From: Schistocephalus solidus
Lineage: Eukaryota; Platyhelminthes; Cestoda; Diphyllobothriidea; Diphyllobothriidae
NCBI GenBank assembly: GCA_017591395.1
Contig: WEDG01004885.1
Coordinates: 1-64,000 of the forward strand
Length of the DNA stretch: 64,000 nt
Reading direction: 5' to 3'
Positions 1 through 64,000 of this stretch are shown here, in pieces. Position 1 is the first letter of the stretch. Every line of letters begins with the position of its first letter. The translations under genes were made by a program, and so were the position numbers. Under the pieces are notes generated by a model. It ran no database searches and was not told where the DNA came from. It was given only the letters and a program-made list of their open reading frames with translations.

Positions 1-1099
1 ACCACTTCCGAGCTGCGTCATGCAGCTGCAGAATATCGGCGAAACCCGTGTCTGGAATTTTTAACTAGTACCTGTGATGTAAAAGGCTGGATTATATGAC
101 AGCTGGATCACCGAGTTCGACAATGTCCATTTCAGTGCTCCGCGGCAGGCTGGAAGCAACCACGGCGACCTCTAGCATGAGTTAGATTATAGTGAAAGTA
201 GACTTGTGCTGCATCTACCGCACTCTTTTCCTCCTCACCCACCTGCCCTTTGTCATGACAGAGTCAATAAGGCCAGAGGCGGCAGAGGGCGCAGGAAGCT
301 GGCGGCGGCTGGAGCCACCCCTTATGTGACGCCACACCTGGCTCGGATCCCATGGAGTGGGGGTGCCATAGAGACAAAAATTAGGAGCCTTTGCAGCCTG
401 ACTCTCAGTTGACCACTTTACACAAAAACATACCGGGCTGACCGCGCGGTTCGAGTTATTTGGCAACCTTCCAAGCAACGGCTTTTTAGCGCACCGGGAT
501 AGTCAAGAGCGCATCATATTGTTTATATGGAGGAAAATGCGCTTTACTGGTTCTCAGGTCTCAGCCACCGTCCGCATCAGTCAGTGGATAGGGTAAGGGA
601 ATGCGCGCAGCTGCCGACATACCTAATGACGACGTCTACGCGTAGAACGTGCATGACCTGACCCTCCAAAACACAAGCACCAGGGTTTCAAACAACAAGG
701 GGTTGAACGGCTTACATCTCACATGTGTGAGATAGCCAGAGGTCACGTTAAGAAGGAGCCATCGCAGCCTGATTCGCAGATCACAAGTCAGCCAATCCAA
801 AACAACACACATGGGACTGACTGCGAGGTCTGAGTGGAATTGTCAGGTGGCAACCTTTACAACCCATGGCGCTGATCGCCGTGATAGTCTCAAACTCAGA
901 TGACACATGCAACAGAGGAGTCACATGGAGAAGGAGCCGAGGATCATACTTGCCTCTCCATCAACTATGCGGAGAGCATGTTTTTTTGTGGTGTTGCAGT
1001 GATCATGTGAGGTGCAGAGGCTGATGAGGAGAAATGTATTGATGTGGTATAGCCGGCGTTGTTCTACCGCAGGTTTTCATGGAGACGCATGTGACCAAA

Positions 1100-1710
1100 T
1101 AGGCCCATGCGGTGTGTGAACGTGTGTAGGCAGTGTGGAAAGCTGAGTCGGGTGCAGCGGGTGCATGTTAAGGCTTTGGCACTGGTTCACCGGTCTCTGG
1201 GCGATGGATTCGCTAGTGATCAACCAGGCAGATGTTTGAGGTGAATGTGTGATGGTAATGAGGAAAGGTTAGTACCGAGTCCCCATCGATGGTACTGGGG
1301 GCGGTGGTGGTCTGTAGGAAGCAGGTGGCAGGTAGTCTGAGGTAACTGTTGAGGTGGCGGGAGTGGGCGAGGGTCTGCGCCGCCGTGATCGTCGCAAGAG
1401 GGTGGGGGTAGGAGGAAGGTGTCGGTGATCTTGTGCGGCGGGTTTATCGATGAAGCGATTATCAGTGGTTGGGGTAGTCGTCGTCGTGGTCTGAAGCAGG
1501 TGCGGCAGAGGTTGATGTTGTGGGATTTTTGTTGCATTGAGTTCCAAGAGGTCCGAACTAGCCGACTCACGCGCGAATGTGCGTTGACCAGGTAGGCACG
1601 TTCGCAGGCATTGGACATTGGCAGTGTTGATCTGATGGGCTTGTGAGTTGCTTGCCGCTGGTTTGGCCTTAGCAGCGGCGATCTGGCTGGCCTCATAGAT
1701 TGCTGCAACA
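1100..1710 (-). pseudogene. Degenerate C2H2 zinc-finger tail of ERT
   Basis: Compared with the better copy at 39,640-40,560, recognisable pieces occur in alternating frames: a degraded first finger near 1,610-1,540, a proline/threonine-rich linker (1,547-1,269), and a finger-like segment [14 protein letters not shown] near 1,130-1,070. Frameshifts separate the pieces, and the first finger has lost cysteines. The family normally encodes a string of C2H2 fingers after the RT, presumably for nucleic-acid binding. Confidence 0.7.
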
Positions 1711-1931
1711 GTCTTCGCGGATCTTCTCCATGCTGGTCTACCCTGGGTGACGTGCTCTCAGGTCAACAGGTTGATTTACAGTTGCTTCAGATATTTCTTC
1801 AAAAGTGTCCTCGTAGCGTCGTTTCTGACTATCCTCTCGGTGTCCAGCCGTAGTCACATCGAAGAAAAAGTCGATTGGGTAGTTGTTCGTCGTCTTTTTC
1901 TCACCAGGTGGCAGCTCCATCGCAGTTGAAC

Positions 1932-2184
1932 TTACCTCAGCATGGCGTGGATGCTGAGGATTCCGGTCCGCTCCAGGACTTCCGTGTCCGGGATCCTGTC
2001 TTGCCATCTCAGTTTCAGTATTCTGCGGAGGCAGCTAAGATGGAAGTGATTCAGCTTCCTGGCTTGGTTCGAGTAGACCGTCCAGGTCTCCGCTCCGTAA
2101 AGGAGTGTCGTCAAGACGACGGTCTTGTGCATCTTCAGTTTGGTGTTTAGGTGAATACCGTGGCGATTCCACACGGAGGCCTGG
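1932..2184 (-). pseudogene. ERT reverse transcriptase C-terminal fragment
   Basis: The translation contains [31 protein letters not shown] and [18 protein letters not shown], the thumb/connector of the ERT family. The equivalent segment at 39,180-39,425 (+) lies in a longer RT reading frame. The RT catalytic part is absent because the element is truncated at about 2,185; upstream codons to 2,273 are unrelated flank. It is a fragment with no function of its own. Confidence 0.85.
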
Positions 2185-2185
2185 T

Positions 2186-2939
2186 CATAGTCTTTGCAAA
2201 AAGTCAGGGGATTAGGACTAGTGTTAAAGTTCCGAGTAGGGTTCAGTTTAGCGTTAAGACAGGGACATTGCATCCTTCTTTGGAATTTAACGATAAACCA
2301 CCTGCATTACTGGAGTTCTTTTTCGGTGACTCACCATTATAAGTTTCAACGCGTCTTAAGGGACTGGGTAGTTAAAGTATTTGGTTTTTGAGAGTTAAAG
2401 ATGTTTTTTGGAAGTTTCGGATGTTAACACCTTAGTTTTTCACCAATTAACTTAAGACTTTTACCATCCCGTCAAATTTGCATTTTGCCGCCTTTTGGTA
2501 GCGCCCTCTTTCACATCTAACACTTTTTCAAATCGGCTAAGACAGCTTTCCCGTAAGGCTCTGAGCAGACAGAAATCTGAAAAGGCAAACATTCACGCCT
2601 CGGACAACTCGCATTCTGCAGCTAAGTAAAACGTATGCTCGGTAACTACGACGCGGAGTTAAGCCCTTTAATCTTTCCGGCTAGCAGAAAAAAATCCATC
2701 GGCAAAGAAGCCTGCAGTCACGACGCGAATTCTGTAAACCACTGTATCTGATTCTCGCCTACTTATAAAGCTATACAAAAAGCATTTGGATATGATCCTG
2801 GGCGACCGGTGCTTGGTTGAAAGACCCTTTACATATTGCTTATTTTTCCATTGCTTCTAATTGGCTCCCGTTGGAACCCAAAAAGCTCAGGAAAATAAAA
2901 CCTTCGTCCCTGATAATTGGCATTCATTCTGAGTCTTCA

Positions 2940-2940
<1 letters not shown>
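2186..2940. other. Spacer without recognisable gene
   Basis: AT-rich DNA between the truncated ERT end and the (TA)n tract. Open frames are short (under 70 codons) and resemble no known protein. The same spacer recurs in copy 2 at 13,401-14,146. Confidence 0.6.

Positions 2941-2942
<2 letters not shown>

Positions 2943-3015
<73 letters not shown>
2943..3015. repeat. (TA)n microsatellite
   Basis: About 72 bp of nearly pure alternating TA. The equivalent tract in copy 2 (14,147-14,195) is about 24 bp shorter. It directly precedes the foldback element. Peptides of alternating Tyr and Ile read from it are meaningless. Confidence 0.97.
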
Positions 3016-3016
<1 letters not shown>

Positions 3017-3039
3017 CATTAAATATATATAGATATAGC

Positions 3040-3247
3040 TAGCAAGGTGCAACAGTCAAGACGCAGAGAGCTGTTTTCACGGTCGTTACCGATCATCAGT
3101 ACGTCATATGTCTTGTGCAGTGCACTTGTTTGACTTGTTTATGTACCTCACTGCACAAGGCATATGACGTACTGATGATCGGTAACGACCGTGAAACAGC
3201 TGTCTGCGTCTTGCCTGTTGCGCCCTAGCAACATATTTTGTGCTATA
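3040..3247. repeat. Foldback (long inverted repeat), copy 1
   Basis: The left arm ends at 3,122 (..TTGTGCAGTG) and the right arm begins at 3,149 (CACTGCACAAGG..). The arms are near-perfect reverse complements over about 80-95 bp with a 26-nt spacer. A transcript would form one long hairpin. Left-arm ends are eroded by the adjoining TA tract. Copy 2 shows the full 100-bp arms. Confidence 0.9.
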
Positions 3248-3404
3248 TATGGTATGTGTCCTATGACACAACGTTCGTTTATCGCCGGTAGCTAGCTGGC
3301 GGGCGGGCGGACAAATGGGATCGAGTGAGATCCTAACCACATCAGTGAGTGATACGCACTTGTTTGACTTATATATATATATATAATTTATTTTCAAAAC
3401 AGCA

Positions 3405-3569
3405 TCTACCATTGAGCCACGGGCTCGTTGCTTTTGTCGGTTGCGATCGGGAATATGATGATAGGGTGCGGCTCACCGATCTGCTTAAAGGAACATGTAT
3501 GTTCCATTGTGCCCGGGAGCTCACTTTAGAGCCCTCGCAGGCGGTCGCATAGCGACATGTAGCATATGT
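3405..3569 (-). repeat. SINE head fragment, minus strand
   Basis: This is the reverse complement of the 5' part of the SINE at 31,684-31,985. It runs from the A-box (seen here as CTACCATTGAGCC) back through the GGAACATGCATGTTCC-type palindrome to the GTAGCATAT end. It stops within the tRNA-like part and faces the plus-strand half at 3,594 head to head. Confidence 0.8.
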
Positions 3570-3593
3570 TGACAAAGTGTCAACAAAGCAACG

Positions 3594-3757
3594 AGCCCGT
3601 GGCTCAATGGTGAGAGCGTTCGATTCAATTACCAAAGGTCGCGGGTTCGAATCCCAGGTGTTCCACACTTTGGATTGGGTATGACTGGCTGATGACGGCT
3701 AATAAGCCAGAAATGGCCATTCAGGTTTCTCTTGTCTTTGTCGGTTCCACTTTGTCA
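3594..3757 (+). repeat. tRNA-type SINE, 3' half with hammerhead-like motif
   Basis: A tRNA-like stretch (3,594-3,665) has an A-box-like TGGCTCAATGG and a B-box GGTTCGAATCC matching the pol III consensus. A conserved body follows with a hammerhead-like motif (3,683-3,727), then TGTCTTTGTCGGTTCCA and a (TA)n tail. There are one-base differences from the other copies, including an extra base in the D-arm. Poor anticodon and acceptor stems argue against a working tRNA gene. Confidence 0.85.
3683..3727 (+). ncRNA. Hammerhead-ribozyme-like motif (type I, short stem III)
   Basis: Core CTGATGA (3,689-3,695) and GAAA (3,710-3,713) enclose a GGCT/AGCC stem II with an AATA loop. GAAA is followed by AT-GGCC-AT, a minimal stem III, and then U17. 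Stem I pairs GACTGG with the bases after U17; this copy has CAGGTT, so one pair is lost and two are wobbles. The closing stem II pair is a C-A mismatch in all copies. Cleavage is not demonstrated. Confidence 0.55.
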
Positions 3758-3789
3758 ATATATATATATATATATGATTTATTTTTCAA

Positions 3790-6700
3790 AACAGCATCTT
3801 AGCATTCTCAACAAAAAGTCCTCCATTCACCGCTGATAAAAAATAGGTACGCAAATCAGAAAAACACTGGAACATTACAAAAGTTACACAATAACCGAAA
3901 ACTGCGACTGTCAGCCTCAAGAAGAATCGTTGCCGGATGAGTCACAATATTTATTTCCTTCCAAACGATGGCAAAGTAATGTGCTGATGACCTCAGTATT
4001 GTAGTTCAAATAAACAAAGAAGTATAATCAATAGATAGGGAACAAAAATAGGCTGAGACGATGTGCGAGATACGAAAATTCCCATGTAAGTGGATTGCCG
4101 AAAAAGTGACGTCTCAATAAAAAGCCCTCCTACTTAACACTGAGTGTATTTGAACCATCTGCCTAAACAGTCAACAAAGTTCATTTTAAGACGCAAATAC
4201 AGCTCTGTAGCGAGCTCAAACAATGTCGTCAATAGATTTCAGTTGCGACGTAGACTGAGCGTAAAGTTTACGCTGGCAAGGGTTAATCTTCGAGTGATTG
4301 GACGCCCAGTCAAATTTGTGCGATAGACATGGAGCAGCCAACGACAGGGTTGGTTATCTCAGTTTCAGATGGATTGAGTCTCATGGAAAACATAGAATAC
4401 TGAGTTGGAGTGCAAGGCAACTGCCTGCTCCAAGATGAAAAAGCCACTCCAGGCATCTTTCTCCGAAAACCATGAGATTTAATGAGTTATGCAATCTACT
4501 GTAAGAGTCGGACGAGTAAAAACCCGGTTATGAATACCATAAAGCACTAGGCAGTCATGCGCCTTACTCGCTGCATTTCAGAGATCATGTTCGGATAGAG
4601 AACGAGCTTAAACTATTGACCTCCTGGTAAATGTCTCATGACCGTGAAGGCTAGACCGTCGGTGTTCACTCCAAAACATGCACCGCATAAAGAGATCCAG
4701 GTGAAATCAAGCCTCTCTGTTGGGGGTGATAATGTGGGATCAAAAAGAAAACAAATAGCCAGCCTTGCAATTATTTGAAGGATTCGTGGCAAAACTTTCC
4801 GAAATAACTTCAAGAAGGATAGTCAGAACGGCGCCGACTGATTTGTGATGGGATATCAGGAATAATGCGTTTTACTACAGTGCAGGCTTCTGTTAGTGGG
4901 AATTCGGATATAAAAAGACCTAACTTGTTAGCCTATCTGCCAGCCACCCAACATGTTCATGGATAGCGGACGCTCTCGGCGAATGATTACCAATTTCACA
5001 AATCGACATTTGTTGACCAGGCGTGACGTTAATAGGACGATAGGACTAAGGGCTGACTGCCTTAAAACACAGGACAAAAGCACAATGATGGCGCTTTTGA
5101 AAAGAAACCATAAACCACCACTATACAAGTTCACTTACCATTGTTGACTTATGACTAAACTCTTGAGTTAAAGCCCTAGAGGGATACAATCCCTAACCAA
5201 TAATCCCAGCGGCCGTTGAGACCCGCTAGTACCTGAAATCCCCTAGAAACCTCGTTAAATTGTCCGATTCGGACATTGCGATCCCGCCCTGCTGCATCTG
5301 CAGGAACTGACGCACTCCACCACTCCTGTCACTACTCAATTGGGAACGAAAGTCAGGCATTATAATTCATGATTTCGAGTGATCCTCGACCCTGGTACCC
5401 ACAGTTTGACCGCACGAGGACTTTATCAGTAGATTTCTGCCGGCGGTGGGAATCCCTGACTTAAATCGCTTGAAAAGCTTCGAGAGGATGAAATGCAGGT
5501 AAAGGCATTACTACACACAGACCTAATATCAGGAGCAACCTTGTGCGAAATTTTTCGAGGTCAGGGCTTAAGTGACATTACGAGTAGGTACCTCGTAAGT
5601 TTTAGCACAAGGTTACCTCCGTTATGGGGATGCCCACTACCCTCAACTGCACGCGACCCATGCGACTCCTCTGTTGGATACAGTTGGACGATACGGCACA
5701 TGAAACTGACAGGCTACGCACTGATTGCGAGTGATTAAGCCAATAACTTGGACTTGCTTATGCACGATAGGGTAACTTTACTAGCCCTCTGGTTATTTCA
5801 GTCTGCACATTAATATCTGCCGTTCACTAATGCGAGTAGAGAACCGTCCTATTTTGCAGAGACAGAAGCAAATCGAAAGACTCCCCTACTGATTTTTCTG
5901 CTTTGGGCCGGATGCTGTGATGAGTGGACGAGTCACACGATTCGTCAAACAATCACCCTGTTGGCTTGGTTCTCGATCACAAGACAGTTAGGCAGATTGA
6001 ATACGTTCCAACTGGCGCAAGATTTCTTAGCTAAGATCGTAACCGCAGATCGATGCATAGTGCCAAAACTGGTCGGGCATTGAAGTCCATGCAAGCCATT
6101 TTGATGTCATCAAATTTATGCGAAAACCCGGCGCAGCCAGGGCTCTGTGCGCTGAAATACGATATCACACTGTAGTCGAATTTGATGGCAGTAGTAAGCG
6201 GTTATAATTTAAGTTTTCAGCTTGCAAAACACTTTTGCGGATTTTTCTGATACAATTAGCGGCAGCCAAAGCACTGCAGTTTGAGCTAAATCCTCCAACG
6301 GGAACTTCTTTCCCTGGCTTCAAAAAGGACGGGTAAAAAACAGTTGTAGAGAAGCATAAAAACTATTGAGCTGACATGGCCGCCTGCATGAGGCTAGATC
6401 TGAAATGCCGTTGCATTCGTCATTCAAACTCTAAAGGCTTATTGGTCAACGTAATGGTAGTCCGTATGCACTGAATGACTGTCCACGATATGAATGCCAG
6501 ACATACCACGGGCGCGAGGGATTCGAATCCTCTATCGCTCCTTCCCCCCCTCCGCACTACAACGGGTTTTAGCCCATTACAGCATCAGCAGTGTCGGGCA
6601 CGAAGGAAGGAAAGAATCGTCGGTGCAATAAAGAGGTGCCTGGTGTGGACAAAATTCCACCTAAAGTCCGAAGGTTTTGTATGAAAATTGACTTTCTGGC

Positions 6701-7740
6701 TCCACGAGGTGACACAGAACGCGTGCGGAGATAGGAATTACTGCAAAGATTTTTGTAGCTGCCATTTCCAGGCAGTTTCAGCGCGAGACGCCATCAAGTT
6801 GGGTTCCAACCTGGATCTAGGTGCACCAGTCGACGCTATGCATACGACGTCGCATTCCCGAATAACGCTGTGGTTACCGGCACCTAACGGTCGTATGGTT
6901 TTTGTTGATTTCGCTGCAGCGCTTTATTCCCTTCATGGCAAAAATCCTGTGACCAATAATGGAGTTAGCAACGTGCTACGGCAAAAAGGCTAATCAAGGC
7001 CTTCCATGGCTCCCCTACGCGCAAAAGTTCTGGTCCACAGCGATTTCTCTCCAGTCGTTTATGCGTAGGCCTAGCATTCGACAAGTTCCACATTCCGTCG
7101 CCCATACTTGATCCTCGGAAGGGCTTAACTCGAGTTTGACTTTCGCAGTTACACCCGGACTTCGTCAGCATTATCACTCTGGTAGCTTCAGGTGTTGGCC
7201 AATTAACGAATGCATTTTCTCAAGTTTAGGTCAATAAATTAGTCGATTGTCCACCACGTCTGTTCGAACTGTATTTCTGACCAAGAAGAGGCACCCGATA
7301 ATTTGTAGAAGTGGATATTTTCAAATATATCAGGGTGAGAAGGCTGCCGAATGGACGGAGAAAAGGCGATAGCATGAGGCATATCGGTTATGCTCTCAGA
7401 GTTTCCTGCAATTATGTGAAAGCGGCCATGAACCTGATGCAACATCTTCGGGGCCACAGAGATTCCGGTTCATCCGCCATCGGTTCTGCCGGCTGTCATG
7501 TATAATTTTAAGCTGGTCGTGCACCTGGAGAATATGCGAAAACTGGAGGTTATTGGCCACCGCTAACTGAGGACTATACGTTGAACGAAGTGCACCAACT
7601 TCGTCTCACAGGGAGACAGCCCGTCCTATCCTTCCGTCTCTGGACACCAAAGTGAGGATGGCCGAACCAGGTTCACATGCTAATCCTCCGGTGTTGGAAG
7701 GACACCTAAAAGCTCATACTTCTGCTTCTGAGGGTCGAAG
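3790..7740. other. Unassigned DNA of the tandem unit
   Basis: About 4 kb with only short open frames. The longest, 6,688-6,993 (+, 101 codons), matches nothing I recognise. A short tRNA T-arm-like string (GGATTCGAATCCTC, near 6,518) lacks the rest of a tRNA. The region recurs at 14,950-18,895 with small indels that break every frame differently, so there is no sign of coding selection. Confidence 0.6.
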
Positions 7741-7756
7741 AAATGCTTATGGAGGT

Positions 7757-9104
7757 GTGGCTCGGACGCTGCTCTTTGTGAGACCCAGCTCACAGTCGGT
7801 CGTGCTAGAGTCCGAATTGAATGATCACATTGTGCAGATGTGGGTTCGACTTATCTGCTAATCTCCCACAATGGCCACTTTCAATCAGCTCCTCCCTCGG
7901 CACCTCACATTGAGTCGTAGCGTTGCAAGCAGCGTTTTTGTAAGTAATTCTAGAGGAGCATATTCGGACAGACTTCTAGACAGAAGACGGCAGTTTTAGA
8001 TTGCCAGAAGATTTTTCATTTGCCTGAGCCTTTAAGCTCGTGCATTTTGGCCATTTTCAGAGAAAAACAGAACGAGCAACAGCTATAAAGGGCATGCACC
8101 GCAGGCGTTCATGAGCCGATACCTACGTGTTAGCTCCCGGAGGACCCAACCGGAAAGAACCGAATGTGAAGGGGAGATAAAGGTGCGAAATGAAACCGAA
8201 TACTCTGTGACAAATGGAGGCGTGGCGGAAGGCATAGAGAATCAGCCTCGATGCGCCGTTGCCTGGCAAACCTTTCATGTCAGTTAGCAGTGTTATCAAA
8301 GCATCCTGAAACTTGGCGCCTGCTTAAACAGACGACAAGCTACTATGATCAATGACAGTGTGGCTCGGACGCTGCTCTTTGTAGACCCAGCTCACAATGA
8401 GCAGTGTGGCTCGGACGCTGCTCTTTGTAGACCCAGCTCACAGTCGGTCGTGCTAGAGTCCGAATTGAATGATCACATTGTAGACCCAGCTCACAATGAG
8501 CAGTGTGGCTCGGACGCTGCTCTTTGTAGACCCAGCTCACAGTCGGTCGTGCTAGAGTCCGAATTGAATGATCACATTGTGCAGATGTGGGTTCGACTTA
8601 TCTGCTAATCTCCACAATGGCCACTTTCAATCAGCTCCTCCCTCGGCACCTCACATTGAGTCGTAGCGTTGCAAGGAGCGTTTTTGTAAAGTAATTCTAG
8701 AGGAGCATATTCGGACAGACTTCTAGACAGAAGACGGCAGTTTTAGATTGCCAGAAGATTTTTCATTTGCCTGAGCCTTTAAGCTCGTGCATTTGGCCAT
8801 TTTCAGAGAAAACAGAACGAGCAACAGCTATAAAGGGCATGCACCGCAGGCGTTCATGAGCCGATACCTACGTGTTAGCTCCCGGAGGACCCAACCGGAA
8901 AGAACCGAATGTGAAGGGGAGATAAAGGTGCGAAATGAAACCGAATACCTGTGACAAATGGAGGCGTGGCGGAGAAGGCATAGAGAATCAGCCTCGATGC
9001 GCCGTTGCCTGGCAAACCTTTCATGTCAGTTAGCAGTGTTATCAAAGCATCCTGAAACTTGGCGCCTGCTTAAAACAGACGACAAGCTACTATGATCAAT
9101 GACG
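7757..9104. repeat. Local tandem expansion found only in copy 1
   Basis: A segment of about 600 bp (7,757-8,351, starting GTGTGGCTCGGACGCTGC and ending near GATCAATGAC) is repeated at about 8,505-9,104. Between them lie extra short repeats in which the same GTGTGGCTCGGACG start recurs at about 8,359, 8,404 and 8,505. Copy 2 has a single instance (18,896-19,501). The expansion accounts for about 750 bp of the length difference between units. Confidence 0.9.
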
Positions 9105-9149
9105 AAGAGGCATTTGTACTGGAAAGGAAATACACTCAAGAGTCTAGAT

Positions 9150-9886
9150 CAGAGGTCGGCAAACTCTAGGCCAGATACGGCCTAGCTAGTACTCCTGTCC
9201 GGCCTAACGCCCCCCTAGATAATTATTTTTTTGGATCCAGCCTAATTGAATAAGGGGGACTATGTCCATTTTCGGCACCTCGCCCAGTGTGATGCAGCCC
9301 TCGTTGACACCAAAGAATGCATCGGTGTGCTGCCAGCCCTGCGGAATGAATTGTTTTTCGCACTTCACTGATGTGTGTTCGCATTCGCAAGAGTTCAAGA
9401 TTGCCAGCACTCCTTTTGACTATCCCTATAGCGACGACCCCTCTGATGTGCAAATTGGAATTGATTGAGCTACAGGCTTCGGACGTTCTCTTGTCCAAGT
9501 TTACTTCTTGCGCTACTCTCATTGACTTCTACCGTCAGCTGCCACATGCTCAGTTTCCAAGGTTGTTAGCCCGTGCCAAGCGTGTGATTGCAATGTTTGG
9601 AAGCACTTATTCGTGCGAGCAGCTGTTATCCAAAAGGAAGTTTTGTAAGAACAGGCTGCACTCTCAGCTCACTGACAATCGCCTTAATGACATTCTGTTG
9701 CTGAAATCCTCATCATTAGAACCTGATATTGTATCTGTCTCTAAGAGCATGTAACCATGTTCCCTATCGATCGTACTGCATTTTTGGATAATAAACGTTT
9801 CCTTGGACATCTTGTTTCTTCCGGCCTAGTGTGCCTTCTTGAACTCCTGAAATGGCCTAGTAGTCCGAAAAGTTTGCCGACCCCTG
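9150..9886 (+). mobile_element. hAT-superfamily DNA transposon, non-autonomous, copy 1
   Basis: Terminal inverted repeats CAGAGGTCGGCAAACT (9,150) and its reverse complement ending GCCGACCCCTG (9,886) are typical hAT ends. They are flanked by 8-bp target duplications GTCTAGAT (9,142-9,149) and CTCTAGAT (9,887-9,894), matching 7 of 8. The 737-bp body encodes only the C-terminal part of a transposase, so it is an internally deleted element. Confidence 0.93.
9262..9754 (+). pseudogene. hAT transposase C-terminal (dimerisation) remnant, frameshifted
   Basis: The C-terminal part includes LIDFYRQLPHAQFPRLLA, MFGSTYSCEQLLSKRKF and HSQLTDNRLNDILLL, the hAT dimerisation region as in domesticated hAT proteins of the GTF2IRD2/SCAND3/FAM200 type. 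The N-terminal catalytic region with the DDE residues is missing. Relative to copy 2, one inserted base near 9,359 splits the frame into 9,262-9,468 and 9,371-9,754. Confidence 0.85.
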
Positions 9887-9894
9887 CTCTAGAT

Positions 9895-11218
9895 CGTTCC
9901 GTTACGACGGTGGTCCGGCCAACGGATTAAAACTGTCCCAGTTGTGTAGGTCGATCAAAATCTACTAATAAATTAGCTCGTATAGCAGGATATCATAAAG
10001 GCGAGCGCAAGCTGAAACTCATTCCCAGTTTTAAACGTTCGAAGAGTGAAGTCAAAAAACTCACTTTCTCTGGAATTCCACACAGCCCAGACGTTGCGCA
10101 GGTAGAAATTGGCCTGCACATGAGACCAGACCTGTGAAGACAATTCATGACGGTTCTTGACTTCTTATCGTACCCCATACCTCCCCTTCTGCGTGAAGCA
10201 CCAATTATCGTGCCTGCATCCCTCATCAGGGGATCGGACTGAGGAAAAAAACCTTTACCTACACGCTCCTTCCCTGCAGATTTCTTAAAGTTGTATCCGC
10301 ATTTACGTGCATTATTTCAGTTATTTAACGGGTAAAACAAACACCGTAAGCAGTTCAAGAGTAACGTTGGAATTCACTGATGTGAACAAGCTATATTGCC
10401 CTCTGAAGGCTTCGATGGTACTGTAATAACTCTTAATAGTCAGCTTAACTGAGCCAGAAAGACCCGCATTTCGGACTCGAGCTTATCCTACCTCATTATT
10501 AGGGCTCATGGACCCACCTTCTATCGGCTGCTTACGACATTCACCGACTTGTGTTGTCTGCAGAGTGGACTACAGACGTTCTACTTGGCACTGAGGCTCC
10601 AGCATAAAGACCTAGTGGACGCCTCACGAAGCTTAAGTTAGGTTTAGTACGGTGATAGCTAGGGCCACGTAGACGCAAATTTGACAGCCAGCAGGATGCA
10701 ATCCCACGGTTCCGTGATGCGGCATTTGCCTAAGGTGCTCAATCACCGAAGAGCTCAGGCTCCAGAGCCAGGCTTGGGGTCGGCCTACGGTTGGCTGATA
10801 ATTCCAAACAAGCCTGAAACAGTTATTCCAAGCACCCAAGTCATGCAGATAAAAACGAAGTGGCGATTCCATGAGGCATTTACGAAGGAGACACAATTAC
10901 TGGAGCAAGAGCGTTATTGGCCTGACGATTCGGATTCTAACTAGAATCTATCATCAGAGATATGATAGGATAAACGGTAGTGGGTCGCACAGGTGTTGTA
11001 GTATTTGTAGGATGTAGATTTTATGACACTTCGTGCCTAAAAATATTGGTGGTTACGGTCGATCAACCTGATCTTTTTTATTTCCTGATAAAGTAATCGC
11101 TAACTTTGAGCAAATCTGTCTAAACCAAGGTTTAAAGATATAGACTAAAATTGAGTATGAAGGGTTTGGTCAAGGTCCATCAGCCACGGGGAACACTGCG
11201 GGGTCCACTGAGGAGCTT
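9895..11218. other. Unassigned spacer of the tandem unit
   Basis: No recognisable protein or RNA. Open frames of up to 87 codons at 10,633-10,944 overlap on both strands and are not preserved intact in copy 2. The right end (about 11,174-11,218) carries the CACTGAGGAGC / CCTCGGAGCTGCGTC motif, which is related to the satellite at 34,053-35,222. Confidence 0.6.
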
Positions 11219-11332
11219 AACCACTCGGAGCTGCGTCATGCAGCTGCAGAATATCGGCGAAACCCGTGTCTGGAATTTTAACTAGTACCTGTGATGTAAA
11301 AGGTTGGATTATATGACAGCTGGATCACCGAG

Positions 11333-13400
11333 TTCGACAATGTCCATTTCGTGCTCCGCGGCAGGCTGGAAGCAAGCACGGCGACTCTAGCGTGAGTTAG
11401 ATTATAGTGAAAGTAGACTTGTGCTGCATCTACCGCACTCTTTCCTCCTCACCCACCTGGGCTCCTTGTCATGACAGAGTCAATAAGGCCAGAGGCGGCA
11501 GAGGGCGCAGGAAGCTGGCGCGGCTGGAGCCACCCCTTATGTGACGCCACACCTGGCTCGGATCCCATGGAGTGGGGGTGCCATAGAGACAAAATTAAGG
11601 AGCCTTTGCAGCCTGACTCTCAGTTGACCACTCCACACAAAAACATACCGGGCTGACCGCGCGGTTCGAGTTATTTGGCAACCTTCCAAGCAACGGCTTT
11701 TTAGCGCACCGGGATAGTCAAGAGCGCATCATATTGTTTATATGGAGGAAAATGCGCTATACTGGTTCTCAGGTCTCAGCCACCGTCCGCATCAGTCAGT
11801 GGACAGGGGCAAGGAATGCGCGCAGCTGCCGACATACCTAATGACGACGTCTACGCGTAGAACGTGCATGACCTGACCCTCCAAACACAAGCACCAGGGT
11901 TTCAAACAACAAGGGGTTGAACGGCTTACATCTCACATGTGTGAGATAGCCAGAGGTCACGTTAAGAAGGAGCCATCGCAGCCTGATTCGCAGATCACAA
12001 GTCAGCCAATCCAAACAACACACATGGGACTGACTGCGAGGTCTGAGTGGAATTGTCAGGTGGCAACCTTACAACCCATGGCGCTGATCGCCGTGATAGT
12101 CTCAAACTCAGATGACACATGCAACAGAGGAGTCACATGGAGAAGGAGCCGAGGATCATACTTGCCTCTCCATCAACTATGCGGAGAGCATGTTTTTTGT
12201 GGTGTTGCATGTGATCATGTGAGGTGCAGAGGCTGATGAGGAGAAATGTATTGATGTGGTATAGCCGGCGTTGTTCTACCGCAGGTTTTCATGGAGACGC
12301 ATGTGACCAAATAGGCCCATGCGGTGTGTGAACGTGTGTAGGCAGTGTGGAAAGCTGAGTCGGGTGCAGCGGGTGTATGTTAAGGCTTCTGGCACTGGTT
12401 CACCGGTCTCTGAGCGATGGATTCGCTAGTGATCAACCAGGCAGATGTTTGAGGTGAATGTGTGATGGTAATGAGGAAAGGTTAGTACCGAGTCCCCATC
12501 GATGGTACTGGGGGCGGTGGTGGGTCTGTAGGAAGCAGGTGGCAGGTAGTCTGAGGTAACTGTTGAGGTGGCGGGAGTAGGGGCGAGCGGTCTGCGTCGC
12601 CGTGATCGTCGCAAGAGGTGGGGGTAGGAGGAAGGTGTCGGTGATCTTGTGCGGCGGGTTATCGATGAAGCGATTATCAGTGGTTGGGGTAGTCGTCGTC
12701 GTGGGGTCTGAAGCAGGTGCGGCAGAGGTTGATGTTGTGGGATTTTTGTTGCATTGAGTTCCAAGAGGTCCGACCTAGCCGACTCACGCGCGAATGTGCG
12801 TTGACCAGGTAGGCACGTTCGCAGGCATTGGACATTGGCAGTGTTGATCTGATGGGCTTGTGAGTTGCTTGCCGCTGGTTTGGCCTTAGCAGCGGCGATC
12901 TGGCTGGCCTCATAGATTGCTGCAACAGTCTTCGCGGATCTTCTCCATGCTGGTCTACCCTGGGTGACGTGCTCTCAGGTCAACAGGTTGATTTACAGTT
13001 GCTTCAGATATTTCTTCAAAGTGTCCTCGTAGCGTCGTTTCTGACTATCCTCTCGGTGTCCAGCCGTAGTCACATCGAAGAAAAGTCGATTGGGTAGTTG
13101 TTCGTCGTCTTTTCTCACCAGGTGGCAGCTCCATCGCAGTTGAACTTACCTCAGCATGGCGTGGATGCTGAGGATTCCGGTCCGCTCCAGGACTTCCGTG
13201 TCCGGGATCCTGTCTTGCCATCTCAGTTTCAGTATTCTGCGGAGGCAGCTAAGATGGAAGTGATTCAGCTTCCTGGCTTGGTTCGAGTAGACCGTCCAGG
13301 TCTCCGCTCCGTAAAGGAGTGTCGTCAAGACGACGGTCTTGTGCATCTTCAGTTTGGTGTTTAGGTGAATACCGTGGCGATTCCACACGGAGGCCTGGTC
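11333..13400 (-). mobile_element. ERT retrotransposon 3' half, copy 2
   Basis: Same structure and same 5' truncation point as 115-2,185: RT C-terminal fragment, degenerate finger region (about 12,320-12,925) and 3' UTR. The identical truncation shows that the insertion pre-dates the duplication of the large unit. Confidence 0.85.
13146..13398 (-). pseudogene. ERT reverse transcriptase C-terminal fragment, copy 2
   Basis: Encodes the same RT end as 1,932-2,184, with the [17 protein letters not shown] block identical. Truncated at about 13,400 with no catalytic motifs. Confidence 0.85.
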
Positions 13401-14143
13401 ATAGTCTTTGCAAAAAGTCAGGGGATTAGGACTAGTGTTAAAGTTCCGAGTAGGGTTCAGTTTAGCGTTAAGACAGGGACATTGCATCCTTCTTTGGAAT
13501 TTAACGATAAACCACCTGCATTACTGGAGTTCTTTTTTCGGTGACTCACCATTATAAGTTTCAACGCGTCTTAAGGGACTGGGTAGTTAAAGTATTTGGT
13601 TTTTGAGAGTTAAGATGTTTTTGGAAGTTTCGGATGTTAACACCTTAGTTTTCACCAATTAACTTAAGACTTTACCATCCCGTCAAATTTGCATTTTGCC
13701 GCCTTTGGTAGCGCCCTCTTTCACATCTAACACTTTTCAAATCGGCTAAGACAGCTTTCCCGTAAGGCTCTGAGCAGACAGAAATCTGAAAAGGCAAACA
13801 TTCACGCCTCGGACAACTCGCATTCTGCAGCTAAGTAAAACGTATGCTCGGTAACTACGACGCGGAGTTAAGCCCTTTAATCTTTCCGGCTAGCAGAAAA
13901 ATCCATCGGCAAAGAAGCCTGCAGTCACGACGCGAATTCTGTAAACCACTGTATCTGATTCTCGCCTACTTATAAAGCTATACAAAAAGCATTTGGATAT
14001 GATCCTGGGCGACCGGTGCTTGGTTGAAAGACCCTTTACATATTGCTTATTTTCCATTGCTTCTAATTGGCTCCCGTTGGAACCCAAAAGCTCAGGAAAA
14101 TAAAACCTTCGTCCTGATAATTGGCATTCATTCTGAGTCTTCA

Positions 14144-14146
<3 letters not shown>
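13401..14146. other. Spacer without recognisable gene, copy 2
   Basis: Same AT-rich spacer as 2,186-2,940, differing mainly in homopolymer lengths. No coding signal. Confidence 0.6.

Positions 14147-14195
<49 letters not shown>
14147..14195. repeat. (TA)n microsatellite
   Basis: About 48 bp of alternating TA that runs into the left foldback arm; shorter than its counterpart at 2,943-3,015. Confidence 0.96.
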
Positions 14196-14196
<1 letters not shown>

Positions 14197-14416
14197 CACA
14201 AATATGTTGCTAAAGGTGCAACAGTCAAGACGCAGAGAGCTGTTTCACGGTCGTTACCGATCATCAGTACGTCATATGCCTTGTGCAGTGCACTTGTTTG
14301 ACTTGTTTATGTACCTCACTGCACAAGGCATATGACGTACTGATGATCGGTAACGACCGTGAAACAGCTGTCTGCGTCTTGCCTGTTGCACCCTTAGCAA
14401 CATTTTTGTGCTATAT
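14191..14416. repeat. Foldback (long inverted repeat), copy 2
   Basis: The left arm 14,191-14,290 (starts ATATAGCACAAA) and right arm 14,317-14,416 (ends TTTGTGCTATAT) are nearly perfect 100-bp reverse complements around a 26-nt spacer. No protein is encoded. It resembles foldback/MITE-type elements, but I cannot assign a superfamily. It could also arise by palindromic duplication. Confidence 0.92.
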
Positions 14417-14573
14417 ATGTGGTATGTGTCCTATGACACAACGTTCGTTTATCGCCGGTAGCTAGCTGGCGGGCGGGCGGACAAATGGGATCGAGTGAGA
14501 TCCTAACCACATCAGTGAGTGATACGCACTTGTTTACTTATATATATATATATAATTTATTTTCAAAACAGCA

Positions 14574-14735
14574 TCTACCATTGAGCCACGGGCTCGTTGC
14601 TTTGTCGGTTGCGATCGGGAATATGATGATAGGGTGCGGCTCACCGATCTGCTTAAGGAACATGTATGTTCCATTGTGCCCTGGAGCTCACTTTAGAGCC
14701 CTCGCAGGCGGTCGCATAGCGACGTGTAGCATATG
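14574..14735 (-). repeat. SINE head fragment, minus strand, copy 2
   Basis: Same head fragment as 3,405-3,569, again facing a plus-strand SINE half. Confidence 0.8.
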
Positions 14736-14754
14736 TTGACAAAGTGTCAACAAA

Positions 14755-14928
14755 GCAACGAGCCCGTGGCTCAATGGTAGAGCGTTCGATTCAATTACCA
14801 AAGGTCGCGGGTTCGAATCCCAGGTGTTCCACACTTTGGATTGGGTATGACTGGCTGATGACGGCTAATAAGCCAGAAATGGCCATTCCGGTTTCTCTTG
14901 TCTTTGTCGGTTCCACTTTGTCAATATA
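14755..14928 (+). repeat. tRNA-type SINE, 3' half with hammerhead-like motif, copy 2
   Basis: The tRNA-like part (14,761-14,832) has the A-box TGGCTCAATGGTAGAG and B-box GGTTCGAATCC. The body, hammerhead-like motif and (TA)n tail follow. This copy has the regular D-arm that copy 1 has lost. Confidence 0.87.
14849..14893 (+). ncRNA. Hammerhead-ribozyme-like motif
   Basis: CTGATGA at 14,855-14,861 and GAAA at 14,876-14,879, with the same 45-nt layout as all other copies. Stem I is GACTGG with CCGGTT (six pairs including wobbles). Predicted cleavage would follow U at 14,887. Stem II is closed by a C-A mismatch. Confidence 0.6.
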
Positions 14929-14949
14929 TATATATATATATGATTTATT

Positions 14950-17900
14950 TTCAAAACAGCATCTTAACATTCTCAACAAAAAGTCCTCCATTCACCGCTG
15001 ATAAAAATAGGTACGCAAATCAGAAAACACTGGAACATTACAAAAGTTACACAATAACCGAAAACTGCGACTGTCAGCATCAAGAAGAATCGTTGCCGGA
15101 TGATTCACAATATTTATTTCCTTCCAAACGACGTCAAATTAATGTGCTGATGACCTCAGTATTGTAGTTCAAATAAACAAAGAGAAGTATAATCAATATA
15201 TAGGGAACAAAATAGGCTAGACGATGTGCAGATACGAAAATTCCCATGTAAGTGGATTGCCGAAAAAGTGACGTCTCAATTTTAAAAGCCCTCCTACTTA
15301 ACATGAGTGTATTTGAACCATCTGCCTAAACAGTCAACAAAGTTCATTTAAGACGCAAATACAGCTCTGTAGCGAGCTCAAACAATGTCGTCAATAGATT
15401 TCAGTTGCGACGTAGACTGAGCGTAAAGTTTACGCTGGCGGGGTTAATCTTCAGTGATTGGACGCCCAGTCAAAATTTGTGCGATAGACATGGAGCAGCC
15501 AACGACAGGGTTGGTTATCTCAGTTTCAGATGGATTGAGTCTCATGGAAAACATAGAATACTGAGTTGGAGTGCAAGGCAACTGCCTGCTCCAAGATGAA
15601 AAGCCACCCAGGCACTTTCTCCTGAAAACCATGAGATTTAATGAGTTATGCAATCTACTGTAGAGTCGGACAGTAAAACCCGGTTATGACTACCATAAAG
15701 CACTAGGCAGTCATGCGCCTTACTGCTGCACGAGATCATGTTCGGATAGAGAACAGAGCTTAAACTATTGACCTCCTGGTAAATGCTCATGTACCGTGAA
15801 GGCTAGACCGTCGGTGTTCACTCCAAAACATGCACCGCATAAAGATCCAGGTGAAATCAGCCTCTCTGTTGGGGTGATAATGTGGGATCAAAAAGAAAAC
15901 AAATAGCCAGCCTTGCAATTATTTGACGGATTCGTGGCAAAACTTTCCGAAATAACTTCAAGAAGGATAATTAGACAACGGCGCCGACTGATTTGTGCTG
16001 GGATATCAGGAATATGCGTTTACTTTTACAGTGCAGACTTCTGTTAGTGGGAATTCGGATATAAAAAGACCTAACTTGTTAGCCTATCTGCCAGCCACCC
16101 AACATGTTCATGGATAGCGGACGCTCTCGGCGAAGATTGGCCAATTTCACAAATCGACATTTGTTGACCAGGCGTGACGTTAATAGGACGATAGGACTAA
16201 GGGCTGACTGCCTTAAAACACAGGACAAAGCACAATGATGGCGCTTTTGAAAAGAAACCATAAACCACCATTATACAAGTTCACTTACCATTGTTGACTT
16301 ATGACTAAACTCTTGAGTCAAAGCCCTAGAGGGATACAATCCCTAACCAATAATCCCAGCGGCCGTTAGGGACCCGCTAGTACTTGAAATCCCCTAGAAA
16401 CCTCGTTAAATTGTCCGATTCGGACATTGCGATCCGCCCTGCTGCATCTGCAGGAACTGACGCACTCCACCACTCCGGTCCACTACTCAATTGGGAACGA
16501 AAGTCGGGCATTATAATTCATGATTTACGAGTGATCCTCGACCCTGGTACCCACAGTTTGACCGCACGAGGACTTTATCAGTAGATTTCTGCCGGCAGTG
16601 GGAATCCCTGACTTAAATCACTTGAAAAGCTTCTTTATAGGATGAAATGCAGGTAAGGCACATTAATACACAGACCTAATATCAGGAGCAACCTTGTGCG
16701 AAATTTTGGGGAGGTCAGGGCTTAAGTGGGGACATGGGAGTAGGTACCTCGTAAGTTTTAGCACAAGGTTACCTGTTATAGGGATGCCCACTACACCCTC
16801 AACTACCGTGACCCATGCGACTCCTCTGTTAGATACAGTTGGACGATCGGCCATGAAACTGACAGGCTACGCACTGATTGCGAGTGATTAAGCCAATAAC
16901 TGACTTGCTTATGCACGATAAAAAAGGGTAACTTACTAGCCCTCTGTTATTTCAGTCTGCACATTAATATCTGCCGTTCACTAATGCGATAGAGAACCGT
17001 CCTATTTGCAGAGACAGAAGCAAATCGAAAGACTCCCCCCTACTGATTTTCTGCTTTGGGCCGGATGCTGTGATGAGTGGACGAGGTCACACGATTCGTC
17101 AAACAATCACCCTGTTGGCTTGGTTCTCGATACAAGACAGTTAGGCAGATTGAATACGTTCCAACTGGCGCAAGATTTCTTAGCTAAGATCGTAACCGCA
17201 GATCGATGCATAGTGCCAAAACTGGTCGGGCATTGAAGTCCATGCAAGCCATTTTGATGTCATCAAATTACGAAAACCCGGCGCAGCCAGGGCTCTGTGC
17301 GCTGAAATACGATATCACACTGTAGTCGAATTTGATGGCAGTAGTAAGCGGTTATAATTTAAGTTTTCAGCTTGCAAAACACTTTTGCGGATTTTTCTGA
17401 TACAATTAGCGGCAGCCAAAGCACTGCAGTTTGAGCTAAATCCTCCAACGGGAACTTCTTTCCCTGGCTTCCAAAAAGGACGGGTAAAAAACAGTTGTAG
17501 AGAAGCATAAAAACTATTGAGCTGACATGGCCGCCTGCATGAGGCTAGATCTGAAATGCCGTTGCATTCGTCATTCAAACTCTAAAGGCTTATTGGTCAA
17601 CGTAATGGTAGTCCGTATGCACTGAATGACTGTCCACGATATGAATGCCAGACATACCACGGGCGCGAGGGATTCGAATCCTCTATCGCTCCTTCCCCCC
17701 CTCCGCACTACAACGGAGTTTTAGCCCATTACAGCATCAGCAGTGTCGGGCACGCGAAGGAAGGAAAGAATCGTCGGTGCAATAAAGAGGTGCCTGGTGT
17801 GGACAAAATTCCACCTAAAGTCCGAAGGTTTTGTATGAAAATTGGACTTTCTGGCTCCACGAGGTGACACAGAACGCGTGCGGAGATAGGAATTACTGCA

Positions 17901-18895
17901 AAGATTTTTGTAGCTGCCATTTCCAGGCAGTTTCAGCGCGAGACGCCATCAAGTTGGGTTCCAACCTGGATCTAGGTGCACCAGTCAACTATGCATACGA
18001 CGTCGCATTCCCGAATAACGCTGTGGTTACCGGCACCTAACGGTCGTATGGTTTTGTTGATTTCGCTGCAGCGCTTTATTCCCTTCATGGCAAAATCCTG
18101 TGACCAATAATGGAGTTACAACGTGTGCTGGCAAAAGGCTAATCAAGGCCTTCCATGGCTCCCCCTACGCGCAAGTTCTGGTCCACAGCGATTTCTCTCA
18201 GTCGTTTATGCGTAGGCCTAGCATTCGACAAGTTCACATTCCGTCGCCCATACTTGATCCTCGGAAGGGCTTAACTCGAGTTTGACTTTCGCAGTTACAC
18301 CCGGACTTCGTCAGCATTATCACTCTGGTAGCTTCAGGTGTTGGCCAATTAACGAATGCATTTTCTCAAGTTTAGGTCAATAAATTAGTCGATTGTCCAC
18401 CACGTCTGTTCGAACTGTATTTCTGACCAATAAGAGGCACCCGATAGTTTGTAGAAGTGGATATTTTCAAATATATCGGGGTGAGAAGGCTGCCGAATGG
18501 ACAGAGAAAAGGCGATAGCATGTGGCATATCGGTTATGCTCTCAGAGTTTCCGCAATTATGTGAAAGCGGCCATGAACCTGATGCAACATCTTCGGGGCC
18601 ACAGAGATTCCGGTTCATCCGCCATCGGTTCTGCCGGCTGTCATGTATAATTTTTAAGCTGGTCGTGCACCTGGAGAATATGCGAAAACTGGAGGTTATT
18701 GGCCACCGCTAACTGAGGACTATACGTTGAACGAAGTGCACCAACTTCGTCTCACAGGAGACAGCCCGTCCTATCCTTCCGTCTCTGGACACCAAAGTGA
18801 GGATGGCCGAACCAGGTTCACATGCTAATCCTCCGGTGTTGGAAGGACACCTAAGCCATACTTCTGCTTCAATGAGGGTCGAAGAAATGCTTATG
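14950..18895. other. Unassigned DNA of the tandem unit, copy 2
   Basis: Matches 3,790-7,740. Short frames differ between the two copies because of scattered indels. Nothing recognisable. Confidence 0.6.
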
Positions 18896-19501
18896 GAGGT
18901 GTGGCTCGGACGCTGCTCTTTGTAGACCCAGCTCACAGTCGGTCGTGCTAGAGTCCGAATTGAATGATCACATTGTGCAGATGTGGGTTCGACTTATCTG
19001 CTAATCTCCACAATGGCCACTTTCAATCAGCTCCTCCCTCGGCACCTCACATTGAGTCGTAGCGTTGCAAGGAGCGTTTTTGTAAAGTAATTCTAGAGGA
19101 GCATATTCGGACAGACTTCTAGACAGAAGACGGCAGTTTTAGATTGCCAGAAGATTTTTTCATTTGCCTGAGCCTTTAAGCTCGTGCATTTGGCCATTTT
19201 CAGAGAAAACAGAACGAGCAACAGCTATAAAGGGCATGCACCGCAGGCGTTCATGAGCCGATACCTACGTGTTAGCTCCCGGAGGACCCAACCGGAAAGA
19301 ACCGAATGTGAAGGGGGAGATAAAGGTGCGAAATGAAACCGAATACCTGTGACAAATGGAGGCGTGGCGGAGAAGGCATAGAGAATCAGCCTCGATGCGC
19401 CGTTGCCTGGCAAACCTTTCATGTCAGTTAGCAGTGTTATCAAAGCATCCTGAAACTTGGCGCCTGCTTAAACAGACGACAAGCTACTATGATCAATGAC
19501 G
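18896..19501. repeat. Unexpanded counterpart of the 7,757-9,104 repeat
   Basis: A single copy of the segment that is expanded in copy 1, beginning GTGTGGCTCGGACGCTGC and ending at GATCAATGAC. It is useful as the reference state. Confidence 0.85.
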
Positions 19502-19546
19502 AAGAGGCATTTGTACTGGAAAGGAAATACACTCAAGAGTCTAGAT

Positions 19547-20283
19547 CAGAGGTCGGCAAACTCTAGGCCAGATACGGCCTAGCTAGTACTCCTGTCCGGC
19601 CTAACGCCCCCCCCCTAGATAATTATTTTTGGATCCAGCCTAATTGAATAAGGGGGACTATGTCCATTTTCGGCACCTCGCCCAGTGTGATGCAGCCCTC
19701 GTTGACACCAAAGAATGCATCGGTGTGCTGCCAGCCCTGCGGAATGAATTGTTTTTGCACTTCACTGATGTGTGTTCGCATTCGCAAGAGTTCTAGATTG
19801 CCAGCACTCCTTTTGACTATCCCTATAGCGACGACCCCTCTGATGTGCAAATTGGAATTGATTGAGCTACAGGCTTCGGACGTTCTCTTGTCCAAGTTTA
19901 CTTCTTGCGCTACTCTCATTGACTTCTACCGTCAGCTGCCACATGCTCAGTTTCCAAGGTTGTTAGCCCGTGCCAAGCGTGTGATTGCAATGTTTGGAAG
20001 CACTTATTCGTGCGAGCAGCTGTTATCCAAAAGGAAGTTTTGTAAGAACAGGCTGCACTCTCAGCTCACTGACAATCGCCTTAATGACATTCTGTTGCTG
20101 AAATCCTCATCATTAGAACCTGATATTGTATCTGTCTCTAAGAGCATGTAACCATGTTCCCTATCGATCGTACTGCATTTTTGGATAATAAACGTTTCCT
20201 TGGACATCTTGTTTCTTCCGGCCTAGTGTGCCTTCTTGAACTCCTGAAATGGCCTAGTAGTCCGAAAAGTTTGCCGACCCCTG
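19547..20283 (+). mobile_element. hAT-superfamily DNA transposon, non-autonomous, copy 2
   Basis: 737 bp, as in copy 1, with the same inverted repeats (CAGAGGTCGGCAAACT ... GCCGACCCCTG) and flanking GTCTAGAT / CTCTAGAT. The shared flanks show that the insertion was duplicated along with the large unit. Confidence 0.93.
19660..20151 (+). CDS. hAT transposase C-terminal fragment, open frame
   Basis: 163 codons, uninterrupted, from an ATG to TAA inside the hAT element. Residues about 70-155 hold the hAT dimerisation region (LIDFYRQLPHAQ, FGSTYSCEQLLSKRKF, LTDNRLNDILL). The DDE catalytic core and BED finger of a full transposase (600-700 residues) are absent, so it cannot transpose by itself. 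Whether it is expressed is unknown; the ATG is simply the first in frame. Confidence 0.75.
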   Translation: MSIFGTSPSVMQPSLTPKNASVCCQPCGMNCFCTSLMCVRIRKSSRLPALLLTIPIATTPLMCKLELIELQASDVLLSKFTSCATLIDFYRQLPHAQFPRLLARAKRVIAMFGSTYSCEQLLSKRKFCKNRLHSQLTDNRLNDILLLKSSSLEPDIVSVSKSM

Positions 20284-20291
20284 CTCTAGAT

Positions 20292-21619
20292 CGTTCCGTT
20301 ACGACGGTGGTCCGGCCAACGGATTAAAACTGTCCTAGTTGTGTAGATCGATCAAAATCTACTAATAAATTAGCTCGTATAGCAGGATATCATAAAGGCG
20401 AGCGCAAGCTGAAACTCATTCCCAGTTTTAAACGTTCGAAGAGTGAAGTCAAAAAAACTCACTTTCTCTGGAATTCCACACAGCCCAGACGTTGCGCAGG
20501 TAGAAATTGGCCTGCACATGAGACCAGACCTGTGAAGACAATTCATGACGGTTCTTGACTTCTTATCGTACCCCATACCTCCCCCTTCTGCGTGAAGCAC
20601 CAATTATCGTGCCTGCATCCCTCATCAGGGATCGGACTGAGGAAAAAACCTTTACCTACACGCTCCTTCCCTGCAGATTTCTTAAAGTTGTATCCGCATT
20701 TACGTGCATTATTTCAGTTATTTAACGGGTAAACAAACACCGTAAGCAGTTCAAGAGTAACGTTGGAATTCACTGATGTGAACAAGCTATATTGCCCTCT
20801 GAAGGCTTCGATGGTACTGTAATAACTCTTCATAGTCAGCTTAACTGAGCCAGAAAGACCCGCGTTTCGGACTCGAGCTAATCCGACCTCATTATTAGGG
20901 CTCACGGACCCACCTTCTATCGGCTGCTTACGACATTCACCGAGTTGTGTTGTCTGCAGAGCGGACAGTAAACGTTCTAATTGGCGCTGGGGCACTGGGC
21001 TTCAGCTACGATGAGACGGAAATGTGTCGACTCACGAAGCTTAAGTTACCTTTAGTACGGTGACAGCTAGGGCCACGTAGAAGCAAATTTGACAGCCAGC
21101 AGGATGCAATCCTACGGTTCCGTGATGCGGCATTTGCCTAAGGTGCTCAATCACCGGAGAGCTCTGGATCCAGAGCCAGGCCTTGGGTCGGCCTACGGCT
21201 GGCTGATAATTCCAAACAAGCCTGAAACAGTTATTCCAAGCACCCAAGTCATGCAGATAAAAACGAATTGGCGAGTTCCATGAGGCATTTGCGAAGGAGA
21301 CACAATTGCTGGAACAAGAGCGTTATTGGCCTGACGATTCGGATTCTAACTCAAATCTATCATCAGATATATGATCGGATAAACGGTAGTGGGTCGCACA
21401 CTGCGTGCCTAAACAAATTGGTGGTTACGGTCGATCAACCTGATATTTTTTATTTCCTGATAAAGTAATCGCTAACTTTGAGAAAATCTGTCTAAACTAA
21501 GGTTTAAAGATACAGACTAAAAGTAAATATGAAGGGTTGGGTCGAGGTCCATCAGCCACGGGGAACACTGCGGGGCCCACTGAGGAGCTGAACCCCTCGG
21601 AGCTGCGTCATGCAGCTGC
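20292..21619. other. Unassigned spacer ending at the duplication breakpoint
   Basis: Matches 9,895-11,218 with extra substitutions around 20,960-21,020. No gene recognised. The last 80 bp carry the satellite-related CACTGAGGAGCTGAACCCCT motif. Confidence 0.6.
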
Positions 21620-21691
21620 TGCCAAATTTCTGAATGAAGAGGTGGGTTCACACATTTTGGCACTTCGCTTGCAGCTGGCGAGCGGCGAAAA

Positions 21692-22164
21692 TCACGTCGG
21701 TTGTTCCGCGATGTCATCGGAGGCCACATTGGCTTTCCAGGAGCAGGCCTGCTCTAGGTGACCGTTCAGACGGTTGAGAAGGACACGGACGAAGGTCTTC
21801 CCGGCGATGGTGAGCAACAAGATACCTCTGCGGTTATAACTGAGTTGCCGGTTCCCCTTCCGCTTGTAGAGATGGACGATGGTCGTGCATTTGAAGTATT
21901 GGGGAACTTGCACTTAGCGCCACATCTGGAATATTGTTGTAAGTTCCACCATCAGCCGGGTCCACCGTGCTTGTAGACTTCCGGAGGGATTGCGTCAGAT
22001 CCCGGTGCTTTCCCGCTGGAAACTTGTTGCACAGTCCGGATGGTTTCTGGTAAGAAAGGCGGGAGATCCAGGGCAGTGTTCTTGTCCACTTGAGGGTGCT
22101 GGTCAAAGGCAGAATCGGAGATGGCCGATGAGTAATTATGGACACTTCTGAAGTGCTCAGTCAA
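21692..22164 (-). pseudogene. ERT reverse transcriptase N-terminal fragment
   Basis: Contains SSGKAPGSDAIPPEVYKHGG (RT block 1) at about 22,010-21,950, then [13 protein letters not shown] and a [20 protein letters not shown] block at 21,880-21,740 in another frame. The YIDF-like and FADD catalytic blocks are missing. The downstream reading is frameshifted and stops. Confidence 0.8.
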
Positions 22165-22419
22165 CCACTTCAGAATTTGGGATTCATCCGTCAGAAGTGT
22201 TGTGCCATCAGAGCTGAGCAGCGGTGCGGTCGTAGATTACCTTGAGGGCATTGAAGAAGTTTTTTATTTCATTGTGGTCCGCATACCCTTGGATTTCCTC
22301 AGCCTTGCGGACCACCCAGGCGACGGGCGTCCCCGCAGCCGTTACTGTACTAGGCGACGGCATCTGAAGAAGGCTGATTTGGTGTCGTCAGTCAGGACGT
22401 CAATGTAGGCTTTGTGTAG

Positions 22420-23560
22420 TCAGTTCTTCTCCGCGAGTAGGTTGCTGATGTTGGCGTCATTGGCATTAAACCATTTCTGGTGTTGACGCAGTTGACCCCA
22501 TCGTGTTTCACAAGTGGTGTTATCATCTGGAGCATGTAGATCTTCCAGTTTCTGGGTTATTTGGTTGCTGAAATCAAAACGGTGAACAGACAAATTTAAC
22601 AAAAGAGTAGTTAACTTATGTTGTGGTCGCATACCTTGTGGCCTTTGTCGGTATTGACGTCGGAGCTTCATCTTGGAGAGGACGAGGCGGTGATCCGTCC
22701 AACAATCGGTTTCGTGGATCGCCTTGGTCACCAGCACGTCCTGTCGATCTCGCCTCTGGACGAGAACATAATCCAGCAGCTGCCAGCGCCGCGACCGAGG
22801 GTGTATCCACGTGGCCTTCTCCCGCGTTGGAAAGCGGAAGACGGTTTTGGTCAGCAGGAGACGGTGTTCCGGACAGGTTCGCAGAAGAAGGAGGCCGTTA
22901 TCGTTCCAGTCCCCGAGACCATGGGGACCCAGCACTCCCTGCCAGGCAGCGTGGTCTGTACCAACGCTGGCGATGAAGTCGCCAAGTACAATCAACTTGT
23001 CCACCTTCCGCACAGTCGCCAGGAGGGCGTGAGGGTCCTCGTAGAGTTTGTCCTTCGCCGCGTCAGATCTCTTCATTGGGTGAGGAAGCGTAGGCACTGA
23101 TGATGGTGGCGAATTTGTCTCCCGAAAGAAGAAGGCGGAGGTTCATCAGATCATTAATAACCTGCGGCAGACAGGGCAGACGTCCGACGACGTCGTTCCG
23201 GCTGGAAAAGGTGACACTAATGTCGCACCACTCTGCCTTTGGCCGGCCGCTCCAGAAGAAGGTGCAGCGGCACCCACTTCCTACAGCTGACCCTGCTCAG
23301 TGAATTGGGTCTCGCTGTGAGCAGTGATGCCCACCTTGTAGAGCGCCATTTCTCGAGCGACTAGCGCCATCGTCCGTTCCGACCGGTTGTTCCTTACATT
23401 GTCTAAAAGGAAACGCACATTCCACGCTGCTAGAAGGGGGCGGACTCACCCGAGCATCGGGAGGGGTAGGCAGTTTTTGTTGTTTCAACCGTGAGTTTTC
23501 AACCTGCGAGCCATGGTCTGCGGGCAGAGGACGTGATGCCCAATATTTGTTTAGTGCACC
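22420..23560 (-). pseudogene. ERT apurinic-type endonuclease, frameshifted
   Basis: The clean frame 23,097-22,420 contains [20 protein letters not shown] (the usual GDFNA is altered to GDFIA), [16 protein letters not shown] and [15 protein letters not shown], the C-terminal half of an APE endonuclease. The N-terminal half lies in other frames between 23,560 and 23,100 (e.g. NVRSLLD..RNNRSER, SETQF). Asn-to-Ile at the DFNA motif would remove a catalytic residue. About 50 nt appear missing in frame near 22,500 compared with the copy at 24,510. Confidence 0.8.
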
Positions 23561-23640
23561 TTTTGTGTACCCCTCCTCCGCGGAGGTAAGCTTGGACATC
23601 CCAGACGGCGGCCACACTCCACTATGGGTTACGGTTGGCT

Positions 23641-24505
23641 TTTTAGGGGAAGAGTTACTTGAATTAGCCTGGGTTGCCTATAGATTTGCATGTTGCCCTC
23701 TCCGTAGGAATTTTGAAATTAACGGGAGATGAATGAGGGGGATGGGGAGGGGGAATACAATACTGGATTTGGGGATACGCAGCACCGGATAGCCTCACCT
23801 GGTTTAGACCACCGGCCGAGACTCTTTCTGTGGTTTAGCCGCTAGACAGAGCTCAGTTTCGAGGCGCCTCATATAAAACCTTGGTACCAGTTACCGGTCA
23901 GCCCCGAAGCATTCACCACCTACAATATACAACTGGAGCAACCTAATGCTACCTGCGCGATGCTCCCTAACTATGGTGAAATAGGTAGACCATCTAGTGT
24001 AAACTCGAATAATTCATGAGACTGAAGTCTCCTACCAGGCTCTTGATATCTCCAATGTTTCTGTTCATGTGCTCGCAGTTGGAAGGTACTAGCTGGGGTG
24101 TACTGTTATTCACGGCAATTGGAGCAGTCAATTTGACCACAGAAGATTCGAATTTCGTCAAGTAACAACGTATCTTCCGAAACAGCACAACAGTCTGACT
24201 ATGAAAGAACCAAAACAGGAGGGATGAAGCAATTGTTTCAGGCATCAGCAGTTTCTCAAATAATTCACAAGATACATGACTCTCTGTTTGAAAGACAGTT
24301 CGGCATGGAAATCTCGGGGCTGTATTAGGTGAAGTTTGAGCATTGATAATTCGAATGCGTGGGGAAGGTAGATACGAAAGCAGCTGCAAGCACCTGAGAG
24401 ACGAGTAGGAAGTTTTGAAATGAAAAAAATATTCTGCCCACTGTGCGATCCAGTAGCGTTTCCTCTGCAGTAAGGCAGGATCCTGGCGCCTTAAAAAAAT
24501 CGACC
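23641..24505. other. Probable ERT 5' UTR, then unassigned DNA
   Basis: The stretch up to about 23,990 likely belongs to the 5' leader of the minus ERT copy; this is inferred from position. A 185-codon minus open frame (23,994-24,551) resembles nothing I know, has no compositional support, and overlaps an ERT fragment. Confidence 0.4.
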
Positions 24506-24509
24506 CACG

Positions 24510-25560
24510 TGATCCGGACAACACCACGATGGTATCAACTGCGGAACCCAATCCAATCCACCGCCCTTTACGTCCTCAGACACGCACGTCGTCAAACAAG
24601 GTCTGGGATCGACGCCGAAATAAGCAACCTACTAGCTGAGAAAAATAAACGGCAAAAAGACTGCACCAACTGCCACACCGATGCAAAAAGAGCCATCTTC
24701 TTCAGATGGCGTCGTTTGGTGCAACAACGGTTGTCGGAGGCGCAGGACGCGTGTATGGACCGCAAGGCCAAGGAAATCCAAGTATACACGGACCGCAATG
24801 AAATGAAGAATTTATCTGTCATCAATATGGTAGTCTACACTCCCAGCACCAAAGGAACCGCACCGCTGCTCACCTCCGACGGAAAAACACTTCTGACGAA
24901 GAAATCCAAAATTATCAAGCGCTGGGCCGAGCACTTCAGAACACTCCTAGATCGACTGTCAAGGTCTCCGATGCCACTATAGGTCGGCTTCCCCAAGTGA
25001 AAATGAAGAAGGATATGTACCTCGGGCCGTCCCCTAACAGAAACAATCGGCGCTGTTCAACCGCTCTCCAGGGATACAGCATCGGGATTCGACGCAATAC
25101 CGATCGGACTCTACAAGCGCGGCAACCCTCGGTTGATGAGCATACTCACATCGTTCCTTCAAAAGATGTGGCGGCAAAGACAGGTCCCCAGGATTTCAAA
25201 GGACGGACGGAAATTTAACTGGTAAGTCTGCGATATTCACAAACGAATCTCACAGATCGAAGATGCTAAGATTTTCTTTCGAATCTGTCTTCATTGTCTC
25301 AACGGCCGTCTGGAACATAGACTTCTCCCGGAAAGCCAGTATCGTTAACGATGGCACAGCGACACCATAGGCATGATCTTCGTACGCGCTAGCTGCAAGA
25401 GAAGTGCCAAGAAATGCGGAGACATCTCTACAGTACGTTCGTTGACCTGAAGTAAACCTTCGTCACGGTGAACCACGATGGACTATAGGAAATCATGCAG
25501 AAATTCGAATGTGAGGAGCGAGCCACTCACATGGTGCGTCAGCTTCCCAACGGCAGAGAA
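24510..25560 (+). pseudogene. ERT fragment: connector and RT start, highly degenerate
   Basis: Plus-strand reading shows [45 protein letters not shown] and GTAPLLTSDGKTLLTKKS, the ERT connector. Further on, in shifted frames, come RT remnants corresponding to the ..LNGRLEH.LLPESQ.. and ..EPLTWCV.. blocks (25,290-25,550). It has several stops and frameshifts, so it is an old dead copy. Confidence 0.75.
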
Positions 25561-26044
25561 ACAATCCATACAAAGTGTTTTTATGAAATCGAAATCTGAT
25601 CCGAGGACAGTTTGCGCTGTTTGTACAGACGACGAAATCGCCTACTTAGAACACGGGAAGGCAAACCAGTCCCCTTGTGCTGTACGGGTTTAAAGGAATG
25701 CCAGTCGCTCGGAGGTCTGGCAACACGAAGGGTACCACCACCTTTTTGGACGGACACCAAAATTCCCCGAGACGCCTGCATCAGGAAGACGACGAAGAAG
25801 TCGCGTGAACGCTTCCCTAGCGTCAAATTGCGATGGATTGAAAGCAGTATAAGCTTAAACACATAAATCTGCGGTCTACTTACAGTCAGAAAAAGAGCTC
25901 TTCCCATCAACCGTGCCTGGTGGCCAGAACCACCGACGCGGAGGTGGACACAGCACCGAAGGTGAGGCAAGATCAAGAAGTACACGGGTGAAAGGGGGCG
26001 AGAAAAGCGAAATAACAGCTACATGCAGAGTAGGTTTGCCCACT
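25561..26044. other. 3' flank of the Suv4-20 gene
   Basis: No recognised gene. Overlapping open frames on both strands (25,581-25,985 -, 25,612-25,866 +) are unremarkable. It would contain the 3' UTR and polyadenylation region of the minus-strand gene, but I cannot place the cleavage site. Confidence 0.4.
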
Positions 26045-27960
26045 TTAAAAGTCAGTGTTGCCTAAAGTAAAATATAACGGAGGGGAGGGGGAGTGGGCCA
26101 AGTCAGTCAATGGCCAAAGGAAGATAAAATTGAAGGAGATTGAGACACAGAAAGAGAGGGGACGCACAGCGCTGGTATTTACATCTATAGACAAAAAGGA
26201 AAAAATGCATGCACATCCACACACGCATAGGCTTGTGGACACATCAACACAAAAAATTCTCAATTGTGGGAAGAATGCATGCATGCATACACACACACAC
26301 ACAGCCATCAATGCCGATGTGACTCGAGGAAAGCGGTCTCCTGTCCCATGTTCGACAGCGGCTACAGTCTCCTCCGCCTCATAACCTGAAACACAGTACA
26401 GCTTCTGGCCCAAGCGCTTAATGGTCACTGTGAGAGGCTTGATTCGAAGAGCAGCCAAGTCAGAGGGACTGGTATTACTACTACTACTACCATTGAGGCA
26501 GAGGTGCAGGTCTCGCATACTCTCTTGATGCTGCTCCAGTCCAGGGTTAATCGATGATGGACTATCAGGACCGTCTGGATACAGCGGTGGACAGGAACTA
26601 CATTCGGGAGCGGTGATGGGGGACGAGGAAGAGGAGGCAAAGAGGCAACGGCTACCACCACTACTATCACCACAAGGGAAGCAATCTGGTTCCTGAAGGA
26701 TGGGAGGAGGCGGCGTCAGAGCTGGCTGCAGGTGTGGAGGAGAGGGGGTGTTTAGGAGGGAAGAGCAAGTGGTTACGGCTGTGGTCCACATGTCCCGAGC
26801 CTGCCTCCCAAGCTGTGACCTGAGCAGAAAAGTCTTGCGGGCAGATGATGCGGGGGAGGAGCAGGCACCGGTGCCGAAGATGACACTCGAACGTGAGGGA
26901 GTGTATTTGTGACGCTGTTGCGTTGGACGACACAGCACCACGGGAGTGGGACATCTGAGCGACGAGGAAGCATGGTAGGAGCGAACCGGAGGACATCCAT
27001 TTGGAACGAATGGGCTAAGTTCAAACTGCGTCGCTGCAGTTGTTCTTCTGACGGAGGCATGTTCCTCGCCGACAATGGGGGAGGCGAGGGAGTAATAGGT
27101 GAGGCAGGAAGATTGGCTCGAAGCCCTGGGTAAACCGGTTAGACTGGCTGTTTGTCTCTCACTCTGTTCGAAATCGCAGGTGAAGGGAGATGCGCCCTCT
27201 GCGCCCTCATCATCCTCCATAAGTGCCCTTGAACTTGAGGACGAACGTGAGCCGGAGAGGCACCTACCGGTCTGTGGGTCAAAGCCGGAATGAGTTGTGG
27301 GCAGGAGGGTTCGGGCACGTTTGTGAAGATGATGGTGGTAATGCTGATGGTGGCTGTGTCGGCGTTTGTTGCAAGCAGCAGGAGTGGACATCGGCCGGTA
27401 CAAAGAGGTAACATGGAGGAGGGGTGGTGGACTGCGCTCGACAAACCACTCCGCCTCAGGGGAGGCATGAGAGAGAGGCGAGGAGAGGTCAGTGGAGCCT
27501 GTGCGTGAGCGTTTGCAGACGAGGACTAGGCGGTCACGAGGGGGGACGCATTCGGGATCAACGGCAGGACAGGTGGCGGAGGAGCTCGTGGAGGTGGGGG
27601 AATCGAGGTAAAAACAGGCAGACTGATGAGGAGACCGGTGTGGCGAGTCGGTTGGTGGTGCGGCGGCAGCGGCAGGCCTGGTGAGCGCTTTGGGCTTCCG
27701 GTTGCGTAGAAAGTAGTTATTTATGGGTGCCGCTGCATCCACGCTGGCAATCAACTTCGCATCATAATTGGTAAGTCGCCGACTGCGGACACGGACTGAG
27801 GCCCGTGACTGGCTTACTGTCGCTGGAGCAGAGGCAGCAGTGGAAAGTCCCGAGGCCGCTGTTGCTGCTGCAGTGACCACTGTCAGCGTTCGCGTACTGT
27901 CCGTGCTGTCGGAGGTCCACAGTTCACGACTGCAATCACAGAGGGAGCTAACGATGGAAG
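26045..27960 (-). CDS. Suv4-20 exon 7 (inferred): long low-complexity C-terminus
   Basis: Acceptor TGTCTTTCAG then 1,916 bp open to a stop, entered in phase 1. Rich in Ser, Pro, Ala and His. It includes [32 protein letters not shown], a His tract ([15 protein letters not shown]) and, near the end, [20 protein letters not shown], the best candidate for a conserved motif. The last 80 or so codons include CA/GT-repeat translation (VCVCVC), so the true stop or another intron may lie near 26,380. Lies 14.7 kb from exon 6. Confidence 0.6.
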
Positions 27961-30900
27961 CTGAAAGACAAACAACAAAATATATCCAGTACATACATAT
28001 ATTGTGGTTGTTTTGTCGAAAAAATGCAGGCGAGAATTCAAGGGAAGAAATTCGAAGGGGCAGCCAAAATTGAAATGCTTGCGAGCGGTGTCTTACATCA
28101 GTGGTTTATCCGAAGAATTCGCTAGACTGGTGAGCGAATTCGGGATTGGCGTCGCTCACAGACCGAAAGTGACAATCCACCGGCAACTCATGCAACCTAA
28201 AGACCAATTTCAATCGACCAAAATCCGGTGTAATTTACCGGATAGACTGTCGTTGGCGAAACCGGCAAGCAGGTTCGCAAGAGACTGCACGATCACGAGC
28301 TCGCTGTGGGACGGAAGGATAAATTTTCCTTGGTAGCCGCCCATGCATCCCCACCGGGACACGGCTTTGATTTCGAGAGCGTGAGAATATTGAGTCAGTC
28401 GGACAACCGGATTTCCCGCCTGTGGCGAGAAGCGTGGCACTCTATCAAGGACTCGATACAGGAGAAACGCAGAGATGAGGACCAACCTCTACACCTCCTT
28501 TTTTGCTTCAACAAAGGCCTTCGACACAGTTAGCCGCGATAGACACATGAAAGTAATGGTGAAATTTGCATGTCCGAAGCACTTCATAACAATGGTGTGC
28601 CAAGTTCATGATGGGTTGGTGGCTCGCGTCACCGACAACGGTGCAATCGCAGAAGTGTTTGTTGCCTGCTTACCTGCTTCCACCATATTAAGTCTCATGT
28701 TATCTACAATGCTGATGGACGCCTGGACGTAGCGAATGAATATAGTTAAACATTAATCGCCTTAAAGCGTTCTTATGGGTAAGCAAAGACCAGCGCCCAA
28801 GACCCGTTGTTGGCGGATGACTGCGAACTAAATGCCACGACAGAAGGGGACATGTGGCGGAATGTGGACCTCTTTACATCCGGTTGCTCTAATTTTTGAA
28901 CACGGAGGAGACGGTAGCCATGCTCCAATAGACGACCAATGCGGAGTAAAATGAACCTCATATCAAACGTCTATTGAACCCAACTCGCATAAGTAGAAAA
29001 ATTCGCACACCTTCCGAATACCATTTGAAGGAATGCCAAGATAGACGACGAAGCGACCCACTGGACTCCCGAAGCCATTCAGGCCTTCGACCAGCTACAG
29101 GCATCAGTTTAGAACCAGCAGCACAAAACTCCAGGCGAACGCTGTTTTAATAGGCGGAGACATGGATAGTCTAATCTAAACAAGTCAGGAAACTCAATCA
29201 TGTTTATCCCAGTTGCCACTGGATACTGAAAAAATCCGGAAAGACAGAGTCCCCAACACGGAAATCTTGGAACGAATCGGAATCTTCAGCATTCACGCCA
29301 AGCTGAGGAAAGTTCTACTGTGCCGGAGCGGCAATGTCATGAGTACGGATGACGAGCGCCTGCCAAATCAACTTTCCATGGCTATATCGCGATAAGTTCT
29401 CGTCAACACGGAGCACAGAAATGACGATATAAGGATAGTTTAAAAAGTTCTCTTAAAAATCGACAAATCAACCTGGGATCTGGATCCTGGGAGTACCTCG
29501 TCTAGGATCCACCGGCCTAGGGCAGAGTAGTCAAGGGTGTAACAGCGGTATACGAAGCCAACCGGATCGTCGCTGGCAAAGCCAAAAGAGCGGCTCGCAA
29601 GTCTCAAACGCCTCCAACTCAAAACGTGAACAACCAGTCCCCTCCAATAGGACTCTAGCTGTTAACGAACATTCCACGCACAGATCGGCCTTTTGGGGCA
29701 TTTAATCCGATGAAAAAACAACCCGGTTAGCTACCTGCTGCCTCCACAAATGCCCTCATCGACACCCCTGCACCAAACCCAACAACGGTAACCACCTTCA
29801 CCACCAGAGATGATCACACTCCTGATACCCCGTCGAAGACTTTGACCACCACCTCGATCACCCCTGCCAAAACCCCGCGACGACTACCACCTCTCCCAGC
29901 CCCCCCCCTCCCCCACCGGTAATAACACTGGACGCTCCATCAACGTCACCACCAGCAAGCTTGACTCCATCCCAACCTGTCCTCATTGCGATCGCACCTT
30001 CAAATCACACATTGGCCAGATTGGTCACTTGCAAATCCGTGGCACAATAACTGGCGAACCAGTGTCAGGAGCACCCAGCGCATTCCTCTCAGCAGAACGC
30101 ACTGCCTATGAAAAATCAGGCACAGCATGAGCCTACTCGACCATGTGCGCATCCAAGAAAACAGGCGGCAAAACTCCGACCAAACCACATCAGCATACAT
30201 ATCCTCGCTAGCAGACAGACGCACACACGCCATATAAAACCCCGCTCCACATCATCCTCTACAGGCACGGAATCGGCGCATGTCAGGTAAGTGGGAGGCA
30301 TGTTCTTTGGCGCCTCGTCCACGCGGCCTCTATGCTATGAACGCACGGGAAACTGTGAAACACTGGTGTGTTGTGTGTGTGTGTGGGGGGGGGGGCAGGT
30401 CATGTGTGACATGCACAAGCGGACTGCTTGGTTCTGTCTATCACTGCGCCCACTCTCAGCATCAGTTGGTTGACCGGCTCAGACAATCCACTAGTACACG
30501 GGGGAGCGGTAAGAGAGGTTGATATCGACTATCAGCACAAAATCCTTGATACAAATAAGCTGATGTGCCTGAGATGAGCACGGTGAGCTGAAAGTCATGG
30601 CTTGGAAGGTTGCCGACTGAGGACGGGATAAACTGAGCCGCGCAGTCAGCCTTGTGTCTGTTTGCGTGGAATGGCCGAGGGGTGGACTAAGGGTCAGGTT
30701 GCAATGGCTTCATCTTAACCTGATTGCTATGGCACTCCCCCAGCCAGTTGATATTCGAGTCGGCCCTCCTCGTTTGTTTACAATCCTAGTTCGTTGTGCG
30801 CGGTCCATTTGCGTGTGCAGGCATAAACAGGCTATTTTGCTTTTTCGTCCATTGCACCCGATCCTGCTACTCTCACCTCCCCTCGGACTTCTTGACTCTG

Positions 30901-32293
30901 CCATGACACTGGGTCGTTGAGAGAGTGAGGGAAAATGGATTGCAGTAGATGCAGCACAAGGCACCGCCCTTGCGTATACCCTGCTGTGCGACACACTGGG
31001 CAGCGTCTGAAAGGACGATCGAGCTGTCATCATCTTCGGTTTATAGTAATACAGTAAGCCCTCGAATATCACGGGGGTTACGTTCCGAGACTCCCGCGAA
31101 ATCAAAATTTCTGCGAAATATATATATATATATATAAGAATTATATTACCAACTGCGAATGTTGGAGAGGCTTTAAAGTTAACCCAAAGGCCAACGGGAC
31201 TAGTGAGTCCTGTAACCGATCGGTGAGCGCCCAACTAACGTTAAATATATATATGTTTAGTTGGAACCGACAAAGCCCAGGGAGACCGGAATGACCATTT
31301 CTGGCTTATTAGCCGTCATCAGCCAGTCATACTCGATCCCAAGTGTGGAACACCCGGGATTCGAACCCGCGACCTTTGGTAATAGAGTCGAACGCTCTAC
31401 CATTGAGCCACGGGCTCCTTGCTTTGTCGGTCGCGATCGGGAATATGATGATAGTATGCGGCTCACCGATCTGCTTAAGGAACATTTATGTTCCGTTGTG
31501 CCCTGGAACTCAGACTAGAGCCCTCACAGGCGGTCGCAAAGCGACGTGTAGCATATCGTGAGTATATAGCTCGAATCCTAGGTGTTCCACACTTGGGATT
31601 GGGTATGACTGGCTGATGACGGCTAATAAGCCAGAAATGGTCATTCCGGTCTCCCTTGTCTGTCGGTTACACACTATCAAGATATGCTACACGTCGCTAT
31701 GCTACCGCCTGTGAGGGCTCTAGTCTGAGTTCCAGGGCACGACGGAACATAAATGTTCCTTAAGCAGATCGGTGAACCGCACACTATCATCATATTCCCG
31801 ATCACAACCGACAAAACAACGGGCCCGTGGCTCAATGGTAGAGCGTTCGACTCAAATACCAAAGGTCGCGGGTTCGAATCCCAGGTGTGCCCAACTTGGG
31901 ATTGGGTATGACTGGCTGATGACGGCAAATAAGCCAGAAATGGCCATTCCGGTCTCCCGTGTCTTTGTCGGTTCCATCTTGTCAATATATATATATATAT
32001 GGAATGGAACCGACAAAGACAAGGGAGACCGGAATGGCCATTTCTGGCTTATTAGCCGTCATCAGCCAGTCATACCCAATCCCAAGTGTGGCACACCTGG
32101 GATTCGACTGGGTATGACTGGCTGATGACGGCTAATAAGCCAGAAATGGCCATTCCGGTCTCCCTTGTCTTTGTCGGTTCCATTCCATCATATGCTACAC
32201 GTCGCTATGCGACCGCCTGCGAGGGCTCTAGTCTGAGCTCCAGGGCACAACGGAACATGCATGTTCCTTAAGCAGATCGGTGAGCCCCACACT

Positions 32294-32333
<40 letters not shown>

Positions 32334-35226
32334 CGATTATTCTCTGGAGTCCATATACCAGAATACGCATAGAGAACGCTGGGCGACCCACTGAGGAGCC
32401 GAACCCCTCGTTGCTGTGTCACACAGCAGCAGAAAGATCGGCGAAACGTGTCTGGGCTTTTAGCTAGTATCTATGTCAGAAGTACGGTATAACGTCTTTG
32501 CCATATAAGATTCATACTACTTGTTTGTAGAATGGGCATTACGTTGCTCCCACCATCACAGAGACCACATCCATCTACTCATCGCCTGTTACCCCTACCA
32601 CCGCAACCACCACCGCCTTCACTACCACCACCACCACCATCAGCGATGGGGAATCTCTCTAAGCTGTACTCAATGCGACCGCACATTCACCTCACGAATC
32701 GGCCTGGTCGGTCACTTGCGAATACATCGTACAGAGACCGGTGAGCCAGTGCCTGGAGCACCATCACACAGCAGAGGTCGTCGCCTCCACTGCCCTCACT
32801 GTCCTCGCGCATTCACTCATCGCATAGGCCTATTCGGTCACATGCGCATCCATAACAGCGGAATTAACCACAATGCCGACAACACCGATACACCATGCAC
32901 ACCCTCCGCTCCTGCCATTCTTAGTGCCCCTGCCACCCCCACTACCAGCAATGACATCCTCCCAGCCTCTACCGATTTCTCCTGCCCACACTGAACCCGC
33001 AACTTCAACTCACGCATCGGCCTGGTCGGTCACCTGCGAATCCATCGCATGGAGGCTGGTGAACCAGTGCCTGGGGCTCCGACATACAGTCGACGTGCCC
33101 GCCTTCACTGCCCTAACTGCTTTCGCACATTTACACACCGCATGGGCCTATTAGGACACATGCGCCTCCATGACAACCTCCGGTAAACCACCGTAGGCTA
33201 ACCTACATCAGCGCACACTACCTACACCAATGCATCGACAACACTCTCACAATCACCATTTACCACAGTATATCACGGTTTCCTAGAAACCGTGGCTGAG
33301 AGAATCTGCCAATCTGACGCTTCCACCAGACCACGCCGTCGGCTCAGTGTATGTGCTGTGTGTGTCGAGTGGCTGACCAGTGAACTGGGAGTCAGACGGC
33401 GATGGCTGCTCCATATCCCCTGAGTTTGTGAATCCTGGTGTGTGCGTTATGGGGGCCAGGTCGTGCTGTGGCGCGCGAAGACGGGTACGCCGATCCGTCA
33501 GCCAATGCGCCCACTCCCACATCAGGCAACTGACTGGCTCGGACAGTGGTCTGATTGTGGGGGTGGGGGAAAGTGAGTCGAGAGCTCAGCGTATTTTCCT
33601 CACTATAAACAATCTGACGCGCTTGAAACTATCACGGTGCGCTAAAAGCCGTGGCTTGGAAGGTTGCCAACTGACGGGATAACTCGGACCGCGTGGTCAG
33701 CCCAATGTGTGTTTTGTGTGGAGTGGCTGACTGGCGGACTGAGAGTCAGGTTGCAATGGCTCCTTCTTAATGTGGCCTTTATGGCACTCCCACTCCGTGG
33801 GATCCGAGCCAGGTGTGGTGGCACGCCCAGGGGCGGCTTAGGCCGCGCCAGCCACCTGCGCCCTCTCCCATCTCCGGTCTTCTTGACTCTGTCTTGACAC
33901 CGGACTCAGGTGGGGGAGGAGGAGAGAGTGCGGTAGCTGCAGCGCAAGGCTACTATCACTTAAAACTAATTCACGCGCAAGTCACCGTCCCTGCACCACC
34001 TGGTGTGGAGCATACGGTGGACCTCGTCGAAATCGACGGTCGAACTGCCACGTGGTTATTCCACAGTGGTTGATTGTCTTCGACCCAAATGTTCATTGAA
34101 ATTTCGGGTCTGACCCTAAAAAGTCATGTCCGAATCACCTGACTCCATGTCCTGCACTTAATAATTTCAGAAATTATTTACCCGATTATTCTCTGGAGTC
34201 CATATACCAGAAACCGCATAGAGAACGCTGGGGGACCCACTGAGGAGCCGAACCCCTCGTTGCTGTGTCACACAGCAGCAGAAACATCGAGCGAAACACG
34301 TGTCTGGGCTTTTAGCTAGTATCTATGTCGGAAGTACGGTATAACGTCTTTGCCATATAAGATTCATACTACTTGGTACTACTTGTTTGTAGAATGGGCA
34401 TTACGTGGTTATTCCACAGTGGTTGATTGTCTTCGACCCAAATGTTCATTGAAATTTCGGATCTGACCCTAAAAGTCATGTCCGAATCACCTGACTCCAT
34501 GTCCTGCACTAAATAATTTCAGAAATTATTTATCCGATTATTCTCTGGAGTCCATATACCAGAAACCGCATAGAGAACGCTGGGGGACCCACTGAGGAGC
34601 CGAACCCCTCGTTGCTGTGTCACACAGCAGCAGAAACATCGGCGAAACACGTGTCTGGGCTTTTAGCTAGTATCTATGTCGGAAGTACGGTATAAACGTC
34701 TTTGCCATATAAGATTCATACTACTTGTAGTACTACTTGTTTGTAGAATGGGCATTACGTGGTTATTCCACAGTGGTTGATTGTCTTCGACCCAAATGTT
34801 CATTGAAATTTCGGATCTGACCTAAAAAGTCATGTCCGAATCACCTGACTCCATGTCCTGCACTAAATAATTTCAGAAATTATTTATCCGATTATTCTCT
34901 GGAGTCCATATACCAGAAACCGCATAGAGAACGCTGGGGGACCCACTGAGGAGCCGAACCCCTCGTTGCTGTGTCACACAGCAGCAGAAACATCGACGAA
35001 ACACGTGTCTGGGCTTTTAGCTAGTATCTATGTCGGAAGTACGGTAAACGTCTTTGCCATATAAGATTCATACTACTTGTTTGTAGAATGGGCATTACGT
35101 GGTTATTCCACAGTGGTTGATTGTCTTCGACCCAAATGTTCATTGAAATTTCGGATCTGACCCTAAAAAGTCATGTCCGAATCACCTGACTCCATGTCCT
35201 GTACTTGAAAATTTCAGAAATTATTA

Positions 35227-35289
<63 letters not shown>

Positions 35290-38200
35290 CATGTAATTCT
35301 TGTACATATTTTTACATCTTAAAAACTGTTCACACGCTCATATAAACCTTATTAATCTTTTCAACACTCGTATAAACACTTCCGATGCTGTTAAACACTG
35401 TACGTACACATAAATATACGTAAGAAAATATAAAAATCCTGCGGAATATCGAAAATCCACAGAATGTTACCTAAGAGAAAACCCGTGAAGTATCAAATCC
35501 ACGAAAGGCAAACCGCGAATTGGTAAGGGATTACTGGATTTGACCTGTACTAAATCTACCGCACTCTCTCCACCCTCACCGACCTGAGCCCGGTGTAAAA
35601 AATACCGGAGGCGGGATAGAGAGCAGGGGATGACAAATTTAAGCAATCCGTCTGTGCGCACCACAAGCATATCGTCCACACACAATGGACCACGATTTCA
35701 CACAAATATGAAGGGTTGATTCGGACCCCAACTGGGGTGGGAGTGCCGTGGAGTTTACCTTAAGAGGGGACCATTGCAGCCTGACTCTTCATCGTGATAG
35801 GGGGACCGAGTTATCCCATCGGTGGGCAGCCTTCCATGCCACGGTTTTGAGCGCACCGTGACAGATTTATGTGCGTGAGATTTACTATAGTGAGTAGTAT
35901 GTGCTGAGTGCCAGGAGGACGGAGGAACCAGAGTCAACTTCACATAGAAATCATAAATAAAAAGTGACGACGTTCACCAACACCATTCAGAGAAGTGCAC
36001 ATCAACTGACTTATATTGAAGAATATCTGTACGGCGTGTAGCTCTCCACCTCTTTCCCGAGCCCAGTATGTTCCAGCAGCAAAAAATGTTAAGACGATCG
36101 CAAATGAATGAAAGCGCCGTGACCGACCTGACTGAATTTGAGTTTACGCGTCCCACATACGCGTCCATCCGTCCTTCCTTCCAAAATAAGAATTTTTACT
36201 GTCCCAAGATACTTTACGGTGTATCTGATTCGGTAGAGTAAGGATCCATATTAAATATGTGCCTTATTTCTCCCACCCCTCTCCTGTCGTGTACTAATGA
36301 CAAGCCCGAGTGGGAATAATTAGATCGAGCGGTAGCCGATGTGATGTAGAGCGTCAGACTAAGCGTGCCACATATGTCCATTGTTCCGTTACTGAAGAGC
36401 GTAAGGACGCCCTCCGTCCAGCAAGTGCCACATGTTGATGGCCAAAAATTTGGTCTAACTCCGCGCACGCTAAACGAGGAGTGGAAGCCAGAGTTAACAC
36501 CACAATTCCCATGCTCACGCGACGATATTTGCCTGTTGTTTATCCTGTAGCATAGACTGAGAAATAATCAATCCGATAGGGTGTGTCTAGGAGGAACAAA
36601 TTCTTTTGACTATTTAACGAAGGCAGGAGTCCCTGCGACGAAAGGGCAATATAGGACTGGGGACCAAACAAACATGCGAGGAGAGGCCCAGTGTCCAGTC
36701 GGCGGTCAAACCTGAGGCTCGAGTAGTTCTGTCATTGGATTATGGTGAACTTGACAGTGCGGCCTAAATAGGTTTGCTTGTCAATGGAGAGCAGTGGCCG
36801 CACCCTTAGCCTCGGGTTCTTCCGACCTGCAGTTACGGTATGTCTGATTGACTCGGCAAATAGCCAGGAATTACCACTGTAGTCTCTATCGTCTCTGTGA
36901 GAAAGGCGCCTCCCCTCCTGAGTACTTGTCGCTATGCGGTTGTCTATGAGCGCTATAGACAAAGTCTCCGAAGCATAAAGGCACGCACGTGTTCCGTCCT
37001 GCAACCAGGTGAACGCTGAGCACATGAAATCGACGGAACGTGAGCAAGTGGTTCAATCCGCAGAGATACAGTTAGAGCCCCCTACTCCTGCTCACAGACG
37101 GAAAATCTTCAAGCAAAGATACAGTCAACGCCAAGTTCTACAAATACGGCGGTTCTCAGCTACTGAAGTATCTGACTAGTCAGCTCAAAATATGAGTAAG
37201 ATGAAGTACCTGCCAGGATTTGAAGAATGCCACCATTTTTATCCCTCTAAGGAAGTAAATTATGGTATCTGATATACCACACCTATCGGAAGACTGGTTA
37301 GGCACCAATTCTGGGAAGTACCTGTCACGTAACACAACACCTGGCACAAGAATTTCCATCAATGAGGCATAGCACATGCCATAAAGAGGCCAGCACTACC
37401 GAAACGATCTAGGTAGTTGCTAGTAAATATGACCGCAAAAGGTGCACCCATGCTTAAATGGAGCGTGTCGATCTAAACGTTAATTCCGTTAGGAAAACAG
37501 TTAAAAAATTCCCATATACGGAAACTCCAAAAGTTTGGAAACCGGCGTTATCAACAATGAAATCACCTTGAGGAGGTGATTGTACAGACGTTCTAGCCCT
37601 TCTCTTTTTCTACAGAGCAGACGCAGGCATACAGGAGCGAAGGCTCAGCGTGGACAAAAAATACTGCAAAGAAAACCACCATTTGGCTCAATGTCTAGGA
37701 ACGAGGGAGCTCAATAATAATCAGGATCTTATATGCCAGTCCAATGAACAAACCCAAACCAAGGACGCTGGAAAAAAAGGATTAAAAATCGCTATGTAAC
37801 CCATAAAGTTGTCTAAATACTCCAAAAAAGTTCAATTACAATAGCGCGCAAATAAAAATTCGGTGTAATTAGAGCGAAAACGGGTTGAAAACACGGAAGT
37901 CGAAGGTAAAAGCTAAAGGCGGGTAGGCAACAGGATGCTGAAAGTAGTAACAATTGCCCAAACCCAAAGCCCCAAACTTAAGTGTTATTTCTGAGCCCAA
38001 ACGTCAGCTGGAAGACCTAACCATAACCATAAGACTTTATTCCATAACCACAAGGCTTAATCATGAACCTTAATATCTAACCCCATAACCTACCCCTAGT
38101 CCTAACTGCTGAACTAATTCCTAACCCTTAAATTAGCGCTAAAACCCAATCCTAACCGTAAACCCAAACCAAAACTTTACTGACTAAACAGATGCAAACG

Positions 38201-41200
38201 TAAGCATAACATGCCCACCTAAATCAAATAAGAAGCTGCATACAGCAGATTATTATCCTCATCGTCCATATCTACAAACGGAAGGGGAACCGGCAACTCT
38301 GTGATAATCACAGAGGCATCTCGTTGCTCAACATCACCGGGAAGATCTTTGCCCGTATCCTTCTCAATCGTCTTAACGGTCACCTAGAGCAGGGCCTGCT
38401 CCCGGAAAGCCAATGTGGCTTCCGCCGACACCGCAGAACAACAGATATGATCTTTGCCGCCCGCCAGCTACAAGAGAAGTGTCAGATAATCCGAACACCT
38501 ATAAACTACCTTCGTGGATCTAACGAAAGCCTTTGACACGGTGAATCGTGACGGACTGTGGAAAGTCATGCAGAAATTCGGCTGTCCTGAGCGGTTCACG
38601 CACATGGTGCGTCAGCTTCATGACGGGATGTCGGCGCGCGTCACTGACAACGGGACGGTATCCGAAGCATTCGCAGTGACCAACGGAGTGAAGCAGGGCT
38701 GCGTACTGGCCCCCACCCTCTTCAGTCTCATGTTCTCGGCTATGCTGATGGACGCCTACCGTGATGAGCAGCCTGGTATCCGCATCGCCTACAGAACTGA
38801 CGGGCACCTTCTCAACAGTCGGCGTATGCAGGCTCCAACGCGCGTGTCTACGTCTACAGTCCATGACTTTGCTTCTTCGCGGACGACTGCGCCCCTTAAC
38901 ACCGTGACGGAGGAGGACATGCAAAGGAGCATGGACCTCTTCGCCGAAGGCTGCGCCGATTTCGGATTAACAATCAGTACAGCCAAAACGGTTGTCATGC
39001 ACCAGCCGCAACCCAGCACGGAATACAATGCTCCTCGAATCAATGTCAACGGTGCTCAACTCAAAAACGTGGAAACCTTCGCTTATCTAGGAAGTACGAT
39101 GTCGCGCAACACGAGAATCGATGACGAGGTTGCCCAACGGATCTCCAAAGCTAGTCAGGCCTTCGGCCGGCTGCAGGCCTCCGTGTGGAATCGCCACGGT
39201 ATTCACCTAAACACCAAACTGAAGATGTACAAGGCCGTCGTCTTGACGACACTCCTTTACGGAGCGGAAACCTGGACTGTCTACTCGAACCAAGCCAGGA
39301 AGCTAAATTACTTTCATCTCAGCTGCCTCTGCATAATACTGAAGCTGAGATGGCAAGACAGGATCCCGGACACGGAAGTCCTGGAGCGGACCGGAATCCT
39401 CAGAATCCATGCCATGCTGAGGCAAGTGTAACTGCGATGGAGCGGCCACCTGGTAAGAATGGACGACGAGCAACTACCAAAACGACTTTTCTACGAAGAT
39501 GTCGCTACGGGTTCTCGCCGGCAGGGAGGTCAAAAACGACGCTACAAGGACACTTTGAAGAAATCGCTGAAGCAACTGCAGATAAACTCGGCAACCTAGG
39601 AGGACCTCGCCCAGGATAGACCGGCATAGAGAAGATCAGTAAAGACTGGTTCAGCAATATATGAGGCCAACCGGATCGCCGCCGCCAAGGCCAAAAGAGC
39701 GGCACGAAAGTCACCAGCGCCCCGGACCAACACGGCCAATGCCCAGGCCCTGCCAACATGCCCGCGCTGTCAACGCATCTTCCGCGCGCGAATCGGCCTG
39801 GTTGGACATCTTCGGACGCAATGCACCAACAATCCGACAATTCCAATTTCTATGTCAAATCCGGCCAACCCTCCTTCTGACTTTCCCACCCTCACTCCTG
39901 GAATCAATTCCATTACTCCCACCATCATAGAGACCACATCCATCTACTCGTCGCCTGCTACCCCCACCACCGCCTTCGCCTTCACTACCTCCACCACCAC
40001 CACCACCATCAGCGATGGGGAATCTCTCCTAAGCTGTACTCAATGCGACCGCACATTCACCTCACGCATCGGCCTGGTCGGTCACTTGCGAATACATCGT
40101 ACAGAGACCGGTGAGCCAGTGCCTGGAGCACCATCACACAGCAGAGATCGTCGCCTCCACTGCCCTCACTGTCCTCGCGCATTCACTCATCGCATGGGCC
40201 TATTCGGTCACATGCGCATCCATGACAGCGGAATACACCACAATGCCGACAACACCGATACACCATGCACACCCTCCGCTCCTGCCATTCTTAGCGCCCC
40301 TGACACCCCACTACCATGAATGACATCGCCCCAGCCTCTACCGATTTCTCCTGCCCACACTGCACCCGCAACTTCAACTCACGCATCGGCCTGGTCGGTC
40401 ACCTGCGAATCCATCGCACGGAGGCTGGTGAACCAGTGCCTGGGGCTCCGACATACAGTCGACGCGCCCGCCTTCACTGCCCTCACTGCTCCCGCACATT
40501 TACACACCGCATGGGCCTATTAGGACACATGCGCCTTCCACGACAACCTCCGGTAAACCACCGGAGGCTAAGCTACATCAGCGCACACTACCTACACCAA
40601 ACATCGACAACACCCTCACAATCACCATTTACCAGAGTATATCACGGTTTCCTAGAAACCGTGGCTGGGAAGTCTGCCAATCTAACGCTTCCATCAGACC
40701 ACGCCGTCGGCTCAGTGTATGTGCTGTGTGTGTCGAGTGGCTGACCAGTGGACTGGGAGTCAGACGGCGATGGCTGCTCCATATCCCCTGAGTTTGTGAA
40801 TCCTGGTGTGTGCGTTATGGGGGCCAGGTCGTGCTATGGCGCGCGAAGACGGGTACGCTGATCCGTCAGCCAATGCACCCACTCCCACATCAGGCAACTG
40901 ATCGGCTCGGATAGTAGTCTGACTGTGGGGGTGGGGGAGAGAGTGAGGTCGACAGCTCAGCGCATATTCCTCACTATAAAACAATCTGACGCGCTTGAAA
41001 CTATCACGGTGCGCTAAAAGCCGTGGCTTGGAAGGTTGCCAACTGACGGGATAACTCGGACCGCGTGGTCAGCCCAATGTGTTTTTGTGTGGAGTGGCTG
41101 ACTGGCGGACTGAGAGTCAGGCTGCAATGGCTCCTTCTTAATGTGGTCTTTATGGCACCCCCACTCTGTGGGATCCGAGCCAGGTGTGGTGGCATCGCCC

Positions 41201-44200
41201 AGGGGCGGCTCCGGCCGCGCCAGCCACCTGTGCCCTCTCCCATCTCCGGTCTTCTTTGACTGTGTCATGAGACCGCGCCTAGGTGGGGAGGAGAAGAGAG
41301 TGCGGTAACGTTGAGTGCCGCGGTTGGAAGGTTGCCAACTGACAATTACACCTCAGACCCTCGCAGTTAGTCCAATGTGTGTTGTGTGGAGTGGCTGACT
41401 GGTGGTCTGAGAGTCAGGCTGCGATGGCTCTTCTTAACGTGATTCTCTGGCTATCTCACACATGTGAGATGTAAGCCGTTCAACCCCCTGTTCTGTGTAG
41501 AAATCCTGGTGCTTGTGTTTGGGGCCAGGTCGTGTACGTAGTACACGTGGATGAGGTCACCAGCAGCTGCGCCTGCTTTCCGCATCAGACAACTGACCGG
41601 CTCGGACAGTGGTCTGATTGTGGGGTGGGGGAGAGAGTGAGGTCGACAGCTCAGCGTATTTTCCTCACTATAAACAATCTGACGCGCTTGAAACTATCAC
41701 GGTGCGCTAAAAAGCCGTGGCTTGGAAGGTTGCCAACTGACGGGATAACTCGGACCGCGTGGTCAGCCCAATGTGTTTTTGTGTGGAGTGGCTGACTGGC
41801 GGACTGAGAGTCAGGTTGCAATGGCTCCTTCTTAATGTGGCCTTTATGGCACTCCCACTCTGTGGGATCCGAGCCAGGTGTGGTGGCACGCCCAGGGCGG
41901 CTCCGGCCGCGCCAGCCACCTGCGCCCTCTCCCATCTCCGGTCTTCTTGACTGTGTCTTGACACCGGGCTCAGGTGGGGAGGAGGAGAGAGTGCGGTAGC
42001 TGCAGCGCAAGGCTACTATCACTTAAAACTAATTCACGCGCAAGTCACCGTCCCTGCACCACCTGGTGTGGAGCATACGGTGGACATCGTCAGATTACGA
42101 CGGTCGAACTGTCATCCTCATCGTGGCTGTATGGTGTGCGATTATTGCAGCAGGTGCTGATTGCGTGAGTTACCAAGAAACTGCGTCAAGGAGCCAAAGC
42201 AGTACGACTTTCGGTCTTAGGTACTCAGTTATCACAACGGTCGGCAGCTTTTCAGACAGCGCCATTTAGGGCACCGTGACAGGTTAAATGAACAGCAGCT
42301 GAGCTATGCAGAGAAATGGGCGAGGCCAATCGACCGCAATATCTTCACAATCGCCTCTTATACCAGTGTTAAACCTACATAGAGAAGACCGTAGAAGGAA
42401 TTGGTGTACGACCCTGCTGATATATACGTGCCTGAAAGCACTGTTAACTATCTCACGCTCTACAAGCAAATTCCACACCGACAGTAAATACTAACAATAT
42501 GAGGGTCTCCTTGTGAGGCTGACAGTCTGGTCATATCCATCTGGACGGAGACTGTAGTCCGAAGCTAAAAAGCAAGTAAATACAAACAAATCGCGTACAT
42601 GGGTACGGAAACGGACATGAGTGGGCTCACCTGCAGTGCAGGCCGACGTCTTTGGAGTTTCGCTACCGCTCATCGTCGTCGAATGTAAATTGGGAGTTGA
42701 AAGGCAGGCAGGGTAAGAGAGTTGTGCAACTTCCGAGAGATGGTCGCCACCCGGTGACCTTCCACCACCCTCTTCCATTTGATCCAGATCGGGAGGTGGT
42801 GTGGAGTCGGGCCGACTAGCAGCGACCGGTGGGGTCAGCCTCTCTGACTGGCCATCACGAGCATCCTCCTCGTCACAGCACTCCACCAGATCGATGAATT
42901 CGTTCACGGGCTGCGGCGGAATTTTTGGGCGCAGGCCGAAGGGTGGCACGTTAGCGAAATTTGATGTTAGGGCAGTGGTTGGTGCGTCCTTGTCCGGCGA
43001 TGGGGTCATATGACTGCGCAGAGAATACCGCGTTGGAGGTGGTTGGGTTTTCGGGGGGTCACCTCGCGTCAAATTTTTTAGTCGTGCGGACTTGACAGAG
43101 TTGGAGAGGGAAGGGCAGCTTACAGGGCATACAGCAGATCCTGGGGCACGTGATCCGCCCAAGCGACGCACGGACTTCTTAAGAGGCTTCACTCGGGACA
43201 TAAATGCTCGGGCCATCTCCGAGTATATCTTAGCCTTGACCCTGTTCAGGCGAGAACCAGTGTGCCGCAGAGAGTAGTTCTGCGGCGTGCCTTTCTGAGC
43301 CAACCCTACGGAGATGCCCTTCGCGAGAATGCCATTCATTACGGCTGCAGTGGGTGCCAAGGAAGGGTTCTCAAGAGACATCAGCTGCACCTCGGAGAAG
43401 ATCTTACCATCAGTTGATAGGCGACGAGAAGCTTTAGGGAAAATAAGGTTAGAAGGCAATATAACGAGTTCAGACAACCGTCTAGTGAGGATAAGGAGAT
43501 GAGAGGAACTGTGAAAGGTTACTGTTAAAGCGAATCTGCCGAGGATGGAATAGAGCCTGGATGCCTTCAACGTCACCAACTAAGAACAGATAGAGGAGCA
43601 CAGAGCGAGGCCGCGCCACATAAAGGTTGAATACATGCTGAGTGCTCAGTGCTGAAACGTTAAACCATCGAAACCAGACTTAATGTATAAAGAATCCACC
43701 CTCAACCAAGGAAGTCAAAGCCACGAGATGGAACCTGGATTCTACACTTTCCATCTGAGAGCAAGTATTATCGAATTATCGGGATAACTGCAGTTATCCA
43801 AAACCAAGAAAACGCGAAGTTCAACGTAGTACAGACTAGATGACATGTACGACTACTGGCACGAGGGGATCGGGGAAGAGAGGGCCTGGATGATAGCCTG
43901 ACTATAAGAATTCTCCGTGCGATACACAGAAGAAAGCATTCAGTAAAGTTGGACACTACATCTAATTGCACTTCCATTTTGCTTGACGGGACATATTACA
44001 AGTCGACTGGAAGGGAAAGATTGAGGGTGAGCAGGATGCACATGTGGCCTAATGAACTCATGCAGTGTGTGAAGGTGCGTGGAAAGTGCGAAGGGATGAA
44101 GCGGATGTATGTTGGCGCTCCTGGCGCTGGTTCGCCGGTCACTGTGCGATGGATTTGCAAGTGACCGACCAGGCCGATGCGCGATGTCCATGTGCCGTGG

Positions 44201-47200
44201 TAATGAGGGCAGGATCAGTTGGGGGCTGTAGAGGCGGTCTTGGTGGTGGGGGTACTACGTACTGCGGTATTGGGCGGGATTGCTAGACTGTGCACGTAGT
44301 AAACGCGAAAACTAGAGGCTTTTGACCATTATTTTTCGAAAAGAACATTTTATTGGAGTACACCGACTTCGTTTCGATTGAAAACGGTTCGCATACACCG
44401 AAAAAACGCATCGTGGGCATAATTCATGCCAGTCAATAAATATCGCTTAGGAGCTTTAGAAATATTTTTTTTCGTCGCCCTGACTGGGGATTACGAGATC
44501 GGTCGTTTACACGAAAACAGAGTGGTTCTTGGACCCTCATCAGATCGAAGGGCATGGAAACGTCACGCGCAATATAACCGGGGTGGTTATAATCGCAGTC
44601 TATCTCTTCCGGGTACAAACTCTCAAGTAATGAAGGCTATTAAACTCCGTAAGACGTGGCATTCGAAATTGCAAGAAAATATTTTAAAAGAATTCGAACA
44701 GTGAAACAGCATGAAAACATAACCAACACACTGAAAAGCTATTTTACGGTTTCAGAATCGGTTAAAGTATAAATATTTTCGTTTGTAACTACCAGAAAGA
44801 ATATCAGAAGACATTTCGGATCACTCTGCTCCTGCTATACGCAAATATATTTTGCGGGAAAAAGAAATCAAGTGAAGGATAGCTTATAGTTACTAAATTG
44901 CTCTTGACACGAGTCTATTCATGTCTGATACAGCCGGCCACAATGATGTACAGTACAGTACCCATGCATGCGTAACATAACGGACATAGCAGACTCGCTT
45001 CACCCACTTCTACATCTTGGCTGACCATGTGAGTGGCGCTGTTCGACATAAGACATAAATACTGAAACCAGGGATGCTGGATACAAGCAAACCATCTCGG
45101 TCGTTTTTGGGAAAGGTCATAGGACATCCCAACGATGTTCTCACGGCGTGCGCACTCACTCAGGCAAGGCTGGTAGAAGATGCCATTTTCGCTGGTCTTC
45201 CACACAAAATCTAGGATTCAAAGTCGTGGACGAGAACTGGTCTACAGGATGCCCGATACATGTAGAGCTGCTTGACGATTAACATGTCACGAAAGGTTAA
45301 TGGACATTTCCAAGGGCTTGAAAAACGGCAGACTGCAGTGAAATTGTCAACCTTACCCTCGCCCCTTCGAAACTGTCTTTGAGACTCTCCACTTTTTAAT
45401 TATTGAAGAAGTGGCTGGAGAATACTTTAGCCACCTCAGTCTTGGTGGGTAGACCAGCTGACTTAGCAACGCGAAACACAAAATTCGTAAATAACCATAA
45501 CTAAAGACCGAAACAGTAATAGCGGTGGCGCTGTCGATATCATTCAACCAAATTCCGCATCCAGGTTTTATGCTACCAAAATCTTGAACAGGCACTTCGA
45601 CAATCCCATCAATAACTCAGTCAAAGATAACAGGGACAGAATGCAACAAGGTCAAAAGCGAAACGGAATATAAAAGGGTTGTATTAAAATTTGACAATGG
45701 CAGGGTGATAGTAGAACTTAATCACTGCAATAGATCATGACAATACTCGGCATATATTCACCGTTTGCAAGTATTATTGTGAACTGTTAGTCAACTTCAG
45801 ATCTTCGACTAACTTAATCGTATATGTGGCATTTTACGCGTTAAGCCCATGCTTTTAATCGGGTCTTTTAACTAGCAATGATATTTGGAGAAAGATGAAA
45901 TACAATTGCAGGTACAATATCACCGTCAAAGGCAACGGATATCAAATAAATTTCCACATAATTAGAAAAGTCCAATCGGATAAAAAATAAAGCCTAAAAC
46001 AGAAATTATTTTCGGATAGTGTTAGGATTCAAGTTAAAGTAGTGGGCCGCAAAGACAATCGCACATGAAGCATGAATGTGCAACTTATAATGTACAAAAA
46101 AATATGGTCGATAAAACGAAAATGCATTGCTAAAAAAGAAAACAAACATACTCGGAATCCGAATAAGCCTCTGCCGAAGAGTCTCCTGAATTTCGTCTTC
46201 CGTTCCCAACTTTATTCCCCTTTTCTCTGTATTTTCGTCTAATTGAAAAATACGAAACTTAAATGACAGGCTTACCTGGAATGGTATTGGGCAAATTGTG
46301 ACGCCCACTCGAAACAGCAGCAGTTTTGTCACCTTCAAAGGCTTGTGAAAAATAGCCCTGGCCCAGCAGTTCACAAGTGAAACATTCACAGCTAGCGTTG
46401 TTTGCGTCAAAAAAATGCTTTCCGTAAAAAATAAAGATTTCGTCACCCTTCTTTATATCCACCCGCGCCTCCAAGCTCATCCGCGCGTCGCCATCACAAT
46501 TAATCGTGAACTATAATATTTCCGAAAGGCAAAATAATGAAATTTTATTGGAATGCGAACCATAAAAACCAAATTATCATACCGAATAAAGTGGCGTATC
46601 ATAAAAATGTAATTCAACATGAATGCACGTAAAATTACATGTAAACGAAAGCAAAGAAATTTTCCGGACTAACATTGTCAAAAATAAGATTCGTCGGCAT
46701 GAAACGAGCGAGAGAAAACGTAATAGAGCTAAGAATATCGTCCATTCATTCAGGAGTAGGCCAAAGAATAAACCGGAAATTCGGTCAGTGTTACGCTCAC
46801 CTCGCAGTTTGGCTGACAGTCGTGATTGACGAATGCGGCAGGACCAAGCCAAAGTTGAGATCGATTTTTCCTGGATGAGAACATGACCGAAAAGTCATTC
46901 TGCTTGTGTCGAAGAAACGAAACTTCTTCTTCATAATTTAACTCAGCAATGCACCCAACTAGTGTGTCAATCCGAGAACCCTTGAGCCTTTGGGTGTTAG
47001 TGGAAACATGTTGGCTTACCAGTCTTTGGTCGCAAAAACTGCCGCCCCGACGTGCGACTCAGACGCATACCGCCAACAAGGCCGAATTTGTACACCCGAG
47101 CGATCATCAAACAGCAGGAGGTAGCGATAAACCTGCTTATTATGACGTTAAAATACGGCGCTTACATGTTGGCGGAACCGTGGGTCAGATCTGAGGGATT

Positions 47201-47504
47201 TCCGGATGTATATATTATCCTCCGTCAAATTACAATAAGTTGTCTCATAATCTTTGTTTTTCTGAAAGTCTTCTATGGCCGCTTTTAATTTTGCCTGTAC
47301 GCCCGAGGGTAGTCGAATTCGAAGACTAAAGTGGAGTTGGAAATCTTTCAAAGCATACTTCGTCATTTTGTGTGTTTTAAACCCAAGATATGGGTCAACA
47401 ATTAAACTAGTTGCATAATCGTCAGCTTCTGCTAGCTCGCGCCAACTCATGCAATGCAATCCATTTATCGGTGGAAGGCCTGACGATTTAGACTTTGAAA
47501 GCAT
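26045..47504 (-). CDS. Suv4-20/KMT5B-C-type histone H4K20 methyltransferase, 7 exons
   Basis: Exons (minus, 5' to 3'): 47,504-47,166; 47,132-47,020; 46,987-46,801; 46,510-46,276; 46,238-46,152; 43,431-42,631; 27,960-26,045. All introns are GT..AG and all six junctions keep phase, giving 1,225 residues if the last frame runs to its stop. The family makes di/trimethyl H4K20 in heterochromatin. Seen: [20 protein letters not shown] (N-terminal motif), [40 protein letters not shown] (catalytic NHDC), FYGKHFF, and post-SET CECFTCE. The five 5' exons are certain by homology. The last two are inferred from strand, splice sites, phase and low-complexity composition typical of the tail. The frame is open upstream of the chosen ATG, so the start is uncertain. 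Confidence 0.85.
28050..28465 (+). pseudogene. Penelope-like element C-terminus: GIY-YIG endonuclease remnant
   Basis: Frame 1 (28,060-28,230) reads [38 protein letters not shown], the linker before the nuclease. Frameshifts follow: IYRIDC, then [38 protein letters not shown] and [13 protein letters not shown]. This order is characteristic of the GIY-YIG nuclease of Penelope-like retroelements. The RT part is absent. It is directly abutted by an ERT fragment at about 28,470. Confidence 0.85.
28470..30940 (+). mobile_element. Degenerate ERT copy (RT middle to 3' UTR)
   Basis: 28,475-28,732 reads [36 protein letters not shown] (RT palm). 29,240-29,390 reads [20 protein letters not shown]. The connector with [18 protein letters not shown] text is at 29,580. 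A broken finger is at 29,970-30,120 and family 3' UTR modules are at 30,600-30,930. Multiple stops and deletions; the FADD block is lost. It also contains a G-run near 30,387-30,396. Confidence 0.8.
31050..31110 (+). repeat. Possible pogo/Tigger-like terminal repeat, left
   Basis: CAGTAAGCCCTCGAATATCA, then a CGCGAAATC-like stretch, resembles mariner/pogo-group MITE ends (CAGT..CCCTCG...CGCG) and is preceded by TA. The partner may be at 35,440-35,548. No transposase is present. Confidence 0.4.
31257..31560 (-). repeat. tRNA-type SINE, full-length, minus
   Basis: On the minus strand: head ending GTAGCATAT-like at 31,560, GGAACATAAATGTTCC palindrome, tRNA-like part (31,418-31,347) with A- and B-boxes, hammerhead-like motif (31,328-31,284), and the GTCGGTTCC end with a TA-rich tract at 31,243-31,255. 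Confidence 0.88.
31284..31328 (-). ncRNA. Hammerhead-ribozyme-like motif, minus
   Basis: Same layout as the plus copies. Stem III loop reads GGTC instead of GGCC while the AT/AT pairs stay. Stem I GACTGG with CCGGTC is fully paired (one G-U). Confidence 0.6.
31575..31675 (+). repeat. SINE 3' fragment, plus
   Basis: Begins inside the B-box region (CGAATCCTAGGTGTTCC), includes the hammerhead-like motif and GTCTGTCGGTTAC end, and runs into the next full SINE, giving a head-to-tail arrangement. Confidence 0.85.
31607..31651 (+). ncRNA. Hammerhead-ribozyme-like motif
   Basis: CTGATGA 31,613-31,619, GAAA 31,634-31,637, loop GGTC, stem I GACTGG/CCGGTC. Lies 303 bp before the next motif in the same orientation, about one SINE length. 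Confidence 0.62.
31684..31985 (+). repeat. tRNA-type SINE, full-length, plus (reference copy)
   Basis: About 300 bp: head with GCTACACGTCGCTATGCTACC, palindromic GGAACATAAATGTTCC (31,745-31,760), CGATCACAACCGAC, tRNA-like segment 31,822-31,892 (A-box TGGCTCAATGG, B-box GGTTCGAATCC), hammerhead-like motif 31,910-31,954, tail TCTTTGTCGGTTCCATC and (TA)n. Transcription would be by RNA polymerase III from the internal boxes. No protein. Confidence 0.88.
31910..31954 (+). ncRNA. Hammerhead-ribozyme-like motif
   Basis: CTGATGA 31,916-31,922; GAAA 31,937-31,940; stem III AT-GGCC-AT; stem I GACTGG/CCGGTC. Stem II is weakened here (GGC/GCC with a larger loop) by a T-to-A change. Confidence 0.58.
32001..32108 (-). 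repeat. SINE 3' fragment, minus
   Basis: Reverse complement of the SINE tail from GTCGGTTCCATTCC to the B-box end. It abuts a plus-strand SINE fragment so that the two form an inverted pair sharing the TGGGATTCGA sequence. Confidence 0.83.
32027..32071 (-). ncRNA. Hammerhead-ribozyme-like motif, minus
   Basis: Identical core and stems to 32,116-32,160 on the opposite strand. The two would also pair with each other as a long inverted repeat. Confidence 0.6.
32109..32300 (+). repeat. SINE tail joined to next SINE head, plus
   Basis: The tail with hammerhead-like motif (to about 32,187) is followed by a head (GCTACACGTCGCTATGCGACC, palindrome GGAACATGCATGTTCC at 32,252-32,267) that breaks off at the (TA)n. 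Tail-to-head order indicates tandem SINE copies. Confidence 0.83.
32116..32160 (+). ncRNA. Hammerhead-ribozyme-like motif
   Basis: CTGATGA 32,122-32,128, GGCT/AGCC stem II, GAAA, AT-GGCC-AT, U17, stem I GACTGG/CCGGTC with six pairs. The consensus form. Confidence 0.65.
32297..32331. repeat. (TA)n microsatellite
   Basis: About 34 bp of alternating AT between the SINE cluster and the first satellite piece. Confidence 0.95.
32332..32546 (+). repeat. Satellite 'R365', partial copy
   Basis: Matches the first two thirds of the tandem unit at 34,178 onward (CCCGATTATTCTCTGGAGTC ... TTTGTAGAATGGGCATTACG) and stops exactly where the ERT zinc-finger fragment begins. The rest of the unit resumes after the ERT fragment at about 34,053. 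Confidence 0.88.
32547..34050 (+). mobile_element. ERT 3' fragment: zinc fingers and 3' UTR, inserted in R365
   Basis: Starts within the Thr/Pro linker before the fingers (compare 39,915) and ends at the GGTCGAACTG end, also seen near 42,110. Flanked by the two halves of an R365 unit, so it is a 5'-truncated insertion into the satellite. A clear long target duplication is not visible; at most ACG is shared. Confidence 0.85.
32640..33185 (+). pseudogene. ERT C2H2 zinc-finger array
   Basis: Frame 32,521-32,994 gives [21 protein letters not shown] and [21 protein letters not shown], good C2H2 fingers. The fourth finger [20 protein letters not shown] has a stop at its second Cys (32,992-32,994), and the next finger [21 protein letters not shown] is intact in sequence. 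There is no RT upstream. Reading entirely inside the element, so not a host zinc-finger gene. Confidence 0.8.
34053..35222 (+). repeat. Satellite 'R365': three tandem units plus a partial unit
   Basis: Units of about 350-365 bp begin CCGATTATTCTCTGGAGTCC at about 34,180, 34,534 and 34,886, preceded by the 3' part of a unit (34,053-34,177). Units differ by a few bases and a small TACTACTTG duplication. No open frame. A related sequence with CACTGAGGAGC and GGCGAAAC..TGTCTGG occurs at the tandem-unit ends (1-60, 11,200-11,280, 21,560-21,619). Confidence 0.93.
35231..35287. repeat. (TA)n microsatellite
   Basis: About 56 bp of alternating AT that follows directly after the last satellite unit. 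Confidence 0.96.
35440..35548 (-). repeat. Possible pogo/Tigger-like terminal repeat, right
   Basis: Minus strand: CCAGTAATCCCTTACC followed by AATTCGCGGTTTGCC and TTTCGTGGATTTGATAC, resembling pogo-group ends. Pairs with 31,050-31,110, but the right end lacks a clear TA target site. Confidence 0.35.
35549..35885 (-). mobile_element. ERT 3' UTR remnant
   Basis: The minus strand matches family 3' UTR modules: CACGGTGCGCTCAAAACCGTGG-like text at 35,840-35,865, the GAGTCAGGCTGCAATGG module at 35,770, and the GAGAGAGTGCGGTAG module at 35,560. No coding part. Confidence 0.75.
35886..38245. other. Unassigned intronic DNA
   Basis: No gene, RNA or known element recognised. Open frames are short. 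A CCTAAC-rich stretch at 37,990-38,175 is listed separately. Confidence 0.55.
37990..38175. repeat. Degenerate CCTAAC/CCATAA-rich minisatellite
   Basis: Repeated CCTAACC, CCATAACC and CCCTTAAA-like words resemble worn telomere-type (CCCTAA) repeats, but no perfect consecutive run is present. Confidence 0.45.
38250..39640 (+). pseudogene. ERT reverse transcriptase
   Basis: 38,324-38,500 has [20 protein letters not shown] and [13 protein letters not shown]. After a frameshift near 38,505, the frame 38,514-39,431 has [20 protein letters not shown] (with the catalytic Asp block), [20 protein letters not shown] and the [10 protein letters not shown] connector. The FADD block (about 38,875-38,895) is present in the DNA but lies out of frame between small insertions, so the frame reads [10 protein letters not shown] stop at 39,429 and another near 39,617 interrupt the connector. 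Not functional. Confidence 0.88.
39640..40560 (+). pseudogene. ERT C-terminal C2H2 zinc-finger array
   Basis: A first [22 protein letters not shown] finger (about 39,755) is followed by a Pro/Thr linker, [21 protein letters not shown] (40,035), [21 protein letters not shown] (40,160), [21 protein letters not shown] (40,350) and [18 protein letters not shown] (40,475). The frame 39,852-40,319 stops in the linker and the next reads 40,316-40,744. Fingers are spaced by near-identical TGEPVPGAP segments, so they arose by internal duplication in pairs. Confidence 0.85.
42631..43431 (-). CDS. Suv4-20 exon 6 (inferred): disordered tail
   Basis: 801 bp between an acceptor TTTTCCCTAAAG and a donor CAG/GTGAGC, opening and closing in phase 1 as its neighbours require. 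The product is basic then Pro/Ser/Asp-rich (e.g. [51 protein letters not shown]), with no domain. Linkage to the SET exons rests on strand, splice sites and phase. Confidence 0.65.
43960..44290 (-). pseudogene. ERT zinc-finger remnant
   Basis: Minus strand shows [24 protein letters not shown] text and a second half-finger with LGHM in alternating frames, matching the array at 40,035-40,200. Heavily degraded and lacking RT or UTR. Confidence 0.6.
44915..45250 (-). other. Unassigned minus open frame, possible exon fragment
   Basis: Reads [26 protein letters not shown], then [20 protein letters not shown]. Cysteine spacing before a hydrophobic segment faintly recalls the Kazal-like loop of organic-anion transporters (OATP). 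No convincing splice structure or further exons. It may be chance. Confidence 0.2.
46152..46238 (-). CDS. Suv4-20 exon 5
   Basis: 87 bp after a 37-bp intron (46,275-46,239). Encodes [20 protein letters not shown] and LRQRLIRIP, comparable in place to the family's ..KYGLRETDKRLNRLKK.. segment. Donor GTATGT, phase 1. Confidence 0.8.
46276..46510 (-). CDS. Suv4-20 exon 4: end of SET and post-SET zinc motif
   Basis: 235 bp after a 290-bp intron. Begins [19 protein letters not shown], continues [15 protein letters not shown] (conserved G(D/E)EI..YYG..FF) and [14 protein letters not shown], which supplies post-SET zinc-binding cysteines. Ends phase 1 before GTAAGC. Confidence 0.94.
46801..46987 (-). 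CDS. Suv4-20 exon 3: SET catalytic core
   Basis: 187 bp after a 32-bp intron (47,019-46,988). Encodes [28 protein letters not shown] and [13 protein letters not shown]. The NHDC..PNC motif forms the SAM/lysine site and is intact. Ends in phase 0 before GTGAGC. Confidence 0.95.
47020..47132 (-). CDS. Suv4-20 exon 2: start of SET domain
   Basis: 113 bp after a 33-bp intron (47,165-47,133). Encodes [26 protein letters not shown] and [10 protein letters not shown], matching the family's first SET strands (..R.YSSE..GA.IVATK.W). It ends after two bases of the Trp codon, before GTAAGC. Confidence 0.93.
47166..47504 (-). CDS. Suv4-20 exon 1: N-terminal domain
   Basis: 113 codons ending RSDPRFRQH before GTAAGC (phase 0). 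It carries the family signature [32 protein letters not shown] segment (residues about 20-48) and the helical [21 protein letters not shown] region that packs on the SET domain. The ATG at 47,504 is the first in frame; about 40 open codons lie upstream without another ATG, so an upstream or spliced start is possible. Confidence 0.93.
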
Positions 47505-48245
47505 AGTAAATGAAACGGGCCTAATGGCAAAATACAGCCGTTCGACTGGGCCAAAACTCAGAGACAGCCACCCAATCAGAGCTCGGGATTTAAAAGAGGA
47601 GCTTGTTTGTTGCTGTCACGTTCTGTTTTACTCCTGCGTCTGAAGAGAGTTTGTTATCCTTCGATGAGTGTCGTCTTTCAGAATCTACAAATAGATCCTT
47701 GGTAGGTATAATTCTCAAAAGAAGCCATTTAGTATCCCTCGCGGTCAATATCATACAACATAAAGGTATAAGTACCTAAAATGTAAGAGGATGGAATGTG
47801 AATATGGAAGTTTATTGGGAGTATTGATTCAAACATATCGATAAGGATCCGGTACTTGAAAAATGCCATGTAGTATGAGTTAATGAAGAGTATTTAGTTA
47901 GAATATGGTGGATTGTTTGCAGTTGATTCCGAAGGGGTGTCCGGAGGATACACCTGTCGTGACGCGATCCTAGGCACCGTCTCTAGGGCAACCAAACCAG
48001 AAAATCAGCCAACCAGCCGTTACAATGCACCCTTTAGGTTTTGGCACTGTCCACAGTGCCCATTTCAACTATGGGTGCGTGGATGACGACTTCGATTGCT
48101 ACTGGGGGGATCTGCTCATCGGGAAGAACGGGTAGTGTGTCAGCCGAACAGAGTGGTAGGCATCCGCGGCAAGGTTTTAATTAAGAGTAATGCGTCGTTA
48201 ACGGTTAAGCGTCAGGTTTGATATTATCGCGGATAAGGAACAGTT
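47505..48245. other. 5' flank of Suv4-20
   Basis: No further gene seen. It should hold the promoter and 5' UTR or an upstream exon of the minus-strand gene; the frame of exon 1 remains open to roughly 47,610. No TATA box or initiator can be assigned with confidence. Confidence 0.45.
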
Positions 48246-48249
48246 AAGG

Positions 48250-50305
48250 TGCAAAAATGTCGAATGCCTATTCGACGCCTCAGCCGATCACGAGTGGCGT
48301 ATTTCAAGGGACGGTTCTAGGTCCCCTTCTCTTCATTCTGTACATGAACGAAATTTCAACTATACTGAATACTTCACAAAATTTTGTATACGCTGACGAT
48401 CGTAAGTGCAGTTATTCATTTTCTAAAGAACCTGCCAATAGTTGCGTTGAAAAAATAAAAACTGATCTACGTATGCTCTCAAGTTGGAGCTGTAGTTGGC
48501 AGATGAAATTTTCTCCATCCAAGAGTAGTTTCATGTGTTTTGGCCCCGCCAAGATTCCTGGACCTCTAGTATTTCAAAAAAGTACACTTTTAGAACGATC
48601 AACCATAAAAGACTCGGGTCTAAGTTACACGAATAAGCTAGCATTATCACCTCATGCAGAGCGAATTTCTGCAAAGGCTGTACAAATATGTGGTTTTACA
48701 TCGCATAATTTCTCCCTTCCGGAAATAAAGTTAAACCTGTACCGTATGCTTGTTCTGCCTATCCTAGAATACTGCTGTCCCCTCTTTGGGCCGATGAACG
48801 CCTCTGACCGCAGTTAGATTGAAAAAGTTCAGAGGGTTTTAACTCGAAGACTATTTTCTCTTCCTGGATCCAGTATCTCTTATACAGATAGTTGCCAGTT
48901 AGCAAAGATTAAATTTCTCTGGTTTAGAAGTCTCGAAGCCGGTCTCAGCTTCCGGTTTTGCATAAACTCTAGCCCTATTCTCCCACGAATCAACGCTCTC
49001 ACTCCGGTAGATCGACCTTATGCCACTTGTTATTCCTCCATGTTTATTTCACCACCCCTTAGCTCCACAACTTACCATTATTAGTTTTTTTGCTCCCAAC
49101 TATGCTTTCATATGATATAATCTTCCACTCGAAATTAGGTTGTTGTCTACATTAGCGATTTTGAAAACCAACTTACGCAAACACTTAACTTCGGAAAATA
49201 TAAAGTCCTTATTGTCTGTTTCCTTCCCAAACTCGCAACTTTTGGATTTTAAAAAGAGTCCTTCTGGTATTTAAGGCAGTTCCATTAAAATTAAATTGGT
49301 TTCTAAACATGTTTCCATTATCCTCTGCAGAGTCAATCTTCTCAGTCACTTTTTCGTCCCCTCCTTTTAAACTAGTATCGCAAACTCTTGACAAATTCGA
49401 TACTTTTCTCCGATTTTGAAACCCTGACGATGGTCTCCAGGTTCAGTCGACGATCAAGGCGGGTTTTTATGGGTTTTCCGCTTTGATTGGTGGAATATGC
49501 AGTCAGCAAGGTTGCATCTCCGTGATGATCTCGTGACCTCTACTTTCCCCTCTTCGTTTAGATCCTGTTGCCTACGCTGAGTTCCTCCACTCTCACCTCT
49601 CTGGTGGTTATAAACAGTAGCTTTGAGTGTTATATTATCTCTCACCCAACAAGGAGCGTTCCAAACCCTCCTACATTGTCAGCAACATCACAGTACTATC
49701 CCATTGCATCGTACCAATCCCAGCAACTCTAGCTATTATTTTTTCGAGAAGCATTTTTTTCTCCAAGTTATTTTTAAATTGGCGGCTTACCGAACTCCGC
49801 CCCCGATTAAACCGTAGGAGTTTTTTACTGCTTCTTTTCTAGTTCACCGCATATTCCAAATATTGTTGACTATTGTTTTAAAAATTGCGGATAATTATGA
49901 ATCGGCTATGCCCACCGTACTTCTCATTTCTGTTGTTCATATTGCTGTTCAAATAATTAAACAATTATCCACTTAGTATTTATTTTTACCGCAATACTTA
50001 GTTTGTATGGATGCGACCTTCTGGGCCATTAATATAAAGTTTATTAAGTTGTAATTCGGAATATCCATTGCAGGTGACATCTCATTTGCCTATAGGATAA
50101 AGGATACATGTTAAGCTGTTAACGCGTCCCTGTCCAGAACTTTAATTACTCAATAAGCTGCAGTTTTTTCTCCTGAAAACACCTGAAACAACGATCAGGA
50201 GTTTTTTTCACTGTCAGCTTGACCCTCTACTGTATATATATACATTTTTTTTGACCTTGCCTGTAAACTGGCAATAAATAAATAAAATAAAATAAAATAA
50301 AATAA
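48250..50305 (+). mobile_element. Jockey-like non-LTR element 'J', 5'-truncated
   Basis: Begins in the RT at about 48,250, contains RT end and a 3' UTR homologous to 58,712-59,300 (minus), and closes with an AATAAATAAATAAAATAAAAT tail (50,268-50,305). The tail abuts minus CR1-like coding sequence at 50,307, so J inserted into that element. Confidence 0.88.
48257..49075 (+). pseudogene. J reverse transcriptase, C-terminal half
   Basis: Reads ITSGVFQGTVLGPLLFILYM (RT block 4), FVYADDRKC (catalytic YADD intact), WQMKFSPSKSSFMCFGP and LVLPILEYCCPLFGPMN. A stop at 48,816-48,818 interrupts the frame before IEKVQRVLTRRLFSLPGSS. N-terminal RT blocks and the endonuclease are lost by truncation. Confidence 0.88.
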
Positions 50306-50306
50306 G

Positions 50307-51815
50307 TCTCTGGATATGACAGTGTCCTAAGACCGTCCACCAAGTTCGTTGCCCATCTTTGCACCTGCTCGATGGGATCACCATCTTTCTTCTTTCAGGG
50401 CATCCATGCTGACATTTTTATTACAAATGCGGTCTAACGAAACTACTGAAGATCAGCGGAAGGAGTTCGGGAGGAAAGACTAGGAAAGCGCGCCTGATCC
50501 AGTGCATCATGCTCGTGGCCTTTTTGTCAGGTCTTTTAGTGTTTTGAGGGCATAAGGTTGGAAGCTATCGAGATATCTAGATCTTTGTGTGTATCTACTT
50601 CTTTCAGTTGAATTATGTTCAGGTAGTCCTGGTGTTCGGGAAACGTTTACTCCCAAATTTCAAGCGTAAGACTACACATTTGTGTATATTAAACGTTAAA
50701 AACCACTTACTGGACCAGACAGCCAATTTGTCAAGGATTTGTTGAAGTTTCTGTGCGTTGTAAGCAGAGCTGATGGTTTTCCAGATTTTGATATCATCTT
50801 TAAACATAATTGCATCGCAGTCAAGATTATCAATGCAGTCGTTTATACAAATAAGAAACATAAGCAGACCTAAGACTGAACCCTGCGGAACATTATTTTC
50901 TACTGTAACCCACTCGGATTCAGTGGTGCCAACAAGTATGACAGGAAAATTTTTATCCATGCAAAGACGGTACCCTGGATATCACATTGGCAAATTTAGT
51001 GTAACAGTCGCTTATGAGGTGCGCTATCAAACGCCTTGTTGAAGTCCAATAAAAATGACATCAACTGGACGGCCTTTGCCTATAGCTTTTGCCCATTTCT
51101 CCTACGAGTAAAGGCGACTCGTAAGAGATGAGTGACCAGGGCGAAAACCATGCTGAGCATACATACTATGTTCTTCTGCTCCAGATACTTAAGTTAATGT
51201 CTCTTAATAAGTTTTTTCTTGACTTGCACAAAATGCAGGTTAACCTAAAGGGATGGTTATTTTCCGACTCCAGCTTTGACCCTCCTTTTTGTGCCGGGGA
51301 GATAAGGGCAGTTTTCCATTCGTGCGGTAGTTCGTCCTCTACCAGGGACTTTTCGAATATCATCGAAACAGGCTCACACAGTACATCGGCCAATACTAGA
51401 AGGGCATGCGGATGAATTCTATCTGGATCCAGTGACTTTGCAGGCTTCAGGTAGCGAAATTCAATCCTTATGAATGTGGGCGAGAAGATAATATTATTTT
51501 CTAATGCAAACGTTTCCAAATGTTGTATATTCTTTGAGAAGGGGAGTCGAGGAGGATTTTTTTCATGAGTGAATACCGACTGAAGGAAGCTAGAGAGGAT
51601 TGAAGCTTTCGCTTGGTCATCCGGTTTCAGTACTCCGTTTTGGGACTGCAGCACTGTAATCGGGTCACCATTTGTTGTTTATTGTGTATTTAACCGTTTA
51701 TGCTCTAAGGATGCTCTTAAGAGTTCCGTAGTATGGCTAGTTCATAGTTCTTTCGGAGTCGGTTTGCCTTAAGCCTATAGGCACTCCGTTTTCGTTTTTA
51801 TTCCTGTATTCGTGC
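50307..51815 (-). mobile_element. CR1-like non-LTR element A, RT fragment
   Basis: Minus frames give RT N-terminal text (51,654-51,166: FRYLKPAKSLDPDRIHPHAL), block 4 NVPQGSVLGLLMFLICIND (50,900), a catalytic block changed to MFKDDIKIW, and at 50,400-50,310 IEQVQRWATNLVDGL..LSYPE. The 3' part is cut by the tail of J, and the 5' part ends at about 51,815 where a plus-strand CR1-like element starts. Frameshifts and a missing Ala in (F/Y)ADD show it is dead. Confidence 0.83.
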
Positions 51816-52412
51816 AAACGCATTGTCAGGAGAACTCACGCTGTTTGAAAGGTCAATAGAGATGTCTGCAAATGAACCAACAGGCTCACCGATGAAGACA
51901 AATTTGAACACAGTATTAAAGACTGTATCAAAGGGTATGATTCAACCTTCAATCACTAAAAGAAGGCAGGATGCAGAAACGAGTTTTTTCCCTGACAGGT
52001 CATTTTTGTCTGGTAGTTCAGGGAGTCTCAGAGGCTACTGGGGAAACGCCAAAAGAAAGGGTAAAAACAGGATCTGCTGACATTCCAAAAATTTATTGAA
52101 TGATACGCAAGAAACTGTTGTGACAGTCGACATCAAAAAAAGATCTTTCGACTGGGGCCTCACGTTACAAAATGAAACGCATGAGGTTCGACCAAGACCA
52201 TTAAAAAGTCGTCTTGGGGAGTAAACAGCAGGTAGATCTATTGCTCTCTCGAAAGTCCCAACTACGAAAGAATCATCGTGGAATTTTTTTCAGCCGGATT
52301 ACTCTCCCACCGATCGGATGAAAATGAGGACACTGGTAGCAGAATTGAAAAAGACGTCAATACGAGGGGAACAAAACTTGAAAAATAGTAGACAACAAAA
52401 ATAGTCAAAACG

Positions 52413-53352
52413 GTGCGCTCGTTTTTATGGGAACATCCGGTGAAATTGACGGCAACCACGCCGGTCAAAAAGCCCTACCAAATGCCTATAGATTTGAACC
52501 CAGACAGGAGACTGGATATATCTTGTGAAATATCCAGCAAAAAAATCTCCATGTGGAAGAAAAAAACTAAAAAAATCTTCCGAAATCGAGGCAAAGAAAC
52601 AAGATTAAAAATGATGTACACAAATGTGCAGAGTCTATTGAACAAAATGGATGAAATTAAACTGGTCGTGGACCATTTACAACCTGACTTCATAGCTCTA
52701 ACTGAAACATGGTTAAATGAACAAATCGCAGACACAGAAGTCCGAATAGACGGTTTTCAGCTTATCCGCATGGATAGAAACGGACGTAGGGGTGGTGGAA
52801 TCGCAATGTTTATATGAGAAGGTATTGACTTCATTCCGGATGGGCCCTCGCCAAATAGGATCTCGTCTTGCGAAATACTTTGCTGTAAACTGAAAGTCCC
52901 AAACCAACCAGACCTCCATATTGCTGTGGTATATCGACCCCCAGGACAGCGAACGGACACGGACGAAGCACTCATCACAGAGGTAAAGCAAATCTGCCGT
53001 AGCAAACATTTATTAATACTTGGAGATTTCAACGCTCCCGATATCGATTGGGTGTCAATGTACTGCTCGCGATCGGAAAAATTCATTCGAACAGAAATTA
53101 CTTCAGTTGGTAAATGACGAGTTTCTTACCCAACATGTCAAAATGAAGACGCGGTTCCGAAATGGGCAGCAGTCAAGCTGTTTGGATCTAATCATTAGTA
53201 GAGACGACAATTGCATCCTTGCATTAAGTTCTTACGTGCCGCTTGGACGAAGTGGTCATCGTGTTCTTGCTTGGGAGTACAGTCATTTTTCTGTACCCAA
53301 ACGTCGTGCAGTTAGGCAGAGAAATGCATGGAAAGGGATTATCCCAAAATGA
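52413..53352 (+). pseudogene. CR1-like element B endonuclease
   Basis: Reads MMYTNVQSLLNKMDEIKLVV, LTETWLNEQIADTEV, GRRGGGIAMFI, a stop at 52,815-52,817, VVYRPPGQRTD, LLILGDFNAPDIDWVS, then after a frameshift near 53,075 SCLDLIISRDD and LGRSGHRVLAWEY. The terminal catalytic (S/T)DH motif is SGH here, which would abolish nuclease activity even without the breaks. Confidence 0.87.
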
Positions 53353-53500
53353 AAGAATTACTGAATGGGATAGACTGGAGCCCCTGCACATGTACCTGAC
53401 CCTAATGCTGCCTGGTTCTTCATTAGTAAATTGATTCACCAATTGGTAGAGAAATTCTGCCCACTTAAAAAGGCGATCATGCGTCTCTCGACCCGAGTGG

Positions 53501-55073
53501 GTGACATCGGAAATAAAAAAAGGAATCTCAAGAAGAAAAAGAAGACTGTGGAGAACATATGCCAGATATCAACAACCCGAACATTTTTCCGCTTTTAAGA
53601 AACATCGAAATCGGTGTGGGAATCTTCTGAGAAAAGGAAGATCAGCCTTTGAGTCAGAAATAGTTAAAGACACACCAATAAATTCGAAAAGGTTTTATGC
53701 TTACGTTAATAAGGCAAAACGAAATCGCGACTGCATTCCTTGTCTTAAAGACAATCAGGGAAACAGGTTAACTGATAACTCTGATAAGACCTGCCTCTTA
53801 TCCAATTTCTTTATATCCGTGTATACCGAGGTACCATTTTTTGACGAGGATGAATACTACAGTACTGCCACATCTACAAACAAAATAAGCACGGTGTCGT
53901 TCCCAATGGACACAATAAGAAAAACTCAGAAACAGCTACAGCCCACTAAATCACCTGGCCCAGATGGCATATCCGCAAAAGTTCTCAATGAACTCACAGA
54001 ACAGCTGGCCTCTCCGCTCTCAAAGATATTTGAAAGTTCGATGGAGGCGGGGGCTCTGCCTACCGAGTGGTAGATAGCCAACATAACCCTCATCTATAAA
54101 GGTGGAGAGAGGACATCACCAAACAGTTTCCGACCAGTCAGCCTCACAAGTATCTGTTGCAAAATGATGGAGAAGATTATTAAAACGGAACTGATGAGGC
54201 ATCTTGAAGAGAATAACTTGCTAAGTTCATATCAACATGGATTTCGAAGTGGTCGATCCTGCCTCACAAACTTGCTCACATCCATGGAAAGTTGGACAAA
54301 ATCATTAGAAATGGGTTTGTCAGTCGATGCGGTCTACATTGACTTTAGCAAAGCCTTTGACAGGGTTCCACACAAACGTCTGATCTTTAAGCTCCGTCAA
54401 ATGGGTGTGACTGGCAACCTACTCAAATGGTTGGCCGACTTTCTCACAGACAGGCACCAGCGTGTTTGTATCGGAGACACCAAGTCTCACTGGGAAATCG
54501 TTCACAGTGGAGTTCCGCAGGGCAGCGTTCTGGGTCCCATTTTGTTTCTGATATACGTAAACGACTGCCTGGATTGTCTGACATGCGAGAAGGTAATGTT
54601 CGCTGACGATTTGAAGTTATGGAACTCGATTGAAAAACCGGAGGATGCGCGAAAATTACAACAAAAACTTAGATCGCTTGCAAACATGGTGTGATGAGTG
54701 GCTGCTGAACCTTAATCTTAACAAATGCCAAATAATCCGACTGCGGTCTAGTTCCAGAAGGCTGATTAGATTTGAATACCAGTACTCCATCAGTGGTCAC
54801 CAACTCCAGGAGGTAAACATTCTAAAGGACTTGGGTATATGGATAACACCAACTCTCAAACCATCGTCACACTGTTCGAATATCGCAAAGAAAGCTATGT
54901 GTATCTTAGGCGCAATCAGGAGGTCCTTCGTTAATTTTGACGGAGAGCTTTTTGGGCGCATGTTTGGAACATTTATCCGGCCGGTGTTGGAATATTGCGT
55001 TCAGGCGTGGCGCCCTTTCAGTGTATTTGAGAAAAATAGGCTAACGCCTTTGAAATCCCTATTTGTTACATAA
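53501..55073 (+). pseudogene. CR1-like element B reverse transcriptase
   Basis: Blocks in order: TKSPGPDGISAKVLNEL (53,950), a stop at 54,071-54,073, FRPVSLTSICCKMMEKII, YQHGFRSGRSCLTNL, AVYIDFSKAFDRVPHKRL (54,340), SGVPQGSVLGPILFLIYVND (54,505), VMFADDLKLWNS (54,600; catalytic FADD intact), a frameshift near 54,660, then LLNLNLNKCQIIRL and FIRPVLEYCVQAWRPF. Near-complete palm and fingers. Confidence 0.92.
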
Positions 55074-55158
55074 AAGTAGCAAGAATAAGAAGCAAATTAA
55101 AGAAGTAACAGTCAAGTGAATGCAGGCAGGTTTACGTGGTACACTGATATTGTTAATG

Positions 55159-56076
55159 TTAAGTAGTCACATAGTCTTCATGGTACTGTAACATATGTAT
55201 GTCAAGCCGATGTTTGAATGTATACACAGACTGGGACATAAAAATCGCCTCAGCTAGGTTATTCCACGGTTCCACGACACGGTTGGTGAAAAAATACTTC
55301 CTCACATCCAATCTTACTTGGGGTTCACTTAGTTTGAATGGATGACCTCGGAGATTTTTCGTAGTGGCAAGTTGGAAAAAGTCATCACATAGGAGGGTGC
55401 AATCCATGCCACGCACGATACGGAAGGTTTGTATCAAGTCTCCGCGTAACTGCCTATAACTCAGAGGATAGAGCTTAAGGTTATTTAGACGAATCTCATA
55501 TGGCAGTTCAGCTTGACCTCTTACTAATTTTGTGGCTCGCCGCTGCACCCTTTCGAGCATGTTGTAGTCCTGTTGGGTCCACGGTCGCCAGGCTTGGATC
55601 GCATATTCAAGATGTGGCCTTACAAACGTACCAAAGACTTTAGAAAAGCAGTCTTCATTGAAAACATTAAATGCCCGCTTAATAGCGTACAGTATTGAAC
55701 TGGCGGATTTAGCTGCCTTGGAACATTGCGTAGAAGGCTTCAGGTTGTCTTTCATCCAAACTCCAAGTTCCTTCTGTGTGTGTGCTTCTCGGAGTGGCAA
55801 ACCGTTCAAAAAGTAGGGTCGCATATCAGTGACCTGATTTCGATTTTCAAGACGTAGCAGGGTGCATTTGTTTGAGTTGAAGGACAAGAGCCATTTGCGG
55901 GACCACTCGTCCAATCGACGAAGATTTTCTTGGAAATTGTCTGCATCAGCAGCATTGTGGATAACTTTCCAGATTTTTTTATATCGTGATCTATGGATTT
56001 TGTCCATTATTACTGCGAAGTAAGACAACACGTAAGACATTAGTGACCAGTGCGAAAGCCATGCTGTGCAGCACAT
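55159..56076 (-). pseudogene. CR1-like element C reverse transcriptase, C-terminal half
   Basis: 305 open codons: LSFNSNKCTLLRLENRNQV, LKPSTQCSKAAKSASSILY, FGTFVRPHLEYAIQAWRPW, LERVQRRATKLVRG and LNNLKLYPLSYRQLRGDLIQ (the classic thumb/C-terminus). Starts after the catalytic ADD block, which is lost upstream. The long open frame suggests a fairly young copy. Confidence 0.9.
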
Positions 56077-56938
56077 AATATGTTCATCCGCTCTAGGTAC
56101 GTCATTAAATAGCTCTTAATAAATTTTTCCATGACCTTGCACAAAATGTAGGTTAAACTAATATGACGGTAATTTTCCGACTCCAGCTTGGACCCTTTTG
56201 TGGATCGGGGAGATAAGCGCGGTTTTCAATTCCTGTATTAGTTTGTCCTCTTCCATGAACTTTTGAAATATCATCGAAACCAGCTCACAAAGTACATCGA
56301 CCGATCTTTGAAGGGCATGCGGATGAATTAAATCTGAACCCGATGACTTTGCAGGCTTCAGGCGAAGTAATTCTATCCTTACCAGTGTGGGCGAGAAGTA
56401 AAGATTATTTTATAGTGCAAACGTCTCCGAATGTTGTAGATGCCCCGAGTAGGGGAGTGGAGGAGGATTTGTTATATAAGTGAATACCGACTGAAAGAAC
56501 CTAAAGAGGACTGAGGCTTCGCTTGGTCATCCATTTCCAGTACTCCATTTTAGGACCACAGCGCTGGAATCGGGTCACAATTAATTGGTTATTGCGTATT
56601 TAACCATATAGGATCTTTGGATGCTCCAAAGAGGTCTATAGTAAGGTTAGCTCATAATTCCTTCGGAGTCGGTTTGCCTTACGCTTAAAGACACCCCGTT
56701 GTCATTTGTATTCTTGCAAGTGCTGGACACTCCCAGTTAGTCGAAAACGCTTCCACATCTTATTTCTTCTTTTAAATGAGATCTGAAGTTCACGCTTCAT
56801 CCACAACGGGCAAGTGTTTGTTTTCTTTCGTTTTAGGGGACAATTAAGATTAATAATTATGTAAACCAAAAAGCTTAACGTTCTCCAGCATTCGTCCACA
56901 GTTCCCCGTAATGTGGTTGTCCATGGTATTGCTGAGCT

Positions 56939-57817
56939 TTATGTACACTTGCTGGAAAAATCTCCCTTCCAGATGTTTGTTTCCAGTTGCTTAATTAAGT
57001 GAGGCGGTGAGAACAAGGAATACTCAAAGAGCAATATAATCTGGTCGCTTGCATCCATTGGCAGTAGATCTTGTAAACTCAGCAAGTTATTCTCGTCTCG
57101 TGTGAACACGAGTTCTAAAAAATTCCGAACGCTGCCCTTCCCTAACACGTGTCTCAAGTGGTACATTCTGGAAGAATAATTTTTTACCTGCCATCTCAAG
57201 TAAATGATGACCGAATGTATCCGTTGGACCTGAAACAGTCCAAGATTCCCAGATGATATTTGGAGCGTTAAAGTCGACAAAGATAAGGAAATCTTGGTTC
57301 AAGCAAGTCTTGGTCAGCTCCGTTAGGAGAATGACATCGCGTTAGACCTTCTGGTTTCGGGGACGGTATGCAACTGTGAATGCCAGTGGCCGGGTTTCTT
57401 AGTTGTTAGAGGAAAAGATAAAACTTCAACTTCTGCTGTCATGGAATGTTGCTCAAAAATCAAAGTTATATTAGAGCTAACATAAAAAGCGATTCCTCCT
57501 CCACGGCTTCTCCTGTCTCTTCTAAAGAGTTGATAACCACGGGTGGATAATTCATGTTCTCGAATATCTTCTGATAGCCATGGTTCTGTCAGGGCAAGTA
57601 TATCTGCTGCTTGTTCATGCGAAGCATTCACTTGCCCTAGATGGAAGGCTTTGTGCACAGTAACGTATTCTCTACCTTGAAGGATCACATTTGAATATGT
57701 TTGGAACAGATTCAGATCATGTTCTAGTCTTTCCTTTGCAATCGAAGAATTTGACACAGGAGCCCCTATAACGACGAAATTTCGTTTTCGGTCAAGATGC
57801 TTGTTTGGTAACTTCAT
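56939..57817 (-). pseudogene. CR1-like element C ORF1 start and endonuclease
   Basis: 57,817-57,640 reads RNFVVIGAPVSNSSIAKERL and VTVHKAFHLGQ, an ORF1-type segment, then passes directly to AADILALTEPWLSEDIREHE and FRRDRRSRGGGIAFYVSSN, so the ORF1 end and endonuclease start appear deleted. Further frames give FLIFVDFNAPNIIWES and LELVFTRDENNLLSLQDLLP. Frameshifted and dead. Confidence 0.82.
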
Positions 57818-57839
57818 AATCTTATTCGCTGACGGAGCT

Positions 57840-58125
57840 TTGACATCAGGAAGAATTATATTCTGATAGAATACACTATCTGCGTTAGTGTTGAAATTTT
57901 GTACGACGCATTGGCTTCAGTCTGGGAACCTTCACAATTGCCCTGTTGTAATATACTGTAAACAGAACGGACATGTTCGCTTCCATAAACTGACTTTTGA
58001 ATGACCTCCTTACCGAGTTTTACTTTTGGTAGAATGAACTGATGGCATCCCATTCCAGAGTTAATGGCGAGCCCTTCTTGTGGATTCTAAAAGGTTATTT
58101 CAAGTGAAAAGAACCTAACTGTCCC
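57840..58125. other. Unassigned gap between elements
   Basis: Only one 65-codon minus frame of no known similarity; possibly the 5' leader of element C. Confidence 0.4.
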
Positions 58126-58129
58126 GTTT

Positions 58130-58703
58130 CAAAAACCGAAAATTTGCCCGCTTAAAACAATCGTCCTAAATGCCAGGTCTCTGCTGAGTAAAATGCCTTT
58201 GATCCAGACTCTGGTTTTCATCCACCGCCCCGACATTGTAATAGTTACAGATACATAAACAACACCCTGTGTACCCGACTCCGAGCTCTTTATTCTATTC
58301 GATGCTAAGCTTACATTCGGAATGATCGACAAGAGGGCCATGGCGGAGGAAGCTATATCACTGTTAAGCAACCACATACATTTCTGCCGTTGGATTGTTG
58401 GCAATTTACCGCGGTAGAAGAGAGTTTTCGTATCCAAGTTGTTCTAAAAGATAACGAATCTTTACTCGTTGGTTGTGTCTATCATCCCCCCCCCCCAATG
58501 ACAGCGAGGCATTTCACGCCGCAGCTGACTTAAGTCTAACGTTCTGCTTGATTGCAGAAGACCTCAATATTCCTGAAGTTCATTGGTTTCCACCTTCCGG
58601 ACCTGCACAGATCAAAAGACTTACTCGAGGCCATAGCTATTGGCATGTGGGACCAGGGAGTTGATGTTCCCACCCGAGGATTAAACATAAATAAATAAAT
58701 AAA
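58130..58703 (+). mobile_element. Endonuclease-only fragment joined to an (ATAA)n 3' tail
   Basis: Plus translation gives LKTIVLNARSLLSKMPLIQT and FIHRPDIVIVTDT..TPCVPD, an APE endonuclease start, degrading by frameshifts to about 58,620. It runs without RT into GTTGATGTTCCCACCCGAGG, ATTAAAC and an ATAAATAAATAAAT tail (58,687-58,703). It looks like an internally deleted, non-autonomous derivative that was itself retroposed. Confidence 0.7.
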
Positions 58704-59739
58704 TTGTATATTTAAGGCCCAGAGAGCCCCGTCATTTCAAACATAGTATCGCGGTATATATAAATATGCAGTGGATAATTGCTGCACTATGTGAGCAGCC
58801 ATATTAACAGCAGCAATTAACAATATGGTGGGCATGTTGAATTAAGAACGATTTGCCATTTTTAAAACAATAGTCAACATTCTTTAACACAAACGGTGAA
58901 CTAGAAAAGAAGCAGTAAAAAATCTTACGGTTAAATCTGAGGTGGAGTTTGGCGAGCCGCCAATTTAAAAAAAAATTAGGAGAAAAATACTGTTTCACTA
59001 AAAAAATTAATAGCTAGATGCAATGGGATAGTATTGTGATGTTGCTGACAACGTATGAGGGTTCGGAACGCTCCTTGTAGTGTGAGCGATAATATAGCAG
59101 TCAGAGCTACTGTTTGTAACCACCAGTGGAGGTGAGAGAGGACGAACTCATCGTGGACACCAGGGTCAAAATGAAGAGGGGACAGTAGAGGTCATGAGAT
59201 CATCAGCGAGATGCGACCTTGCCGACTGCATAGTCCACCAATCAAAGAGGCAAAACCATCAGAACCCACCTTGACCATTAACTGAACCTGGAGACCATCG
59301 TCGGGGTTGCAAAATCGAGGAAATTATCAAGGTTGTCAAGAGTTGTCAAGCCGTTTGAAAGGGAGTGGCGAAAAAGTGAATGCGAAGATTGACTCTGCAG
59401 AGGATGATGGAAATATTTTTAGAGACCAATGTAATATCAAAGGAGCTGCCTCAAATACCAGGAGGACCCTTTTCAAAATCCAAAATTTGCGAGTTTCGGA
59501 AGGAAACAGACAATAAGAACTTTATATCTTCCGAAGTTAAATGTTTGCGTAACTTTGTTTTGAAAATAGCTATTGCAGACGACAACCTAATTTGCTGTGG
59601 AATATTATTCCAGATGAAAGCATATTTGGAGGCCAAAAAACTGAGAAAGATTAATTGTGGAGCAAAAGGGTGGTGAAATGATCATGGAGGAATTACGAGT
59701 GGCATAGGGACGATCTACCGGAGTGAGAGCGTTAATTCA

Positions 59740-61271
59740 TGGGAGATTTGGGCTAGAGTTAACGCGAAACAGGAAGCAGAGACCGGCTTCGAGTCTTCTA
59801 ACCCACAGAAGTTTAATGTTTGCTAACTGCCATCTATCCGTATAAGAGATACTGGATCCAGGAAGAGAAAATAGTCTTCGAGTAAAAACCCTCTTAACTT
59901 TTTCAATCTTACTGCGGTCAGAGGCGTTCATCAGTCCCAAATAGGGGACAGTAGTATTCTAGGATAGGAAGAACAAGCATGCGGTAAGGTGTAACTTTAT
60001 TTCCGGAAGGAAGAAATTATGCGATATAAAACCACATATCTGTGCAGCCTTTGCAGAAATTCGATCTGCATGACGCGATAACGCTAGCTTATTCGTGTAT
60101 CTTAGACCTAAGTATTTCATGGTTGATCGTTCTAAAAGTGAACTATTTTGAAATGCGAGGGGTAAAGGAAGCTTGGCGGGACCAAAACACATGAAACTAC
60201 TCTTGGAGGGAGAAAACTCCATCTGCCAAGTACAGTTTCCAACGTGAGAGCAGAAGTAGATCAGTGTTGATTTTATCAACGCAACTATTGGCAGTGTCTT
60301 TAAAAAAATGAATAAATGCACTTGAGATCGTCAGCATAAACGAAATTTTGTGAATTTGTGAGTAAAGTTGAAATTTCGTTTATGTACAGCATAAAGAGAA
60401 GGGGACCTAGAACCGTGCCTTGAAAAACGCCACTTGTGATCGGTTGAGGCATTGACAAGTAGGAACCAATGAAGTCAAGGAGAGGAGGCCGGATGCCGAG
60501 GGCTTCCAGTTTCACCAGAAGACGTCTGTGCCGTACCTTGTAAAAGGCTTTGCTCAGGTCAAAGTAGATCACAACCACTGACTGTTGCTCATTTTGAAGG
60601 GAAGTGACAAGGTTAAGAAAAGCTAAGTGACACACTTCGCATAATCTCCCAGGTAGAAAACAATATTGCGAGTCGCTTAAGAGCTTATTTTCTAGGCAAA
60701 ATTCGAGAATTTGATTAAAAATAAGTTTTTCAAGAAGTTTTGCTAGAACGGGGTTTTGTGAACGCGTCGATAATTATTTACGTCCAAACGAGATCCCGAC
60801 TAGAACACACGAAGAATAATAGTTGTCTTCCATGAGTCAGGAAAAAATCCGTTTTAAAAGATAAACTGAGAATACATGGCTAAGCAATCGGGGGAAGCTA
60901 GGCACTCTCTTAATAATTGAGTGTGGAATACCGTCAGTCCCCGAAGAGTGCGAGTTTTTTAGACGAATTAATTGTTTACGAATTAGTTCTAAGGATAAAT
61001 CAATGGTACTGATAACATTAAATGAGGATGCCTGAAACGTCGGAACTGGTTCAGATTCCATCGTAAGATGATTTGCAAAGAATGCACTAAACAATTCTGC
61101 CTTGTCAGAGTCTTCGAGAACGAAGTTCTTAGTTTCATTAAGCAATGGAGGTATTTCATAACCTCGTTTAGAGCAGGATCGACGGCGGGACAGTTGAGCA
61201 ACAGATTTTGCAGAGTTTGGCTCGCTGAGTGCGCAAGATTCCCTTTGTCTGTCCCGTGCAAGCCGAATCAT
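59740..61271 (-). pseudogene. J reverse transcriptase
   Basis: 61,271-60,837: NETKNFVLEDSDKAELFSAF and LKNSHSSGTDGIPHSIIKRV (block 1). 60,635-60,300: VVIYFDLSKAFYKVRHRRLL (catalytic Asp), TSGVFQGTVLGPLLFMLYIN and FVYADDLKC (YADD intact). 60,321-59,959: WQMEFSPSKSSFMCFGP. 59,940-59,737: IEKVKRVFTRRLFSLPGSSI. Broken by at least three frameshifts/stops. The remaining 3' UTR is at 58,712-59,730. Confidence 0.9.
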
Positions 61272-61277
61272 AGAGGC

Positions 61278-62220
61278 TTATTCAAAAATCTCTGCAATCC
61301 TTAGATGTACAGATAGCAAACTAGTATATTGATCTTTTAATTGCTTCCTCAATTTCTTTAGTCTTGGCAAAAGGAAGTGGGGTCGGCGGATTCCGAAGTG
61401 TAGGGCTTGAAAAATTTTGGTTGGCACAAATTCCAGGATGTTATCCGAAACGACTGACATGAAGTCACAAGGACTTGCTGCATCTTTCATGGAAGAGAGA
61501 TGCTGCCAATCCAATGAATCCAAAAAGTTATTAATTAAGCTCATATCTGCGAGGTCAAAAGCATGATAGGTACGAACGGCGCTAGATTTTTTCGATGAGA
61601 CAATTGGTAAGCAACAGTGAATTAATGTATGGTCACTTTGGAAGAGGCCCTGCTTAAAATCAACGAAGCGGGGAGCAATGTCATTTGTGAAAATCAGGTC
61701 TAAAATATGCTTGTCTCTCGTTGAAGAACAGACAAGCTGTGACCAATTAGAAAAATTTATAGTATATATGAAAGGCTTAAATCTAGGTGGACAAAAGTTT
61801 GAAATCCAGTCAAATTCAGGAAAATTAATATCCCTAGCGATTATTTTAATGTTAAAATTGGACTTCGAAACCAATTCAAAAATTTCAAAAAGTTTTGCAT
61901 CATCATCGGATGATGTATTAGGCGGGTAGTAAATAGATCAGAGAATAGCCTTTTGCCAAGGTGACAGGATAATGGATGCGAAGCAGTAATAACCAGAGAA
62001 TTACGGAACGTCTAGATCAAACGGGAAGTGCTTCAATGAAGCTTAAATATAGAGAAGACAACCACCACCACGCTTTCTAGTGCGGTCTTGAAGGTAGAGA
62101 TCGTACTGGTCTATGACAAGCAAAGAGTCGGAAATTGAGTGATGGGTCCAAGATTTAGTTACACATAAAACATCAGGCATTCACTCGAAAGCCATGGCTC
62201 TCAGTTGGGCCATCTTTTTT
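61278..62220 (-). pseudogene. J endonuclease
   Basis: The open frame 61,874-61,278 includes FNIKIIARDINFPEFDWISN (usual GDFN altered to RDIN), SSTRDKHILDLIFTND, LFQSDHTLIHCCLPIVSS (catalytic SDH intact) and the connector. The N-terminal part, in shifted frames up to about 62,220, shows MPDVLCVTKSWTH-like and RKRGGGCLLYI text with stops. Confidence 0.82.
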
Positions 62221-62289
62221 ATAACTGATCTAGGATTAAGTAATATGACATCTAGGGTAGTTCGAGTATCCAAACTAGGGTTATCGTTA

Positions 62290-63718
62290 TTAATTTAAAA
62301 AAATTTGGAGGTGGGTAATAAAGTTGGAAGTTATTGTGGCTTGGAGGGTAATTGCCAACTGCACCATAACGATTGGTATACGGAACGTCATTAACAAAAG
62401 GCTGAGAGGGATATATAAAAGGTGTAGGAATAAAACTTTCCGGTATCGAACCACCATAGGGGTTAAGACCAGGGTATGCCTGTTTGTAGTTAAAACGGAA
62501 TGACGGGAATTTAGATGGAAGATAGGGGCTGGTGGGAGAGGGCAAGCAGCTATAAGAATTAAGTGCTGGAAAGTTGGGTCTTGTATATCGGTTAACATAG
62601 TTTGCGTTATTCGCTTGTTGGAGAGGCTTGCATTGTTTGGAGAAGGCAGTATGCGATTAATTAAACCTTCGCTATCTTGCTTTTGGGTCTGGGTTAGATT
62701 TACGTCCTTCGAAAAACCTGCCTTAGGTGATATAATTGAGGGCATAAGATGACCCGTGGGGTAATGGGACGAACTAGCTTGTGGAGGGTTAAATAAGTTA
62801 AATTTAGATGATTGCTGATTTTGTATTTGAAGAACTTTATTTATGCGATGTGGTTCGGCAAATTTCTCGGATTGGCCTGGAGAATTGCGTTTAAGAGGCG
62901 AAGTTGGCAGTCTAAGTGCTTTAGACGGGTTAGACGGTATAAATGCTTTAGACGGGGTCGCAGACATTATAGGTGGACTGAAAGCACCGGAAATTGCAGT
63001 ATTCGGCAGCGGGGGAGATGAAGTAGAAGGTTGAGTGGAGGGACTGACCGAACTAGACATCTGAAGAGATGAATTAGCTGGTGCATTGACGTTAGTGGAA
63101 ATACGACCTGACTTATGAATATTAGGTTGAGAAATTGATGATAAGAAGGACCCATTTCTTCGCTCCATTGGTGTAAGATCTCGACAAAGGAAACATTTTT
63201 GTCATTTCCAAATAGCGAGAAGTGCGACCTCGTTGAGCAAATATTGAGTCCACTTCAACTGTTGAAAACAATTTAACTAGTATAGAAGGATTCTTGCTAC
63301 GCGAGGAGAGACGTTTTGCTTCCACTATTTCGTTGTTAAAACCATCCGAGCACAAAAAGTCCACAGCAACGTCAACTGGGCATCTGTGTATGGGAGCATC
63401 TTTTAGGAGAAAACTGTGATAACGTTTCTGTCTGTCAAAAGTTTCGCTGGCGACCAAGTGAACAAGTGAATCGAGACGCCTGCAATCCTGAGATGGAACA
63501 TCAGATATGTTACCATCGAACAGGTTGCCGAGTATAGACAAAATGGATCCAAACTTCATCATGAAGTCGTTGCAGTTCTGTAAAGCGGACAGATCTAGCT
63601 GTTTAGCTTTAACTATGGGTTGTACATTTGAGTCAATGTTGAAACTGCTAGGTGTATTCAAGTATCGTTTTGGTCCCGAGGCATGTAGTTTATGACGAAT
63701 TGAGCTTTTTGGTTTCAT
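62290..63718 (-). pseudogene. J ORF1-type protein
   Basis: 63,718-63,122 begins MKPKSSIRHKLHASGPKRYL and holds a compact region (CNDFMMKFGSILSILGNLF, HRCPVDVAVDFLCSDGFNNE). After a frameshift near 63,180 it continues at 63,168 as a Ser/Pro-rich tail (SVSPSTQPSTSSPPLPN, SPIIS.. type), and near 62,550 shifts again to a Tyr/Pro/Asn-rich end (YKQAYPGLNPYGGSIPES). No zinc knuckle or RRM is evident. Role inferred from position as the RNA-binding ORF1 of a non-LTR element; sequence not otherwise recognised. Confidence 0.65.
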
Positions 63719-63789
63719 ATTTCGTCGAAAATATGAGTAAAATTTAGGCAGGATACGCAGGGTAAAATAAATTTATGAAATTTCAACCT

Positions 63790-63795
<6 letters not shown>

Positions 63796-63862
<67 letters not shown>
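63796..63862. repeat. (TA)n microsatellite
   Basis: About 66 bp of alternating AT next to the 5' end of J, possibly the insertion target or a later expansion. Confidence 0.96.
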
Positions 63863-63866
<4 letters not shown>

Positions 63867-64000
63867 ACTTGATCTTATTTTTTGTAGAGGTTGTCAGCCA
63901 TTGTCAGTGTCACCTTTAGATCCACTTCGGAGTTCTGATCGTGCTATAATTCTTTCTACACAAAGAACTAGAGGCTACTAAAACGTCTTCCGAAAAGTAT
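63863..64000. other. Right edge, unassigned
   Basis: 138 bp with no recognisable feature. Confidence 0.5.

Follow-up and report, generated by a model that had tools for sequence, protein, structure and literature searches.

The seven copies of a 45-nt segment found in the window (the whole 64,000-nt stretch of Schistocephalus solidus DNA analyzed here) belong to a tRNA-headed, non-autonomous element, present both singly and in arrays of ~305 bp units, whose 71-nt domain may be of the type I hammerhead type; we find the scales on this reading about level, and the hammerhead-type domain is probably weak or relict. Observation establishes how the domain is laid out, how many copies exist, with what period they repeat in tandem and that the families have conserved the domain. 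All seven 45-mers of the preliminary description were verified in position and strand, with 0-2 mismatches each to the 45-mer; when the 64-kb window was dinucleotide-shuffled 100 times, the 45-mer had 0 matches.

Anatomy and genomic arrangement of the element

In each unit the leader ACCGACAAA is followed by the tRNA-like head, which a linker joins to the 71-nt domain; then come the tail and a ~120 bp spacer. When the whole window was scanned with Rfam at gathering scores, a single match was returned, a tRNA (31821-31893, 38.4 bits). The A and B boxes that had been described upstream of the segment were recovered as exact strings, both of them, in four of the seven copies (3683, 14849, 31284 on the minus strand, and 31910), but the exact A box is absent from the other three (31607, 32027 on the minus strand, and 32116). 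Given the boxes in 4/7 window copies and the Rfam tRNA matches, the element has the internal tRNA-type A and B boxes that are a feature of tRNA-derived SINEs. Its tRNA-type Pol III head and its many dispersed copies bear out the earlier naming as a SINE; that name alone is nevertheless incomplete, because most of the sampled copies lie head to tail in tandem units of ~305 bp, which include a ~120 bp spacer common to the families. The features of the window are collected in Table 1.

Table 1. Positions of the element's parts and of related repeats in the window
Feature	Positions	Strand	Remarks
71-nt conserved domain (8 + 45 + 18 nt), best complete copy	31902..31972	+	Consensus identity 69/71 A-B, 70/71 A-C
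Hammerhead-like 45-mer	31910..31954	+	1 mismatch; cut predicted from the layout at 31948/31949
tRNA-like head	31821..31893	+	A box 31828-31838, B box 31871-31881; Rfam tRNA 38.4 bits
Leader ACCGACAAA	31807..31815	+	Complementary to the tail; family A leader-tail duplex -16.5 kcal/mol vs shuffles mean -7.0, sd 2.3
Tail TTTGTCGGTTC	31964..31974	+	Followed by (AT)n
Hammerhead-like 45-mer	31284..31328	-	1 mismatch
tRNA-like head, minus-strand copy	31347..31417	-	Rfam tRNA exactly at the gathering score (29.0 bits); A box 31400-31410, B box 31357-31367
Hammerhead-like 45-mer, copy without exact A or B box	31607..31651	+	Match to the 45-mer; box-string search
Hammerhead-like 45-mer	32027..32071	-	0 mismatches
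Hammerhead-like 45-mer	32116..32160	+	0 mismatches; predicted cut 32154/32155
Snap-back pair, inverted arms 31999-32081 and 32106-32188	31999..32188		83 nt, 99% complementary
Spacer module, first copy	31682..31790	+	Direct repeat of 32190-32298, 93%
Spacer module, second copy	32190..32298	+	Direct repeat of 31682-31790
Spacer module, inverted copy	31448..31556	-	94% complementary to 32190-32298
Hammerhead-like 45-mer, A and B boxes upstream	3683..3727	+	2 mismatches
Hammerhead-like 45-mer, A and B boxes upstream	14849..14893	+	1 mismatch

Near-identical flanks (3405-3748 and 14574-14914), including an inverted second head, surround the copies at 3683 and 14849, and a gapless scan over offsets, covering 1,200 bp, gave no match above 700. 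Two weak profile matches (10773-10843 and 21182-21251) have near-identical surroundings, carry no tRNA head and are possibly part of another repeat, and an unrelated tandem repeat with a 354 bp period (3.4 copies, 96% matches) occupies 34050-35232. A microRNA reading of 31913-32165 was rejected, the Rfam matches all lying below gathering scores and coinciding with the snap-back inverted repeats.

Genome-wide counts were made in an assembly of 603.7 Mb in 8,019 contigs. The pattern CTGANGA-N14-GAAA-N6-TT had 44,148 matches versus 135 for the reversed pattern, and with T at N7 it had 40,741 versus 23; a base other than T occupies N7 in 3,407 of the 44,148 (reversed-pattern controls, 135 and 23). 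Pattern scans of viral-contig and other genome-contig collections gave 0 matches. The COX1 of this assembly, translated with the flatworm code, shares 95% identity across the 445 residues searched with a protein named for Dibothriocephalus dendriticus, and the next matches are other diphyllobothriid tapeworms, so that the genome is that of a diphyllobothriid. COX1 was seen on several contigs (C589, C6369, C1080, C5997, C7083, C6182, C5619), broken on some of them, a picture to be expected of duplicated mitochondrial contigs or of nuclear copies.

Among 178 profile hits in the window and at loci L001-L038, 105 of the 119 gaps between same-strand neighbors measured 300-315 bp, in a sample whose loci were picked via the motif and in which some gaps are counted twice, as L009 is part of the window and L018 overlaps L026. 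One locus, L024, is a single array (305 bp period, 10.1 copies, 92% matches), and many single, dispersed copies of the element also occur. The GC content of 84 sampled units averaged 49.8% (range 41.8-53.8%), and TTTT, a possible Pol III stop, is present in 22 of them, so read-through is not assured for each unit. Inverted pairs of domains ~92-116 bp apart recur (31999-32188, L001, L011, L015, L021, L036), as if they were products of snap-back or template switching, and at C10:72144-72464 three motif copies spaced by 143-145 bp form a shorter derived repeat.

When the ends of homology to unit A were placed on the phase of the unit, 58/111 fell at 20-29, in the tail, and 11/111 at 140-149, while 19/106 starts fell at 220-239 and 15/106 at 250-259, where the domain has its 5′ edge; these counts are inflated by overlapping loci, and the tail ends of families B and C partly reflect spacer divergence. 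In family A copies, homology often ends before (AT)n. No credible clustering of element ends was found at the predicted cut site (111 ends, 106 starts): phase bin 0 held 1/106 starts, and the 9/111 ends in phase bin 290 were discarded as candidates, most of them lying at 298, the end of the trimer query used, with two (L046 and L047) seen to run on past it.

Hammerhead-type layout and its deviations

Stem I is formed by GACTGG and CCGGTC, followed by an internal loop and a GGG/CCC extension. Next come CUGAUGA, the hairpin GGCU-AAUA-AGCC flanked by C.A, and GAA; stem III consists of A-U and U-A only, closed by GGCC, with U16.1 and U17. The parts previously named are present in the 45-mers as described, and we also confirmed both deviations reported with them, namely the C.A pair closing stem II and the ATT ahead of the predicted cut. 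A descriptor of the full layout, composed after the sequence had been seen, had 0 matches in 1.054e9 random bases.

Natural hammerheads are defined, in the accessible part of one study, by the core, H17 and standard pairs adjoining the core (PMC3088659), and the available text of another gives the NUH rule for the cut (PMC12192606). The core (C3 U4 G5 A6 N7 G8 A9, G12 A13 A14, A15.1-U16.1, H17) is intact in 7/7 window copies and in 134 of 182 distinct copies, part of which were retrieved via the core pattern, and the window 45-mers have stem I and a standard pair adjoining the core. At the closing pair of stem II (N10.1-N11.1), 98 of the 134 core-intact distinct copies carry C.A and 19 a standard pair. 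A non-standard pair at this place is a published ground for rejecting a hammerhead, as the accessible text has it, and the commonest form departs from that closing-pair rule (PMC3088659). Because this defining feature is lacking in the commonest form, we do not claim membership of the hammerhead class. As a putative ribozyme that form is probably slow or dead, since C.A closes its stem II and AUU would precede the cut. Core, closing pair and stems, which make up all the sequence criteria applied, are found together in 11 of the 182 distinct copies. U10.1-A11.1 occurs in 13/134 core-intact copies, which we do not take as proof of selection because they possibly arose through CpG decay of C14. 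A conserved double hammerhead was also considered, as AUGGCCAU is palindromic in family A, but it was rejected on the variability of positions 33-36 in 66 older distinct copies.

Covariance models did not recognize the segment as a hammerhead. In four scans, covering the 1.5-kb cluster, 20 further loci, five selected loci and the domain alone (86 nt), none of the Rfam hammerhead models matched at E<=10; these scans were run without a positive control having a minimal stem III. Across the genome RF00163 gave no match, a search that scored just 73 of 91,055 candidates and in which the control genomes were silent too.

Conservation, pairing and alternative readings of the domain

The domain is common to family A, to which the window copies belong, to family B, with stem I GGCTGG/CCAGTC, and to an older set, C. 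Relative to the A consensus it is 97-99% identical (B 69/71, C 70/71), compared with 73-85% for the tRNA head (B 49/67, C 57/67), 7/12 in B and 8/12 in C for the linker, and 57-62% for the spacer (B 54/87, C 47/82); the consensuses came from 8 copies of B and 29 of C that were found through the domain, which favors this contrast. In 128 distinct copies obtained independently of the core pattern, differences from the consensus average 4.0% at the 12 core positions versus 5.4% at base-matched ones (p 0.014; p 0.029 within the 45-mer), with CpG positions, family positions 2 and 19, and position -8 excluded. A set of 84 units cut by spacer and head only, which includes overlapping loci (L018 and L026 on the same C4109 stretch), gave a conservation of 0.962 for the core versus 0.934 elsewhere in the 45-mer (p 0.017); in the same units the lead of the core over the tRNA head (0.943) was not significant (p 0.18), and the whole 45-mer was not above the spacer (0.928, p 0.56). 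A further result from 86 units, in which the 45-mer appeared as the best-conserved part, was rejected as ascertainment, those units having been cut with the domain profile, and is not used here because the 84 units cut by spacer and head failed to reproduce it.

Pairing was compared with shuffles that ignore kinship among copies, in sets of 182 distinct and 98 diverged copies from which copies with gaps, insertions or <65% identity had been dropped. For stem I with its extension, its own register gave z 3.97 and six slid ones no more than 1.58 (182 copies), and z was 2.20 in the 98 diverged copies; stem I alone gave 2.47 in register versus at most 1.87 slid (182 copies). Stem II gave -0.86 (182) and -1.37 (98), with 0 compensating double changes in its four pairs, an absence that is weak evidence because copies decay after insertion. 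Of the compensatory changes looked for in the stems, we can report a modest, register-specific excess for stem I with the GGG/CCC extension, but none for stem II. The whole hammerhead pairing reached 3.67 in the 182 copies and 1.73 in the 98. Observed pairing was close to expectation at each pair in the 66 older distinct copies, condensed from 81 hits, and a looser set of 67 copies had 826 paired cells versus 809.3 expected, a value reached by 0/1000 shuffles. The hammerhead reading is thus upheld in part: the full layout is absent from 1.05e9 random bases and the core positions are the least variable, but a match to an Rfam hammerhead model at E<=10 is missing and stem II is without compensatory signal.

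It is possible, although we lean against it, that the segment is instead a conserved, non-catalytic domain of the SINE body, for instance a long, irregular hairpin or a leader-tail helix that the partner reverse transcriptase recognizes, and that its hammerhead look is a by-product. The conserved stretch does extend 18 nt beyond the 45-mer, and the rival hairpin is the more stable fold, the hammerhead lying ~10 kcal/mol above the minimum: for typed representatives A, B, C and D the minimum-energy fold has -22.2, -22.1, -23.6 and -17.3 kcal/mol and the hammerhead fold -12.0, -12.1, -12.7 and -5.5 kcal/mol. Leader and tail are complementary in all of A, B and C (-16.5, -18.4 and -17.1 kcal/mol; shuffle means -7.0, -9.5 and -8.9), which looks like short terminal inverted repeats or the closing stem of an RNA. 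The central helix of the hairpin has z 2.57 in register and at most 1.22 slid (182 distinct copies), but the whole hairpin falls from 2.16 in these copies to -0.10 in the 98 diverged ones, and hairpin-paired positions enjoy no protection (p 0.93, 128 distinct copies). The consensus differences, at positions 2 and 42, are likewise compatible with this alternative, both being unpaired in the hairpin; they do not discriminate between the folds, however, because they keep the stem I pairs of the hammerhead too. The presence of a full hammerhead layout is left unexplained.

We think it improbable that the element is a satellite-like repeat amplified as DNA from a tRNA-related unit, with a domain kept only by the recency of the families and a coincidental layout. 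In its favor, arrays can expand through unequal crossing-over, none of the four Rfam scans gave a hammerhead covariance-model match at E<=10, and in the young-family units chosen without the domain, its non-core part (0.934) is about as conserved as the spacer (0.928). Such an origin sits poorly, however, with the many single, dispersed copies, with the absence of the layout from 1.054e9 random bases and with a domain at 97-99% identity between families whose heads stand at 73-85% and spacers at 57-62%, even though finding the families via the domain favors that last contrast. Chance as the sole cause of the layout can be dismissed on that absence from random bases, a result obtained with the post hoc descriptor.

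Relation to known elements and possible function

In plan, with no membership of either group claimed, the hammerhead-type element works like the schistosome Sm-alpha elements and the animal retrozymes. The design it had been said to share with Sm-alpha is a fair likeness as regards plan: the SINE-like Sm-alpha and Sj-alpha elements of Schistosoma are, in the accessible text, of flatworm origin and high copy number, with a tRNA-related head and a type I hammerhead layout (PMC2770079). Their hammerhead motif was found with Rfam's, according to the same text (PMC2770079), whereas the tapeworm domain has no Rfam hammerhead match at E<=10 and its stem II closing pair is mostly C.A. The W elements of S. 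mansoni are also satellite-like tandem units of a flatworm, some with hammerheads having an extremely short stem III; three of five tested candidates cleaved, those with an intact core, as the available portion of that report states (PMC8490949). The tapeworm domain differs from them in its deviating closing pair. Metazoan non-LTR retrozymes, as far as the accessible part of their description goes, repeat head to tail with a period of a few hundred bp and have a single type I hammerhead layout per unit, and that part mentions no tRNA-like head, such as the tapeworm unit has, and gives a low GC content (<45%) (PMC7229834), below the 49.8% mean of the tapeworm units. The ~305 bp units do fall inside the retrozyme tandem period (~150-450 bp). 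A ~70-nt domain common to families that differ in heads and tails is a likeness to those SINE superfamilies that carry a highly conserved domain, judging by the text available (PMC6887750). The 71-nt domain may already be named among the MetaSINE or mollusc SINE domains.

From this anatomy alone we infer transcription, cutting and circles. Array transcripts, often multimeric, most likely carry one hammerhead-type domain per unit, and the domain would cut them after ATT into ~305-nt monomers, as happens with the satellites of schistosomes and with animal retrozymes. The monomers could then pass through ligation, circles and reverse transcription on the proposed animal retrozyme route, as set out in the accessible text (PMC7229834). 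In its strongest form, which we consider unlikely, the conserved domain of this SINE group would be a self-cleaving hammerhead that tolerates C.A, and the families would have swapped heads and tails yet retained the ribozyme, since multimeric Pol III transcripts would be cut by it into circularizable ~305-nt units.

Among the matches listed in a search of the open-access full-text literature, we found no tapeworm SINE with a hammerhead; the accessible part of a Spirometra genome paper reports 4% SINEs and describes no family among them. The role of conserved SINE domains is disputed, with competing proposals, in the part of the literature available to us (PMC6887750). If the domain cleaves, a SINE conserved domain would acquire a biochemical role, and the link between SINE, satellite and retrozyme could be put to the test in a tapeworm whose genome has 44,148 matches to the pattern. 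If it does not, this conserved and well-sampled domain, as a mimic of a hammerhead, would be a warning for motif scans.
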